Source of the DNA: a virus
Strand: one strand, 5' to 3'
IMG/VR virus record: IMGVR_UViG_3300030098_005849
Span: 1-50,642 of that record
DNA length: 50,642 bases
The notes beneath the pieces are model-generated. The model was not told where the DNA came from, made no database searches, and saw nothing but the letters and a program-made list of their open reading frames with translations. Numbering within the stretch: the stretch's first letter is position 1; each line of letters opens with the position of its first letter. Shown one piece after another: positions 1-50,642 of this stretch. The position numbers and the translations under genes are program-made.

Positions 1-145
1 GTATGCTAGGGATTATAATCCATTTTGCATAATTTGCCATAGCAACATTAAAAAGAATTACTCCTCCTGCTCCCATAAGGGGCCACCATCCTCGTTTTCC
101 ACGGGTTACTGTGAGCATTACAATGCCAGCACCTATGCATAAGGG
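1..145. repeat. Left copy of the terminal direct repeat
   Basis: Bases 1..145 recur at 50498..50642 in the same orientation. The only difference I find is A at position 50 against G at 50547. The two window ends therefore join, which suggests a circular map, a circularly permuted molecule or a short true terminal repeat. The repeat lies inside a lipoprotein gene, and the difference is silent there (Phe TTT versus TTC). Confidence 0.92.
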
Positions 146-310
146 GATAATCCAGTTATAAGCACTGGTTGTAGAAGACAATTCTAAAGGGCTAGATCCT
201 AATCCATCAATAGGAATACTTACTCCAGGGACAGGAGTAGGGATACCAGACATTGAAGAACACCCAGTTAATGCAAGAGAACTCAACATAAAAAATTGTA
301 TTGGTTTCAT
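1..310 (-). CDS. Lipoprotein with membrane segments, N-terminal part of a gene split by the window ends
   Basis: The ATG at 310..308 overlaps the stop of the upstream gene as ATGA. The start reads MKPIQFFMLSSLALTGC, a signal peptide with a lipobox (LTGC, Cys17), so acylation at Cys17 and an envelope location are expected. A Pro/Ser-rich linker (about 18 to 50) precedes a first hydrophobic segment near 52 to 67. The frame runs off base 1 and continues in frame at the other end (50642 down to 50301), giving about 168 residues in all. The remainder has two further hydrophobic stretches and a basic tail. The gene follows small basic proteins and precedes a decoration-like protein. It could be a lysis factor of spanin type or a virion/envelope protein; the function is not established. 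Confidence 0.75.
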   Translation of the reverse strand, partial: MKPIQFFMLSSLALTGCSSMSGIPTPVPGVSIPIDGLGSSPLELSSTTSAYNWIIPLCIGAGIVMLTVTRGKRGWWPLMGAGGVILFNVAMANYAKWIIIPSI

Positions 311-534
311 TTTTTCTTTGCTTTCTTCTTCCAGCTTATACGAGCTGGGCCTTTTTTTCTTTTAGCTGCAGCAGTGCATTGAGCTTTAGTTGGGCGACAT
401 GCAGGATATGGTCGTTTACTTCCACCTTTTGCAGACTTACGTCCACATGGTTTTCCTGTCTTACAGTCGACCCAACCTTTGCCTTTGTTGCGACCGAACC
501 ACTTACGTAGACTATCGCTTTTTCTTTTTGCCAT
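307..534 (-). CDS. Small basic protein with conserved Trp/Cys motifs
   Basis: This 75-residue, lysine- and arginine-rich protein carries the motifs KWFGRNKGKGWVDC, GKPCGR and YPACRPT, then a tail of Lys/Arg. From memory this motif order recurs in small proteins of aquatic phages and some large DNA viruses, where no function is known. The net charge suggests nucleic acid binding or packing with DNA; the regularly placed Cys could bind metal. It is the last of four consecutive tiny basic genes read leftward. Its start overlaps the end of the preceding 36-residue gene by 23 bases, and its stop overlaps the next ATG as ATGA. Confidence 0.75.
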   Translation of the reverse strand: MAKRKSDSLRKWFGRNKGKGWVDCKTGKPCGRKSAKGGSKRPYPACRPTKAQCTAAAKRKKGPARISWKKKAKKK

Positions 535-622
535 TACCTTTTTTCTTCATACCGTTCTTTTTCTTAGGCATTGCTTTTGCTTTGTACATCTTTTTTCCTT
601 TCGGGCATTTTCCACCGTGCAT
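512..622 (-). CDS. 36-residue lysine-rich micro-protein
   Basis: A short frame begins at ATG 622..620, which overlaps the stop of the upstream gene as TAATG, and ends with TAG at 514..512 inside the next gene. It starts MHGGKCPKGKKMYKAK and ends in KKKKR; I count 16 lysines in 36 residues with one cysteine. Without it there would be an 87-base hole in an otherwise gapless series of overlapping genes, and the TAATG junction is the same as at the next gene upstream, so I regard it as real. It probably binds nucleic acid by charge. It could alternatively be a by-product of A-rich codons, but the junction argues against that. Confidence 0.6.
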   Translation of the reverse strand: MHGGKCPKGKKMYKAKAMPKKKNGMKKKGNGKKKKR

Positions 623-792
623 TATTTTTTCCTTTTACTCTTGGATTTTGTACCCCAGTTAGCTGCACCGACCTTACGGCACTTAACCAACGCTCCTGAA
701 GCATATGCACTAGGCCACTTAGTATACCGTGACTTGACCTTATGATAACAAGCATCTCTTTTTGCTCCAGCTTTTTTCTTTTTCTTTGCCAT
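622..792 (-). CDS. Small basic protein with YASGALVKCRKVGAANWG motif
   Basis: A longer frame from 804 is open, but the ATG at 792..790 overlaps the upstream stop as TAATG and gives the natural start MAKKKKKAGAKRDACYHKVK. The 56-residue protein has DACYHKVKSRYTKWPSAYAS followed by GALVKCRKVGAANWG. I remember this motif pair from small uncharacterised proteins of marine phages. Two Cys, two Trp and a strongly basic charge suggest a compact nucleic-acid-associated or virion-associated protein. It sits second in a run of four small basic genes that are translationally coupled. Confidence 0.75.
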   Translation of the reverse strand: MAKKKKKAGAKRDACYHKVKSRYTKWPSAYASGALVKCRKVGAANWGTKSKSKRKK

Positions 793-1082
793 TAACATTT
801 CCACCTTCGTCTGGCTTGACGCAATCTAGAGTTAGGATTCTTTGCAGCTTTAGGAAACTTTTTCATTTGACCTGCACTCCTGGCACAGAATGACTTACGT
901 CTCTTAGCTGCTTTGCTACCTTTTTTAACTTTGCCTGTGACGGCACCTTTTAATTTAGATCCAGGATTATCTCTTCTGTATTTTGCAATTCCTTTACGAG
1001 TCATTCCTGCACCAGCTTTGGTAGGACGTTTGTGTCCTCCTTTGATGGTATGACCTTTCATTGAACCCCGTTTTTTAGCCAT
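792..1082 (-). CDS. Small basic protein with RRKSFCARSAGQMKKFP motif
   Basis: This 96-residue protein is rich in Lys, Arg and Gly. It contains GMTRKGIAKYRRDNPGSKLK, then a RRKSFCARSAGQMKKFP segment and a C-terminal RLRQARRRWKC. This Cys/Trp-containing pattern is, to my knowledge, a recurrent family of unknown function in phages and some large viruses. It is the first of the four-gene basic cluster. A good ribosome site (AAGGGGTAAAGC before ATG 1082) follows a 17-base gap from the upstream membrane protein. Roles in DNA condensation or inside the head are plausible guesses. Confidence 0.78.
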   Translation of the reverse strand: MAKKRGSMKGHTIKGGHKRPTKAGAGMTRKGIAKYRRDNPGSKLKGAVTGKVKKGSKAAKRRKSFCARSAGQMKKFPKAAKNPNSRLRQARRRWKC

Positions 1083-1099
1083 TGCTTTACCCCTTATAT

Positions 1100-1288
1100 C
1101 TATGAAAGATATTTAATCCCCATAGTTACAATAAAAGAAATGATTGCTGCTCCAAAATAAATTTTAGTTTGAATAATTCCAAGATGCCGTTCAATTCTGT
1201 TCAACCTTCCATCAATATCATCTAGCTTACTGCCATTTTTTTCTAACCGATAAAGAACTTCTGACTCCCGCTTTTCCCATTCACTCAT
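1100..1288 (-). CDS. Coiled-coil plus C-terminal membrane segment, XhlA/holin-like
   Basis: This protein of 62 residues has an N-terminal charged helical part (about 1 to 40, MSEWEKRESEVLYRLEKNG onward) followed by a single hydrophobic helix (about 42 to 60) ending KYLS. That layout resembles XhlA-type haemolysin/lysis-associated proteins and small tail-anchored holin accessories. The start overlaps the LamG-like gene stop as ATGA. A lysis role fits the shape but is not proven; it could equally anchor virion assembly factors. Confidence 0.6.
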   Translation of the reverse strand: MSEWEKRESEVLYRLEKNGSKLDDIDGRLNRIERHLGIIQTKIYFGAAIISFIVTMGIKYLS

Positions 1289-2355
1289 CTTCGATTCCTA
1301 TCGTATACATTTAAAGGTTCTTTTAAAGTGTAAGGAATAACAGGATTAGAAGTTAACTTGGTAGTAGACAAAGTAGATCCTGCTACACAATGACATGTAG
1401 TTGGAGGTCCTTGTTTATAAGTATGGACACTTCCTCCTGTTCCTGCTTCATCAGAATCGGGAAGTAAATCATCGTATTTCCAAGCTAAATATCCTTCCAT
1501 TCTATCTCTAATATCTTCATGGAAGGTGCTTCCCATATGAATCATACAAGCTTCAAACATAGATCCTCGTATGCTTTCATCAAATCCATTATCATTTCCT
1601 AAGATAAAAGCACCAGAGTCATTCATGTTTATAGATCCAGAACTAGCAGTGCTTTCTGCTAATGCAGCTCCAGCAAAATAAGTTTGTACTTTTTGGTTAG
1701 TCCCATCTGCAGCTATAGTTCTTGCACATCCTACAAAAGTAGTAAGGGGTCCTGTTCCACTAGTTTGAGCTGAGTCATAAGTCCAAACTCCACCTGTTAC
1801 ATTTCCTGTTTTTGCATTAATAGTTAGGTTAGCTGTGGTTGCTCCTTGAAAGTTATCACTAAGATTACTTCTTGTATAGTGAGTACCCCCAGCTCCATCT
1901 TTTGTTGAGTGCCATACACCTCTGTTTGCTGCTCTTGTAGAGAGAGCATTGGAACTTGTTAATGCATCGTTTGCAAAAATAAATTGATTTACATTAGCAG
2001 GAACTACAGAGCTACTAGCATTAACAGTTTCGTTTTCTAAATAACAATAGAATAAAAAACAACCATATCCTACATCTCCTATCGTAGAAGAAGAAGCAGA
2101 TGAAGTAAAATAACTTTCTTTATCTGTATGGTAACTAGCTCCTGTGTACCCATTTTTTACAGCACCATCAGAAGTTTGAGGAACTCTTGTACCTCCTGAT
2201 TTTACTGCTGCTGTTAAATTAGTAGAAGTATCTGCATCATTTTGCCAGATAGTACAGGTTGCATTTACTGGTAAAGATTCTGGGCGTACCCACATTGAGC
2301 AAGTTGTACTAGAATCGTACGCACCTTCTACGTCTGTTGGTTTCCAAAGAGGCAT
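1285..2355 (-). CDS. LamG/concanavalin-like virion surface protein
   Basis: The 356-residue product starts MPLWKPTDVEGAYDSSTTC, a beginning common in phage structural proteins with a lectin-like (LamG) jelly roll. Residues from about 200 to 300 carry the family-like end motif EACMIHMGSTFHEDIRDRME followed by GYLAWKYDDLLP, recalling the EGYLAWKWG segment of such proteins. A C-terminal extension with CHC follows. It is probably a fibre or head-decorating protein that binds glycans. A strong ribosome site (GGGGAGTAACCC before ATG) marks the start. Its neighbour upstream is also virion-like, so these two form a small structural pair at the far end of the leftward unit. Confidence 0.65.
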   Translation of the reverse strand: MPLWKPTDVEGAYDSSTTCSMWVRPESLPVNATCTIWQNDADTSTNLTAAVKSGGTRVPQTSDGAVKNGYTGASYHTDKESYFTSSASSSTIGDVGYGCFLFYCYLENETVNASSSVVPANVNQFIFANDALTSSNALSTRAANRGVWHSTKDGAGGTHYTRSNLSDNFQGATTANLTINAKTGNVTGGVWTYDSAQTSGTGPLTTFVGCARTIAADGTNQKVQTYFAGAALAESTASSGSINMNDSGAFILGNDNGFDESIRGSMFEACMIHMGSTFHEDIRDRMEGYLAWKYDDLLPDSDEAGTGGSVHTYKQGPPTTCHCVAGSTLSTTKLTSNPVIPYTLKEPLNVYDRNRR

Positions 2356-2358
2356 GGG

Positions 2359-3102
2359 TTACTCCCCAAGTTCACAGGTAATTACTAAGTTGCAATCACT
2401 ACTTCCATCTTCAGCATCAGTAAGTTTAACTCTCATATGAGGCATTAGAGTTACAACTGCAACATCAACACCATCATCAGCAAGATTAGTAATAGTATGA
2501 AGAGTCTTCCAAGCAGAAGCATTGTCAAAAGTTTCTTCTGCAAAATTACTATCAGTATCTGTAAAGACAGGAGTTGAAGTAAGTTGAGCATCCTCATTCA
2601 TTAATTCAATCCAAATTTTATCATCAGCGTACCAAGCATTTGCCTGGAATTTTATGGTTGAATCATCACGAGCATGGTTGATTGCTAGTACTACATTTGT
2701 AGCTACTACATCTACATTATTAACACTATCTGTTCCAACAGAAACATTAGTTGCATCTACTGTAGTAGAAGTTCCTGATGCTATAGCATCTTTAAAAGTA
2801 AAAACTACTGCGTTTCCCATACCATCATTGATTGTAAAAGCATGATCATTAGTAGGGTTAGCTGTAGAAACTGTAGCTCTTGCAACTTTTCTAGTCCTAG
2901 GACCATGCATTGAGCCTTGAATTTCTATACTATTTGTACCCCCTGACCAGACTGCAGTTGTAGTAACGAGTCCTGTCCTAGCTCCTTGTGCAAAAGAAGG
3001 GGTTAAAACATCAGAAAAAGCCCCATCCGCACCGAAAAGAAACTTTTGCATAGTAGCTGCTGGGGAATTACCAGATACTAGCTTAAAGAATTGGTTATTC
3101 AT
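2359..3102 (-). CDS. Virion protein with a repeat domain shared with the large tail protein
   Basis: A GTG at 3111 is open, but ATG 3102..3100 has GGTGGA upstream and overlaps the ERCC4 gene stop as ATGA, so I use it (247 residues). The middle part has a beta-rich module: DGMGNAVVFTFKDA, then SGTSTTVDATNVSVG, then a VVLAINHA helix. The same order (DGT-TF, TDGT/SGT, A-AI/VTHA) appears in the 1670-residue tail protein. The end, HMRVKLTDAEDGSSDCNLVI, looks like a surface beta domain. I infer a head or tail decoration protein. Confidence 0.55.
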   Translation of the reverse strand: MNNQFFKLVSGNSPAATMQKFLFGADGAFSDVLTPSFAQGARTGLVTTTAVWSGGTNSIEIQGSMHGPRTRKVARATVSTANPTNDHAFTINDGMGNAVVFTFKDAIASGTSTTVDATNVSVGTDSVNNVDVVATNVVLAINHARDDSTIKFQANAWYADDKIWIELMNEDAQLTSTPVFTDTDSNFAEETFDNASAWKTLHTITNLADDGVDVAVVTLMPHMRVKLTDAEDGSSDCNLVITCELGE

Positions 3103-3605
3103 TTTGTCCACCTATATCCGTTTATTAATAAACGAGCACACCAATCTGAAAATGCCTGGCGGTGACACCTTGCCCCAGTTGGCATTAACAGCAATTGTAT
3201 CTTACGTTCTTGGAGAAATTTAAGCAAACAATCTAATACAATTTCTGGTTTTTCTACATATCTCTGGGGTCGTAGAAAATTAGTGGGTGTTCCTTCTGCC
3301 ATTAGGATCGGATTCCGTGCTTCAGCCAGCCTATCCAACGCAGAAAGGAATCTTTTATTGTCTTTAGTGATACAGTTTTTTGAGAGTTCAGAAAGAGATC
3401 CTTTCCGTTCAATAACTGTACCCATTGGATCTTCTTGGAGTTGGTAGTCACCCGTCTCCAGTTGTTCCTTGATGACATGTATCTGGACCGTTTGCGTCTT
3501 CTTCTTGCCTGGTGGGTACGCATCATTCCAGAGTACTAAATGTTTCGGGAATAAGAGGGGTCTTTTCTCCCGAGTGTCCTGAATGATCGTAAATGATTTT
3601 TTCAA
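3099..3605 (-). CDS. ERCC4/XPF-type DNA nuclease
   Basis: The product of 168 residues carries the ERCC4 nuclease signature: IIQDTREKRPL (Asp10), LETGDYQL (Asp53) and VIERKGSLSEL (Glu66, Arg67, Lys68), the GDx(n)ERKxxxD-like core. Such enzymes cut branched or flapped DNA and serve in recombination or replication-fork processing. The start is TTG at 3605, with AAGGT correctly placed upstream; a start further in would lose the first acidic motif. The gene therefore overlaps the end of the HTH gene by 83 bases in another frame. It lies just downstream of the polymerase, which fits a repair or resolution role. Confidence 0.8.
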   Translation of the reverse strand: MKKSFTIIQDTREKRPLLFPKHLVLWNDAYPPGKKKTQTVQIHVIKEQLETGDYQLQEDPMGTVIERKGSLSELSKNCITKDNKRFLSALDRLAEARNPILMAEGTPTNFLRPQRYVEKPEIVLDCLLKFLQERKIQLLLMPTGARCHRQAFSDWCARLLINGYRWTK

Positions 3606-3876
3606 TGTGACCTTGTGATATTTTGTACAAGGATGTTACTTCTTCTGGGGTAAAACCATACGTCATGGCATCTGTAACCCGTTTTCTCTTCGCCTTGGAC
3701 ACGTAGTTATAAGGCCATTTGTATCTTTTTGCAACTCGGTAGGCATAGTTTACTGAAATATTACAAGCATAAGCTGCTTCTTTTATCTCAACTCCCTCTG
3801 CCAACATGGATTTTAAATCGTTTAATACTTCTTTTCTTTTTTGTAAATCAAATCTAGGACCAGGTTTCACTGTCAT
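3523..3876 (-). CDS. Helix-turn-helix DNA-binding protein
   Basis: In this 117-residue basic protein, residues 28 to 52 (EGVEIKEAAYACNISVNYAY) read as a helix-turn-helix, and a second similar segment is seen near residues 74 to 95 (GFTPEEVTSLYKISQGHIEK). It could be a regulator, a replication accessory or a terminase-small-like protein. It starts inside the polymerase gene end (23-base overlap), and its own last 28 codons overlap the nuclease gene. The base order around the overlap serves both frames. Confidence 0.6.
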   Translation of the reverse strand: MTVKPGPRFDLQKRKEVLNDLKSMLAEGVEIKEAAYACNISVNYAYRVAKRYKWPYNYVSKAKRKRVTDAMTYGFTPEEVTSLYKISQGHIEKIIYDHSGHSGEKTPLIPETFSTLE

Positions 3877-5758
3877 ACTTCAATGGTATCTTTCTTCCAT
3901 AAAGTTGACAAAGATAATTCCAATATAATTTATTTTCTACGTTTAAGATGGCTTGATGGAAGATTTCTTTGAGAGAATCTATCTTGTGTTTAGGGCATTC
4001 GAAGTACAAAGCATCGTAAACATTCATAAGAAGTTTGATATCTGAGTCGTATCGTTGAGATCGTAAAGGTTTTAGTTGGTTATTAACTTCTATCTGTATG
4101 CTTAACAAGGTATTGCTGGCGGTGGTTTGAACGGGGAAGTTGACCATCTCGCTGATCTGGTATTTGTCCCCACCTCTGAAGAATCTCGATTGTCCTATGA
4201 AAGGAAGCTCGTATCTGCCTGTGGTTTCTGAAGTTCTAATGACTTCTTCTTGCCAATTCCACAAGCCAGGTCGGTGTTGCTTACGAGTGCGAACAATCTC
4301 TTGAAAGAAAGTCTTTGGTTTGTTTTGTCCTGTCATTGCCATCACGGTAGACTGCATAGTGTCAGCACCAGATCGGAACAGATCGGCAAAGTTAATACAT
4401 TTTCCTACCTGTCTCTCTTCATTTGTTACATTTTGTTTCATAAAGATTTGAGATGCTCGTTCGGCATGTAGATCTAAGTCATCTAAATAGGCAGCACAGA
4501 GAGCAGCATCTCCCGATAGGAGGGCTGCGACTCTGAGCTCTATTTGTGATAGATCAAATCCGATGATCTCATTCTTTAAACTCTTAATCCCCTTCTTTAT
4601 TATTGGGGGGAATGTCTGAGCACTCGGTCGTTTGCAAGTAATTCGGCCTTGTAAAGTACCGCCATCGCTAAATTTCCCACCTGTGATGTACCAAGTAGGG
4701 TAAATTCGCCCCCCAATTATCTTAGAAGACTTGTCTTCTGGTCTGTTTCGTCTGTGTTTTAAAAGCGGATAGCAATACGAAGAAAGGATCTTTTGATTAC
4801 TGCTGTGCTGTTTGCACATTTGTAGCAGGTCCACCAGGAAAGAATCAGATGGTAGTTTAGATGACAAGAGATTTCGGTTGTTATCATTGTAGCTTATCTG
4901 TTTTGTTTTTTGTGTATACTCAAGCATTGGATGGTCACGGATCTCCCCTCCTATGGTGTCACAAAGCATGTTCATGAAGGTTTGTTTAGATCCTGCAGAA
5001 CCTGTGCCTTCAAGGAGAAGGTCGTGGTTTTTACAAAACTCCAGGGCTTCCTGGATCTTTTCTTGTGTAGTTAATTCCAACTCTTCTAGGTAGTTGGTGT
5101 CCATTGGTATACCATCTTCTGACATACGCAGTACTGACCATAGAACATCCGAGTAAAAGTCTATGCAATATTCACTTGCTTTGGCTGTGCCTGGATAGTC
5201 TTTCTTTATCCTGCGTAGTAACTCACGACAAGCAAGGACAGTATTATGGGTATCCAGCACGTTGTAATAATGTAATTCTTTATCGCTGCTACTCTCGAAT
5301 CGATGATTCGCTGCGGTAAAACCTTCGTACTTATGGGTTCGGAGTACGGGTCCGAGATCTTTAAGAGATTTTTCTGGTCGTGTTTCATCATGGAGATAAT
5401 TTAAGATCTGTAGATCTATTAACCTTTTATTTATTAGGGACATTTGAAATAGTTTATTGAACTTACGTAGATACATTAAATCGAACAGTATGTTCATACC
5501 GATTATAGTGTTGGATTCTGTGATCCAATGATGCAGTCTTCGAACCTCCTCTTCTTTCTGCATATCAAAAGACATTGAATAAGTGGGCATCAAGTTATCT
5601 AACTCACCTTCGCAAATAGTTATTGCTGCAGTGTGTACAAGATTACCTACTTGAATTTGATCTGTGTGTATAGATTTATCTGGATGGAATACAGTCTGCT
5701 CTGGCAGCCATTCGACTGCACCGTAGGTTTCTATATCAAGGCTTATGGTGAATGACAT
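3854..5758 (-). CDS. polA: Family A DNA polymerase with 3'-5' proofreading domain
   Basis: The product of 634 residues is a replicative phage polymerase. The exonuclease motifs are intact: DIE (Asp8, Glu10), NILFD (Asn89, Asp93) and YNVLD (Tyr165, Asp169). Polymerase motif A is FDLSQIELR (Asp402). The O-helix reads R449, K453, F457, F461, so the position equal to E. coli Phe762 is Phe, while the position equal to Tyr766 is also Phe. Motif C is VYDALYFE, where the usual His-Asp-Glu is Tyr-Asp-Ala, keeping the metal-binding Asp582. No 5' nuclease domain is present. The start overlaps the uracil glycosylase gene by 23 bases. Confidence 0.92.
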   Translation of the reverse strand: MSFTISLDIETYGAVEWLPEQTVFHPDKSIHTDQIQVGNLVHTAAITICEGELDNLMPTYSMSFDMQKEEEVRRLHHWITESNTIIGMNILFDLMYLRKFNKLFQMSLINKRLIDLQILNYLHDETRPEKSLKDLGPVLRTHKYEGFTAANHRFESSSDKELHYYNVLDTHNTVLACRELLRRIKKDYPGTAKASEYCIDFYSDVLWSVLRMSEDGIPMDTNYLEELELTTQEKIQEALEFCKNHDLLLEGTGSAGSKQTFMNMLCDTIGGEIRDHPMLEYTQKTKQISYNDNNRNLLSSKLPSDSFLVDLLQMCKQHSSNQKILSSYCYPLLKHRRNRPEDKSSKIIGGRIYPTWYITGGKFSDGGTLQGRITCKRPSAQTFPPIIKKGIKSLKNEIIGFDLSQIELRVAALLSGDAALCAAYLDDLDLHAERASQIFMKQNVTNEERQVGKCINFADLFRSGADTMQSTVMAMTGQNKPKTFFQEIVRTRKQHRPGLWNWQEEVIRTSETTGRYELPFIGQSRFFRGGDKYQISEMVNFPVQTTASNTLLSIQIEVNNQLKPLRSQRYDSDIKLLMNVYDALYFECPKHKIDSLKEIFHQAILNVENKLYWNYLCQLYGRKIPLKYDSETWS

Positions 5759-6455
5759 ATTTCTCTGGGGTTATACTTTTAAATTTGTTAGGTGAAAGAG
5801 AACGTATCCAAATAGGAGGACCGCATTCGATGTGAATATCTGATGCCCAATCTTTGACCATAGCCATGTGAGACTCCACAGCATTAATGTTATTGTGATC
5901 AAAAATACAAGCAGTAGGGTGGAAAGTAGAAAAGATAGTAAGGCTTCTTTCCGAGTCTGGAAGTAAGTAAGTAGTTCCATTTTCTCTAAGTCCTTTCCTA
6001 ATATTCATTTTAGGTTTGTTCAAAATCAATTTGTAAAAAGATTGTACTGCAATGCTTCCCAAAAGAATGACGGCTACTTGTTTGTAAACCATTAGCAAAG
6101 TAGTCAGGTCGGCTAATGTTTTTGTGTAGCATTCTTTTAAGTTTGCATTCTTTACTTTTGTATCTTTTTCAGGACAACATCGTACTAGATTGGTTGTGAA
6201 AACACTAGCATTTTCTGTGACTAAACTTCCAAGTGCATAAGCTTTTGCAATTATGTCTCCGACTTTACCTACGAAAGGTTGTCGTTGTTTACTTGCAAAG
6301 TAATCAGGAGAATGTCCAATAAATAAAACTGCTTTTGAATGATGCGTTTCTCCCTGGATAGTGATGTGTTGTGTGGCATGACCTGTTGTAGGAGAAGTAA
6401 TATGGAGGTCACATTTCTGACAGTCTTGATGACTGGGAAAAATAATTCTGGTCAC
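5736..6455 (-). CDS. Family 4/SPO1-type uracil-DNA glycosylase-like protein
   Basis: This protein of 239 residues has the cysteine pattern of the iron-sulphur uracil glycosylases: Cys12 and Cys15 (CQKC), Cys93/94 (TTNLVRCCPEKD) and Cys109. Motif 1, usually GEAPG with PFVG, reads FIGHSPD then RQPFVGKVGD; the acidic residue at the second position is His48. The later motif FSTFHP keeps His179. It may remove uracil, or act as a non-catalytic polymerase partner. In phage SPO1 a domain of this family is fused to the polymerase; here it lies immediately upstream and overlaps it. Start GTG with AAGGA five bases upstream. Confidence 0.82.
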   Translation of the reverse strand: MTRIIFPSHQDCQKCDLHITSPTTGHATQHITIQGETHHSKAVLFIGHSPDYFASKQRQPFVGKVGDIIAKAYALGSLVTENASVFTTNLVRCCPEKDTKVKNANLKECYTKTLADLTTLLMVYKQVAVILLGSIAVQSFYKLILNKPKMNIRKGLRENGTTYLLPDSERSLTIFSTFHPTACIFDHNNINAVESHMAMVKDWASDIHIECGPPIWIRSLSPNKFKSITPEKYVIHHKP

Positions 6456-6464
6456 AGCAATCCT

Positions 6465-6764
6465 TTACTTGTGTAGGTTTTTTAAGTAGGCTTTCCATCT
6501 TTCAGAAGCTACTTTTACATTGTCATTAATGGTGTTGGGTTGGGTGTAATCAATCATAATACTTTCTCCTGGTTTAGTAGGAGTTTTTCTTTTGTGTTTG
6601 TTACATCCAGGGCAAGGAGTTTTTTCTTGTTGTTGTTGGTAAGGGAATAGTTTGTTTAATTTATCTCTTCTTTTTTTACAAGAGTCACAAGACTTTACCT
6701 TCCCAAACGTCGCTGTTTTAATAGCTTTTTCTATTGAATCTCCTAATCCCTTTGACTTACTCAT
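6465..6764 (-). CDS. Small zinc-finger-like protein (CDSCKKRRDKLNKLFPY)
   Basis: An upstream start at 6791 is open, but ATG 6764 overlaps the lysozyme stop as ATGA and gives the beginning MSKSKGLGDSIEKAIKTATF (99 residues). It contains CDSCKKRRDKLNKLFPY and then CPGCNKHKRK, two CxxC pairs that could hold one zinc. From memory, the first half resembles small phage proteins with the pattern GLGD...C..C..R...LN..FPY, often near lysis or packaging genes and of unknown function. The C-terminal ERWKAYLKNLHK is helical. A nucleic acid or protein adaptor role is likely. Confidence 0.65.
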   Translation of the reverse strand: MSKSKGLGDSIEKAIKTATFGKVKSCDSCKKRRDKLNKLFPYQQQQEKTPCPGCNKHKRKTPTKPGESIMIDYTQPNTINDNVKVASERWKAYLKNLHK

Positions 6765-7135
6765 TTCAAAAACCTCTTTACTTTCTTCCAATATTTTTTT
6801 GTACTATCTTTTTTCCAACCGTTTGGTCCTCCATTCCATATGCGAGCACCTATTTCATCGGTAAAGATTTTTCCTGTTCTATCGGGACCTGCATATCTTT
6901 CCATATATCGTCTAAAGATTTGAACAGAGTAATATAATTCTTCACATTTTTCATACTTCTCTCCTTCTTTAGCTACATCTGACCAGGCTGCATAAGTTAT
7001 TTGCATAGGTCCTATCTCACCTGCTTCTCCTTCTGGACAATTTTCTAAACATTGATTGGTTTCTACTTTCCAAATAGCTAACTCTAATGGAGTCATTGTG
7101 CTTATTAAAGCAGTCATTAAACTAGTTACTATCAT
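6761..7135 (-). CDS. Lysozyme-like endolysin
   Basis: The product of 124 residues has a lysozyme/transglycosylase fold signature: an early catalytic-type Glu (Glu25 in AIWKVETNQ), GEIGPMQITYAAW, a YSVQIFRRYMERY helix and ARIWNGGPNGW followed by a YWKKVKRF end. It should cut the peptidoglycan glycan strand at lysis. The first 16 residues are hydrophobic and may act as a weak signal or signal-anchor sequence. Several Cys (29, 33 and one near 64) could pair. Both ends overlap neighbours as ATGA, so it is coupled within the leftward unit rather than in a compact lysis cassette. Confidence 0.75.
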   Translation of the reverse strand: MIVTSLMTALISTMTPLELAIWKVETNQCLENCPEGEAGEIGPMQITYAAWSDVAKEGEKYEKCEELYYSVQIFRRYMERYAGPDRTGKIFTDEIGARIWNGGPNGWKKDSTKKYWKKVKRFLK

Positions 7136-7377
7136 GTATATAAATCCTCTCTGTGTTTAGTGTTTTCTAAAAACTCTTTTATATAGGGATCACGTTGTAG
7201 TTTTACTCTTATCTTTTTGACAAGTTGTTTATACAACATATGAATACATTGCCTAGACATAGGTTTATCTTTGCCTTCTCTAATAGCTAGTTGTTCTGCA
7301 ACTGTTTCCCAAGAAGGTAAATCCTTATCCTGTTCAGGATAAACGGGTTCTGTTTCATAATCAAATTCATTTAACAT
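7132..7377 (-). CDS. Small helical protein with HTH-like region
   Basis: The frame is open from a GTG at 7425, but the ATG at 7377 has AAGGA eight bases upstream and lies just after a strong hairpin, so I take 81 residues beginning MLNEFDYETEPVYPEQDKDL. The part WETVAEQLAIREGKDKPMSR followed by QCIHMLYKQLVKKIRVKL resembles a sigma-factor region 4 or similar helix-turn-helix. It may be a regulator, but the match is only in the spacing of hydrophobic and basic residues. Stop overlaps the lysozyme ATG. Confidence 0.5.
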   Translation of the reverse strand: MLNEFDYETEPVYPEQDKDLPSWETVAEQLAIREGKDKPMSRQCIHMLYKQLVKKIRVKLQRDPYIKEFLENTKHREDLYT

Positions 7378-7392
7378 ATCTTTAATCCTTAT

Positions 7393-7430
7393 AGAGGGTG
7401 GGAATTGGAGTGCGGTCAACCCCACCCTCT
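7393..7430 (-). promoter_or_regulatory. Hairpin leader upstream of the 7377 gene
   Basis: AGAGGGTGGG (7393..7402) pairs perfectly with CCCACCCTCT (7421..7430) around an 18-base loop. On the leftward transcript the stem is followed directly by ATAAGGATTAAAGAT and the ATG at 7377, with no T run, so it is not a standard terminator. It could be an mRNA processing or stabilising element, or regulate ribosome access. Confidence 0.75.
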
Positions 7431-7446
7431 AACCTTTAAGGAGGTA

Positions 7447-8196
7447 TCAGGATAATAGCTTAACGTCTTGGATAGAGTCAAGTAAACTTGATCCATCATC
7501 ACCAGATCTCTTAAGCATTTCTTTTGCTATCTCTGCCTTGACTTTACGTTCTTGTCGTGGTAAGTCTGACAGTCTACGTTGGTTCTCAAAGATTTTAATC
7601 TTAAGTAGTTCCATCTTTTCAGATAAATCTAGTAGTTGTAAATGCCATCCTTCACTGCATATCTCAGCAGAAGTAGAAATCTTTTTCTTGCCAATAGTTG
7701 TTTTACCATCATAATAATCAGAGGTTTTCTTAGCTTCAATATATATATCAAAGGAATAACCTATATCAAGGTGGCTTTCTCTACCTATGATATCTTTCCA
7801 ATCAGATCTTTTAATAGGTTTAAATCTAAACTCTTCAAGAATAGGTGGCATGATCCAATCAAACTCAGTGGAATCTGTGTCTCCATGAATCCAATAGAGT
7901 GTTATCACTTTTGATTTTTTCATTTCAATCTTACCACCAAAGTCTTCGATGTCATCACCAATACCTCTGTACTGTTCTTTCATGTCATCAAATTCTTTTC
8001 TTGCTTGTCGCTCACAACCTACTTGTAAATCGTATGCGTAATCTTTTAATTTCTTGGTGAGTTCTTTACGTTGTTCAAAGAGTTGTTTCTTTTCTTCATG
8101 TAAATCTTCTTCAAGTTGTTGAACTTTAATAGCGATGAGATCATCCTTTGTTATTTGACAATCTACTTTTCTAAACATCTCAATATTTGAATCCAT
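7447..8196 (-). CDS. Coiled-coil protein of unknown function
   Basis: Two adjacent ATG codons occur at 8199 and 8196; the second has the better distance from the GGAG upstream. About 249 residues. Residues about 20 to 90 form a long charged coiled coil (QQLEEDLHEEKKQLFEQRKE), then a mixed domain (VITLYWIHGDTDSTEFDWIM) with many aromatic and acidic residues, then a second coiled coil (KMELLKIKIFENQRRLSD). I do not recognise a family. It overlaps the end of the upstream gene by 17 bases. Early-block position suggests a host-takeover or replication accessory role. Confidence 0.7.
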   Translation of the reverse strand: MDSNIEMFRKVDCQITKDDLIAIKVQQLEEDLHEEKKQLFEQRKELTKKLKDYAYDLQVGCERQARKEFDDMKEQYRGIGDDIEDFGGKIEMKKSKVITLYWIHGDTDSTEFDWIMPPILEEFRFKPIKRSDWKDIIGRESHLDIGYSFDIYIEAKKTSDYYDGKTTIGKKKISTSAEICSEGWHLQLLDLSEKMELLKIKIFENQRRLSDLPRQERKVKAEIAKEMLKRSGDDGSSLLDSIQDVKLLS

Positions 8197-9010
8197 CATT
8201 ATCTCCTTTATAAATGGTAGTCAAAGTTTCATGAAGAGCTTCGTCACTCTTCTTAATACTATTTCTGTATCCCTTTAAAGCTTTTATAACTTCAGGATCG
8301 TTAAGTATAACAGATCCAAACTCAGGAATGGAGTGTTCGTTTAACTGATTAAACATTTTATTAACTAATCTCGTAAGGTAATCTTTGTTATCATGCTTAC
8401 TGTAGTAAGGCTCAAGGTAATGACCAGTCAATACATATTTCTTTGCAACTGAATGCATAACCTCCAAGAGATCTATGTAATCGTACTTGTACATTGGTGC
8501 AGTAGTAGTGCCTCTCTTTTTCTTGGCAGCTCTTCTACGTTTTAATGTCTTAGTACAATACTCATAGTAATCTGATCCTTTCTTTGAAATAATAAAGGTA
8601 TCTTTATATCGTTCTTCAATATGATGATCAAAGATATTTATATGAGGAAACAATCTAAAGGTAGGTATTAGTTCAGAAGGATCTACATACTCAGTTAAGA
8701 TAGGAAGATCATAAACAAAAATCCTTTTTTCAAATATAGTCCTTCTTTTTTCTATAGAATAAGAAGGTATTTCAGATTCTTTGATCCTACTTATATAGGT
8801 TGGCATAGAAGGGTCATCGTATTTTTCTTTAACCTGACTTACTGCATCTTCGTAGGTTTCAGAAGTAATAACTCTGTCTTCATAGATAGCATCAAGTATT
8901 TCTTCTGAGTTTTCAGTTTGTTTATAAGTGAAATGGTTTGTATATTCTGTATCTTTTCTTTTAGGTTGTATCCAATGCATAAGCTCATTGTCTACGGCTA
9001 GTCGTCCCAT
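8180..9010 (-). CDS. Hypothetical protein, 276 residues
   Basis: Start ATG at 9010 with GGAGGAGGAG upstream; it overlaps the preceding gene by 13 bases. The protein is hydrophilic, rich in Tyr, Glu and Lys. It has a basic patch near residues 157 to 166 (LKRRRAAKKKRG) that could bind nucleic acid, and a helical C-terminal part ending YKGDNDGFKY. No family is recognised. It belongs with its two neighbours (DUF932-like and coiled-coil) to one coupled group with overlapping ends. Confidence 0.65.
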   Translation of the reverse strand: MGRLAVDNELMHWIQPKRKDTEYTNHFTYKQTENSEEILDAIYEDRVITSETYEDAVSQVKEKYDDPSMPTYISRIKESEIPSYSIEKRRTIFEKRIFVYDLPILTEYVDPSELIPTFRLFPHINIFDHHIEERYKDTFIISKKGSDYYEYCTKTLKRRRAAKKKRGTTTAPMYKYDYIDLLEVMHSVAKKYVLTGHYLEPYYSKHDNKDYLTRLVNKMFNQLNEHSIPEFGSVILNDPEVIKALKGYRNSIKKSDEALHETLTTIYKGDNDGFKY

Positions 9011-9843
9011 CGGTATACTCCTCCTCCTATACCTTTCATTGTAGCTTCTTCAGCTTTAGTTGCTTCTACAATATTTCTGTATTCATTACGCAATAGGTGC
9101 TGTAACTTCTTGCATTTATGTCTTAATGTGAATGCATTTGTGTCACGCCAATGCGAAGTGTATGCTTGGTAAGTGTTGTAGAAATTAGAGTATTGAAACT
9201 CTGGATGTTCTGGGGTTCGTAAGTGCTTGAGGACATGGGGAACACATCGTGGTTGGATGATACCTATGTCCATAGTCCTAACTACGAAATCATTACGTTG
9301 CATATCATCATCAAAGTGATCCATCTCTTTCCAATCTTGTTGTTCTTTGTTCATAGCTTTGACACTTTCTAACAGTTGAACAGGTAGTTGGTACATGAAG
9401 AAGTCAAGATCAATTTCAATGTTGGCTGTGTGTTTACGCTTGTTGATAAACTCTGCCCACATTTGTTTGTTAGTGCATATGCCTACTTGTTCTCCGAGTA
9501 GTGCAGTGAGGCTGAACTTCTTGGTGTGATCATTGAGGATAGCAGTTTGATAAGTTGTTTGAGATGAGTCCACATCTGTATGGTTAAGATTGTACCAAGA
9601 TAAGATAGTTCCTTGGTCGTTAGATAATAGATGCCTAGGTTCTGACAGTTCAATGTTCATACGTGAACAATGTTCTCTAAACTTCTCATTGACTGTTACG
9701 CTATGAACAGGATGATGAGTTTTAGTGCGTACATATTTAGTTGTAAGATTTTTCTCTTCAAATGAGTTAAGAGTTCTTTCACATACACATGTACCCCATG
9801 CATACTGTTTTCCGATTTCGTAATTAGGTGCAGTTACCACCAT
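8998..9843 (-). CDS. DUF932-like phage protein
   Basis: This protein of 281 residues has the middle segment GEQVGICTNKQMWAEFINKR followed by KHTANIEIDLDF. It recalls the (F/V)C.N...........RKHT region of DUF932 proteins, a family common on phages and plasmids with no settled function. The C-terminal half is helical and ends with GIGGGVYRWDD. Ribosome site AGGAGG precedes ATG 9843; start overlaps the upstream gene by 20 bases. I am unsure of the family name, but the RKHT motif and genome position fit. Confidence 0.5.
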   Translation of the reverse strand: MVVTAPNYEIGKQYAWGTCVCERTLNSFEEKNLTTKYVRTKTHHPVHSVTVNEKFREHCSRMNIELSEPRHLLSNDQGTILSWYNLNHTDVDSSQTTYQTAILNDHTKKFSLTALLGEQVGICTNKQMWAEFINKRKHTANIEIDLDFFMYQLPVQLLESVKAMNKEQQDWKEMDHFDDDMQRNDFVVRTMDIGIIQPRCVPHVLKHLRTPEHPEFQYSNFYNTYQAYTSHWRDTNAFTLRHKCKKLQHLLRNEYRNIVEATKAEEATMKGIGGGVYRWDD

Positions 9844-10228
9844 AATATTGATCCTCCTTTATAAGATCTAAGGGTTTTTTGGTAGCCACAGTAGCTACTT
9901 GTTCTATACGTTTACATATCTCTTCGAGTGTAAATCTTGGTGGGTCTATGGCAAGATAACCAAAAGCATCACGCTTGTGTTTGTCTTGAACACGACACTC
10001 ATCAATCATTCTGAAAAACTTTTTCATAAGGTCTTTGTTTTGACGACAACAAGCGGTCGCCTCTTGCATGATCAATTCATGTCTAGCCATCAATATGTAT
10101 TGCCATATCATGAGATTGGATAGATCAAGTTCTGGATCAGGAAGTGATGCCAAGAACCTGTCTAAATGCAGTACTTGTGCTTGCACACGATTGTACACTT
10201 GAAAAATATTAATATCAGTTGAGGTCAT
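9824..10228 (-). CDS. Hypothetical helical protein, 134 residues
   Basis: The start ATG 10228 overlaps the stop of a 29-residue membrane peptide as ATGA. The sequence is almost all helix, for example DLSNLMIWQYILMARHELIM and DLMKKFFRMIDECRVQDKHK, with paired Cys in ATACCRQ. A late segment (FTLEEICKRIEQVATVATKK) is a possible HTH. No family recognised. It ends inside the DUF932-like gene start. Confidence 0.6.
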   Translation of the reverse strand: MTSTDINIFQVYNRVQAQVLHLDRFLASLPDPELDLSNLMIWQYILMARHELIMQEATACCRQNKDLMKKFFRMIDECRVQDKHKRDAFGYLAIDPPRFTLEEICKRIEQVATVATKKPLDLIKEDQYYGGNCT

Positions 10229-10314
10229 TCTTGATCCCCTATAGTTGTTACGACTCCTATAATTGCCCAGACAATCCAGATAATAAATAGAAGTTCAATC
10301 CATCCTCCCGTCAT
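10225..10314 (-). CDS. 29-residue single-span membrane micro-protein
   Basis: A short frame begins at ATG 10314..10312 within the end of the upstream gene and stops at TGA 10227..10225, overlapping the next ATG as ATGA. It starts MTGGWIELLFIIWIVWAIIG and ends TTIGDQE, so it is one transmembrane helix with three Trp. It fills the only gap between two coupled genes and carries coupling signals at both ends. Such peptides in phages can be holin-like or inhibit host membrane proteins; the role here is unknown. Confidence 0.55.
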   Translation of the reverse strand: MTGGWIELLFIIWIVWAIIGVVTTIGDQE

Positions 10315-10651
10315 AATCACCGTGCTTCCATGCTTTAGGACGTTCTTGTGAGTTGTAAATGTATTCTTGTATAAGTTCTTGTTCATCAGGTCGATACCAG
10401 TCAATGAACTTATCTAAGAAACGACTAGGTATGAATCCCTCTGTATTGGTTGAATAATCGAAGGTTATGTCTCTTGGTACGTTTTCTTTGTCCAACATAG
10501 TCAACACGATCTGTTGCCCCTCCAGACACAGCAGTTCTCCTATTGTTGACAGTCTGGTTACAGCTCCTAGTACTCCGAAGTTTCCTCTTAGTGGAATGTT
10601 TTCTAGGAACAAAGATTTTTGTGACCTTAAGACGTCTAAGTTTCCGCTCAT
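10295..10651 (-). CDS. Hypothetical protein overlapping the upstream gene by over 200 bases
   Basis: A TTG at 10657 is open, but ATG 10651 has AAAGGA six bases upstream, giving about 118 residues from MSGNLDVLRSQ. The C-terminal half (TFDYSTNTEGFIPSRFLDKF, then IDWYRPDEQELIQEYIYNSQ) looks like a normal folded acidic domain. Its first two thirds share DNA with the last part of the gene that starts at 10925, read in a different frame. Good codons and its own ribosome site argue that it is translated independently. No family recognised. Confidence 0.6.
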   Translation of the reverse strand: MSGNLDVLRSQKSLFLENIPLRGNFGVLGAVTRLSTIGELLCLEGQQIVLTMLDKENVPRDITFDYSTNTEGFIPSRFLDKFIDWYRPDEQELIQEYIYNSQERPKAWKHGDYDGRMD

Positions 10652-10925
10652 TTTCAATCCTTTCCAGCTTCATAGCTGATACTTCTACAGATGAGAATCC
10701 TCTCATATGAGAGTTAGTTGGTACTGGTACATTCAGTTCGATACATTCTTTTTGACAGTAATATTCAGAGTGAACGTCTTCAATATCATATGGGTTAGGT
10801 GAGTCATTAACGAGATAATCGATTTTATCTAGGAACATGTCCCAATCGCAGTCTTCAGACCACGGAATATTTGATACTTGAGTAAGGTCTTTTACAGTTA
10901 TGTGAGACCATTTTATGATTGACAT
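10425..10925 (-). CDS. Hypothetical protein with Arg/Lys-rich tail encoded in an overlap
   Basis: This protein of 166 residues starts at ATG 10925 after AAGGGG. The first 100 residues are acidic and aromatic (WSEDCDWDMFLDKIDYLVND) and look like a genuine domain. From about residue 100 on, the sequence becomes very basic (KLRRLKVTKIFVPRKHSTKR, ending FNQYRGIHT), exactly where the next gene begins in another frame. Either the tail is a by-product of overprinting and serves as a nucleic acid binding tail, or a frameshift in the DNA separates what was once one gene. I favour overlap because the downstream gene has its own ribosome site. Confidence 0.5.
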   Translation of the reverse strand: MSIIKWSHITVKDLTQVSNIPWSEDCDWDMFLDKIDYLVNDSPNPYDIEDVHSEYYCQKECIELNVPVPTNSHMRGFSSVEVSAMKLERIENERKLRRLKVTKIFVPRKHSTKRKLRSTRSCNQTVNNRRTAVSGGATDRVDYVGQRKRTKRHNLRLFNQYRGIHT

Positions 10926-11011
10926 CCTTGTCTACCCCTTTTTGTAAGTGTTTTAATATGGAAGAGAATCCCGAAGGAAGGCAGTTTATACACTTGCCTA
11001 GGTGTTCGGGG

Positions 11012-11455
11012 TCAACCAAATCGACTATCTTGTCGAGGTGCTTGCTCAGTTGTATATGAAACTTCAGCGGGATCAATACCGTGAATCTCACACAATCTAT
11101 GAGCTGTTTCTTCTGGAATGTTTTTCCAGAACATGGAGATGCATAGACCAAACGAAGGTTGAGTACCGTTCGCTTCCATCTCTGGGGTAATCTGTTCCAT
11201 GCGGTGATTAGGTACAGTTGATTTGAATCCAGCAGTACCAACTTGCTTAGTACCTGTTGGTCTGTAATTCACACCCCATATACCATTACGGCATGAAGGA
11301 ATAAGTTTTGATGCATCGATAGACATCTCACAGATTCCATCGTCATAAGTAAGAATGGGTTTACCATCTTGTACAGAAACTAGAGGACGATTAGAACTAG
11401 TTTCTTTTGAGTTGAAGTTGTTAATAAGATTGTAATCTACGGTTGAAGTTGTCAT
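11012..11455 (-). CDS. Hypothetical protein, 147 residues
   Basis: The ATG at 11455 is chosen over an open start at 11470 because AAAGGAAATAAA precedes it at normal distance. The protein begins MTTSTVDYNLINNFNSKE and has a compact mixed domain with DGKPILTYDDGICEMSIDAS and a later helical part (WKNIPEETAHRLCEIHGIDP). It ends TEQAPRQDSRFG. No family recognised. It has a hairpin leader and stands slightly apart from its neighbours, with an 86-base gap before the next gene that shows nothing clear. Confidence 0.65.
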   Translation of the reverse strand: MTTSTVDYNLINNFNSKETSSNRPLVSVQDGKPILTYDDGICEMSIDASKLIPSCRNGIWGVNYRPTGTKQVGTAGFKSTVPNHRMEQITPEMEANGTQPSFGLCISMFWKNIPEETAHRLCEIHGIDPAEVSYTTEQAPRQDSRFG

Positions 11456-11506
11456 TTTATTTCCTTTCAATTAAATAAAACAAACGATTAGTAATGAAGA
11501 AGAAAC

Positions 11507-11537
11507 CTCTCCCCCTTCACAAGGGGAGGGGGGAGAG
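11507..11537 (-). promoter_or_regulatory. C/G-rich hairpin leader upstream of the 11455 gene
   Basis: CTCTCCCCCTT (11507..11517) can pair with the A/G-rich arm to 11537 around a CAC loop, with an internal bulge. On the leftward transcript it is followed by an AT-rich stretch of about 50 bases and AAAGGAAATAAAATG. It resembles the other hairpin leaders of this block. Confidence 0.65.
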
Positions 11538-11545
11538 TGTTTCGA

Positions 11546-11827
11546 TTAACAGCGATCAATATCTATACGTATTTCTTTGAACTCTGGTAACGGTTTATCG
11601 TCTCTGTATGCCTCTATCAGCTTCTGAGAGCGTCTTTCGTATTCAGCTAAGGCTTGATCTGTCTTCTTTTCGATCTCGTTGAACTCAAGTTTGCGTTCAA
11701 GAGACCAGACGTCACATTGAAGTCTGCTGATTTTCTTTTCCAGCTTTAGGTTTTCTTCGAGGAGTTGCATGTTCTTTTCAGCTTGCTCCTCATATTGTTC
11801 TTGCCAATACTTGTATAGGTCAGTCAT
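11546..11827 (-). CDS. Small coiled-coil protein
   Basis: This 93-residue protein is a single long coiled coil (QEQYEEQAEKNMQLLEENLK through ALAEYERRSQKLIEAYRD) with a short acidic end. Start overlaps the upstream stop as TAATG, so it is coupled to the 66-residue gene. Could be an oligomerising adaptor or regulator. No family recognised. Confidence 0.65.
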   Translation of the reverse strand: MTDLYKYWQEQYEEQAEKNMQLLEENLKLEKKISRLQCDVWSLERKLEFNEIEKKTDQALAEYERRSQKLIEAYRDDKPLPEFKEIRIDIDRC

Positions 11828-12027
11828 TAGATACCTCCTTTCACTAATGGAGTACTGAGTGCAAGCTCAGTATTCAGGTCAGATAAGATACGGTCTTCGG
11901 TGAGGATCTCACGATGAGCATCCACGTAGAGTTGTTGTTCAAGTCCATCACTTACGGTATCTTGCCCGTACTTGGCTCGCCATGCTAAGATGATTCTTGA
12001 TACTTGATCAATAGTAAGTAAATGCAT
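11827..12027 (-). CDS. Hypothetical protein, 66 residues
   Basis: Start ATG 12027 follows AAAGGAGAATCC, identical in its core AAGGAGAATCCAATG to the leader of the 12615 gene. The product (MHLLTIDQVSRIILAWRAKY, ending LVKGGI) is helical and soluble, with no known motif. It is the first gene after a strong hairpin and is coupled to the coiled-coil gene downstream. Confidence 0.62.
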   Translation of the reverse strand: MHLLTIDQVSRIILAWRAKYGQDTVSDGLEQQLYVDAHREILTEDRILSDLNTELALSTPLVKGGI

Positions 12028-12074
12028 TGGATTCTCCTTTCAAGAGAAAAATAAAAATAAAAAGGTAAGAGGTT

Positions 12075-12104
12075 CTGCCCTCTCCCGCAGGGGAGAGAGG
12101 GCAG
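12075..12104 (-). promoter_or_regulatory. Hairpin leader CTGCCCTCTCCC type, upstream of the 12027 gene
   Basis: CTGCCCTCTCCC (from 12075) pairs with GGGAGAGAGGGCAG (to 12104) with a two-base bulge. On the leftward transcript an AT-rich leader of about 45 bases follows, then AAAGGAGAATCCAATG. The element is clearly related in sequence to that at 12658..12684. Confidence 0.75.
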
Positions 12105-12116
12105 GATCTCAGATAT

Positions 12117-12368
12117 TCAGAATGGAGCTTTATCAGGCTCATCATCAAGGAAGATCAATTCATCACCATTATCATTGATTTGAATACCTGATGTCATATA
12201 ATCGGGATATTTAGGGAGTTGATCTCGCAAGTCAGATATCTGTGACTTTAGCCTACAATTACATTCTCGTAAATGTATTTTCTCCTGCGTCAACTGATCT
12301 ACTTGCCTTAATAAAGATTCTGCTAGGATCTCTAGATCATCTGTACTAAATCTATTAAACTTACTCAT
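12117..12368 (-). CDS. Small coiled-coil protein with acidic tail
   Basis: A GTG at 12377 is open, but ATG 12368 with AAGGAG nine bases upstream is preferred, giving 83 residues from MSKFNRFSTDDLEILAESLL. The central part (RQVDQLTQEKIHLRECNCRL) is a leucine-zipper-like coil, and the end (DELIFLDDEPDKAPF) is acidic. It may be a DNA mimic, adaptor or dimerising regulator. No family recognised. Confidence 0.6.
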   Translation of the reverse strand: MSKFNRFSTDDLEILAESLLRQVDQLTQEKIHLRECNCRLKSQISDLRDQLPKYPDYMTSGIQINDNGDELIFLDDEPDKAPF

Positions 12369-12407
12369 GATAAACACTCCTTATAAAAAATTAATAACGA
12401 TATACGG

Positions 12408-12446
12408 AAAACTTTTTTCCCCTTTAGGGGAAAAGAAAAAAGTTTT
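12408..12446 (-). promoter_or_regulatory. Hairpin leader upstream of the 12368 gene
   Basis: AAAACTTTTTTCCCC (12408..12422) pairs with GGGG...AAAGTTTT (12427..12446) around TTTA, with a five-base bulge. It starts right after the stop of the preceding gene and precedes an AT-rich leader and TAAGGAG. There is no T run after the stem on the leftward transcript. Confidence 0.7.
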
Positions 12447-12447
12447 A

Positions 12448-12615
12448 TTAACAATATTCGACTTTTTCTTGTTCTTTTCGTGTTAAGGGACATATGAATT
12501 CGTAAAAGAGGTACTGTAGTTCTCTTATTTCTTCTTCTTCTAGCCATTCATAGTACATTTCATTACGAAGTGTTTCTGATGCTATTGGTGAGTATGGTAG
12601 TGAGTGTGGGTACAT
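12448..12615 (-). CDS. 55-residue acidic small protein
   Basis: The open frame reaches 12771, but that part is non-coding in character; ATG 12615 has AAGGAGAATCC upstream and gives MYPHSLPYSPIASETLRNEM followed by a Glu/Tyr-rich helix (YYEWLEEEEIRELQYLFYEF). It ends PLTRKEQEKVEYC. Probably an early small host-interaction protein. It is the first gene of the small-gene group, next to the GTACCA array. Confidence 0.6.
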   Translation of the reverse strand: MYPHSLPYSPIASETLRNEMYYEWLEEEEIRELQYLFYEFICPLTRKEQEKVEYC

Positions 12616-12657
12616 TGGATTCTCCTTGTAGAAAAAAGTATTAAAGTTGGAGAGGTG

Positions 12658-12684
12658 ACTGCCCTCCCGCAGGGAGAGGGCAGT
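12658..12684 (-). promoter_or_regulatory. Hairpin leader upstream of the 12615 gene
   Basis: ACTGCCCTCCC (from 12658) pairs with GGGAGAGGGCAGT (to 12684) with a two-base bulge. On the leftward transcript it is followed by a 40-base AT-rich leader and ACAAGGAGAATCCAATG. Both the hairpin and the ribosome site match those of the 12027 gene, as if the whole leader had been copied. Confidence 0.75.
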
Positions 12685-12880
12685 TACCGATAAGAGATAA
12701 CCAAACAGGCAACAGCCTACCGATAACAGGGTATGGTGCTTAAGTAGTAAGTAATAAGGGGTTAGCAGCAATATCGTGGCTAGAAAGGTGAAAGCCCCCC
12801 ATGTTAACGCTAGTTATCTATAAGAAAGGACAAATTTCTACAGGAATTTTTCACTATTTGCAACTTATCTTTGCAACTCT

Positions 12881-13135
12881 GTACCATACTAGTACCACAC
12901 TTGTACCATACCTCCTGGTACGCCATATCCTTTGTGGTTGTTTTGTATGCCCTATTATTATAGTTTGTACCAGTTGTACCATACTTATAAAGCTAATACG
13001 TAGTAAGGTATATAATATATAGTAACTTAATGTGTGGTACATGTGGTACAACCACTAAAAAACGAGCCTAGTATGCTAACCAAGCTCGCTTTTTTGTACC
13101 AAAACCTATGGAACAGGTCTGGTACGTTATGGTAC
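12881..13135. repeat. Array of eleven GTACCA boxes in both orientations
   Basis: GTACCA begins at 12881, 12892, 12903, 12967, 12976 and 13096; the reverse TGGTAC begins at 12916, 13035, 13044, 13120 and 13130. Neighbouring boxes are 9, 10 or 11 bases apart within groups (11, 11; 9; 9; 10), close to one helical turn, so bound proteins would sit on one face of the DNA. Several share the longer form TGTACCATAC. Iterons bound by a replication initiator, or operators for a regulator, are the natural readings. Confidence 0.8.
13057..13095 (-). terminator. Rho-independent terminator, usable in both directions
   Basis: On the leftward strand GCGAGC...GCTCG is followed by TTTTTT; on the rightward strand CGAGC...GCTCG is followed by C and six T. 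It ends the leftward helicase transcript before the GTACCA region, or insulates that region. Confidence 0.75.
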
Positions 13136-13144
13136 AGGATAGGG

Positions 13145-13414
13145 TTAATCAAGAAATTCAGTATGAACTACAAAGGCTCCTTCAGCACTATTAAGAATAA
13201 TCGAATCCCCACCATCAATAAACGTCCATAGGGTGCCGTTTTCATCGGCAAGCATATCACCTGTTACGTAGTCCCCCTGGCAAAAATACATCCATAAAAA
13301 TTTAGCTGGGATATCGCATAAATTCTTATAGCTTTTACCCAAGATCTTTTTTAAGGCTTGAAATTTACCACTATTAATCCCTTTTTCAGGGATAAAATCA
13401 AATTCACTTTCCAT
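13145..13414 (-). CDS. Hypothetical protein downstream of the helicase
   Basis: ATG 13414 is chosen over a TTG at 13432, because GAGGAG lies ten bases upstream; 89 residues begin MESEFDFIPEKGINSGKFQA. A central part (LWMYFCQGDYVTGDMLADEN) and a beta-like end (LWTFIDGGDSIILNS) are seen. No family recognised. It directly follows the helicase stop (one base between) and precedes the terminator, so the two form one short transcript and may work together in replication start. Confidence 0.6.
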   Translation of the reverse strand: MESEFDFIPEKGINSGKFQALKKILGKSYKNLCDIPAKFLWMYFCQGDYVTGDMLADENGTLWTFIDGGDSIILNSAEGAFVVHTEFLD

Positions 13415-13415
13415 A

Positions 13416-14819
13416 TTACATAAGCTCCTCAAAATGTTTACGAATCGAAAGGCCCTTTAATCCTCTCTTACCCCCGCCTCCTTGTCGGTGACGGCTTAAG
13501 TCCCAACTTGACTGTGTCTGTATTTTATACACAAGTTGGTTTTTAGGGATAAAGACATTTCGAATATGATTAGATTTAATCCAGTCGTTCCAACTTTCCC
13601 AAATATATTCGGTACTCACGAAACCATCTGTATTACGTACGAATCGTTCTTCCAGGAAATGGTCAAACGGGTTATTTTGCAAATGATACATTTGTATGGT
13701 TTCTTCTGCAGAACCAGGCATTATAAAACGTTCACCTTTTGTAACTTGAATCGCTCCTTCTATACACCAGCGAGCTATACCCTCCAATTCGTTCATCAAT
13801 TTATTAATTAAATAGGGGTCTTCTTTGCCCTCAAATGACACTTCAAAGGGTAAAACAAGCATTTTAGACGATAATCCCCTACCTTTATTAGGGAGATTAG
13901 GTATCTCATTTGCTTGGATAATAGGTGCTGCATTTACAACAATATTTTGCAGCTGTCTTTGGAATTTAATATTGATACTAATAGGGTCTTGACCAATGAT
14001 TTGTTTCAATACTCTTACAGCCCGTTCACTACTTCTGGTATCAAGATCGCTAACTTCAGAAATAAGCAATACTCTACAAGTCTGTAATCCATCTAATCCA
14101 AAATCCCCTGATATATCATCTAGGGAAGTAGATTTAAAAGTCTCTTGACCTAGTAAAACCTGCAATATCTTAGCAATAGTACCCTTACCACTTCTTACTT
14201 TACCGTGCATTAAGAGCCATTTAGCCCTTTTACGGTGGTTTAAAAGGCAATAACCTAAATACATTTGCAATAATCGTTTCCAATCTTCGCAACCTTTAGA
14301 CCATTGATCAATGCATCGCATCCAGGTAGGACACTCTGCTTCTTTGTTGTAGGGGCAAGGAATAATTACATGGTCAAACCACGTTTCATCTCTGGGGATT
14401 AACTCTTGTGATCGAGTATCTAGTACATAATCTTGAAAAGCTATGCATTCTCCTGGGTCAGGCATTTCTTTTCTAGATACCCAAGCAGGAGTACTTACTT
14501 GTTCAAAACGAACTTTTGCTTTTAGACCTCTCATGATGTTATCTATTTTTGCTTTATTAGGAGAAAGTCTTCTTACGGAAGGAACTCCGTCTCTAACTTC
14601 TTGAAAATACGAATCTTCTAGTTCTCTCCAAAGAAAATCTTCAATCCATTCGTCATTTCGAATAACCCATTCATTGCCATACCAATGGTAATAACCGCCT
14701 TGGTGAAACCAAAGACCCCTCTTTTTATTAGGAGTACCGAAACTTTGACGTAAAACAGACTCAGCAATTTTCATAGGTTCACTAGATTCTAAAGGTCTAG
14801 CTTGAGTTCCTACTGTCAT
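13416..14819 (-). CDS. P4/D5-type primase-helicase (superfamily 3 helicase)
   Basis: The product of 467 residues carries a Walker A loop GKVRSGKGT (residues 206 to 214) and a Walker B-like strand RVLLISEVSD (249 to 258), followed by sensor and arginine-finger-like parts (VNAAPIIQANEIPNLPNKGR). This is the helicase domain seen in P4-family phage/plasmid primases and poxvirus D5. The N-terminal 150 residues contain Trp-rich segments like the D5_N domain (WFHQGGYYHWYGNEW), but I see no clear primase active site, so primase activity is not shown. Ribosome site AAAGGATAACACA before ATG 14819. First gene of the leftward unit. Confidence 0.85.
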   Translation of the reverse strand: MTVGTQARPLESSEPMKIAESVLRQSFGTPNKKRGLWFHQGGYYHWYGNEWVIRNDEWIEDFLWRELEDSYFQEVRDGVPSVRRLSPNKAKIDNIMRGLKAKVRFEQVSTPAWVSRKEMPDPGECIAFQDYVLDTRSQELIPRDETWFDHVIIPCPYNKEAECPTWMRCIDQWSKGCEDWKRLLQMYLGYCLLNHRKRAKWLLMHGKVRSGKGTIAKILQVLLGQETFKSTSLDDISGDFGLDGLQTCRVLLISEVSDLDTRSSERAVRVLKQIIGQDPISINIKFQRQLQNIVVNAAPIIQANEIPNLPNKGRGLSSKMLVLPFEVSFEGKEDPYLINKLMNELEGIARWCIEGAIQVTKGERFIMPGSAEETIQMYHLQNNPFDHFLEERFVRNTDGFVSTEYIWESWNDWIKSNHIRNVFIPKNQLVYKIQTQSSWDLSRHRQGGGGKRGLKGLSIRKHFEELM

Positions 14820-14841
14820 TGTGTTATCCTTTCTTTGGTGC

Positions 14842-14859
14842 AGGTAAGTGATTTTACCT
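14842..14859. promoter_or_regulatory. Inverted repeat AGGTAA-6-TTACCT in the divergent start region
   Basis: In the 67 bases between the two divergent transcription units (14820..14886) AGGTAA (14842..14847) and TTACCT (14854..14859) form a perfect inverted repeat with six bases between. It could be an operator controlling both units or the base of a leader hairpin of the helicase gene. I cannot assign -35 and -10 boxes with confidence. Confidence 0.5.
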
Positions 14860-14886
14860 TAGTTAAAAAGATGCGAGGGAAAAAAA

Positions 14887-15639
14887 ATGGCAACTGATTT
14901 TGAAATGAAAGTTACAGAAGCTCGTATAGGAGAAAAAACTAATAAACTGCTTGCAGAAGCTTTGTACAAATCAGAGCTTGAAAAACGAAGACAAGAAAAT
15001 GAAGAACGAAGAAAAGAGATTGATGCAGACCAAGAATCTTTTTTTAGAAGTGTTCTTAAAGAATTGCCAGGAACTATAGTTGATAGAGCACAAGACCCTG
15101 ATTTTATAGCTGAAGCAGCATTAACTGCTGCTGGAGGTGGAGTTTTAGGGGCAGCAGGAAAAATTCCTGGAGTAAAACAAGCAATTGGAAGTGCCCTTTC
15201 TAAAGCACTTCCAAGGTTTAATCCTAATGTTTTAGGTTCTGGAGCAGGAGGAGTAGCTTCTGTAGAAGACGCAGGTGGTATTCTAAAAGGTTTAGGAAGA
15301 GTAATCACTGAATTTGATCCTGTTTCTAGAATTGCTCATAGGCAAATTAAAAGAAAAGGGCTTGAAAGAATCCCTTATGTTGGAGATGTAATAAGAGGGG
15401 GAAGACAACTTAAAAAAGGTCAACTTGGAAGAGGAGCTGCTAATCTTACATTTGGAGCAGGAGAAGGAGTTGCTACTGTAAACGAAGCTAGAGGAGTACA
15501 AGATATGCTGGCAGGACCAAGTCTTACTGGTGAATTTCTTGGGCAAGATCGATCTTATATGCAAATGGCTAAAGATTTTGCAAATCCTCCATACGATCCT
15601 ACTACAAGGACCACACCACAATTTAATGTTCAGTACTAA
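14887..15639 (+). CDS. Hypothetical virion-associated protein, 250 residues
   Basis: First gene of the rightward unit. Residues 1 to 50 are a charged coiled coil (KSELEKRRQENEERRKEIDA), then comes a Gly/Ala-rich, weakly hydrophobic segment (AALTAAGGGVLGAAGKIPGV) typical of proteins that contact membranes or pack inside virions. The remainder is basic. The end (TTRTTPQFNVQY) overlaps the next gene. A small internal or head protein is likely, but I do not recognise the family. Confidence 0.6.
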   Translation: MATDFEMKVTEARIGEKTNKLLAEALYKSELEKRRQENEERRKEIDADQESFFRSVLKELPGTIVDRAQDPDFIAEAALTAAGGGVLGAAGKIPGVKQAIGSALSKALPRFNPNVLGSGAGGVASVEDAGGILKGLGRVITEFDPVSRIAHRQIKRKGLERIPYVGDVIRGGRQLKKGQLGRGAANLTFGAGEGVATVNEARGVQDMLAGPSLTGEFLGQDRSYMQMAKDFANPPYDPTTRTTPQFNVQY

Positions 15640-16126
15640 TAACAATTTAAGGTTTTCAGAAAAAAAAGCATATATAGGTATTGGAAGTGGAATTAGGCTT
15701 TTTCGAGAAGAGTGGTACTGCGAAGAGTTGGGTTGTTCGTTACGGGCTTTTAAAAAACTTTGTAAGGCTTTATCGGTTCCACGTATTCGTATAGGAAGAA
15801 AATGGTATGTTGAGTTAACGTCTTTTCAGCTCGCCATTCGATACATTAGTCGAATAGGAGAACCTGATTTTACATCACCTTCTTCTGGAAGTAAAGGGTC
15901 ACAGCTTAATGTTTTGGAATTTCGTAAAAATATATCTGGGGTTGTATCTGAATTGCTTTATACTCAAAAACTACAAACAGGAAAATTAATTCAAACTACA
16001 AAGAAAGCTGCACAACTTGCAGCTAAAAAATTAATTGCCCTTGGAATGCATAATATTCCTGTTGCAGCTAAAGAAGACCTTGAACAAGAGGCTAATACAA
16101 TGGTAGACTTAAATAATGCAGAATGA
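15626..16126 (+). CDS. HTH protein, possible small terminase
   Basis: The frame is open from 15530, but that part is antisense-like; ATG 15626 lies in the end of the upstream gene and gives 166 residues from MFSTNNNLRF. Residues about 30 to 70 (EEWYCEELGCSLRAFKKLCK then PRIRIGRKWYVELTSFQLAI) match an excisionase/MerR-like helix-turn-helix with a wing. A helical second half (TQKLQTGKLIQTTKKAAQLA) follows. Two genes before the large terminase, this is a candidate for the DNA-recognising small subunit; it could also be a late regulator. Confidence 0.6.
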   Translation: MFSTNNNLRFSEKKAYIGIGSGIRLFREEWYCEELGCSLRAFKKLCKALSVPRIRIGRKWYVELTSFQLAIRYISRIGEPDFTSPSSGSKGSQLNVLEFRKNISGVVSELLYTQKLQTGKLIQTTKKAAQLAAKKLIALGMHNIPVAAKEDLEQEANTMVDLNNAE

Positions 16127-16514
16127 AGAAAACAAATCTATTGTTCAAAAACCTGCAAAAGGTTCTAAACTTTCTTCTTTCTACGGAACAAAAGCTTTTG
16201 ATGTTGCGGTATCTGCTTCAAATTTTGATATATTTGAAGAGATAGATACTATTGTAAATCTCATTAGAGATCCAGATCCTAAGATAGCTCTTCCTGCCCT
16301 GAAGCATTTTAGGTCTGTTCTAAAAGATATAGGGCAAACGAATGGGCTTATTGGGAATATCCAACAATCAATAAGTTGTGACAACAATGGACAAATCAGA
16401 GAACAAAAAATCACCTCAACACAAAAACTCCTCACCGAACTCCAAGAAGAAAAAGGTCGTAAAGAAAGTGATTTCGGAGGTAGGAACAAAGAATACCTCC
16501 CCCCGTCTAGTTAA
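16116..16514 (+). CDS. Hypothetical helical protein before the terminase
   Basis: The product of 132 residues overlaps the HTH gene by 11 bases. The centre (FDIFEEIDTIVNLIRDPDPK then IALPALKHFRSVLKDIGQTN) is a helical repeat like a small armadillo unit. The last 40 residues are charged and share DNA with the following gene in another frame. It may be a terminase small subunit or a packaging accessory; no clear motif decides this. Confidence 0.55.
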   Translation: MQNEENKSIVQKPAKGSKLSSFYGTKAFDVAVSASNFDIFEEIDTIVNLIRDPDPKIALPALKHFRSVLKDIGQTNGLIGNIQQSISCDNNGQIREQKITSTQKLLTELQEEKGRKESDFGGRNKEYLPPSS

Positions 16515-16839
16515 TATTCCTCCCCAGGTAGAAAAAGCTTTTCACTTTATATCTTCTTGTTCAGACGATGAGTTGTTTAAATTAGGTTTTCCTATTCTCG
16601 AAGAGTTAGGTATTCAAGATCCTTTTACTTGGATAGGAAACGGAAAACTATATTGTAAGTTATTAAAAGAAGAATTACTTACTGAGTCTGCATTCCAAGA
16701 AAAATACATTCCTTTACTTTGTGAATTGGTAAAGTCAACTCCCTATGCAGATCTTCCAGAAGTAATGGGAACTATTGCGTGTAGACTAGGAGTAGTTTCA
16801 GTCTTTACACGAGTTTCAGAATACAGGAACCAATATTGA
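16387..16839 (+). CDS. Hypothetical protein immediately upstream of the large terminase
   Basis: Begins at ATG 16387 (GTG at 16378 also possible; neither has a strong ribosome site), giving about 150 residues. The first 30 are extremely basic and Ser-rich (KKSPQHKNSSPNSKKKKVVK), followed by a helical domain (FHFISSCSDDELFKLGFPIL). It overlaps the preceding gene by 128 bases. Its end overlaps the terminase start as TTGA. Its basic tail and position suggest DNA contact in packaging. Confidence 0.55.
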   Translation: MDKSENKKSPQHKNSSPNSKKKKVVKKVISEVGTKNTSPRLVNIPPQVEKAFHFISSCSDDELFKLGFPILEELGIQDPFTWIGNGKLYCKLLKEELLTESAFQEKYIPLLCELVKSTPYADLPEVMGTIACRLGVVSVFTRVSEYRNQY

Positions 16840-18770
16840 GTGTTAAAAAAGTTGAGCCTAATCCTTATTACCCATTACCCGCTGACTATGCTTCTTTAAC
16901 AGAAGATGGACAACGCCAGGCAAGAGTAAACGCCTGTAGACAATGGTTGTTGGGGGGAACTCCTGCAGACAAAGGAAACGCTTTCGTAGCATCTCTTAAA
17001 TTTTTTGATCGTTATTATCTTAACGCAACAGAGGATTTTGATCCTTTGTTTTACGATGATGAACCATTGCCCTCCCCCCAAGGACACTTCGATATATTAT
17101 CTCAATGGGCATCTTCTAATAGAAATATTGCTATTGCTCCTCGTGGGTTTGCAAAGTCTTTTCTTGTGCGTAAAGCAACCTTACTAAGATTATTAAGTAG
17201 AAATGCGTTTACTATTTTGTACGCAACTTCTACCAATGATAATGCTAAAGGAACTGGGCAAGCTATTAAAGATCAATTACAAAACAATATGCGTTTGTTA
17301 GATGATTGGAATAAAGAAGCTCCTGACAATCGTTTGATTCCTAAACGTGGTGAAGCTCCATTTGGAACTGAAATGATGCAATTAAGAAATGGATCTTGGT
17401 TGCGTTGTATATCTGCTGAGTCTCGTCAACGTGGTGGTCGTCCTAGACGTTATGTTCTCGATGACCCTGAGTACGATCCGAAGGCTAGTACATCTATGTC
17501 GGTATTGCGTTCTTATATGGACAACCTTCTTTTTAAGGTTGTCCTCCCTATGGTTATGCGTAGGGGCTGTGGTGTAGATTGGCTTGCGACTTTTGTTTCT
17601 CGTAGGCATTATGCCTGGCACGCTTTGCAAACAAACACTAATGAAGATGGGTCTAAAGTGGCTACCGATCCTAGGTTTAATCTATGGAGTCGAATGATTA
17701 TTCGTGCTGCTTATGAAGATGAATCAGGAAAAATACATTCTTGTTGGCCTGATATGTGGCCTCCTGATAAACAATATAAAAAAGATCATCCTGAGTTACA
17801 AGATAGAATTTCATTAGAAGAGATTCGAGAGATTATCGGAACTCCTAACTTTCTTGCAGAATACATGGCAAGGCCAGGGGAATCTTCTGAAAGTTATTTC
17901 CCTCAATTAGAAAAAGACAAACACGGGTGGTGGCTAGAAGATGTAGATCCTTTAATAGGAGATACTCCAAGAGAGAGTGAAACATTGATTTGTTGGAGAG
18001 ATCACAAAGAAATGCTTCATAAATATCCTATGCATGAGTTCTTAAATAGCCTTCGATTGTTTATGACAGTAGATACTTCGTATACTTCTAGTGCGGATTC
18101 TGACTATAAAGTTGCTTGTGTAATGGGAGTTAATAGTGCAAATACTCTGTTTGTCCTAGATATTTTTTCACAACAATGCAAAGAAGAAGTATTAATCAAG
18201 AATATATTCTTATTAGCCGATAAGTGGAAAGTACCAACAGTACACCCAGAAGCAATTAAAACAGGGTTAACCCTATGTAATACGCTTTCTTCTATGGTTA
18301 GTACGGGAATGGTATATGAATTAGGTGTAAATCATGTCCCTGGAATAAAGAAACTAAACCCTGGAATGGTAGATAAGGCTTCAAAAATTAGTTCTTTGCA
18401 CCATAGATTTGAAAACAATCTTATTAAATTCCCTTTATTTAGAAGAAATCAAGGGGTTTGGAACAGATTATTAGATCAAGTAGAGGAATTTAACCCTGAT
18501 GCTAGAGACGGTGGACTGCAGCATGATGATGAAATTGACTGTGTAGCCATGTCTCAATATGTAATTAAAGGACGACTTCACAAATCTTTTGCAAATACCA
18601 GAGATACCAGAACCGCTTTAGAAAAAATGGAAGATGGCGAGATTATGAATGAAGAGACCAATACCCCATTGATATATGAGGTAAATTTATCTAGCATTCC
18701 AGTGGCTCTTGTGAGTAAACTAATGGATAATCAGCAAGGAGATCGAAACGATGGAAGTTCCAGAGTTTAA
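16836..18770 (+). CDS. terL: Terminase large subunit
   Basis: The product of 644 residues packages DNA into the head. The ATPase part has the Walker A variant APRGFAKS (residues 101 to 108) and a Walker B RRYVLDDPEYD near 205. The RNase H-like nuclease part has FMTVDTSYTSSADSDYK near 408 and HDDEID near 563. The start is TTG overlapping the upstream stop as TTGA, with AGGAA seven bases upstream; the next ATG would lie well inside the protein. The RGFAKS form of Walker A is typical of T7-like and related podovirus terminases. Confidence 0.9.
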   Translation: MSVKKVEPNPYYPLPADYASLTEDGQRQARVNACRQWLLGGTPADKGNAFVASLKFFDRYYLNATEDFDPLFYDDEPLPSPQGHFDILSQWASSNRNIAIAPRGFAKSFLVRKATLLRLLSRNAFTILYATSTNDNAKGTGQAIKDQLQNNMRLLDDWNKEAPDNRLIPKRGEAPFGTEMMQLRNGSWLRCISAESRQRGGRPRRYVLDDPEYDPKASTSMSVLRSYMDNLLFKVVLPMVMRRGCGVDWLATFVSRRHYAWHALQTNTNEDGSKVATDPRFNLWSRMIIRAAYEDESGKIHSCWPDMWPPDKQYKKDHPELQDRISLEEIREIIGTPNFLAEYMARPGESSESYFPQLEKDKHGWWLEDVDPLIGDTPRESETLICWRDHKEMLHKYPMHEFLNSLRLFMTVDTSYTSSADSDYKVACVMGVNSANTLFVLDIFSQQCKEEVLIKNIFLLADKWKVPTVHPEAIKTGLTLCNTLSSMVSTGMVYELGVNHVPGIKKLNPGMVDKASKISSLHHRFENNLIKFPLFRRNQGVWNRLLDQVEEFNPDARDGGLQHDDEIDCVAMSQYVIKGRLHKSFANTRDTRTALEKMEDGEIMNEETNTPLIYEVNLSSIPVALVSKLMDNQQGDRNDGSSRV

Positions 18771-19044
18771 TTTTCAACAACATGTGGTAATTCCTATATC
18801 ATATTTTGATAAATTATTAAAATCCCATTATGGAAAATCTGAGGAAGAGAACAGTCAAGTGGTGTACAAAGGAGAATCTACCGAAAATCACACTGCAGGA
18901 CTAGCGGATGCTGAATTAAAAAGTATTATGGGACCAGGCAATTTTGTACCTGGCGGGGTTGCAAAGAAAAAACGGAGAAATATAAATGGCTTACCGTACG
19001 TTGAAGCTACCGAAGGACAAGAAAGCCCTAGCAAGGCTAATTGA
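18751..19044 (+). CDS. Small hypothetical protein between terminase and portal
   Basis: The 97-residue product starts MEVPEFNFQQHVVIPISYFD after AAGGAG. It has a Gly/Pro-rich late segment (GPGNFVPGGVAKKKRRN) and shares its last 59 bases with the start of the portal gene. No family recognised. Its position suggests a portal or packaging accessory. Confidence 0.6.
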   Translation: MEVPEFNFQQHVVIPISYFDKLLKSHYGKSEEENSQVVYKGESTENHTAGLADAELKSIMGPGNFVPGGVAKKKRRNINGLPYVEATEGQESPSKAN

Positions 19045-21013
19045 TCAACACGCTGATCGAGAGGAAATCCGTACTTCTTATAGAAGAACTATGTGGCTTC
19101 TTGCGTATTATTACCTACAAGGAGCAAGACGTTTCGATGTTTTTGACCCTGAATTTGGAAAGCTATCTCCTAATTTTTTAGATGAAAATGGGAATCTTGA
19201 ATACCAATCTCAAGAACTTATTTCTGCAATAGACAAGGTATCAAGTAAATTATCTGAATTAGATGTAAGTCCTCGAGTTCAACAACGAGGAGCTACTCTA
19301 TCTGGCATAAGAGAACGATCAGTTGCTCAAATTCTTCTTGATTCCACCATGAGTGCCAATCAACTTGAAGATGTAAAAAGTAAATTTTGTTATATCTTTA
19401 CAGCTTTAGGAAGTTGTGGCATCTCAGGACATATTACAGATCATCCTTCAATAGGTTTGACAAATGATTTAGAAGTAATTCACCCTAGGGAGTTATTTCC
19501 TTTTCCTTCAGTAGGTGAAGACTATTCCAAAGCAAGTGGTTTAGTAAGACAACGTATTGTTCCATTAAGTGTATTAGAAGAAAAGTATGGTTCTAGAATT
19601 AAAAAGAATCTAAAACACATGGAATATTGGGAAGACGATATTGGAACAGATTGGTCTAATCCTGCAGAAAACGACATCATTTCTAATACTGGAAGTGATA
19701 TGAATATCATTGAAGGAACTGATTCTGCAAGAACTGTTTCGGGTTCAGTACATACTTTAATTAGAGTAAGAGAAGTTTGGATTGATGGACCTGCAGGAAC
19801 AGTAGATCGTTATGTAGTTACATCTGGAGATTATGTAATTCAAGATGAAGATTACTCTGAAATAGAAGTATATTGTCCTATTGGATTTGCTAGATTTATG
19901 GAGAACGGAACATTCCACGGTATGGGAATGTTTGACTTACTCTTTGGTCTTAGTCGTGAAATGGAAAAACTATTAAAGAATCTCTTTAATAATGTTAGGG
20001 ATATGGATAGGTACGGAGTTCTTGTTATGCCTCAAGGGCAATTCAATGAACGTTCTTTACTAAGAGATATTGGAGATGGTCTAAAAGTTTTACCTTTTGA
20101 ACCTGATCCTGTTTCAGAAAACTTTAAACCTTTCCCTATTACTCCTGTAACAATGGGTGATCAACCAGGAAAGACTGCTGCTTTTGCAAAACAAATGTTA
20201 GACACTTTAAATCCTATTCGAGATCTTATATCTCAAAAGGGTCGTGTTGACTCAGCTAGTGGTCTTAACTACTTAGATGAAAAAATTAATGAGGCTATTA
20301 GTACACCTACTCGTGGTCTTGAAAGAGCCTTTTCAAACTGCTACAGAGCTTCTTTAAGTTCTATAATTAAAAATTTAATTGAAGTCCCAAGAGCTATACG
20401 AATAGAAAAACTAAGTCTTGATCTAGCAGGAGTAGTTCTTAACCCAGAAAATAATACTATTAGTTTTGAACAAAGTAATCCTTTACCTACTCTACAAGAT
20501 CTCTCTTTTACAATTGCTCAAAGAGAACCTAAGAGTGCTGCAGCTATTAAAAGTGAAGGTCTTCAAATGCTTAAAGCAGGAGTCATGGATCTCCAAGCTT
20601 TTAAAATATTTTTAATCCAACAAGGAATTAAAGTAGCTGCGTATTTAGATGAAGAAAGAAATGCTTACGAAGCAGTCATTAGGAACTGTTTAGTCCTTTT
20701 CGGGAACGGGGCTTCTCCTGGACAAATTGTGGTTACGCCTTACATGGCAACCCCAAAGTTGCAACTTCGTGTATTATCTGGATTCATGGCATCTCCTAAA
20801 ATGGCATTAGCTGCTCCTCAAGTACAAAATGCATTTAAAAGATATCGTGAATTTTTATTAGACAGTCTGGGTATGGTACTCCCAGAAGCTGTTCCAAGTC
20901 CCGATGATGTGGCTGTTTTACAAGCACCACAAATGGAGAATATGAATGTCGGAGCAAATCCAATCCCAGGAAGTCCAAGCGGAGCCTTCCCTTTCCCAGG
21001 AAGAACAGGTTAA
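18986..21013 (+). CDS. Portal (head-tail connector) protein
   Basis: This 675-residue protein follows the terminase and precedes the scaffold and capsid genes, the standard position of the portal. The sequence has a helical N-terminal part (DREEIRTSYRRTMWLLAYYY), a stem and wing region with FLDENGNLEYQSQ, and a conserved-looking long helix segment (GLSREMEKLLKNLFNNVRDM). The end is Pro/Gly-rich. Length is larger than T7 gp8 (about 536) but within podovirus portals. It forms the ring through which DNA enters and leaves. Confidence 0.85.
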   Translation: MAYRTLKLPKDKKALARLIDQHADREEIRTSYRRTMWLLAYYYLQGARRFDVFDPEFGKLSPNFLDENGNLEYQSQELISAIDKVSSKLSELDVSPRVQQRGATLSGIRERSVAQILLDSTMSANQLEDVKSKFCYIFTALGSCGISGHITDHPSIGLTNDLEVIHPRELFPFPSVGEDYSKASGLVRQRIVPLSVLEEKYGSRIKKNLKHMEYWEDDIGTDWSNPAENDIISNTGSDMNIIEGTDSARTVSGSVHTLIRVREVWIDGPAGTVDRYVVTSGDYVIQDEDYSEIEVYCPIGFARFMENGTFHGMGMFDLLFGLSREMEKLLKNLFNNVRDMDRYGVLVMPQGQFNERSLLRDIGDGLKVLPFEPDPVSENFKPFPITPVTMGDQPGKTAAFAKQMLDTLNPIRDLISQKGRVDSASGLNYLDEKINEAISTPTRGLERAFSNCYRASLSSIIKNLIEVPRAIRIEKLSLDLAGVVLNPENNTISFEQSNPLPTLQDLSFTIAQREPKSAAAIKSEGLQMLKAGVMDLQAFKIFLIQQGIKVAAYLDEERNAYEAVIRNCLVLFGNGASPGQIVVTPYMATPKLQLRVLSGFMASPKMALAAPQVQNAFKRYREFLLDSLGMVLPEAVPSPDDVAVLQAPQMENMNVGANPIPGSPSGAFPFPGRTG

Positions 21014-21851
21014 TACTCCTGTAGAAGAAACTATTTCTAAAGCAGAATACGACCGTCTTCTCTCTGAAAAAGAAAGTCTTGAAGCGTACAAAAACCACGC
21101 TACGAGGCTAATAACGAATGATTATGGAAACGATGCTGATCGTTGGCAAAGTACAGCTTTTGTAATGAGAGAAGCTGGTTACAACGATGAGGATATAAAT
21201 AATTATATCCAATTTCAAACTCGGCAAAGTCAAGAAGCTTCGGAAGAAGTTCCTGTTCCTACTCAAGAAACTCTAGATACTAAGGAAGTTCCTATGGAAA
21301 ATAATAATTATGAGCAACTTATTGCTCAACAACAAGAAGAGATTCAACGATTACGTATGAATCAAGAACGTTTATCTACAGACCAACTAAAAGATAAGCT
21401 TACAGAAAGTATAGACCAAGTATATTCTTCTAATCCTAAGCTAAAATCCCTTCTAACAGCGATGAATCGCTTGGGGGGAGAGGATGCAGACGGTTCAAAA
21501 GCAGCTGTGATTAAGCGAGAAATTGAAAAAGAAGCAATGAATTTATTAAATCACAGAAAAAATCAAGGAGGAAAGTTTGACTTTTCTTGGTTTAACGAGG
21601 AAACTAATAAAGCAGCGGAAGCTGTGGTAAATAAATTTCGTACGGTAATTGGTGATCCTGATCAAATAATGAAGGCACCAGAAACAGCAACGGAGCAAAG
21701 TGTTCTTCTCTCTTCCAAACCTGTGGAGACTCCTTCCTATCAAAAAGGTGACACCATGTCTCATGCCGATACCAAATTAAATAATTGGACGAATGACGTG
21801 TTAAACCGATTGGTACAAGAAGACTCAGCAGGTGGTAAATCTAAAGCTTGA
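20946..21851 (+). CDS. Scaffolding protein
   Basis: The product of 301 residues is acidic and Gln/Glu-rich with a coiled coil at about 120 to 150 (YEQLIAQQQEEIQRLRMNQE) and a short basic C-terminal end (GGKSKA), as usual for capsid scaffolds. It lies between portal and major capsid, overlapping the portal end by 68 bases with its own GGAG seven bases before ATG 20946. It would guide capsid assembly and leave before maturation. Confidence 0.82.
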   Translation: MSEQIQSQEVQAEPSLSQEEQVNTPVEETISKAEYDRLLSEKESLEAYKNHATRLITNDYGNDADRWQSTAFVMREAGYNDEDINNYIQFQTRQSQEASEEVPVPTQETLDTKEVPMENNNYEQLIAQQQEEIQRLRMNQERLSTDQLKDKLTESIDQVYSSNPKLKSLLTAMNRLGGEDADGSKAAVIKREIEKEAMNLLNHRKNQGGKFDFSWFNEETNKAAEAVVNKFRTVIGDPDQIMKAPETATEQSVLLSSKPVETPSYQKGDTMSHADTKLNNWTNDVLNRLVQEDSAGGKSKA

Positions 21852-21863
21852 AAGGGCTAAAAA

Positions 21864-23441
21864 ATGGCATACGCTACAACTACAGACAGCCTTTTTAGTA
21901 CACACGAGAGCCGAATCGAAGAAGTTATCAACAAAGCTGTTGATGTTTTTCTTCCTTCTTTAGATCCTGTTTGGCGAGATACTGTTGTTTCATCTCAAGG
22001 CGTTGGAGCTGCCGATGCAATCGGTCGTGACATGCTTATTACAAAAGTATTCCAAGGTGGTCTAACTGGTGTTATTGAAAATGCTGCTGAAACTGGGGAT
22101 TGGGTTTTATTTGGTGATACAGATACTCCTGTTAAAGCAAGTACTGCTGCTAACAAAGTTCATGTACAAAACCTAACTCAAACCTTCCCCGATCCTACCG
22201 TTGGTGCTAACCAAAAACCATATAGGTTGCAAATTCCTATGCGGGCTTTGGTTACTAACCTTATGATGACTCTTGGTGAACTTCAAGCGGAAGCAACTCC
22301 TGCTTTCATTGGCGAAATTATCGGTCCAAAACTTGAAGGTTTTGCTAAGAACATCTCTCACACTCTTTGTAACTATTGGTATCTCTCCCAAAACTTGAGC
22401 TACCGTCTTTGTGCAATTTCTGCTGTTGATTCTGGTGGTGGTACAGGTACTAACATTGTAACCATTTCAGGTGTTACTACTCCTGACCGATTCTATCCTG
22501 GTCAACGAGTAGATATTTGGTCATCTGATGGAACTACTCAAAGAATGAATGGTAATAGAGACGCAGCAAGAACAGAACTTTATGTTGATGCAGTTGATGA
22601 ACTAGCAGGTAAAGTTTCTTTCGTAGGTGCTTCTAACTTCTCTACAGCAGTTCAAGCAGGTCAACTTGTTGTTTATGCAGGTATCACAGAAACAGGTCTT
22701 GATGGATCTGGTAACGATACCCTTGCTGACCAATCATATGGTATTGCAGGAATGAACTCATGGCTTGTTACAGGTAACGATACTATTGACGGCACTGATC
22801 ACAACCTCCTCAAAGGAGATGCGATTGCTGCTGCAGCTATTGATGTTAATGTTCATCCTGAGTTCAAATCACTTGGTATAACAAGTGTTGGAGCTTTAAC
22901 TGAACATAAACTACGTCAATATCTAGGTCGATTCCATGCTGCTAAAAACAAGTATGGTCAATACATTGACTGTTTAATCGCATCCGATGGTGTTTGGACT
23001 GCTTATGAAGCTACTAAAATTGGTCGTGAAATGATCGATCGTTCTGGTAGACTTTCAAGTCTAAACTCTGAAGGCAGTGATGAAGGATTTACATTCACAT
23101 TCGAAGGAAGAACCTATCAAGGTTACTCCTCAATGTATGCTGATTCAGGTCGTGTCTATGGTATCCGTAAGGGTGGAAATAACTGGAAACGTTTTACTCC
23201 TCCTTCATACAAAGGCATGAGCAACATGGCTGGTGTAGATAACTTTGTTCCATTCAACTTTGTTGGTGGTTCATTAACAGGTGGTCCTTCACAGTTACCT
23301 ATCTACAAAACAGTAAACAATGTTTCATTGCCTACTGAAGGTATCCAAATGCCTGGTATGCTACGTATGCAACTTGTTCCTGATCAACCAGCAGGTATGA
23401 TCTTGGACGGATGTAATACAGATACTGTATTCGCAAGCTAA
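21864..23441 (+). CDS. Major capsid protein
   Basis: A strong ribosome site (AAAGGGCTAAAAA) precedes ATG 21864, and a strong terminator follows the gene, as expected for the most abundant product. The 525-residue protein begins MAYATTTDSLFSTHESRIEE and has a helix like the HK97-fold spine (EATPAFIGEIIGPKLEGFAK), with a variable middle part with beta structure (LVVYAGITETGLDGSGNDTL). Its codons use more C and G at third positions than its neighbours, consistent with high expression. It is longer than T7 gp10A (about 345), so an inserted surface domain is likely. Confidence 0.85.
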   Translation: MAYATTTDSLFSTHESRIEEVINKAVDVFLPSLDPVWRDTVVSSQGVGAADAIGRDMLITKVFQGGLTGVIENAAETGDWVLFGDTDTPVKASTAANKVHVQNLTQTFPDPTVGANQKPYRLQIPMRALVTNLMMTLGELQAEATPAFIGEIIGPKLEGFAKNISHTLCNYWYLSQNLSYRLCAISAVDSGGGTGTNIVTISGVTTPDRFYPGQRVDIWSSDGTTQRMNGNRDAARTELYVDAVDELAGKVSFVGASNFSTAVQAGQLVVYAGITETGLDGSGNDTLADQSYGIAGMNSWLVTGNDTIDGTDHNLLKGDAIAAAAIDVNVHPEFKSLGITSVGALTEHKLRQYLGRFHAAKNKYGQYIDCLIASDGVWTAYEATKIGREMIDRSGRLSSLNSEGSDEGFTFTFEGRTYQGYSSMYADSGRVYGIRKGGNNWKRFTPPSYKGMSNMAGVDNFVPFNFVGGSLTGGPSQLPIYKTVNNVSLPTEGIQMPGMLRMQLVPDQPAGMILDGCNTDTVFAS

Positions 23442-23471
23442 TTTAGACAACTAGTCTTTTAGTTTAAAGAG

Positions 23472-23502
23472 CCCTCTGGTTGCAAAACCAGGGGGTTTTC
23501 TT
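23472..23502 (+). terminator. Terminator after the major capsid gene
   Basis: CCCTCTGGTT (23472..23481), loop GCAA, AACCAGGGGG (23486..23495), then TTTTCTTT. The next gene starts about 13 bases after this, so it is probably a partial terminator that reduces expression of tail genes relative to capsid. Confidence 0.85.
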
Positions 23503-23514
23503 TATTATGGAATT

Positions 23515-24048
23515 ATGATACATAAAGAATTTGAAGATTATTTTGAGATACTACGGGATGAACGTGCTGAAGCTATGGGAATGGGCATTAAACGAGGATC
23601 TGATCACGAATTAGTTCATTGCGAATGGGCAGAATATTTAAATCGTAGATTAGGTAGAAAAGATTTATTTGCCTACAAGCATCAAAAAACAGGTAATTAT
23701 GTTCTTGCAGCATGGGTATTTAAAGATACTGAAATCTTTACCGAATTAGAAACTTCTGAAAAACATTTTGATAGAGGTGGTTGGAAAGATTACCGATATA
23801 TGGAATTGCGATGCCGTCCTGATTATGTAATAAGAAGAGAGATGCAAGAGAATATTGCAAAAAGACAAGCTTCTGAAAAAAGAAAACAGGAAGAAAATAT
23901 TGAAATGCGTGAAAAAGCTGTAAAATACCAGAACAGCAGGGGAGCTTATATGGACCCATCTTCACCGTTTGATTATGACGAGAACTCAGGATTGGTAGAA
24001 GAATTAAAAACTATGTCTCGCCTTAGTAATAGGAAACACTTCACATGA
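23515..24048 (+). CDS. Hypothetical protein after the capsid gene
   Basis: The 177-residue product starts at ATG 23515, with only a weak GGA upstream because the terminator is so close. It has a globular first part (DYFEILRDERAEAMGMGIKR, then LVHCEWAEYLNRRLG) and a long charged coiled coil (QENIAKRQASEKRKQEENIE). It ends as ATGA overlap with the adaptor gene. A head-completion or assembly factor is likely; no family recognised. Confidence 0.65.
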   Translation: MIHKEFEDYFEILRDERAEAMGMGIKRGSDHELVHCEWAEYLNRRLGRKDLFAYKHQKTGNYVLAAWVFKDTEIFTELETSEKHFDRGGWKDYRYMELRCRPDYVIRREMQENIAKRQASEKRKQEENIEMREKAVKYQNSRGAYMDPSSPFDYDENSGLVEELKTMSRLSNRKHFT

Positions 24049-24965
24049 ACAGCAAACAATCTTTTATCCATATGATGCTTGATCGAGTAAGGTCTTATAT
24101 TGACGACCCTACTGTAAATGCAAAATATAGTAACAATTACTTACTCAGTAATATTATTACTCCAGAAATGATTAATGTTGTTTCAAGGATTAATCTTACT
24201 GCTGGGAATCCTATGCTTCTTACTCATGATATTACTCTTGTTGAAGATCAACCAAGATATGTTCTCCCCCCAGGTATAGGTGAGATCTATCGAGTTGGTA
24301 AATTAAATGATAGCGGAAGAGTGGAATACGATTTTAAACCAAGAGGTGAGCACCATCCCCGTGGTCCTGTTTGGTCATTAGATGGAAACACTATAAACTT
24401 TAGACCTTATCCAGATGCAAATGATGCAGGAGAAACAATTACTATTTTTTATATTCCTAATGGTGATTTCCAAATGCACTACTCTGATAGTGGAGGCCAA
24501 AGAAATAGTGGAACTACTTTTACTTTGTCTGATACTTTGGCTGCTACAGGTGATATAGGGTATAGAGATTATAGAGAACAAGCTTATGCAGGGGCTATTC
24601 TTAGAGTTTGGAAACGAACTGACAACAATATTATTGAAGAAAGAGTTATTCGTTCTTACAACCATGCTACTCGTATGGCTACAGTAGATACAGCTTTTGT
24701 AAATATTTCTGTAAATAATTCAGGTTATCGGTATGAAGTTATTCCGCAGATGGCTACTTCATTAGCTAGTGCAATTTCTTCCTCTGCTGCAGTACAATTA
24801 GGAACTATAAGAAACATTTCACAAAAACAGATGAATTTCTTATTATTGCAACATAAAACAAATATGAAAACTATTCTTGATAATCGTTCTAATATCCAAA
24901 ATAGAACAGGAAAGATGTACCAAAAACGTACAGTCGATAATGTTAACGATGCTTGGATGCGATAA
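24045..24965 (+). CDS. Head-tail adaptor (tail tubular A-like) protein
   Basis: A product of 306 residues. Its N-terminal helices ([20 protein letters not shown]), followed by a beta domain with [15 protein letters not shown] and [15 protein letters not shown], resemble phage tail adaptor proteins (T7 gp11 and relatives), which join the portal to the tail nozzle. Order (capsid, small gene, adaptor, fibres, nozzle) fits. Start overlaps the previous stop as ATGA, and the stop overlaps the next ATG as TAATG. Confidence 0.65.
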
Positions 24966-25459
24966 TGCCTTATCAAAGTCAATACAATGAAAGAGATTTC
25001 ACACAGAATACTTATTACTTAAACCCTTCTCTTTCAAGTGGGTCAAGAGAAGTTCTTTCTTTTGGCTTTGGTCAACAGTTTAATGCTGATGGTCAATTAG
25101 GAGCTGACATTTCTGCTCCTGGCGTAGCTCAATTAGGACCTACTCAAATCCTTCAAAAAAGTTTGTATGAGTTTGTAGCAGGAGATATTGAAATATCTTC
25201 TGAAACAAACATCGTACAACAAGAAGTTACTTTAACAGATGAACAAATTGCTAATCTTGCAGTTCCTGGTCCAATAGGGCCTCAAGGACCTGCAGGAGGA
25301 TTAGGTCCACAAGGACCACAAGGAGATACTGGCCCACAAGGAATAGCAGGTGCAAGTGGTGCTCCTGGAACAACAGGTCCAGCAGGAGCAGATGGTCCAA
25401 GAGGGCCAAGAGGTCCAACAGGTCCACGAGGTCCTGCAGGTGCAGACTGTCCAACTTAA
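24965..25459 (+). CDS. Short collagen-like virion protein
   Basis: Starts at ATG 24965 overlapping the adaptor stop (TAATG); 164 residues. Residues 1 to about 97 form a globular head-binding part. A run of about 20 Gly-X-Y triplets follows ([20 protein letters not shown] and on to [12 protein letters not shown]), ending with a single Cys. The triplets should form a trimeric rod, and the last Cys could lock the three chains. It is followed at once by a longer collagen-like protein, so the two probably make a joint fibre. Confidence 0.75.
25265..25447 (+). repeat. Gly-X-Y coding repeat
   Basis: The DNA shows a degenerate nine-base period (GGTCCA/GGACCT words) that encodes collagen triplets in the short fibre gene. 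The related run in the next gene lies at about 25777 to 25955. Shared words between the two may allow recombination. Confidence 0.7.
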
Positions 25460-25471
25460 GGTAGATAGCTT

Positions 25472-27565
25472 ATGGCTTTTGGTCAATCGGAAGATGAACA
25501 ACGAAGACTAAGAGAGTTACAGGTTTTTGCTCCCTATCAACCTTTAGAAGGTTTAGGGTTTAAAACTAAACAAGGACTCCTTTCAGGTTTTCAATGGAAT
25601 AGTATCAATGAGCCTGAACTCACTCTTGATGTAGATGGTATACGTGCATATGGATTAGATAGTATTTATCAAATTGAGTATTTAGCAAAAGCAAGTACAA
25701 TAGAACCTAACAGAGTTATTAGTACTAGTTTTGATACAATAACTCTTCCTTATACTCCTCTTTCTATTATTACAGGACCGACTGGTCCAATTGGAGATCC
25801 AGGTACTGCAGCAACAGGATTGCAAGGTCCAGTTGGAGAACAAGGACCTACTGGAATTGCTGGAGCTGATGGAGGAGAAGGTGCTCCAGGTCGCCCAGGT
25901 GCAACAGGATCTACAGGTATTCAAGGATTTAGAGGACCTCGAGGAGTAGAAGGTGAATGTTGTGTTTGTAAAACATGTGCTCCTGCTGCGGATGGTTCTT
26001 ATACAACTTGTGAAACAGGATGTAAATTACCTTTTTATATTAACTGCAGTTTTGAATTACCAAATGCTATATTCCATTACGATGTTACTGAAGACGATGC
26101 AGTAGGTAGTTTAGATGGCCCTGGTTGTTTTGATGACGAAGGTAACTTTAGTGATGTAGGATGTTCTTTAGCATTAGAACCTTTAGCAGGTAATCAAATA
26201 GATGTTTCTTTACAATGGAATGTTGCTGCTGGAAGATACGATGTAGTTGCTAGTAATGATCTTTCAGGAACTCAAGACACTTGTCTTGGAAGTGCAGGAG
26301 ATTGTAATAATACTAGACCTGCTGGAACGCAAACAAATTGTGGAATCCTTATAGGTAAAACAGGAATTACGAGTTGTCAAAATTGTACATTAACTCGATT
26401 ACCCGATACGATTACAAGTCCTCATATTGTAATTAATCATGGTATGGGTACAAGTGGAGCTAAAACATGCGATTGTGGTTGGAGTGAAGATGGTCAAGAG
26501 TTAAATATTTGTGGTCATGGAGGAGGATGCACAGTTATAACTTTTAAAACTCCTACTATTGTATGCGATTCTAATGAAGAGATAAACGGAGAACCTAACC
26601 CTGAATACAATAAGATGTATGTTCATTTAGAAATAGATGAAACTAAAACAAGAATCCCTTACAAAGGAGTAGCCGAAGGATTAAAATCTTGCCAACTTCC
26701 TGCAGGATGTGCTTTTTTACAAGGTCAAGATGTAGTCTACGATGATGCTTGTAAAACTTGTTATGAAAATGATGCAGCTGCAGGAGATTGTGTAGGTTGT
26801 TTAGGAAGGTATAAAGCCCCTAAAAACTCTAAACTTTTTTATAACGTAGCTTGCCCTAACACTTTTGTTAATTTTGGTACTTGTGGTAATTGTCTTGCAG
26901 GATGTTTATTTGATTTATATGACGATAACCCTTGTGATGTTTGTCAATTTGTAAATGAAATAGAAAATTCAGTTGCAGGAGTAGAATGTAATGTCACAGT
27001 TGCAGATGAACCTTCAGCAGATTTTTCTTGTAATGCTCCTAAGTTTGAAAGCATGGGAGGTTACATCTGTGGACAAACTGCTTCAGGTTCTTCTTGCCAA
27101 ACAGGTTGTTTTCCAGGAGTAATTAGTAATGGATGTGTTAATAACTTATCGCATCTCCCTAACGATATAACTTCAACTTGTGCTCATAATATGGGAGCTA
27201 ATGGAAATACAAACTGTCATTGTTTTGGTGATACATTTGAATACGGAACTAGACCTAATGGAGCTACGATAACTTGTATTGGATCTCAAAATAAAACTGC
27301 TACTAAATGCATGGACCAAGCAAGAATTACAGGGTGTGATTGTGAATGTGTTATGATTTCAACAGGACAAGGACAAGGAAACGTTAATATTAAAAATAGG
27401 ATATTAGTAAGTACTTGTGGAGGAGATTTTATGTCCCAAGTAACAGATACAGGAGCTTTTAAAGAATTAGCTTCTACAGGATTTGGTACAACTGCAGGGA
27501 CTGATGGAGATACTCAATTAGCTACTCTAATCTTTGACGATGATATTGGAGGAACTTATACATGA
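25472..27565 (+). CDS. Cysteine-rich collagen-like fibre protein
   Basis: This 697-residue protein has a head part (1 to about 101), about 20 Gly-X-Y triplets (GPTGPIGDPGTAATGLQGPV and on, to about residue 165), then GECCVCKTC. I count about 46 Cys in the whole protein, nearly all after the collagen part. Two related blocks occur: LPDTITSPHIVINHGMGTSG followed by AKTCDCG, and LPNDITSTCAHNMGANGNTN followed by CHCFG, a likely internal duplication. The tip could be held by disulphides or metal. Such Cys density is unusual in a cytoplasmically assembled virion protein. It probably forms the receptor-binding fibre. Confidence 0.7.
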   Translation: MAFGQSEDEQRRLRELQVFAPYQPLEGLGFKTKQGLLSGFQWNSINEPELTLDVDGIRAYGLDSIYQIEYLAKASTIEPNRVISTSFDTITLPYTPLSIITGPTGPIGDPGTAATGLQGPVGEQGPTGIAGADGGEGAPGRPGATGSTGIQGFRGPRGVEGECCVCKTCAPAADGSYTTCETGCKLPFYINCSFELPNAIFHYDVTEDDAVGSLDGPGCFDDEGNFSDVGCSLALEPLAGNQIDVSLQWNVAAGRYDVVASNDLSGTQDTCLGSAGDCNNTRPAGTQTNCGILIGKTGITSCQNCTLTRLPDTITSPHIVINHGMGTSGAKTCDCGWSEDGQELNICGHGGGCTVITFKTPTIVCDSNEEINGEPNPEYNKMYVHLEIDETKTRIPYKGVAEGLKSCQLPAGCAFLQGQDVVYDDACKTCYENDAAAGDCVGCLGRYKAPKNSKLFYNVACPNTFVNFGTCGNCLAGCLFDLYDDNPCDVCQFVNEIENSVAGVECNVTVADEPSADFSCNAPKFESMGGYICGQTASGSSCQTGCFPGVISNGCVNNLSHLPNDITSTCAHNMGANGNTNCHCFGDTFEYGTRPNGATITCIGSQNKTATKCMDQARITGCDCECVMISTGQGQGNVNIKNRILVSTCGGDFMSQVTDTGAFKELASTGFGTTAGTDGDTQLATLIFDDDIGGTYT

Positions 27566-28461
27566 TTCTTAAAAATAGATTTGATAAAGATGTTTCTTTA
27601 GAAAACCAATATGCAGGTCAATCTATTTTTCTTTGCGGATCAGGACCTTCTCTTAGAAATCATGATCTTCACCTTTTAAAAGAGTCACAAGCTTTCACCT
27701 TTGGCCTTAACAATCTATGGTCTTTAATAGATTTAGACTTTTGGACAGCAATGGATCCCCCAGAAAAGTTTTTATCTTGGGGACATATGAATCCCCGTAT
27801 TCAAAAGTTTTATCCTTCTCATCATAAAGATAAATACTTACGAACTAAAACAAAAGAAGATAAGTTTATAACTTTAGAAACTACCCCCAAAGACTGTCCT
27901 AACGCTTATTTTTTTAATGGGACATTGGGCTGGACTAAACTGTTAGAAGAGCCTTCTTTATTTTTTACATTGGGAGAAGTAAATTGGGGATCCGATAAAA
28001 AGCATGATCCTGAATTAAAAAATATGTGGTGTAGAAGTAGTTTACTTCCTGCATTTAGAATTATAGAATATTTAGGGTTTACAAAAATCTATCTTATAGG
28101 ATGTGATTTTAAAATGAATACCTCTACTCCTTATGCTTTTGGACAGATGAAACAAAAGGTTGGAGGTAATAACGCTGCATATGTAGCCCAGAACAAAATG
28201 CTTAAAGCTTTGTACCCTGAGTTTTTAGCAAGAGATGTACATATATACAATTGTACGAAGGAGTCTTACTTAAATGTTTTCCCTTATTTCGAATATGAAA
28301 AAGCTTTGGAGGAATGTGCTCATTACTCAAGAGAAGACACCGAAGGATGGTATCACGAGGAAATCAACAGAGGAGTCGTTATCAAAAAAGGGGCTTATAA
28401 AACCCACCAATCTAAGATCATTACACCTCGAAAAGAACGAATGGTTTTACAAGGCAGTTAG
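27562..28461 (+). CDS. MptE/DUF115-like Rossmann protein, possible glycosyltransferase
   Basis: The product of 299 residues starts as ATGA overlap with the fibre gene after GGAGG. Near residue 22 it has SIFLCGSGPSL, the GxGPSL loop of MptE-like (DUF115) and some sialyl/Kdo-transferase-type proteins. Further on come FTFGLNNLWSLIDLDFWTAM and YLGFTKIYLIGCDFKM, the latter typical of the same fold. In phages such genes often lie among tail genes. Modification of the fibre or of a surface glycan is possible; catalytic residues cannot be fixed from sequence alone. Confidence 0.65.
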   Translation: MILKNRFDKDVSLENQYAGQSIFLCGSGPSLRNHDLHLLKESQAFTFGLNNLWSLIDLDFWTAMDPPEKFLSWGHMNPRIQKFYPSHHKDKYLRTKTKEDKFITLETTPKDCPNAYFFNGTLGWTKLLEEPSLFFTLGEVNWGSDKKHDPELKNMWCRSSLLPAFRIIEYLGFTKIYLIGCDFKMNTSTPYAFGQMKQKVGGNNAAYVAQNKMLKALYPEFLARDVHIYNCTKESYLNVFPYFEYEKALEECAHYSREDTEGWYHEEINRGVVIKKGAYKTHQSKIITPRKERMVLQGS

Positions 28462-28945
28462 TTTAGTTTCTAATTTTGACGAATGGAAAGAAAGTCAAAA
28501 GCTGGCAGAAGATTGTTATACCTACGGATTAAACTATAAATATTTAATGAATAAAAGGTTACAGGATTTTCCTGTCCATCTTAAATGGTTCGTTACTCAT
28601 ATGAAGTCCCCTACGGTGTTTTTCTCCCCCCATGTAAGGATTCGTAAAAAGCCTAAATTATTTAAAAAAAGGTCTAAATACGATGTGATCCTGGGGAAGG
28701 ATCTAAATGTTGTAGGATTTAACTACAATTGTATTACAGAACGTATTCTTCAAAGATGGATATTTCATCTTAATAGGTGTCACTACGAATATCCTGATAA
28801 TCCAGAGGAATGGGATTTATACGCAAACCTACTTAAAACTTTGGCAGAATTTGAAGATAAGGTTAATATAAAGAGACTTCCAGAGAACTACATTTCTTCT
28901 CTGGGGGGAGATGATCCAGTGATTTTTTGTAAGGAACCCTCTTAA
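28274..28945 (+). CDS. Hypothetical protein overlapping the MptE-like gene
   Basis: ATG 28274 has AAGGAG ten bases upstream, giving 223 residues; the first 62 share DNA with the preceding gene in another frame. A GTG at 28316 with GGAGG is an alternative start. The part outside the overlap (WFYKAVSLVSNFDEWKESQK, YGLNYKYLMNKRLQDFPVHL) looks like a folded, aromatic-rich domain. The end CKEPS overlaps the nozzle gene start as TAATG. No family recognised. Confidence 0.5.
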   Translation: MFSLISNMKKLWRNVLITQEKTPKDGITRKSTEESLSKKGLIKPTNLRSLHLEKNEWFYKAVSLVSNFDEWKESQKLAEDCYTYGLNYKYLMNKRLQDFPVHLKWFVTHMKSPTVFFSPHVRIRKKPKLFKKRSKYDVILGKDLNVVGFNYNCITERILQRWIFHLNRCHYEYPDNPEEWDLYANLLKTLAEFEDKVNIKRLPENYISSLGGDDPVIFCKEPS

Positions 28946-31900
28946 TGGCAGAAACAATAAGACGAGATTTAACTTGGGTCTACCCTACAGTAGAGATATC
29001 CCAAGATCAACGAGTACCTAGACCCGCTGTTGGTAGGCGATATGCGTCAGAATTAACTGGCTTTGATGGGTCTGTTTCGGGGGGTTTACGCCCTGCTTCT
29101 GGTTTTGAGCATATACATACCTTAGATGGATTTACGGCAGCCGATGTAGATACGAGCTCAAATCATGATGAAACCTCTGTTAATCATGGTATATGGCCTG
29201 TTACTTTTGTTATGAAAGATGCAAACAAAAGTGCTTTTGGTTTTGTATATAGAATGGCTAGAAAAGCAGGAGCTACTACTTGTGATATCTTTTTAGACTA
29301 TTACAACGCAGAATGTGGTGCCTGGAATACTGTATTACTAGTAGATGGTGCAGCTATTAACTATGCAGATTCTGATGATTCTCCTTGTTCTACTTCAGGA
29401 TCTATTGTTTCAAGCACTCCTATAGAGGTTACTACTTTTGGAATGCTTCTTTATGTGTTTGTAAAAGGTCGAACTCCTTATAGATTTTATCTTAAGAAGT
29501 GTGGGGACTTAGCTTATCTTAATAGTGGATCTGCTACTTGTGCAGAAGGTTATGCAGGAACAGCTACTCCTTTAGTTGCAGCTACTGCTACCCTAACAGT
29601 AGGAGGACAAATAAGTGCGTCAACTCCTGGTGGAACTATTCACTCTATTAAAATAGTTGATGGTGCAGGAACTACCCAAGAATATCATGGGGCTACTTCA
29701 GGAAATCCAGGTGATCTTACCAAAGCTAAAATGGATTTTACGTTTGATAACACGGCTCCTGCTAATGATCAAACCATAACTATTATTTCTACTGATGGAA
29801 CAAGTAAAACTTTTATTGCTAAATCAAGTGTAACCGATGGTACTCTTGATGGAAGTAATGTTGTCTTTAGTCGAGATGGTGTTGGGGCAAGTAATCATGC
29901 TGCTTCTTTTATAACTGCTGTTACTCATGCAAATGGTTTAGGTTCTAAAGTAACTTGTACTCAAGGGGGAGGAAAAGTTACTATTGAACAAGCAGTAGGA
30001 GGTTTTGCAGGAAATAGTACTATTACTAAATCAGCAAGTTTTACAACTGCTGATGCTCCTCCTGCTACATTTACTGGTGGAGGTTGCAAGTATATTAATA
30101 CGGGAACTACCAATGCAGCCCACGCTTATAACTTAGAACAAGCTATTAAATCTTCTGGAGGTCATGCAGGACAAATATTAGTTACTCGTGCTGCAGGAAG
30201 TAATGTTTTAACTCTTAAACAAAAACGAAAAGGAACTTCTGGTAATACTACAATGGTATCTACAGGAACTTCTAATATTACTTTAACTGCTCAGTTTAGT
30301 GGGGGAGCAGGAACGTATTGCAATGATGGCACAACTCAATACGAAAATTTAACAACTCCAACAGATCCTCCTGGTCCAGGAGCTAAACCTGTTTTGTATT
30401 CTCCTCCTGAGACTGATCCGTATGTAGCTTTGTCTATTAATACAGAACGTCACGATAGTAGTAATAGTGCTTGGGGTAAAGTGTCTATTTACGATACTGA
30501 TCCTATCAAGACTTGGGATTTAAGATGGAAAAACAAAACTAAAGGTTACTATGAGGAATTAAATAATACTCCTCCTTACCATACTATTTTAAATGTAAAT
30601 GAAACAACAGGATTTACAGATACTCTTTCACATTTAGAGAATGCTTATTTCTTTATTGGGATTGCTCATGGCACAAGTGCTGTAACAGGATCTAACTTAT
30701 CAGATAAAACTTTTAAACTAAGAGATTCTAATTACACGATTGATGGTAACGTTGAAGATGCTTATAACACCGCATCTTTTTGGTTTAATAATAGTTCTGC
30801 TTATACAACAGCTCATACTAATGACACTCATTATGCTTTACCTACTCAAGCTCAGTCTATTGCAGGTCCTACTGCTATTGATTGCACAGGATCAGAAGCA
30901 GCAGAAGATGGAGTTTGTCCTAGTATGAGTATGATCTCAGTACAAAATATTGAGACGGTTGCAAATACAACTAACGATAGTGATATAGCTAACTACAGAA
31001 TAATGAAGGCTATTCAAAACTCTATAAATAATGCTACTAATTTAGATATGACAGCAGTACCTTTTTTAACAGGAGCTACTTCTACTAGTAAACCTGCTTC
31101 GAATGGAACTGCTGCATCAGGAAGTATTACTATTGCAGGTTCAATTGATGTATCAGAATTAAATGGTGAAACTATTATTCTTGTAGACTCAAGTGGTACT
31201 TCAACTACTTTTACTTGGGATACTTCTGTTGCTACAGAAACAGGAACTAATATAGGAATCTCAGGTATTTCAGATGCTGATGAAGGTGGAGTAGCTACTC
31301 GATTACTTAATACTATTAACAATTACTATGCAAGTAATGATGAAGGAATAACTGCTACTACTACAACAACAGGAGTAGTAACTCTTACTCAAAAACTTGC
31401 AGGTGCTCAAGGCAATACAGTAATTACTTCTAATTCTGCTTCTGCAGAGATATCAGCAACAAGTAATTTTTCTGGAGGTAACGGAGATTACTTCTTAAAG
31501 ATTTCTCAAAATGCTCTAGGAACAAATGGTCATACTCCTATTGACGTAAATGCTGATTTAGAAAATGAAGCGGGAGTTTATTTCTTAAGTACTGCAACTG
31601 TTCATAGTGATAACCTATTAGCTACTAATGATACTTTATCAAATGGTGGTGCAGCAAGTGGTAATACAGGAACTTTTGCACGAACTCCTATTAAACTTGA
31701 AGCAGGTAACTATACTTTTTCAGTTCAATTTGTAAATAGTTTTACAAAACTAAGAAGTGGATTGTCTGAGATAGCTCAAATGTCTACTGAAGATTTTAGA
31801 GGTTATGGAGTAAATCCTAATAATGTAACAGATGGTGTAACAGCTTATGATAGTTTTAGTCAAGACTTCTCAGGTATACTTACTACTGTTCCTACTGCAG

Positions 31901-33957
31901 AAAATGCAGGATTGTTTGTAGGTTTGCATTTACAATACGATTCCCTTAAATGGGATCAAGCCTACATTTACAGAAGTGTAAAAACAGAAACAGCGGGAGG
32001 AACATTCTCTTCCTCTGTTATGCACTTAGACAATGTTATTACCTTAGAGGATCATCGAATCATGGGACCTGCTGATATTGGGGGGAACCCTACTCAAGAA
32101 GATTCAGCTATGTATCCTTTATGGCAAACTTGTACTGAAGTAGGTTCAGAAGATGATTGCCGATACAGACAAGCAGTTTACTTCTATGAGTTAGATGATA
32201 AACAATTAATCTTCCAAGATGTATATACTGATAAAACTATCTTTGATGAGAAGATGCCTTTTGGTGGAGCAGCCATTATGTATGAAAATACATTGTTGGT
32301 ATCTAATATTGATTGCACTACTACAACAACTAATAATTCAAGTTCACAACAGTTTAGAAACTTAGGTGAAGTAAGATGGTCTTCTTTGTATGAGCCAAGT
32401 CCTGAGTTGTTTCCAGTATCTAATTACTATGTTCCCGAAGCTTCTTCCAATCCAATCATTCGATTTGAAAAAACAGGAGCAAATGTAATAGGGTTTGCTA
32501 GAGATAAAATTTATCACTTACGAAAACAATCTACCAATATTGGTGGATACATGAAGATTTCAGAAATGCACGAAGGCTATGGAATTGTAAATGAACATTG
32601 TGCAGCCTCAGTAGGAACTTCTGTTTATTTCATTACTCATAAAGGTTTAAAATCTATAGACGCCAGGGGACAGTTAGATGATGTCAAAGGTGTTGATTAC
32701 CTTCTGATGCATGAGTGGAGATCGTACATTAGAAACTTAAGACTTTCTTTTGATGCTCAAATGGGAGCTTTGTTTATTCTTAATCCTGATACTAAAGAAG
32801 CAGCTATCTTTTGGTTTAACACAGGTCGAATTACTAGATACAAAGATTTACCTTTTGATTTTACAAGATCAGGGTTTTTTCCTTATAGTCTAGAAGCTTC
32901 TTTAACAGGAAGTGCTTTGACTACTGCAGCTGCTACAGAACGAGATGAACGAGCTTTTTTTGTACAAAACTATCCTTATACAGGAGATGGAAGTGGAGAT
33001 TTATGGAATGCCAGCGATGCTACTTTTAGTAGTACTAAGTGGGCTCCTCGAATCTACAGGTATCGATTTGAAAGAGATTCAGTTATTGCATCTAGCACGG
33101 CATCAGATACCATAAATGGAAGTAATAGAATTACCACTCTTTTGTATCCTGGAGATACCCGTTTTACGGTACATGCTTTAGCAGCAGCTGGATCAGGGGT
33201 AGATGACAATGTATTCATTATCAGCCTTTCCAATTCCAATACCGATTACATGTCAACAGGAGGCAATGCCTTTAGACCCCGTCCAATATCTACAGAAGGT
33301 AGTTTGAATTGGGTGGGATCTTATGTTTATATCCTTTCTAATCCAGGAACTACAGGTGCTATTGGTGATAAGGCCCAGGTTTTAAAGGTCACAAAAGCTG
33401 GTCAAGCGGGGGCAGATGGCACTTATGATCAAATTTATATCAAGTTTGATAGCTCTACATCCGATGCAAATGCTATGAAAAGTGGGACTAGGATAGGATT
33501 ATCGCCTGTTTACACAAGGTTTATTGCCCATCCTGTTATTACAACTTCTTCTATTACAGGTAATCCTTTAGAGCAAGCTTCTGATTACCACAAGACAAAA
33601 CATATCGATTCAATAGGGGCAAGTATCGTAGATATTTCAAGTCCCATTAAAGGTTTTACAGCAGAACAACATACTCCAATAGATGATTCTTATCTCTTAG
33701 GAGTCTTTCAAGGAAACGATACAGCTCCTGTTTCATCAGCTCCCCCCAAAGATTTCAATGGGGATCAAGTGAGGTCTTTCTTAGATGAATTAGGAAATGG
33801 AATTTGGGTTCCTATTGGAGATGGATTGGGTGTACAATCCCAAGTGTTATCTCCATTCTTTTCTTCCTTCTGTCCTGACGTTGATTTTAGATTGCTATCC
33901 TTGGTAGCCGATGGTAAAATCGCTTCAACCTACACTAATGAAAGGCGGGACGCATAA
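28945..33957 (+). CDS. Large tail protein, nozzle-like, with repeated inserted domains
   Basis: The product of 1670 residues starts MAETIRRDLTWVYPTVEISQ. The second half reads like a beta-propeller tail nozzle (T7 gp12-type): GEVRWSSLYEPSPELFPVSN, IGFARDKIYHLRK, SVYFITHKGLKSIDARG. Inserted in the first half are related beta modules. One, at about 278 to 378, has ITIISTDGTSKTFIAKSSVT through VTIEQAVGGFAGNSTI; another is at about 726 to 840 (ETIILVDSSGTSTTF through LTQKLAGAQGNTVITSN). A split copy lies at about 228 to 250 and 389 to 456. Related modules occur in the leftward gene at 2359. TAATG junctions at both ends. Confidence 0.7.
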   Translation: MAETIRRDLTWVYPTVEISQDQRVPRPAVGRRYASELTGFDGSVSGGLRPASGFEHIHTLDGFTAADVDTSSNHDETSVNHGIWPVTFVMKDANKSAFGFVYRMARKAGATTCDIFLDYYNAECGAWNTVLLVDGAAINYADSDDSPCSTSGSIVSSTPIEVTTFGMLLYVFVKGRTPYRFYLKKCGDLAYLNSGSATCAEGYAGTATPLVAATATLTVGGQISASTPGGTIHSIKIVDGAGTTQEYHGATSGNPGDLTKAKMDFTFDNTAPANDQTITIISTDGTSKTFIAKSSVTDGTLDGSNVVFSRDGVGASNHAASFITAVTHANGLGSKVTCTQGGGKVTIEQAVGGFAGNSTITKSASFTTADAPPATFTGGGCKYINTGTTNAAHAYNLEQAIKSSGGHAGQILVTRAAGSNVLTLKQKRKGTSGNTTMVSTGTSNITLTAQFSGGAGTYCNDGTTQYENLTTPTDPPGPGAKPVLYSPPETDPYVALSINTERHDSSNSAWGKVSIYDTDPIKTWDLRWKNKTKGYYEELNNTPPYHTILNVNETTGFTDTLSHLENAYFFIGIAHGTSAVTGSNLSDKTFKLRDSNYTIDGNVEDAYNTASFWFNNSSAYTTAHTNDTHYALPTQAQSIAGPTAIDCTGSEAAEDGVCPSMSMISVQNIETVANTTNDSDIANYRIMKAIQNSINNATNLDMTAVPFLTGATSTSKPASNGTAASGSITIAGSIDVSELNGETIILVDSSGTSTTFTWDTSVATETGTNIGISGISDADEGGVATRLLNTINNYYASNDEGITATTTTTGVVTLTQKLAGAQGNTVITSNSASAEISATSNFSGGNGDYFLKISQNALGTNGHTPIDVNADLENEAGVYFLSTATVHSDNLLATNDTLSNGGAASGNTGTFARTPIKLEAGNYTFSVQFVNSFTKLRSGLSEIAQMSTEDFRGYGVNPNNVTDGVTAYDSFSQDFSGILTTVPTAENAGLFVGLHLQYDSLKWDQAYIYRSVKTETAGGTFSSSVMHLDNVITLEDHRIMGPADIGGNPTQEDSAMYPLWQTCTEVGSEDDCRYRQAVYFYELDDKQLIFQDVYTDKTIFDEKMPFGGAAIMYENTLLVSNIDCTTTTTNNSSSQQFRNLGEVRWSSLYEPSPELFPVSNYYVPEASSNPIIRFEKTGANVIGFARDKIYHLRKQSTNIGGYMKISEMHEGYGIVNEHCAASVGTSVYFITHKGLKSIDARGQLDDVKGVDYLLMHEWRSYIRNLRLSFDAQMGALFILNPDTKEAAIFWFNTGRITRYKDLPFDFTRSGFFPYSLEASLTGSALTTAAATERDERAFFVQNYPYTGDGSGDLWNASDATFSSTKWAPRIYRYRFERDSVIASSTASDTINGSNRITTLLYPGDTRFTVHALAAAGSGVDDNVFIISLSNSNTDYMSTGGNAFRPRPISTEGSLNWVGSYVYILSNPGTTGAIGDKAQVLKVTKAGQAGADGTYDQIYIKFDSSTSDANAMKSGTRIGLSPVYTRFIAHPVITTSSITGNPLEQASDYHKTKHIDSIGASIVDISSPIKGFTAEQHTPIDDSYLLGVFQGNDTAPVSSAPPKDFNGDQVRSFLDELGNGIWVPIGDGLGVQSQVLSPFFSSFCPDVDFRLLSLVADGKIASTYTNERRDA

Positions 33958-35291
33958 TGGCTAATGGATTCGATGCTGGTTATCAAGCTCCTGAGACTAA
34001 TCTTCAAGGGTTTTTAAATTCTAGCCAAGATTTTCTTGGTGCAGATATGGGTGATTTTACTCAAGGTCTTAATCTAAATGAGACTGAAAGAAGAGATCCT
34101 CTTGATTTTGATAGCTTTAGACAAGCGTATTTTAGTAATGAATTAGGGGAGTACGGGATTGAGCGTAGACCTAGTAGATCTACTCCTTTAGGAGGAGACT
34201 TAGGTACTAGTCAACTAGACTACGATAGATATAAAAAATCTTTTGCAGAGCAAGAAGATCGTAGGATGAGAGATGTTAATACTGGAATCCTTAAAAACAT
34301 TTTAGATACTGATTATCAAAATACTGTTGCTGCTCAACAAGCAACTATTGATATGCAAACAGGTGCTATTGCAGATTATATGGGTACTATTGATTCTATT
34401 GTAGGACAACAAGAGCAACTAGCTCAAGATGCTTATGATAGTCAAACAGGACGGGTAGATGATTATTTAGCTAATGTAGATCAGTATATTACAGATACCA
34501 CCAATCTATTAAAAGAAGGTGGCGAAAAAGTTTTTGAAGCGAGAGATCAAGCTGTTCAAGATTACGATAAAGCAATGAATGAGGCTTCTAGTAAACTTAA
34601 AAGTAATACTGACAAAATAGCAAACAAAATTGCTTCTATTGGAAAAGCTTTGCCTGATAAAGTAATGAATAGAAATAGTCTTGCAATTTCAAGCATGACT
34701 GCTGCTTTAGATAGAAAAAGAAATAATGCTCTTAACATGGTTACCTCTAATGTACGTCCTGGTGAAGAAGGTAGAGTTCAACAACAAGTAGCAGATATTA
34801 ATGATGCTTATTCTAGAAACAGTGCAGCAACCATTGGAAATGCTTTAATGCAAGGAGATGTTGCTTATAATACTGCTCTTTTCCAAGGAGCTACCATAGA
34901 AGTTTCAGCAGAAAAAACAAGACTTCAAAGCGAAATAATGGGAACTAATATAGAAATGCAAGGTGATCTTGCAAAACTAAACTGGGCAAAAGAAAAAGGA
35001 AACTATGAAATGGGTCTTCTAATGCAAGAAGCTCAGTTAAATGCTTTTGGTGTACAAGCTCAAAAAGATGCTCTTCAAAGTTACAATGCTATTGAGGGGC
35101 AAAGAACTGCAATGGTTACTGCAGCACAAAATTTACAAATTGGAGGAATGCAAACCGCAGCTGAAATGGCTTCTAAAATAGATCTTTCTCCTGTAGAGTA
35201 TGCTTCTACAATGGCAGCGTTTTTATCGTTTCAAACGATTCCTGATTTCAATACTTATATGCAACGGTTTACTCAAACCCTAACCTCATAG
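33957..35291 (+). CDS. Internal virion protein candidate, 444 residues
   Basis: Start overlaps the nozzle stop as TAATG. After an acidic, extended N-terminal part, the protein is nearly all helix (TDYQNTVAAQQATIDMQTGA, AIADYMGTIDSIVGQQEQLA) with Ala/Gln-rich coiled regions. No enzyme motif seen. In T7-like phages the genes after the nozzle encode proteins of the internal core that are ejected to form a channel through the cell envelope; composition and order fit this role. Confidence 0.6.
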   Translation: MANGFDAGYQAPETNLQGFLNSSQDFLGADMGDFTQGLNLNETERRDPLDFDSFRQAYFSNELGEYGIERRPSRSTPLGGDLGTSQLDYDRYKKSFAEQEDRRMRDVNTGILKNILDTDYQNTVAAQQATIDMQTGAIADYMGTIDSIVGQQEQLAQDAYDSQTGRVDDYLANVDQYITDTTNLLKEGGEKVFEARDQAVQDYDKAMNEASSKLKSNTDKIANKIASIGKALPDKVMNRNSLAISSMTAALDRKRNNALNMVTSNVRPGEEGRVQQQVADINDAYSRNSAATIGNALMQGDVAYNTALFQGATIEVSAEKTRLQSEIMGTNIEMQGDLAKLNWAKEKGNYEMGLLMQEAQLNAFGVQAQKDALQSYNAIEGQRTAMVTAAQNLQIGGMQTAAEMASKIDLSPVEYASTMAAFLSFQTIPDFNTYMQRFTQTLTS

Positions 35292-35301
35292 GAAAACTAC
35301 A

Positions 35302-36951
35302 ATGGTACAGCCTATATCTTCAGTTAATAAAGAAACTTTAGCAGGTCTTTCACAAGCAGCTGATCAAGCTTTTGGTCAAAAGAGCCAAGAGTTAGCTCAA
35401 CAACAAGTTCTTATTAATGCCCAACTCGAAAGAGAAAAAATGCAAAAGAGTGATGAGGCTTCTATGCGAGCTGCTCAAATGCAACAAGATAAAATGCAAA
35501 TGGAGAAAGATAAGTTTGAATATGAAAAAGGTCAAAACGAAGTCTTTCGAAAAGAACGAGATGATGCAAGAGCATTAGAGCAACAACGTTATGATGAGCA
35601 AGCTGCAATACAAAAAGAAGAAAAAGAATATCGTAGGAATAAAGACAAAAGTCAAAAGGACTATGAAAATAAATTAATGCAATACAACGCTATAAGAGAA
35701 AAGTATCAAATGCAAATAGCTGCTGCTGAAAGAGAAGGTAATATTGAAAAAGCAGCAAGCCTTGCTAGACTTGAACAACATGAGGAAACTTTATTAGAAG
35801 CAAAAACAAATTTAACAGCAAGAAAAACTGCTTTTGGTGGCGATCTGGAAACTGCTGGTAACCACGCTCTTGCTTTAATGTTACAAGAATATGCAAACTC
35901 TTCTGAAAGGTTTGAAAAGTTTAAAGGTGGAATTGCAGGAATTGCAGAGGGTTATTTAGGTGAAGGTAGTGGGATACTAGAAGTAATAAAAAATGCAGAT
36001 TTAAACACAAATGAGGGAAGAAACTCAATACAGGAATTTTTAATTAATGGTATAGGTAGTGGAGTTGTAAGAGACTTAATTGATAGAGGATATGCTGATG
36101 TTGTTTTTGAACTAGCTGGAGATGAAATATGGTCTTCTGATCCTCTTAAAAAAGAACAGTCTATAATCAATTTGCAAGAACGAGTAAATGCAGGTTTTAC
36201 TGCTGCTTTTAATGATCCTGGAGGTACTGAGTATTCAAATTTTATAAATAGCCTTCCTGATAATACTCCTTATAGAACTATCATAGATCAAATTGTTTCT
36301 GGCACTCTTTCAGAAGTAGCAGGTTTTTATGGTGGTATGGCAAGTGAAGAAATTAAAAACAATCTTTTTCCTGACACTAAAGATAGTACTTATGTTTCAG
36401 ATGAAGCATCTCGTTTTAGTAGAATTTCTACAAATATTGCTAGAAGAAGTCCTGTAGGAATGTTTTCAACAGGTAATGTAGAAGAAACTAGAAAAGCATT
36501 ACAAGTTAAATTAGATAGCCAAGCTTTAGGTATTATTATGGCAAATCCTAATTTATCTGAACCTGGTCAACTAGATGCTATTATTGCAGATTTAAGAGAT
36601 CCTTCTCAATTCTCTACTCAAACAGAACAACTATTAGGAGGTTTATATAATACTGTAGCTAACATTATAGACTTTGCTCCTACTGAAGCTGCTAGACAAA
36701 GAGTTACTCAAGCTTTTGAAAAAGCTTACGGGACAGCTACTGTTGGAGGAGAATCCCCTTTTGAAACAACAACTCGTCTAAGATTAGCAGAACTTTTAGA
36801 AACTAAAAAAGATGAACTTATAGCTATGAAAGAAGAAGATGATGCTGAAAGTGCATATGAAATGACTTCTCAAACAGTAGATGCAAGGACTAGTGACAGA
36901 ATAGCAGCACTTGAAGCACTCTTAGCTCAACAACCTGTTCCTCAGAGGTAA
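35302..36951 (+). CDS. Internal virion protein candidate, coiled coil, 549 residues
   Basis: Start ATG 35302 after AGGAAAACTACA. Residues about 20 to 170 are a Gln/Glu/Lys-rich coiled coil (LAQQQVLINAQLEREKMQKS, QMEKDKFEYEKGQNEVFRKE). The second half is helical with mixed charge (TPYRTIIDQIVSGTLSEVAG). It resembles its neighbours in style and probably belongs to the ejected internal core. No enzyme motif. Confidence 0.6.
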   Translation: MVQPISSVNKETLAGLSQAADQAFGQKSQELAQQQVLINAQLEREKMQKSDEASMRAAQMQQDKMQMEKDKFEYEKGQNEVFRKERDDARALEQQRYDEQAAIQKEEKEYRRNKDKSQKDYENKLMQYNAIREKYQMQIAAAEREGNIEKAASLARLEQHEETLLEAKTNLTARKTAFGGDLETAGNHALALMLQEYANSSERFEKFKGGIAGIAEGYLGEGSGILEVIKNADLNTNEGRNSIQEFLINGIGSGVVRDLIDRGYADVVFELAGDEIWSSDPLKKEQSIINLQERVNAGFTAAFNDPGGTEYSNFINSLPDNTPYRTIIDQIVSGTLSEVAGFYGGMASEEIKNNLFPDTKDSTYVSDEASRFSRISTNIARRSPVGMFSTGNVEETRKALQVKLDSQALGIIMANPNLSEPGQLDAIIADLRDPSQFSTQTEQLLGGLYNTVANIIDFAPTEAARQRVTQAFEKAYGTATVGGESPFETTTRLRLAELLETKKDELIAMKEEDDAESAYEMTSQTVDARTSDRIAALEALLAQQPVPQR

Positions 36952-36954
36952 AGA

Positions 36955-37290
36955 ATGAAACCTAATTATAAGACTATTAGCCATTTAAGTTGTTTAGACC
37001 ATAATGCCAGGGGAGCATCGCTCATTCCTCTGGGGGGAAAAACGAATGAGGTTATAGTTAATCTTTCAGATGAGGAAGGTATAGAAGAGATTAAAGGATC
37101 TCGTATTTATCCTAAACAGATTAGAAAGTTTCTTTGGAATAACAGAAAATCAAGAGCTTTTACTCGAAGAGAATCAGTTCTTTGGACTGCTTATATTCCT
37201 GGAACAGACACTTCTATTTTAGGAGTGGGAGCTTATACTAAAAGACGTATAGCAGAACGTTCTAAGAAGGAGATTATTTCCAATGGCTAG
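36955..37290 (+). CDS. Small basic hypothetical protein
   Basis: The product of 111 residues begins MKPNYKTISHLSCLDHNARG after AGGTAAAG. The second half is strongly basic and aromatic (YPKQIRKFLWNNRKSRAFTR, TAYIPGTDTSILGVGAYTKR). It overlaps the start of the SLOG gene by 8 bases. No family recognised; its position between internal core candidates suggests a virion or assembly role. Confidence 0.6.
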   Translation: MKPNYKTISHLSCLDHNARGASLIPLGGKTNEVIVNLSDEEGIEEIKGSRIYPKQIRKFLWNNRKSRAFTRRESVLWTAYIPGTDTSILGVGAYTKRRIAERSKKEIISNG

Positions 37291-39832
37291 AGGAAAAAGA
37301 GTAGCTATTGTTGGAAGTAGAACTGGAATAAAGCAACAACAAGTTGTTGACTTTGTAAACAGTTTGCCTGAAGGAACTATTGTTGTAAGTGGAGGTGCAA
37401 GAGGAGTTGACAAATGGGCTGAAGAGGCTGCTAGAGTTAGAGGATTAGAAGTAGATATTTATCCTGCAGATTGGAATAGACTAGGTAAAAAAGCAGGTAT
37501 GATAAGAAATAGAGATATTGTTAAAAATGCTGATGAAGTGGTAGCTTTTTGGGATGGTAAAAGTCGTGGAACAAAAAATACTATGGAGCTTGCTGAACAA
37601 GCAGGGAAATTAATTACCCCTAATCAAAAAGGAGTTACCTCAATGGCTAAAAAAACTGACCTTCCTCCAAGATATTTATCTGGTCTGCCTGAGGGAAGAG
37701 AATTAGCAGAAACTCAAAGAGAAGCAATGGGACTTCCCCCACTAGTTAAAAACACTCAACTCTACACTGCAAAAGATTTACCTCTTTTAAAAAAACTTTT
37801 ATCTAATGCTCATATTAAAGTTTTAGACTCTTATGAAAAGCAACGCCAAATGGCAGGTAAACCTACTGGAAGGAGTTTAGAGGAGAATTTGAATAATTTA
37901 AAGTTAGATGAGTTATATGATAGACAACAAAGAGTTTATAGCGATATAATGACTCGTTTAGATAAAATTATAAAAGGTTCTTCAAAACTTGGGGATGGAA
38001 GCATAGAGTTTAGAGGAGAATCTTTAAAAGATATTTTAAATTTTGAGAAAGAACAGTTTATAAAAGATTTTAAAGACGTACCTAATCCATATGATGATAA
38101 AGGTACTGATTCTATTATGCCTTCAAAATCTAAACTGCCCTCTCAAGGGTTGGGAGATTTGCCTAAACAAGTAGGTAAAAAAACTCAAACTTATACTATG
38201 AAAGATTTACCTCGTTTATATAGTATTTTAGAAAATGCTCAAAGTAAAATTGCAGACGCTTTTTATTTCCAAGACGAAATGGGATTTGAAGCAGCTTCAA
38301 AACAAACTAAAGTTTATAAAGATATAGATAAACGAATAACTGCAATTATAGAGAATCTTGAAGGTAGCAATATAGACCCTATAGGTGAAGTACAAGCTGC
38401 TGCTGGTATACGTCCGTCTCCAGCAACTAATATTCCTTATGAAGGAGAACCTTTAGAAGATATTTTAAAACGAGATCTTGAGAGAGTCCGTCCTGTTAGC
38501 CCTTCAAAAGTAGGTCCTAAAAAACCTAAAGGGTTGGGAGATTTACCTAAACCTGTATCTCCTAATATACAAAGAGCTAGAGAAAGAGCTAAACAAGCTA
38601 GGATAAATAAAGCTTTAACTCCTCCTGAATCATTAGGTCATCCTCCTCCTCAAAATCCTAGATCAGCTGGATTTGGAAGACCAGGAGGAGTAGGAGAAAT
38701 GGTAAGTGTTGAACCTGGTGGATATCCTCAAAGACCTAGAAAAGGACCTAAACCTTTTGATATTGGAATTTTTGAAGCTGATCAAATTCCTTATGAACCT
38801 AAACCTATGGAATTAGGTCCTGTTGGAAAATCAGCAGGAAGACCTCTTTTACAAATTCAAGGAACGCTTAAGATTCTTGATGATTTAAATTTAGATGATA
38901 TTAAAGGAATGAAAGAAGGAGAGTTAGTTAACCTTTTAGAAGAATTAAGAACTATTAGTGATGATGGTAAACAAATAGCAAATAGGATAAATCGTCAAGT
39001 AGATTTATCTCCTGCTGCAAAATCTAAAATTAAAAAAATATTAAAACTTGCTAATGAAAAAGCTGACGAAATAAAAGTAGAAAATCTTATGCCTTCTCCT
39101 GACGCAAGTCCAAGAATTATTAGTGAAGCAGAAGTTAAAAAAGCAACTCGAGCAGCTGTAAAGCTTGATCCTGCTGGTCGTACCCCAGGAGGAGTAGGAA
39201 CTAAACTAGGAGCTGCGGGTGAAGCCGTAGAAGATATGATGAAAATTCCAATAGATGAAGCGGGTAAACTATTATCCCAAGAAAGAATGTTACCACTTAG
39301 ATCTTCTCCTACAGCAGGAGTAGATGTCCCTGTAAATCCAGCTACATTAAATGAATTAGAAGCTAAAATTGATTTTACAGATACAACAAAATGGAGATTA
39401 ACAGGTCCTCCTGGTTCGCCAGGTGCTACTTATATGTGGATAGGGGAAGGAGATCCTCCTAAAATTACAGGAATGGAGGTTCCTGTAGGAAAAGTTTCTG
39501 AAATACAAGAAACAAAACAAAGATTCTTTAAAGGTAAAGGTGGAAAAGTATTAGGAGCGTTAGGAGCTCTTGGTGGTTTCTTTACTTTATACGATTCACT
39601 TACTGCAGGTAATAGAGAACGAAAAGCTGCACAAGCTGCTTTAGAACAATTACGTTTAAAAAGATCAATGGCAAGAAGAAATCAAGCTATGATGCCTGAT
39701 CCTGCTTCTGCAAGGTTTTTACAATTACAAGCTGCATTAGATGCTGCAAGGGAACCTCAAGGTGCTCAAAGAGGTATTTATGATACAGCACTAGGTAACT
39801 TAACTCGTACTAATATGCGGGATATAGCATAG
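37283..39832 (+). CDS. SLOG (YspA/DUF2493-type) domain fused to a long virion-type protein
   Basis: Residues 1 to about 112 are a clear SLOG/DprA-like Rossmann domain: VAIVGSRTG (7 to 15), VVSGGARGVDKWAEEAA (34 to 50), then IRNRDIVKNADEVVAFWDGK followed by SRGTKNT. Such domains bind nucleotides or their derivatives. From Met121 the protein changes to a helical, Pro-rich type with an internal repeat: TQLYTAKDLPLLKKLLSNAH and TQTYTMKDLPRLYSILENAQ, followed by GLGDLPK twice. A hydrophobic Gly segment lies near 755 to 770 (KVLGALGALGGFFTLYDSLT). Met121 has a strong ribosome site, so a short form may also be made. Total 849 residues. Confidence 0.78.
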   Translation: MARGKRVAIVGSRTGIKQQQVVDFVNSLPEGTIVVSGGARGVDKWAEEAARVRGLEVDIYPADWNRLGKKAGMIRNRDIVKNADEVVAFWDGKSRGTKNTMELAEQAGKLITPNQKGVTSMAKKTDLPPRYLSGLPEGRELAETQREAMGLPPLVKNTQLYTAKDLPLLKKLLSNAHIKVLDSYEKQRQMAGKPTGRSLEENLNNLKLDELYDRQQRVYSDIMTRLDKIIKGSSKLGDGSIEFRGESLKDILNFEKEQFIKDFKDVPNPYDDKGTDSIMPSKSKLPSQGLGDLPKQVGKKTQTYTMKDLPRLYSILENAQSKIADAFYFQDEMGFEAASKQTKVYKDIDKRITAIIENLEGSNIDPIGEVQAAAGIRPSPATNIPYEGEPLEDILKRDLERVRPVSPSKVGPKKPKGLGDLPKPVSPNIQRARERAKQARINKALTPPESLGHPPPQNPRSAGFGRPGGVGEMVSVEPGGYPQRPRKGPKPFDIGIFEADQIPYEPKPMELGPVGKSAGRPLLQIQGTLKILDDLNLDDIKGMKEGELVNLLEELRTISDDGKQIANRINRQVDLSPAAKSKIKKILKLANEKADEIKVENLMPSPDASPRIISEAEVKKATRAAVKLDPAGRTPGGVGTKLGAAGEAVEDMMKIPIDEAGKLLSQERMLPLRSSPTAGVDVPVNPATLNELEAKIDFTDTTKWRLTGPPGSPGATYMWIGEGDPPKITGMEVPVGKVSEIQETKQRFFKGKGGKVLGALGALGGFFTLYDSLTAGNRERKAAQAALEQLRLKRSMARRNQAMMPDPASARFLQLQAALDAAREPQGAQRGIYDTALGNLTRTNMRDIA
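37631..37645 (+). promoter_or_regulatory. Internal ribosome binding site and start within the SLOG fusion gene
   Basis: GGAG (37631..37634, within AAAAAGGAG) lies eight bases before an in-frame ATG at 37643, codon 121, just where the SLOG domain ends. The product would start MAKKTDLPPRYLSGLPEGRE, which reads like a natural N-terminus. There is no stop codon between the two parts. Confidence 0.7.
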
Positions 39833-39841
39833 GATTTTTAA

Positions 39842-40360
39842 ATGGCTAAGATAAAAGCAGGGCTAGATGTCTTAAGAAAATTAGGTAAAGGAGCAACAGA
39901 AGTTACTTCTGGTATGCCTACTGCTTCTCTTAAAGGAATTTCCTCTGGAGGAATAGGAGAAAAAGCTGCTGCTGCGGGAGCTCTCGGTGGGGGAGCTATC
40001 GCAGGTGGTGCTTTTCTTGGTTCTGCTGTAGGTAAACCTTTGTTAGAAGGTATTGTTAGCGATGCTTTTGTAGGAGGAACAGAAGGGGTAGATGTTCCTT
40101 TATATGGTAAAGTTTATGATTCTTCTTTTAACCAATCTATAACAGGATTAAGGTTAGCAAGGAGAAGAGAAGAAAATCTATTTCAACAGTTAGAAAAAAA
40201 ACGAGAAGAGTCTAGACGTTTAATTAGCTCTCTTGCCTTATTAAACCCCCAAAAGTACAATGAGCTTTTAGCAGGAAGAAGTCTTCCAGAAGATGCAACT
40301 GTAATTGGGGGGAGTGCAGACTTAAGTTTACTTGAACAGTTTGCAAATCAAATAGGGTAA
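39842..40360 (+). CDS. Small internal virion protein candidate with Gly/Ala segment
   Basis: Product of 172 residues starting after AGGATTTTTAA. Residues about 42 to 68 form a Gly/Ala-rich hydrophobic stretch (AAAAGALGGGAIAGGAFLGS), which could cross a membrane after ejection. A charged helix follows (LARRREENLFQQLEKKREES). Stop overlaps the next ATG as TAATG. Fits a small ejection protein such as those beside large internal core proteins. Confidence 0.55.
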   Translation: MAKIKAGLDVLRKLGKGATEVTSGMPTASLKGISSGGIGEKAAAAGALGGGAIAGGAFLGSAVGKPLLEGIVSDAFVGGTEGVDVPLYGKVYDSSFNQSITGLRLARRREENLFQQLEKKREESRRLISSLALLNPQKYNELLAGRSLPEDATVIGGSADLSLLEQFANQIG

Positions 40361-43300
40361 TGTCAAAGTTTGAATCTATAACTGCTTATGATTCCCCAGG
40401 AGTGATTTTAAATCAGTTCTTAAATGATTCTGTCACAATGGAATCAGTATTCAATACTTTTGTACGGCCTAATAACCTATCTCCTGTTCAAAGAGAAAAC
40501 TATCGAACTCTGTTAAAAGATAAACATGCAGGGGAAAGTAAGCTAGGAAGAGCTTTAATAGGTATAGCGACTAACCCTTTTGTATGGTTAACCATAGGTT
40601 TATCTCCTCCAGGAGCTAGAGCTGTTCAATCAGGAACTAAAATTTTTACTCAGAATGCTCGATTGGCTTCTAAAAATATATCTACTAACTCTGATTTCTT
40701 ACAACAAGTAGGTGCTTTAGATGCTCATGATATCTATAGAGGCACCAGTGTTGTTCCTATTCTACAAAAAGTTAAAGGAACAATGGATGAGTTAGGTAAT
40801 GAAGTAAACGAAATTTTAGAACCTGCTCTTAATAAAATGGCTAAACGGTTGTCAGTTAAGCATGATGTGGTTATTTCCCCCCAAGACATTATGTCGGGGA
40901 ATGTTCCTTCTAATGTAAAGTCTGATGTAGCGGAAGCTAAAAGGTTAGTAAGTGCTGCTTTGGAAAAAAGGTATCTCTCTGAAGAATCGAATGTTAGAAG
41001 AGTAATGGGAATAACAGAAGATGGTAAATCGGTTATAGAAGAAATTCCTATCAAACAACTAGTAAATGAAAATGTTATGAATGCCAGGTTATCTGCTCTA
41101 GGTGCTGATGAACTAGTAACTGCTATGCGTAAAAGTTATAACACTCGTTATGCCAAATTAATTTTAGACGAGGATAATTTTAAGTTGTATCAAGAAGCTT
41201 TGGATAGAGGAGAAAGTATAGAAGATGCAGCTAGGTTTATTAAAAAAGACCAGGATAAATTAGATCGTATCTTCAGATCTTTTACTGCAGGAAAAGAAGG
41301 AAATGTATTATTTAATGCTAATGCGGTAGAAAAGTTTAATGACTTTCATAGGGGTGCTGATCTTGTAGAACAACTTCTTGGAGCCGATGCTGCATTGTTA
41401 TTTAAACAAGGGAAGTTATCTAAAGAAGTATTTGATGAGTTTATAGATGTTACTTTTATTAACCCTATGAGACAACAAAACTATGTCCCTCGTAATAATC
41501 TTAGCCCTTTAGTTGATCACAGAGGAAGAGCAAGAAAAATAGGTGGGATACACTCAGCTACTACTCCTGCAGAAATAGCAGAATATTCAAGTGAGTTTAA
41601 TATAGCTAGTAATTTTGGTGACACAGCTGAAGCTACTAAAAAATCTAACCTTATTCAAAAAGGTTTAAAAGAAACTACTTTTGATCCTGAAGACTTAGAC
41701 TACTTTATTAATCTAGCAAATACCCCAGGAGCTGAAATTCCTGAGCTTGCTTTTTCATTACGAAATCAAAAAGAACGAACTATAAGTGTTGCTAAATCAA
41801 GATACGCTAATAATGAAGGGGTTACTTTAGTTGACCCTATGGATCCCTTTGCTAACCACAATAGATACATGCGTAAAACAGGTGAAACATACGCTTACCA
41901 TGTAGCAGGTAAAGGGGGCAAAGATTTTGCTGATGAGTTTTGGTCTCCGTTAATAGCAGATGTAGATGCTAATATTAAAGATGCTCAAAGAATAGGTGGT
42001 AAATCTGCTCGAGAGTTAAAAGCTACTTATAGTGTACGTTTAGATGATGCGGATTTAGATATTCCATTAAGTGTAAATATTAATAAAGCTGGGGCTGCTC
42101 CCAAAGGAGGCTGGTCTGTAGCTGACCTTTTAGAAAGAGAATATAAATTATTAAATTCAATGGGAAGAACACAGGCAAAAGAAGTATTGTCTGATTTGTT
42201 TATTCCTAAGATGGCTAATCGTCTTTCTATTAAACATACTTCAACTCTTGCTGCTCAATACAGTTCAAAGATTGCTATAGATAATTTTGCCAAAGGAACT
42301 TTTGGTAAAGGAATTAGAAGATATGGTGGTTCTTTAGGTAATAAGTTTGTAGATAAGTTAGAAAACCTAGCTTCTGTAAACTTAGACAAACCTCTTACAG
42401 GTAGAAATGTACATGAAAGAATAGCTAGTTATTTATATGTGTCTCACCTGGGAGTGAACTTAGGTTCAGTTATGTTGAACTTAACCCAACCTTTTTTACA
42501 TACTGCAGCTTGGTCAGGAACAGGTAATGTTGTAAAAGCCTACGGTCAAGCCGTAGGAGATATGTTGAACTATACTAAACAAAGGATAGCTAAACACGGA
42601 TTTGGTAGGATTTCTAACAACCAAAGAAGTAAGTTAATTCAAGATAATCTTACTCATGCTGAGTTAATAGGTATCCAAGATGATTTGTTTAAAAACTTAG
42701 ACGATGCTATTAGTACTGGAGTAGGAGGAGAACCTCCTTCTATGGCTAGATGGTTATCTATGGATTTACCTATGAAGATGTTTGAAAAAACAGAATGGTT
42801 AAATCGTTTAGTAACTGCTCATACCGTAGATAATCTTTATAAACAAGCAGGGACTAAAGCTGCTTTTATAAAAGGTTCAAGTGCTTATTTTAATAGACTT
42901 CAATCTATCCAAGAAATGGTAGATAAAACTCAGTTTGGTGGCACTGCCTTAAATCAGCCCTTACTCTTCCAAGGGGCTGGACCAATTGGAAGGGTAGGAG
43001 ATCTTCCTACAGCTCGTCAGTTTCTTTCTTTTCCTATGAAAGCCTTTACTTCTCTTGTTCGTACCAGTCAAGATGTAGGGGGAGGAAGACGGTTTCTTAG
43101 CCCTATTCTAGGAGGAGCTGAGATACCCCAGTTTGCGGGGCGTTATACGGCTCCTATGGCTGACTTTGCCAGAAGTATGGGGATAGGGGCTGTGATCTAC
43201 GAAGCCAGTAAGGAGATGCTAGGGGCTGATATGACCAGAGGCCTAGGAGCTTCTGCTTATTTTGAGATCTTACCTTTTAATGAGATTATGAATCAGAACC

Positions 43301-44136
43301 AAAATCGAAAGACTTTTGGTATTTTGCCTACTCCTCCCATCCTTGATATTGCAGTCAATATGGTAAGTGACGGGGGGTTAACAGGACAATCATTTGCAAG
43401 ACTACTCCCTGGTGGAGTTTCTTTGTCTAGAGCTTTATCAATATCTACTCAAGCTGATCCTAGTTCTTTATTTGGTTTGCCTCAAGCCATGCAAAAAAAG
43501 TATGTTGATTGGAACAAGCCAAACGAAAAAGGAATGTATCCCGTGTATATGGGAGATGGTAGATTCGTAGAATATAGAGATGGTAAAGAGTTAGTATTAA
43601 AAGGTTTAGGTATGGACTTGGGTAGGTACAACAAGTCAGGTGAATTAGATGGATACCTTTTAAAACAAAGAGAAATTATAAGAGATTACAAAAGAAGAGC
43701 ATTGGCTGCTTTGATGTCTAATGACATTGAGGAGTACAATAAGATTGATTTAGATTTCCGTAGGAAGTATAGAGATCCTAAAACAGGGGAAGAATTACCT
43801 CTTACTATTACTAGGACTCAACTACGTTCCTTTATAGATAATCGTAATAAAGCTAGAACAGAAAGAATTTACGATCAGTTAGATAAGAATGTAAGAAGTC
43901 AATACGAAAAATTGTTTGCAGGAGAAGCGGATCGTGTGGGTATTCCTGAACATGTAATTCTTAATCCTGAAGCTAAAACTGCTAAAGCAAGATCACAATT
44001 TTTTGATAGAAATTCAAATTTAAACTTAACTCCTGAGACAGAACAGTTTATAAATAAGATGATGCGTGATCAAAAAGAGAAAGAGTTTTTCCAAGAACCA
44101 TCTTTTATAGGTTACAAGCCTTATGGGACAGAATAA
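40360..44136 (+). CDS. Large internal virion/ejection protein candidate, 1258 residues
   Basis: The longest helical protein of the block, and last of the virion series, as T7 gp16-like proteins often are. It starts MSKFESITAYDSPGVILNQF. A hydrophobic stretch (GRALIGIATNPFVWLTIGLS) occurs near residue 65, and further ones around 690 to 720 (YLYVSHLGVNLGSVMLNLTQ). I do not see a transglycosylase motif. Its late part, FGLPQAMQKKYVDWNKPNEK, then DPKTGEELPLTITRTQLRSF, is charged. Likely ejected with DNA. Confidence 0.6.
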   Translation: MSKFESITAYDSPGVILNQFLNDSVTMESVFNTFVRPNNLSPVQRENYRTLLKDKHAGESKLGRALIGIATNPFVWLTIGLSPPGARAVQSGTKIFTQNARLASKNISTNSDFLQQVGALDAHDIYRGTSVVPILQKVKGTMDELGNEVNEILEPALNKMAKRLSVKHDVVISPQDIMSGNVPSNVKSDVAEAKRLVSAALEKRYLSEESNVRRVMGITEDGKSVIEEIPIKQLVNENVMNARLSALGADELVTAMRKSYNTRYAKLILDEDNFKLYQEALDRGESIEDAARFIKKDQDKLDRIFRSFTAGKEGNVLFNANAVEKFNDFHRGADLVEQLLGADAALLFKQGKLSKEVFDEFIDVTFINPMRQQNYVPRNNLSPLVDHRGRARKIGGIHSATTPAEIAEYSSEFNIASNFGDTAEATKKSNLIQKGLKETTFDPEDLDYFINLANTPGAEIPELAFSLRNQKERTISVAKSRYANNEGVTLVDPMDPFANHNRYMRKTGETYAYHVAGKGGKDFADEFWSPLIADVDANIKDAQRIGGKSARELKATYSVRLDDADLDIPLSVNINKAGAAPKGGWSVADLLEREYKLLNSMGRTQAKEVLSDLFIPKMANRLSIKHTSTLAAQYSSKIAIDNFAKGTFGKGIRRYGGSLGNKFVDKLENLASVNLDKPLTGRNVHERIASYLYVSHLGVNLGSVMLNLTQPFLHTAAWSGTGNVVKAYGQAVGDMLNYTKQRIAKHGFGRISNNQRSKLIQDNLTHAELIGIQDDLFKNLDDAISTGVGGEPPSMARWLSMDLPMKMFEKTEWLNRLVTAHTVDNLYKQAGTKAAFIKGSSAYFNRLQSIQEMVDKTQFGGTALNQPLLFQGAGPIGRVGDLPTARQFLSFPMKAFTSLVRTSQDVGGGRRFLSPILGGAEIPQFAGRYTAPMADFARSMGIGAVIYEASKEMLGADMTRGLGASAYFEILPFNEIMNQNQNRKTFGILPTPPILDIAVNMVSDGGLTGQSFARLLPGGVSLSRALSISTQADPSSLFGLPQAMQKKYVDWNKPNEKGMYPVYMGDGRFVEYRDGKELVLKGLGMDLGRYNKSGELDGYLLKQREIIRDYKRRALAALMSNDIEEYNKIDLDFRRKYRDPKTGEELPLTITRTQLRSFIDNRNKARTERIYDQLDKNVRSQYEKLFAGEADRVGIPEHVILNPEAKTAKARSQFFDRNSNLNLTPETEQFINKMMRDQKEKEFFQEPSFIGYKPYGTE

Positions 44137-44893
44137 GAAGTCTAAGTTTTTAGCATTTAGTTGTGTGCATGTGCCTTTTCATCCAGAGGATATAATAAAA
44201 TCCTTACAAGAAGTTATTGTAAAAGAAAAACCTACCCATGTAATTTGTTTAGGAGATCTCTTTGATGCTACTGCCGTATCTGTCCACCCCGATGAAGCCT
44301 CTCATACTCTTGAAGAGGAGTATTATCAAGGAGCTAAATTCCTGGAACAAGTTGAATCTGTATGCTCTGAGCATTGCAAGCTCATCTGGATGCACGGCAA
44401 TCACGATGACAACATTCTTTACCCCGACCCTCGTAGAACTGACCATCGCTTACGTTCTCTGCTTGATTGGAATAGGCATTCTCAACTTGGCAAAACGTTT
44501 AGAAGATGGCGACAGTTTCCCTATATTAATTCAGAGAAGGGGATCTATAGACTTGGACCAGTCCTCTTTGCACATGGATTCAAAGCAGGGGGAAACAGCG
44601 ATGAAATCGAAGCCATCCACTTTAACAACCTCATGGGAGGACATGCCCATAGACTCATTGTACGAGGACACACCCACAGACCCGTCCCTCCAACACAATG
44701 CATGAAGGCTCGTGGTGTATCTCTTCCCCTCTGGTATGCTAATGCGGGGACTCTAGGGCCTTTGAAGCCTGTCTATATGAGAAGGAAAGATTCATCTAAC
44801 TGGGGACATGGAGTCGTGGTAGGTGAATGCAATACAGGAGATGTAAGGAGACCTAGTAAAAAAGACTGGGATTCTCAACTAATAACGCTATGA
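44123..44893 (+). CDS. Metallophosphoesterase
   Basis: Product of 256 residues with the calcineurin-like order: FSCVHVPFH (residues 12 to 20), ICLGDLFDA (Asp45, Asp48), MHGNHDD (Asn93, His94), FAHGF and VRGHTHRP. In most relatives the first motif is DxH; here the Asp position is Cys14. Some phage members seem to share this Cys, so activity may be kept. Substrates could be nucleic acid ends or small phosphoesters. It overlaps the preceding gene by 14 bases and the next as ATGA. Confidence 0.82.
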   Translation: MGQNKKSKFLAFSCVHVPFHPEDIIKSLQEVIVKEKPTHVICLGDLFDATAVSVHPDEASHTLEEEYYQGAKFLEQVESVCSEHCKLIWMHGNHDDNILYPDPRRTDHRLRSLLDWNRHSQLGKTFRRWRQFPYINSEKGIYRLGPVLFAHGFKAGGNSDEIEAIHFNNLMGGHAHRLIVRGHTHRPVPPTQCMKARGVSLPLWYANAGTLGPLKPVYMRRKDSSNWGHGVVVGECNTGDVRRPSKKDWDSQLITL

Positions 44894-45099
44894 ATAAAAT
44901 TACTAGAGAACAGTTAGAGAATCTAGATTTCTTAGATCTTTATGAGATAATCAAAGAGTCCCCTCATTTTAGAGGAACACTCGACAGGGCAATCAACTAT
45001 TATAGGGTTCAAAATAATGGGTCAAAAAAAAGAGATCAAGAAAGAGTTTTTTCCTCCAATGTACAAAATGGTATACGTGATATGGATAGACAGTTGTGA
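44890..45099 (+). CDS. Small hypothetical protein, 69 residues
   Basis: Start overlaps the phosphoesterase stop as ATGA. The product (MNKITREQLENLDFLDLYEI, ending RDMDRQL) is a charged helical protein. Its last 27 codons share DNA with the following gene in another frame. No family recognised. Confidence 0.55.
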   Translation: MNKITREQLENLDFLDLYEIIKESPHFRGTLDRAINYYRVQNNGSKKRDQERVFSSNVQNGIRDMDRQL

Positions 45100-45298
45100 G
45101 CCAGGGGAAAACGCTGAAGTAGAACTTAATGAGATCCCCACCCCCCAAGTTATCCAACAGGTGGGCATGTTAATTAGGGATGAAGAAGATTATATTACTA
45201 TGGCTGGGGCCTGGAAACCTGAACTTAAAACTATGGACTATGTGATCACGATCCCTAAGTTTGCTATCACTTCTATTTACTACCTAGGCGGGGTTTAA
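45017..45298 (+). CDS. Small phage protein (MYKMVYVIWIDSCEP motif)
   Basis: Opens at ATG 45017 (93 residues); ATG 45059 (MYKMVYVIWIDSCEP) is a possible shorter start, but has no ribosome site. The sequence, with EVELNEIPTPQVIQQVGMLI and ITIPKFAITSIYYL, resembles a small family I remember from phages of aquatic bacteria, function unknown. It forms the end of the rightward unit and overlaps the convergent leftward gene by 15 bases. Confidence 0.6.
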   Translation: MGQKKEIKKEFFPPMYKMVYVIWIDSCEPGENAEVELNEIPTPQVIQQVGMLIRDEEDYITMAGAWKPELKTMDYVITIPKFAITSIYYLGGV

Positions 45299-46042
45299 CT
45301 TTTGACTGATAATTGGTCTAGGGTGTTCGTATTTTTTATTTAATGGAAAAGGGCAAACTTCCTCTAGGTAACTAACTTTAAAGTCTACTTGTCTTTGAGT
45401 CATCAGATAGTCATGGGTATTCAAGTTGTCAAAGGTATTGTTTCGTAACCCTGTTATCTTTACTACATCTACCCCATAAGCATTGGCTAACATAATCCCA
45501 TAGGGGCTAGTAGTTTGAAGGTGATTAGCAGATCTAATCGCATGGATTATTTCATCAGGATTAGCATGAGGATGGATTACCAACATTGAATCGACTACCC
45601 AATTTTGATTAGCAAAGTATTCAAATTCTGCCTCATCCGAAGGAAGCAAGACTGCATCAAATTCCCTAGTCCTTTCGGGAAGGAAAAAGTAGGGAAGCAA
45701 ATGCCACAAGAAACCACAGGGTTGTTCTCTTAAATACATATAATCTTTGGTAGTGAGCTCACATAAAGACTGTGATCCTCTTCCCCATATAGCTCGAATG
45801 TCTACGTTTGGAGCGATACGATCCTGTCTAGAAAAGAATCCTGCCCCAAAAACTATCGTGCCAGGTGCTGCCATATGTGCTATTGGATGACCCCCCAATA
45901 TCCATTCTTGATTAGATTCCTCATCTTCCTCTTCTAATCCTGCTACCTTCACAAAGAAATCAGTCAATTTAAACTCGAAATTATCCTTATGCAAAGGCTC
46001 GATATAAGGGCAATTCTCTGGGGTAAATCTAATTAAACGCAT
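45284..46042 (-). CDS. Polysaccharide pyruvyl transferase-like protein
   Basis: Product of 252 residues with the order expected for this family: a start region with FKLTDFFVKVAG, then GGHPIAHMAAPGTIVFGAGF followed by FSRQDRIAP and VDIRAIWGRGSQSL (compare GS..H.A.PGT.VWGAG and ..VRGP.S of relatives). A later part has LVIHPHANPDEIIHAIRSAN, similar to the donor half. Such enzymes add pyruvyl groups or act as glycosyltransferases on surface polysaccharides. It stands alone on the leftward strand, convergent with the virion block, preceded by a hairpin and TAGGAG. Foreign-gene capture is plausible. Confidence 0.65.
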   Translation of the reverse strand: MRLIRFTPENCPYIEPLHKDNFEFKLTDFFVKVAGLEEEDEESNQEWILGGHPIAHMAAPGTIVFGAGFFSRQDRIAPNVDIRAIWGRGSQSLCELTTKDYMYLREQPCGFLWHLLPYFFLPERTREFDAVLLPSDEAEFEYFANQNWVVDSMLVIHPHANPDEIIHAIRSANHLQTTSPYGIMLANAYGVDVVKITGLRNNTFDNLNTHDYLMTQRQVDFKVSYLEEVCPFPLNKKYEHPRPIISQKLNPA

Positions 46043-46063
46043 GTAAAGCTCCTATTAAAAGAC

Positions 46064-46088
46064 TCTCCTGGCTGCGGTAACCAGGAGA
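46064..46088 (-). promoter_or_regulatory. Hairpin leader upstream of the pyruvyl transferase-like gene
   Basis: TCTCCTGG (46064..46071) pairs with CCAGGAGA (46081..46088). On the leftward transcript it is followed by a short leader with TAGGAG before ATG 46042. Same layout as the hairpins at 7.4 and 11.5 to 12.7 kb. The rest of the divergent region to 46208 is AT-rich, with TATAAT at 46188, but I could not find a matching -35 box. Confidence 0.6.
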
Positions 46089-46208
46089 ATCCAGAAGAGA
46101 AGAGAATGAGCGAATCAATATGAGCATGGGCTACTGGTGTTGTAGCCCAATACTCTACTTGGGGGGAGACTAAATAATTATACAGTATATAATACATATG
46201 GGTGAAAA

Positions 46209-46496
46209 ATGGATAGTGCAGCATCATTTTTAAAAGCCGTTGAAGCGGTAGGATTCGAAGCAGCAATGGCTATTGCTGGCTTCTTAGCCTTCTTTTTTAC
46301 CGTTAAATGGATGATGAAGACTTTAACAGACAAGTTAGACAAACAATTTGGTATGATTGTAAAGTTAATAGATCGTATTAGGATACTTGATAACGACATA
46401 ATTAGGCTAGAAACTATGATCCGTATCATGAAAGATATGCCACCTGATTGGGAAAGGTTAGGTAAACGAAATCCAGAAGACATTAGAAAAGACTGA
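46209..46496 (+). CDS. Holin-like membrane protein (N-terminal helix, cytoplasmic coil)
   Basis: Product of 95 residues. Residues 15 to 34 form one membrane helix (GFEAAMAIAGFLAFFFTVKW), followed by a coiled-coil part (KTLTDKLDKQFGMIVKLIDR) and the end DWERLGKRNPEDIRKD. That layout recalls BhlA/UviB-type holin-like peptides. It starts its own rightward unit, with the start MDSAAS after an AT-rich upstream region. A holin or membrane adaptor role fits, but it is not proven. Confidence 0.6.
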   Translation: MDSAASFLKAVEAVGFEAAMAIAGFLAFFFTVKWMMKTLTDKLDKQFGMIVKLIDRIRILDNDIIRLETMIRIMKDMPPDWERLGKRNPEDIRKD

Positions 46497-46653
46497 ACGA
46501 TGTTTATACTGCTATTCACAAGCAGGATATGTATATGTGCATAGTCACTATCAATGCGTAAGCTGTCATACTAATGTTGAACCTTGTTGCCAAGGTATGA
46601 AGAATGCCTCTCTCCCAATCCGTGGGGAGAACATCTCCCACCCCAAACATTGA
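46462..46653 (+). CDS. Zinc-ribbon protein frame lacking a standard start codon
   Basis: In the +1 frame relative to the holin-like gene, an open stretch from 46462 to TGA 46653 encodes a compact motif: CLYCYSQAGYVYVHSHYQCV then SCHTNVEPCCQG. Two CxxC pairs plus CC, with the HYQC and PCC words, match a small zinc-ribbon family I remember from aquatic bacteria and phages. The open part begins with GTAAACGAAATC, and no ATG, GTG or TTG precedes the first Cys. Start by a rare codon, a +1 frameshift from the upstream gene, or a sequence error are the options. A terminator overlaps its stop. Confidence 0.5.
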   Translation, partial: VNEIQKTLEKTERCLYCYSQAGYVYVHSHYQCVSCHTNVEPCCQGMKNASLPIRGENISHPKH

Positions 46654-46666
46654 GGTGCGTTTTTTT
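46639..46666 (+). terminator. Terminator after the zinc-ribbon frame
   Basis: CACCCCAA pairs with TTGAGGTG (46639..46657, one mismatch) around ACA, followed by CG and seven T. The TGA of the zinc-ribbon frame is inside the stem. This ends the short rightward unit. Confidence 0.7.
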
Positions 46667-46715
46667 CATGAAAGAGAGACATCCTTATTTGTACTTAAAT
46701 AGTGTATCAAAGAAA

Positions 46716-46754
46716 CAACTCCCCCCAGCAGATCTGGTTAACTAAGGGGAGTTG
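46716..46754 (-). terminator. Terminator of the leftward recombination module
   Basis: CAACTCCCC (46716..46724) pairs perfectly with GGGGAGTTG (46746..46754). On the leftward strand TTTCTTTG follows. It lies just past the stop of the SSB-like gene at 46763. Confidence 0.75.
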
Positions 46755-46762
46755 AATCTAAG

Positions 46763-47278
46763 TTAATTACCTACAAGATACTGAAGATACTCAGTCTTAT
46801 AGGTTCGGGTGCCTCTCTGATTGTATTGGCAACGAATCATTGCCACTACTGCACTATCACCATTGAACTTAGCTTGAACGCTATCAATAGCTGAAGGCAG
46901 ATCGTTTACTGCTTCACCCATTAAAGTTTTAAGGTGACCTTTGAATCTTTCCATTTCGATTCGTGTGCGGGTTTTAGATCCATCATGTGTAAGAACATTA
47001 GAATCTTTGATCAGGTTGAAAGGAGCACCCTTCCACACCAAAGCAGTAGATCTATCGGGGTCATCTACCAACTGGTATTCGAATTGAATCATGATTGATG
47101 GAAACTCTTGACCATCTGATGATTGACGGAACGAAGCGTTCTCATCTATTTTCATACCAAGAACATAACATTCATGGTTACCTGCTGCAGGCCATTCTCC
47201 TAGTGAACCAAGACCTTGGTCAGCAGTTGCGTTGTTGTATTCATCTTGTAACGATGCGAAGATTGCGGATGTACTCAT
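46763..47278 (-). CDS. Single-stranded DNA-binding-like protein
   Basis: Product of 171 residues; the early part (GEWPAAGNHECYVLGMKIDE) and a beta-rich core (MIQFEYQLVDDPDRSTALVW), then a helical part and IRCQYNQRGTRTYKTEYLQY, recall DUF669-type phage single-strand binding proteins that accompany Sak-type recombinases. Start overlaps the Sak4-like gene stop as ATGA. It should coat single-stranded DNA during replication and annealing. Confidence 0.65.
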   Translation of the reverse strand: MSTSAIFASLQDEYNNATADQGLGSLGEWPAAGNHECYVLGMKIDENASFRQSSDGQEFPSIMIQFEYQLVDDPDRSTALVWKGAPFNLIKDSNVLTHDGSKTRTRIEMERFKGHLKTLMGEAVNDLPSAIDSVQAKFNGDSAVVAMIRCQYNQRGTRTYKTEYLQYLVGN

Positions 47279-48165
47279 TTAGTATTTCCTTCTATTGCGG
47301 TTTTATATTTTAAGGCGAAATCATTCCAAGCACCCTGCTTCGGAACTTCAAAAGAATCGGGTAAGTTCACACGACATTTAGTAATACCGCTTAATGACTC
47401 GTCATTTACTTTAACGAAGTGCTTACTTACTTTAGAAGATACAGTCTTCTGTGGACCAGGCTTACCACCTGGGCCTTTCATTTGTACAGTTTTACTTTCA
47501 GTTACCCAAGAGTTTTCAAAGGCTATAACCAATTCAAACAAAGGGAATAAACGTTTATAGAAACTATCTGTGATAGTCAGTTCAGGTCTAATAATATATC
47601 TGTCATCACCTAAAGGGATCTTGGCATTGACAATGTGACATATGTAATAGAACCCGTATCCATACTTTCGGATATCGGTAGCGAAACGAACGAGTTCTTC
47701 GTAGACATCATCCCATGCTCTACGCCCATCCATTTCCTTCCAAGTTTTCTTTCCTGCTTTTTCGGTGACATGATCTTTCACCATAGAGATGGCAGGATTA
47801 AGTGAATCAACTACTACTGTTTCAGGTCTAGGAACATCATCCTTCGCCATCTGTATAAGTTGTTCTTTTTTGTTTAGGACTGCTTGCCAATTTAGAACCA
47901 TAGGTTTGTTACCTACATCTATAGCTCTTCCTTGTGCATCTACACCAGGCCACATACACGCTTGTGGTTCATCGTTCGTGGTACTACTAGCGTCTGTGTT
48001 TATGATGAATGCTTCAGGATTAGATTGTATGAAGCAAGACTTTCCTGATCCAGGCATACCTACAAGCAAGCCTAGAAGTTTGCCAGGAGGATGTATCATC
48101 TTCTCGGCAGCGAATCCAAGTTGTGAATATTTATTCACGGGTTTATCTAAAAGGGTTTGTTTCAT
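47275..48165 (-). CDS. Sak4-like RecA-fold ATPase
   Basis: Product of 296 residues. Walker A GMPGSGKS (36 to 43), an aspartate strand AFIINTDAS, Walker B ETVVVDSL (Asp120) and a YYICHIVNAKIPLGDD segment with sensor role match the AAA_24/Sak4 family, small RecA-like recombinases of phages. It would help strand annealing or exchange with the SSB-like protein next to it. Ends overlap neighbours as ATGA on both sides. Confidence 0.78.
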   Translation of the reverse strand: MKQTLLDKPVNKYSQLGFAAEKMIHPPGKLLGLLVGMPGSGKSCFIQSNPEAFIINTDASSTTNDEPQACMWPGVDAQGRAIDVGNKPMVLNWQAVLNKKEQLIQMAKDDVPRPETVVVDSLNPAISMVKDHVTEKAGKKTWKEMDGRRAWDDVYEELVRFATDIRKYGYGFYYICHIVNAKIPLGDDRYIIRPELTITDSFYKRLFPLFELVIAFENSWVTESKTVQMKGPGGKPGPQKTVSSKVSKHFVKVNDESLSGITKCRVNLPDSFEVPKQGAWNDFALKYKTAIEGNTK

Positions 48166-48611
48166 CCTATATCAATTCCTCCAAATTTTTCAAAATCAGT
48201 TTTTGTGGGTTTGACAAAGTTACCAGAACCTTGCACTTTTTGCAACTCTTGAGTATTAGTATTTTGAATATTTTTTACTGGCTCTGGAATGTTAGTTTGA
48301 ATCCTTACTTGAGTTTCAAATTTAATTCCTAAGTATTCACACCAAGTATTGAACTGCTTCAAAGTTATTACAGTTTTATATTTCTTTTGAAAAGATTGAT
48401 GTAACTCTTTAATGTTTTTAGGCATCTGTTTAGTTACTGATAACTCACCTAGTAGTTGATCTATAAAAGGATAGATTAACTTGGAAGCTATTTCTTTATC
48501 AAATCTTTTTGTCCAACACAACGGTGGTTTCTTTTGGGAGGCTACGCTCCCCGCACTTTGGGCGGGAGCGGATGCCGACTTAGAGGAACTTGACTTCTTT
48601 GTCACGGTCAT
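48162..48611 (-). CDS. Hypothetical protein of the recombination module
   Basis: Product of 149 residues. N-terminal 28 residues are Ser/Ala/Lys-rich and disordered (SSSSKSASAPAQSAGSVASQ), followed by a helical middle (LIYPFIDQLLGELSVTKQMP) with a possible HTH (ITLKQFNTWCEYLGIKF). The start overlaps the RecB-like gene end by 32 bases. Could be a DNA-binding adaptor for the nuclease and the ATPase. Confidence 0.55.
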   Translation of the reverse strand: MTVTKKSSSSKSASAPAQSAGSVASQKKPPLCWTKRFDKEIASKLIYPFIDQLLGELSVTKQMPKNIKELHQSFQKKYKTVITLKQFNTWCEYLGIKFETQVRIQTNIPEPVKNIQNTNTQELQKVQGSGNFVKPTKTDFEKFGGIDIG

Positions 48612-49791
48612 GAATTTTAAATCCTTCCTTTATTATTGAATTCCATAGAGGTACTGGTTGTAAATAGAACTCTGCGTATGGAGACTTTTGTCCATGTGAA
48701 TACAAGTATTTAGATGACTTCATAAAGTCAGTAGGGTTAGCAATTTTACTAGCATAGTCTTTAATAAACTTTATCTCTTTCTTGTACTGTTGTTTTTCTA
48801 GGTCTGTTTTTTCTAAACTGCATACTGAGATAGATACAGGAGGATTAGATTCTCTATCTGCTTTCTTATCTAAGAAATCTCCTGCTCCTTTGTACCAATC
48901 TTCACACCTTTGAATATAGTTTTCTAACTTAGGTTCTCCGTAAAAGTTTTTCTCTACTATGGTTTGTCCTTTTCGAGGTCCTCGTTTTAATGTTTTCTCA
49001 TTCATCTCAAAATCTCTATCACGTATTCCAAACTTAATAGTAGGTTTCTGTACCGCTACATGAATCATCCCCCCAACTTTTGCATGTTTTGGTAGATCAA
49101 AATGTTCCAATACTTTTGCTTTAGTATCTTCAAGTATGTGAGTGTAGTGTCTTGTTTGGAACTCAATAGGGCAAAGCCTTAGTCTATCTATAGGAGACAT
49201 AGCTGTGGTTTTGTAGTCAACTATCCATACACTATTCTGTTCTTTGTGGTAAAGAAGTACATCAAAAGTTGCTGCCCTGGGAACTACTTCATCTGTCATT
49301 ACTGAAACTTCAGTCCCTAACAGTTGCCAATAGTCTTGTGTGCAGTAATCTACGAAGGAAAATCCATTGGACATCCTTACTTTATAAAGGGCTTTGCACC
49401 AAGCTTTGGCTTCTTCAGAGAATCTCTCTTCTTTCTGGATTACTCCATCTTTAGATTCTCCGATGATTCCGTAAGTACGACAGATCTCATCCAATTCAAC
49501 TTCTCTTCTTTTCCATGCAGCCAAATACTTTTCATCACGCACAGATTCTTCTTCATGGAAGTGTTCCATGTAAGTGTGAAACCATGAGCCATGACTTAAA
49601 GCCTGTGACTGTTGGAAAATTGGAATAAGACCTAGTCTCCTTGACAGATAATACTGAAAGGGACAGTGAAGTATCAGTTCGAAATCAGAACTCCTTATGC
49701 TAGGAACTCTGCTTTCTATCAATTCTGTTTCCAGAAATTGTCTTTGTTGGTCACCAGTAAATACTGGAACCTCTACCGCTTGTTTTGTCAT
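48580..49791 (-). CDS. RecB/Cas4-like PD-(D/E)XK nuclease
   Basis: Product of 403 residues with the Cas4/RecB pattern: SDFELILHCPFQYYLSRRLG at the start, GSWFHTYMEHFHEE (His in helix), then TFDVLLYHKEQNSVWIVDYK followed by TT (Asp and DxK core) and a QTRHYTHIL helix (Q...Y). Such enzymes degrade or resect double-stranded DNA ends. First gene of the leftward recombination module; ribosome site GGAG before ATG 49791. Confidence 0.8.
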   Translation of the reverse strand: MTKQAVEVPVFTGDQQRQFLETELIESRVPSIRSSDFELILHCPFQYYLSRRLGLIPIFQQSQALSHGSWFHTYMEHFHEEESVRDEKYLAAWKRREVELDEICRTYGIIGESKDGVIQKEERFSEEAKAWCKALYKVRMSNGFSFVDYCTQDYWQLLGTEVSVMTDEVVPRAATFDVLLYHKEQNSVWIVDYKTTAMSPIDRLRLCPIEFQTRHYTHILEDTKAKVLEHFDLPKHAKVGGMIHVAVQKPTIKFGIRDRDFEMNEKTLKRGPRKGQTIVEKNFYGEPKLENYIQRCEDWYKGAGDFLDKKADRESNPPVSISVCSLEKTDLEKQQYKKEIKFIKDYASKIANPTDFMKSSKYLYSHGQKSPYAEFYLQPVPLWNSIIKEGFKIHDRDKEVKFL

Positions 49792-49811
49792 TCATTCTCT
49801 CCATATAAAAA

Positions 49812-49845
49812 GGGGCGAGAAGATCTAGTGTGACCCCTCGCCCCC
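49812..49845 (-). terminator. Terminator at the end of the long leftward unit
   Basis: GGGGCGAG (49812..49819) pairs with CTCGCCCC (49838..49845). On the leftward strand the stem is followed by TTTTTATATGG. It lies after the decoration-like gene and ahead of the nuclease gene. Confidence 0.8.
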
Positions 49846-49876
49846 ACTCTCTGGGGTTTAATTGTAAAACGTAATC

Positions 49877-50299
49877 TTAAGGAAGACGTGTTCTGATTCT
49901 TAAAGTAATATTTACACCTTCAATATCTGAAGCATTATCACCTACTTTAAGAGCAATCCTTGAACCTGCTGGAATTATGTTTGCAGTTTCAGTAATGGTA
50001 AAAGTAATTGTTGAATCAGCAGTAGCACCACTAGTTGGACTATTGGTAAAAGCAGTACCAGATCCTTCAGGACCAGTTCCAGCTGCTACCGCTTGAAGAG
50101 TATATGTTGCATTATTACCACCATCGACTGTTGTGAAAGACATGAAAGCTGCATCAACTATAGTATCTTGTTCGCAATACATAATATAAGCATCATGAGT
50201 TAACTCTGTATCTACTGTATCAACACTAAGTGTAACACTTACATACTGACAAATTACATCTGGACATTCCTCTACGGGAAGAACTTTTACACCTGCCAT
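49877..50299 (-). CDS. Virion decoration-like protein
   Basis: Product of 140 residues beginning MAGVKVLPVEECPDVICQYV after AAAGGATAAGTAAG. Beta-rich and Thr-rich (FTTVDGGNNATYTLQAVAAG, ADSTITFTITETANIIPAGS, ending LRIRTRLP), resembling head-decoration or neck proteins. Follows the lipoprotein by one base, and is the last gene before the terminator. Confidence 0.55.
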   Translation of the reverse strand: MAGVKVLPVEECPDVICQYVSVTLSVDTVDTELTHDAYIMYCEQDTIVDAAFMSFTTVDGGNNATYTLQAVAAGTGPEGSGTAFTNSPTSGATADSTITFTITETANIIPAGSRIALKVGDNASDIEGVNITLRIRTRLP

Positions 50300-50300
50300 C

Positions 50301-50642
50301 TTACTTATCCTTTCTTACAGCATTCTTTGCTGAACCCGAGCATTTTTTTAATTTTGCAGATGATTGGTTGCCCGAGAAAAGTCCCCGCCAGGAAGCTGGC
50401 GACCATCCACCCGATATTTCCGATGATTGAGGTAAACATTTTTTTCTCCTACCAAATCGGTTCCACACGTAAAAGCCTATTATACCAAAACAAATTAGTA
50501 TGCTAGGGATTATAATCCATTTTGCATAATTTGCCATAGCAACATTGAAAAGAATTACTCCTCCTGCTCCCATAAGGGGCCACCATCCTCGTTTTCCACG
50601 GGTTACTGTGAGCATTACAATGCCAGCACCTATGCATAAGGG
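50301..50642 (-). CDS. Lipoprotein, C-terminal part of the gene split by the window ends
   Basis: This is the continuation of the gene starting at 310. The visible part after Met65 has two hydrophobic segments (WWPLMGAGGVILFNVAM and AKWIIIPSILICFGIIGFYV) followed by a basic, Ser-rich tail (SGGWSPASWRGLFSGNQSSA). In the whole protein a lipobox, a linker and three possible membrane spans precede a cytoplasmic or periplasmic tail. It stops at 50301, one base before the decoration-like gene. Confidence 0.75.
   Translation of the reverse strand, partial: PLCIGAGIVMLTVTRGKRGWWPLMGAGGVILFNVAMANYAKWIIIPSILICFGIIGFYVWNRFGRRKKCLPQSSEISGGWSPASWRGLFSGNQSSAKLKKCSGSAKNAVRKDK
50498..50642. repeat. Right copy of the terminal direct repeat
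   Basis: Matches 1..145 with a single difference (G at 50547 for A at 50). The change is silent in the lipoprotein frame. Confidence 0.92.

Follow-up and report, generated by a model that had tools for sequence, protein, structure and literature searches.

Why should a late gene of a short-tailed phage begin with a SLOG domain? The question is raised by an open reading frame (ORF) in a 50,642-base IMG/VR virus record from an uncultured phage, the whole length of which we refer to here as the window. The window encodes TerL (phrog_38), tail-fibre-like proteins, a PolA-type DNA polymerase, a primase and a metallophosphoesterase, and the ORF in question joins a SLOG domain in frame to a long Pro-rich second part. 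The features discussed below are collected in Table 1, with genes denoted by their first position. Elsewhere in the window, a sialyltransferase-like gene (27562-28461; phrog_4603, E 1e-8) sits between collagen-like tail genes and a large tail protein, and some kin have homologues of it at the same place.

Table 1. The fusion ORF, its parts and the neighbouring late genes (positions in the window).
Feature	Position	Strand	Remarks
Two upstream module genes, 444 and 549 aa	33957..36951	+	Ejection-type by size and position; similar-size counterparts at the same place in kin
Conserved small gene directly upstream of the slot, 111 aa	36955..37290	+	Nearly every kin locus has a homologue; 25-41% identity (those aligned)
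AAGGAG ribosome-binding site of the full-length ORF	37267..37272	+	10 nt before ATG 37283, within the 3' end of gene 36955
Fusion ORF	37283-39832	+	849 aa
SLOG domain, YAcAr / phrog_289 type, residues 1-112	37283..37618	+	Pfam, PHROGs, AF2, Foldseek
AAAAAGGAG, ribosome-binding-like site of the internal start	37626..37634	+	8 nt before ATG 37643 (codon 121)
Second part, slot protein of the late module, 729 aa	37643..39829	+	Occupies the place of the hypervariable slot gene in kin; putatively made from the internal start
Internal duplication in the second part	37748..38560	+	Units from residues 156 and 299; unit 1 to 298, unit 2 to ~425
C-terminal hydrophobic segment and helical tail, residues 753-849	39539..39829	+	Weak match to the C-terminal domain of kin slot proteins
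Conserved small gene directly downstream of the slot, 172 aa	39842..40360	+	A homologue in almost every kin locus; motif around LYNxxxAGRxLPxGAVxxGG
Large conserved late protein, 1258 aa	40360..44136	+	gp16-like by position only

An N-terminal SLOG domain and an internal ATG

The first-pass annotation had described a complete SLOG domain at the N-terminus, in frame with the rest of the protein, and profiles, motifs and fold all agree with this. When residues 1-120 were scanned alone they matched PF10686 (E 1.1e-7, 32.0 bits; cut-off 28.2), while the whole protein scored 27.8 bits, just under that cut-off. The domain also matched the DprA family PF02481 (E 1.1e-7) and phrog_289 (E 1.7e-26). Its motifs are complete, with GSR (residues 11-13) after strand 1, SGGARGVD (36-43; GGAxGxD in the family) after strand 2, and then RN (75-76) and GT (96-97); they are largely invariant among eight homologues, and 19 invariant columns are common to the window domain and seven free-standing phage homologues. 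Structure prediction of the N-terminal part, suggested at the outset as a check, gave a full Rossmannoid fold (AlphaFold2, mean pLDDT 90) that is ordered to about residue 110. Foldseek searches with this model retrieved DprA (4ljl, E 6.5e-6), ShosA (8zva, 1.3e-5) and ThsA (6lhx, 6.5e-3), whose SLOG domains have a fold like the predicted one; these proteins have other domains, whereas the window SLOG is a short single domain without them. The closest likeness is to free-standing phage SLOG proteins (YAcAr, PF10686 / phrog_289; annotated 'GTP-binding' or 'DprA-like'), which share the domain, the motifs and the fold but are separate genes, rather than being fused to a late module protein. Judged by its sequence, the domain, the only one of its kind in the window, is a member of the SLOG superfamily, in the YAcAr/phrog_289 branch, with a putative role in nucleotide binding or processing. 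The GC content of the SLOG part (0.375, against 0.360 for the module) gave no sign of a recent import.

An internal ATG falls nine codons past the end of the domain. It had been noted as a strong start, with AAAAAGGAG, an 8-base gap and ATG at codon 121, at the junction of the two parts, and this is exactly what we found. The anti-SD pairing of this site (-7.5 kcal/mol) ranks sixth among the 297 in-frame internal ATGs of the analysed genes and, set beside the gene starts of the module, is weaker only than that of the ORF's own start, which is the strongest of them (-8.1 kcal/mol). As to the further suggestion that the phage may make two forms, a second product of 729 residues is plausible, but SD strength alone is unexceptional, and we rejected the idea that this ATG proves two products because a stronger site exists at codon 473 of the same ORF. 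Codon 121 is notable because of its place at the domain border, and not for strength alone. Across the analysed genes, no internal ATG has a stronger SD-like sequence in front of it than the one at codon 473 (38679-38701; GGAGGAGTAGGAG-AAATG), which is probably a by-product of Gly/Glu codons but could yield a third product.

The second part of the ORF is Pro-rich. It had no match in Pfam, in PHROGs or in phage genomes (tblastn), and exact peptide patterns retrieved no relatives of it in IMG/VR. It contains a tandem duplication of units of about 140 residues, whose local alignment score of 121 compares with a maximum of 48 in 300 shuffles.

A hypervariable slot in a conserved late module

We identified kin of the phage in about 75 IMG/VR records, by TerL and by flanking-gene scans; the conserved TerL segments gave 80 kin loci, and the small genes flanking the ORF (36955 and 39842), used as queries, gave further kin. 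TerL, portal, MCP and 40360 had no match in phage genomes (tblastn), the late genes of kin had no similarity to isolated phages in the phage collection searched, and a scan of genome contigs with the 39842 family found no host or prophage.

The order of the module is fixed in kin: a gene of the size of a coiled-coil gene (at the 35302 position), the 36955 homologue, the slot gene, the 39842 homologue and the large gene. A 40360 homologue is present in 31 of 43 kin records (up to E 4.9e-191), and the 40360 family has no PHROG or PDB match. We regard the module as probably ejection-type, by gene order and size, because podovirus ejection genes (T7 gp14/15/16 type) are arranged likewise: late genes of small, medium and very large size follow the tail genes (PMC8954989). 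According to the same review, gp15-like proteins are matched mostly by size and synteny, not by sequence, and mosaic domain swapping among ejection proteins is common; the section consulted has no mention of SLOG. In contrast to the likeness in order and size, no sequence similarity to podovirus ejection proteins was detected, whether with positions 37643-39829 against PHROGs or with the 40360 family against PHROGs and PDB. The second part had earlier been called 'virion-type', and the label draws on the order of genes in kin; it owes nothing to homology with a known virion protein, of which PHROGs, Pfam and phage genomes gave none.

The window ORF fills the slot between the 36955 and 39842 genes. 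In 32 of 47 kin loci a slot gene lies between the homologues of these two; in most of the remainder, a protein with the C-terminal domain described below is encoded just upstream of the 36955 homologue instead. In one clade the flanking genes have nothing between them, and most of its loci have this upstream protein. The slot protein is hypervariable, ranging from 138 to 849 residues. A C-terminal domain of about 110 residues, with a hydrophobic stretch and helices, is common to 32-33 kin proteins, and their N-terminal extensions vary from about 10 to 850 residues. The nearest complete kin (L121/G001) has a slot protein of 216 residues without SLOG, and this has no detectable similarity to the second part of the window ORF. 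Our first model of the C-terminal domain was trained with the window sequence included and returned it at 2e-11; when rebuilt without the window it matched the window C-terminus weakly, at the right place (E 0.0077, or 0.008 against 2e-11; Z 1000), and the 39842 family scored about as well. The hydrophobic peak lies at residue 756, at a distance from the C-terminus similar to that in most kin. Hydrophobicity and position fit the kin domain, and the sequence agrees weakly.

Two further arrangements were seen in the module. A clade of four loci (L123, L126, L128 and L156) has two slot genes, which encode a protein of 579-753 residues ending in a hydrophobic segment and one of 130-343 residues with the C-terminal domain; the large proteins of this clade have no recognised domain except the SLOG of L126. 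In many kin the 39842 and 40360 homologues are separated by an additional small gene, encoding about 120-150 residues and often starting MAGE (e.g. L206 4733-5143), which the window is without.

SLOG domains in kin and in giant phage proteins

SLOG profile searches covered 77 kin records, including the crAss-like L209, and 50 of these were also searched with phrog_768. Clear SLOG-type genes were found in G014, G061 and G064 (YAcAr type) and in G023 and G009 (phrog_768 type), and in every case the gene ran opposite to the late genes; matches in G003 and G067 were weak or partial. A match in G026, of 15 bits and within a capsid-protein frame, was dismissed as chance. The G009 gene (L220 601-2016), in that opposite orientation like the others, encodes a 471-residue protein in which an A1S_2505-type phage domain (NF049995, E 4e-14) is followed by a C-terminal permuted SLOG. 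The weak match in G003 (L222 433-1728) is to a 431-residue protein adjoining a DNA polymerase, whose SLOG-like halves are apparently about 250 residues apart.

Among about 50 slots, SLOG was found in two, that of the window and that of G011 (L126). The 642-residue protein at the G011 slot matches phrog_768 positions 107-175 and then 3-56, that is, in circularly permuted order; against a doubled phrog_768 profile the two pieces, which scored 15.6 and 3.9 bits separately, form one unit of 24.0 bits. The assignment rests on these sequence profiles. Foldseek, which is order-dependent, returned no SLOG match with a model of the G011 domain, a negative that carries no information for a permuted domain. 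The G011 slot comprises two genes, the second encoding a 133-residue protein with the C-terminal domain, so that the G011 SLOG is not fused to that domain. Since it belongs to another branch and has a permuted order, it represents an independent event, and the sequences indicate that SLOG has entered the slot at least twice.

The permuted domain of G011 has relatives in giant proteins of other phages. It is 46.7% identical over 105 residues (E 1e-18) to the virion RNA polymerase (vRNAP) of the N4-like Klebsiella phage Pylas (Schitoviridae), near residue 1057, and domains of the same family lie in crAss-like phages, within coding regions of 12,987 and 17,406 bases. N4 packages its vRNAP and expels it into the host (PMC12633501); Pylas vRNAP places a SLOG-family domain in a giant protein of a packaged and ejected class. 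It differs from the window ORF in that its SLOG is of the permuted phrog_768 branch and its carrier is unrelated. The domain is absent from the annotation of the Pylas record (L186 8833-20292). A permuted SLOG is also present in a protein of more than 2,700 residues in an 86.6-kb contig (L209 3-8354), which resembles crAss-like giant proteins.

These comparisons bear on whether the ORF is a genuine fusion. It is possible, if fairly unlikely, that a free-standing SLOG gene of about 115 codons was inserted before the slot gene and joined to it through recent loss of a stop or an error in the consensus, the 729-residue protein being made from its own start and SLOG appearing only as a late or read-through product. 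The internal start, so close behind the domain, does resemble that of a genuine gene, and a single transition would turn codon 115 (CAA) into TAA and so separate the parts. Phage SLOG homologues are, moreover, mostly free-standing (read frames of 117-183 residues, L001-L006; PMC9503650), and the nearest to the window domain are free-standing proteins of unrelated phages, with 48-54% identity, against 30% for the separate G014 gene. The same figures argue that the window domain probably did not derive from the separate gene of its kin. Comparison with relatives, by which the first-pass annotation had hoped to learn whether the parts are separate genes, gave a mixed answer: SLOG in kin is usually separate and on the opposite strand and the slot protein is normally without it, and the fusion is therefore derived; no relative was found, however, with a stop between these exact parts, and G011, with SLOG embedded in a protein at the same place, is a precedent for a genuine fusion.

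A possible role at entry

We favour, somewhat short of even confidence, the reading that the ORF encodes a late protein of the ejection module whose N-terminal SLOG is a cargo, delivered by the virion and acting on host nucleotide signals at entry. The slot protein would be packaged with the other ejection proteins and would enter the cell with the phage DNA, and SLOG would then bind or cleave host nucleotide signals before any phage gene is expressed. Its ligands would probably be NAD or ADP-ribose derivatives, e.g. cADPR isomers. The internal start would probably also make the 729-residue protein without SLOG, and each virion might then contain many structural copies and few that bear the cargo. 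Packaging, ejection, action on host nucleotide signals and the two products are the steps that we infer. The proposal is supported by the domain with its motifs and fold, the synteny of the module, the cargo-like architecture in kin, G011, the Pylas and crAss-like proteins, the opposite orientation of the SLOG genes of kin, the fusion in G009, the view in the literature that viral SLOG domains counter cADPr-type signals (PMC9503650) and the internal SD. Against it count the lack of any match of the slot protein and of 40360 to known virion or ejection proteins (PHROGs, PDB), the weak C-terminal match, the presence of SLOG in so few slots, the closest solved folds (DprA), which bind DNA, and the possible read-through at one codon. 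The original suggestion of a virion-carried nucleotide sensor or signal-depleting domain accordingly gains from the intact SLOG, the conserved module, G011 and the Pylas and crAss-like precedents, but DprA-like DNA binding fits the closest structures equally well.

We consider it unlikely that the domain acts in this DprA-like manner, binding phage DNA, e.g. to hold or guide the genome end in packaging or ejection, rather than a nucleotide signal. Although the best PDB matches, by Foldseek and by profile alike, are to DprA, an ssDNA-binding protein, and the location in an ejection-type module would suit such a role, the score is far under the cut-off of the DprA equivalog TIGR00732 (27.2 of 191 bits), ThsA, a cADPR-type sensor, was matched too, more weakly, and the families nearest to it consist of free-standing phage proteins that the literature connects with NAD/ADPr biology (PMC9503650). 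Most kin lack the domain, so SLOG is not needed for ejection. It is more improbable still that the ORF encodes a late non-virion protein, such as an assembly factor or scaffold, with SLOG acting in the producing cell late in infection; the Pro-rich sequence and the want of a known virion homologue would agree with this, but the hydrophobic-helical C-terminus is conserved in kin, and a conserved block after the tail genes and before the largest late gene is the usual order of podovirus ejection operons (PMC8954989).

Returning to the virion-delivered cargo, a bolder and rather doubtful form of it is that the slot is dedicated to cargo: the C-terminal domain would anchor the protein in the virion, N-terminal counter-defence domains would be swapped, as the two SLOG types acquired independently may illustrate, and the internal start would set the ratio of cargo-bearing to bare protein. 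Elements of this are already known, namely SLOG in phages, the mosaicism of ejection proteins and injected multidomain proteins. Viral SLOG domains have been argued to act on ADP-ribose-type signals and to counter cADPr-type signals, and fusions of SLOG to Macro and NADAR domains have been noted; the domains named as likely to be packaged are Macro, NADAR and Nudix, not SLOG (PMC9503650). Polyvalent proteins, multidomain proteins injected with phage DNA (PMC5512222), are alike in having a conflict-type domain on a protein believed to reach the host together with the DNA, but they join many disparate domains, whereas the window ORF has one recognised domain, SLOG, and otherwise unknown sequence. 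What is new is the fusion of SLOG to a late ejection-module protein and its acquisition twice at one hypervariable place. In the open literature, from which most subscription journals are missing, we found no description of such a fusion.

Phage SLOG domains are common and are thought to blunt nucleotide-based immunity. The phage group has no similar isolate in the collection searched; with Pylas vRNAP, the idea can be tested in a phage that has been isolated. The slot, defined by its flanking genes and C-terminal domain, is a concrete place in which to seek further delivered domains. If it is delivered by the virion, SLOG would act before host signalling switches on.
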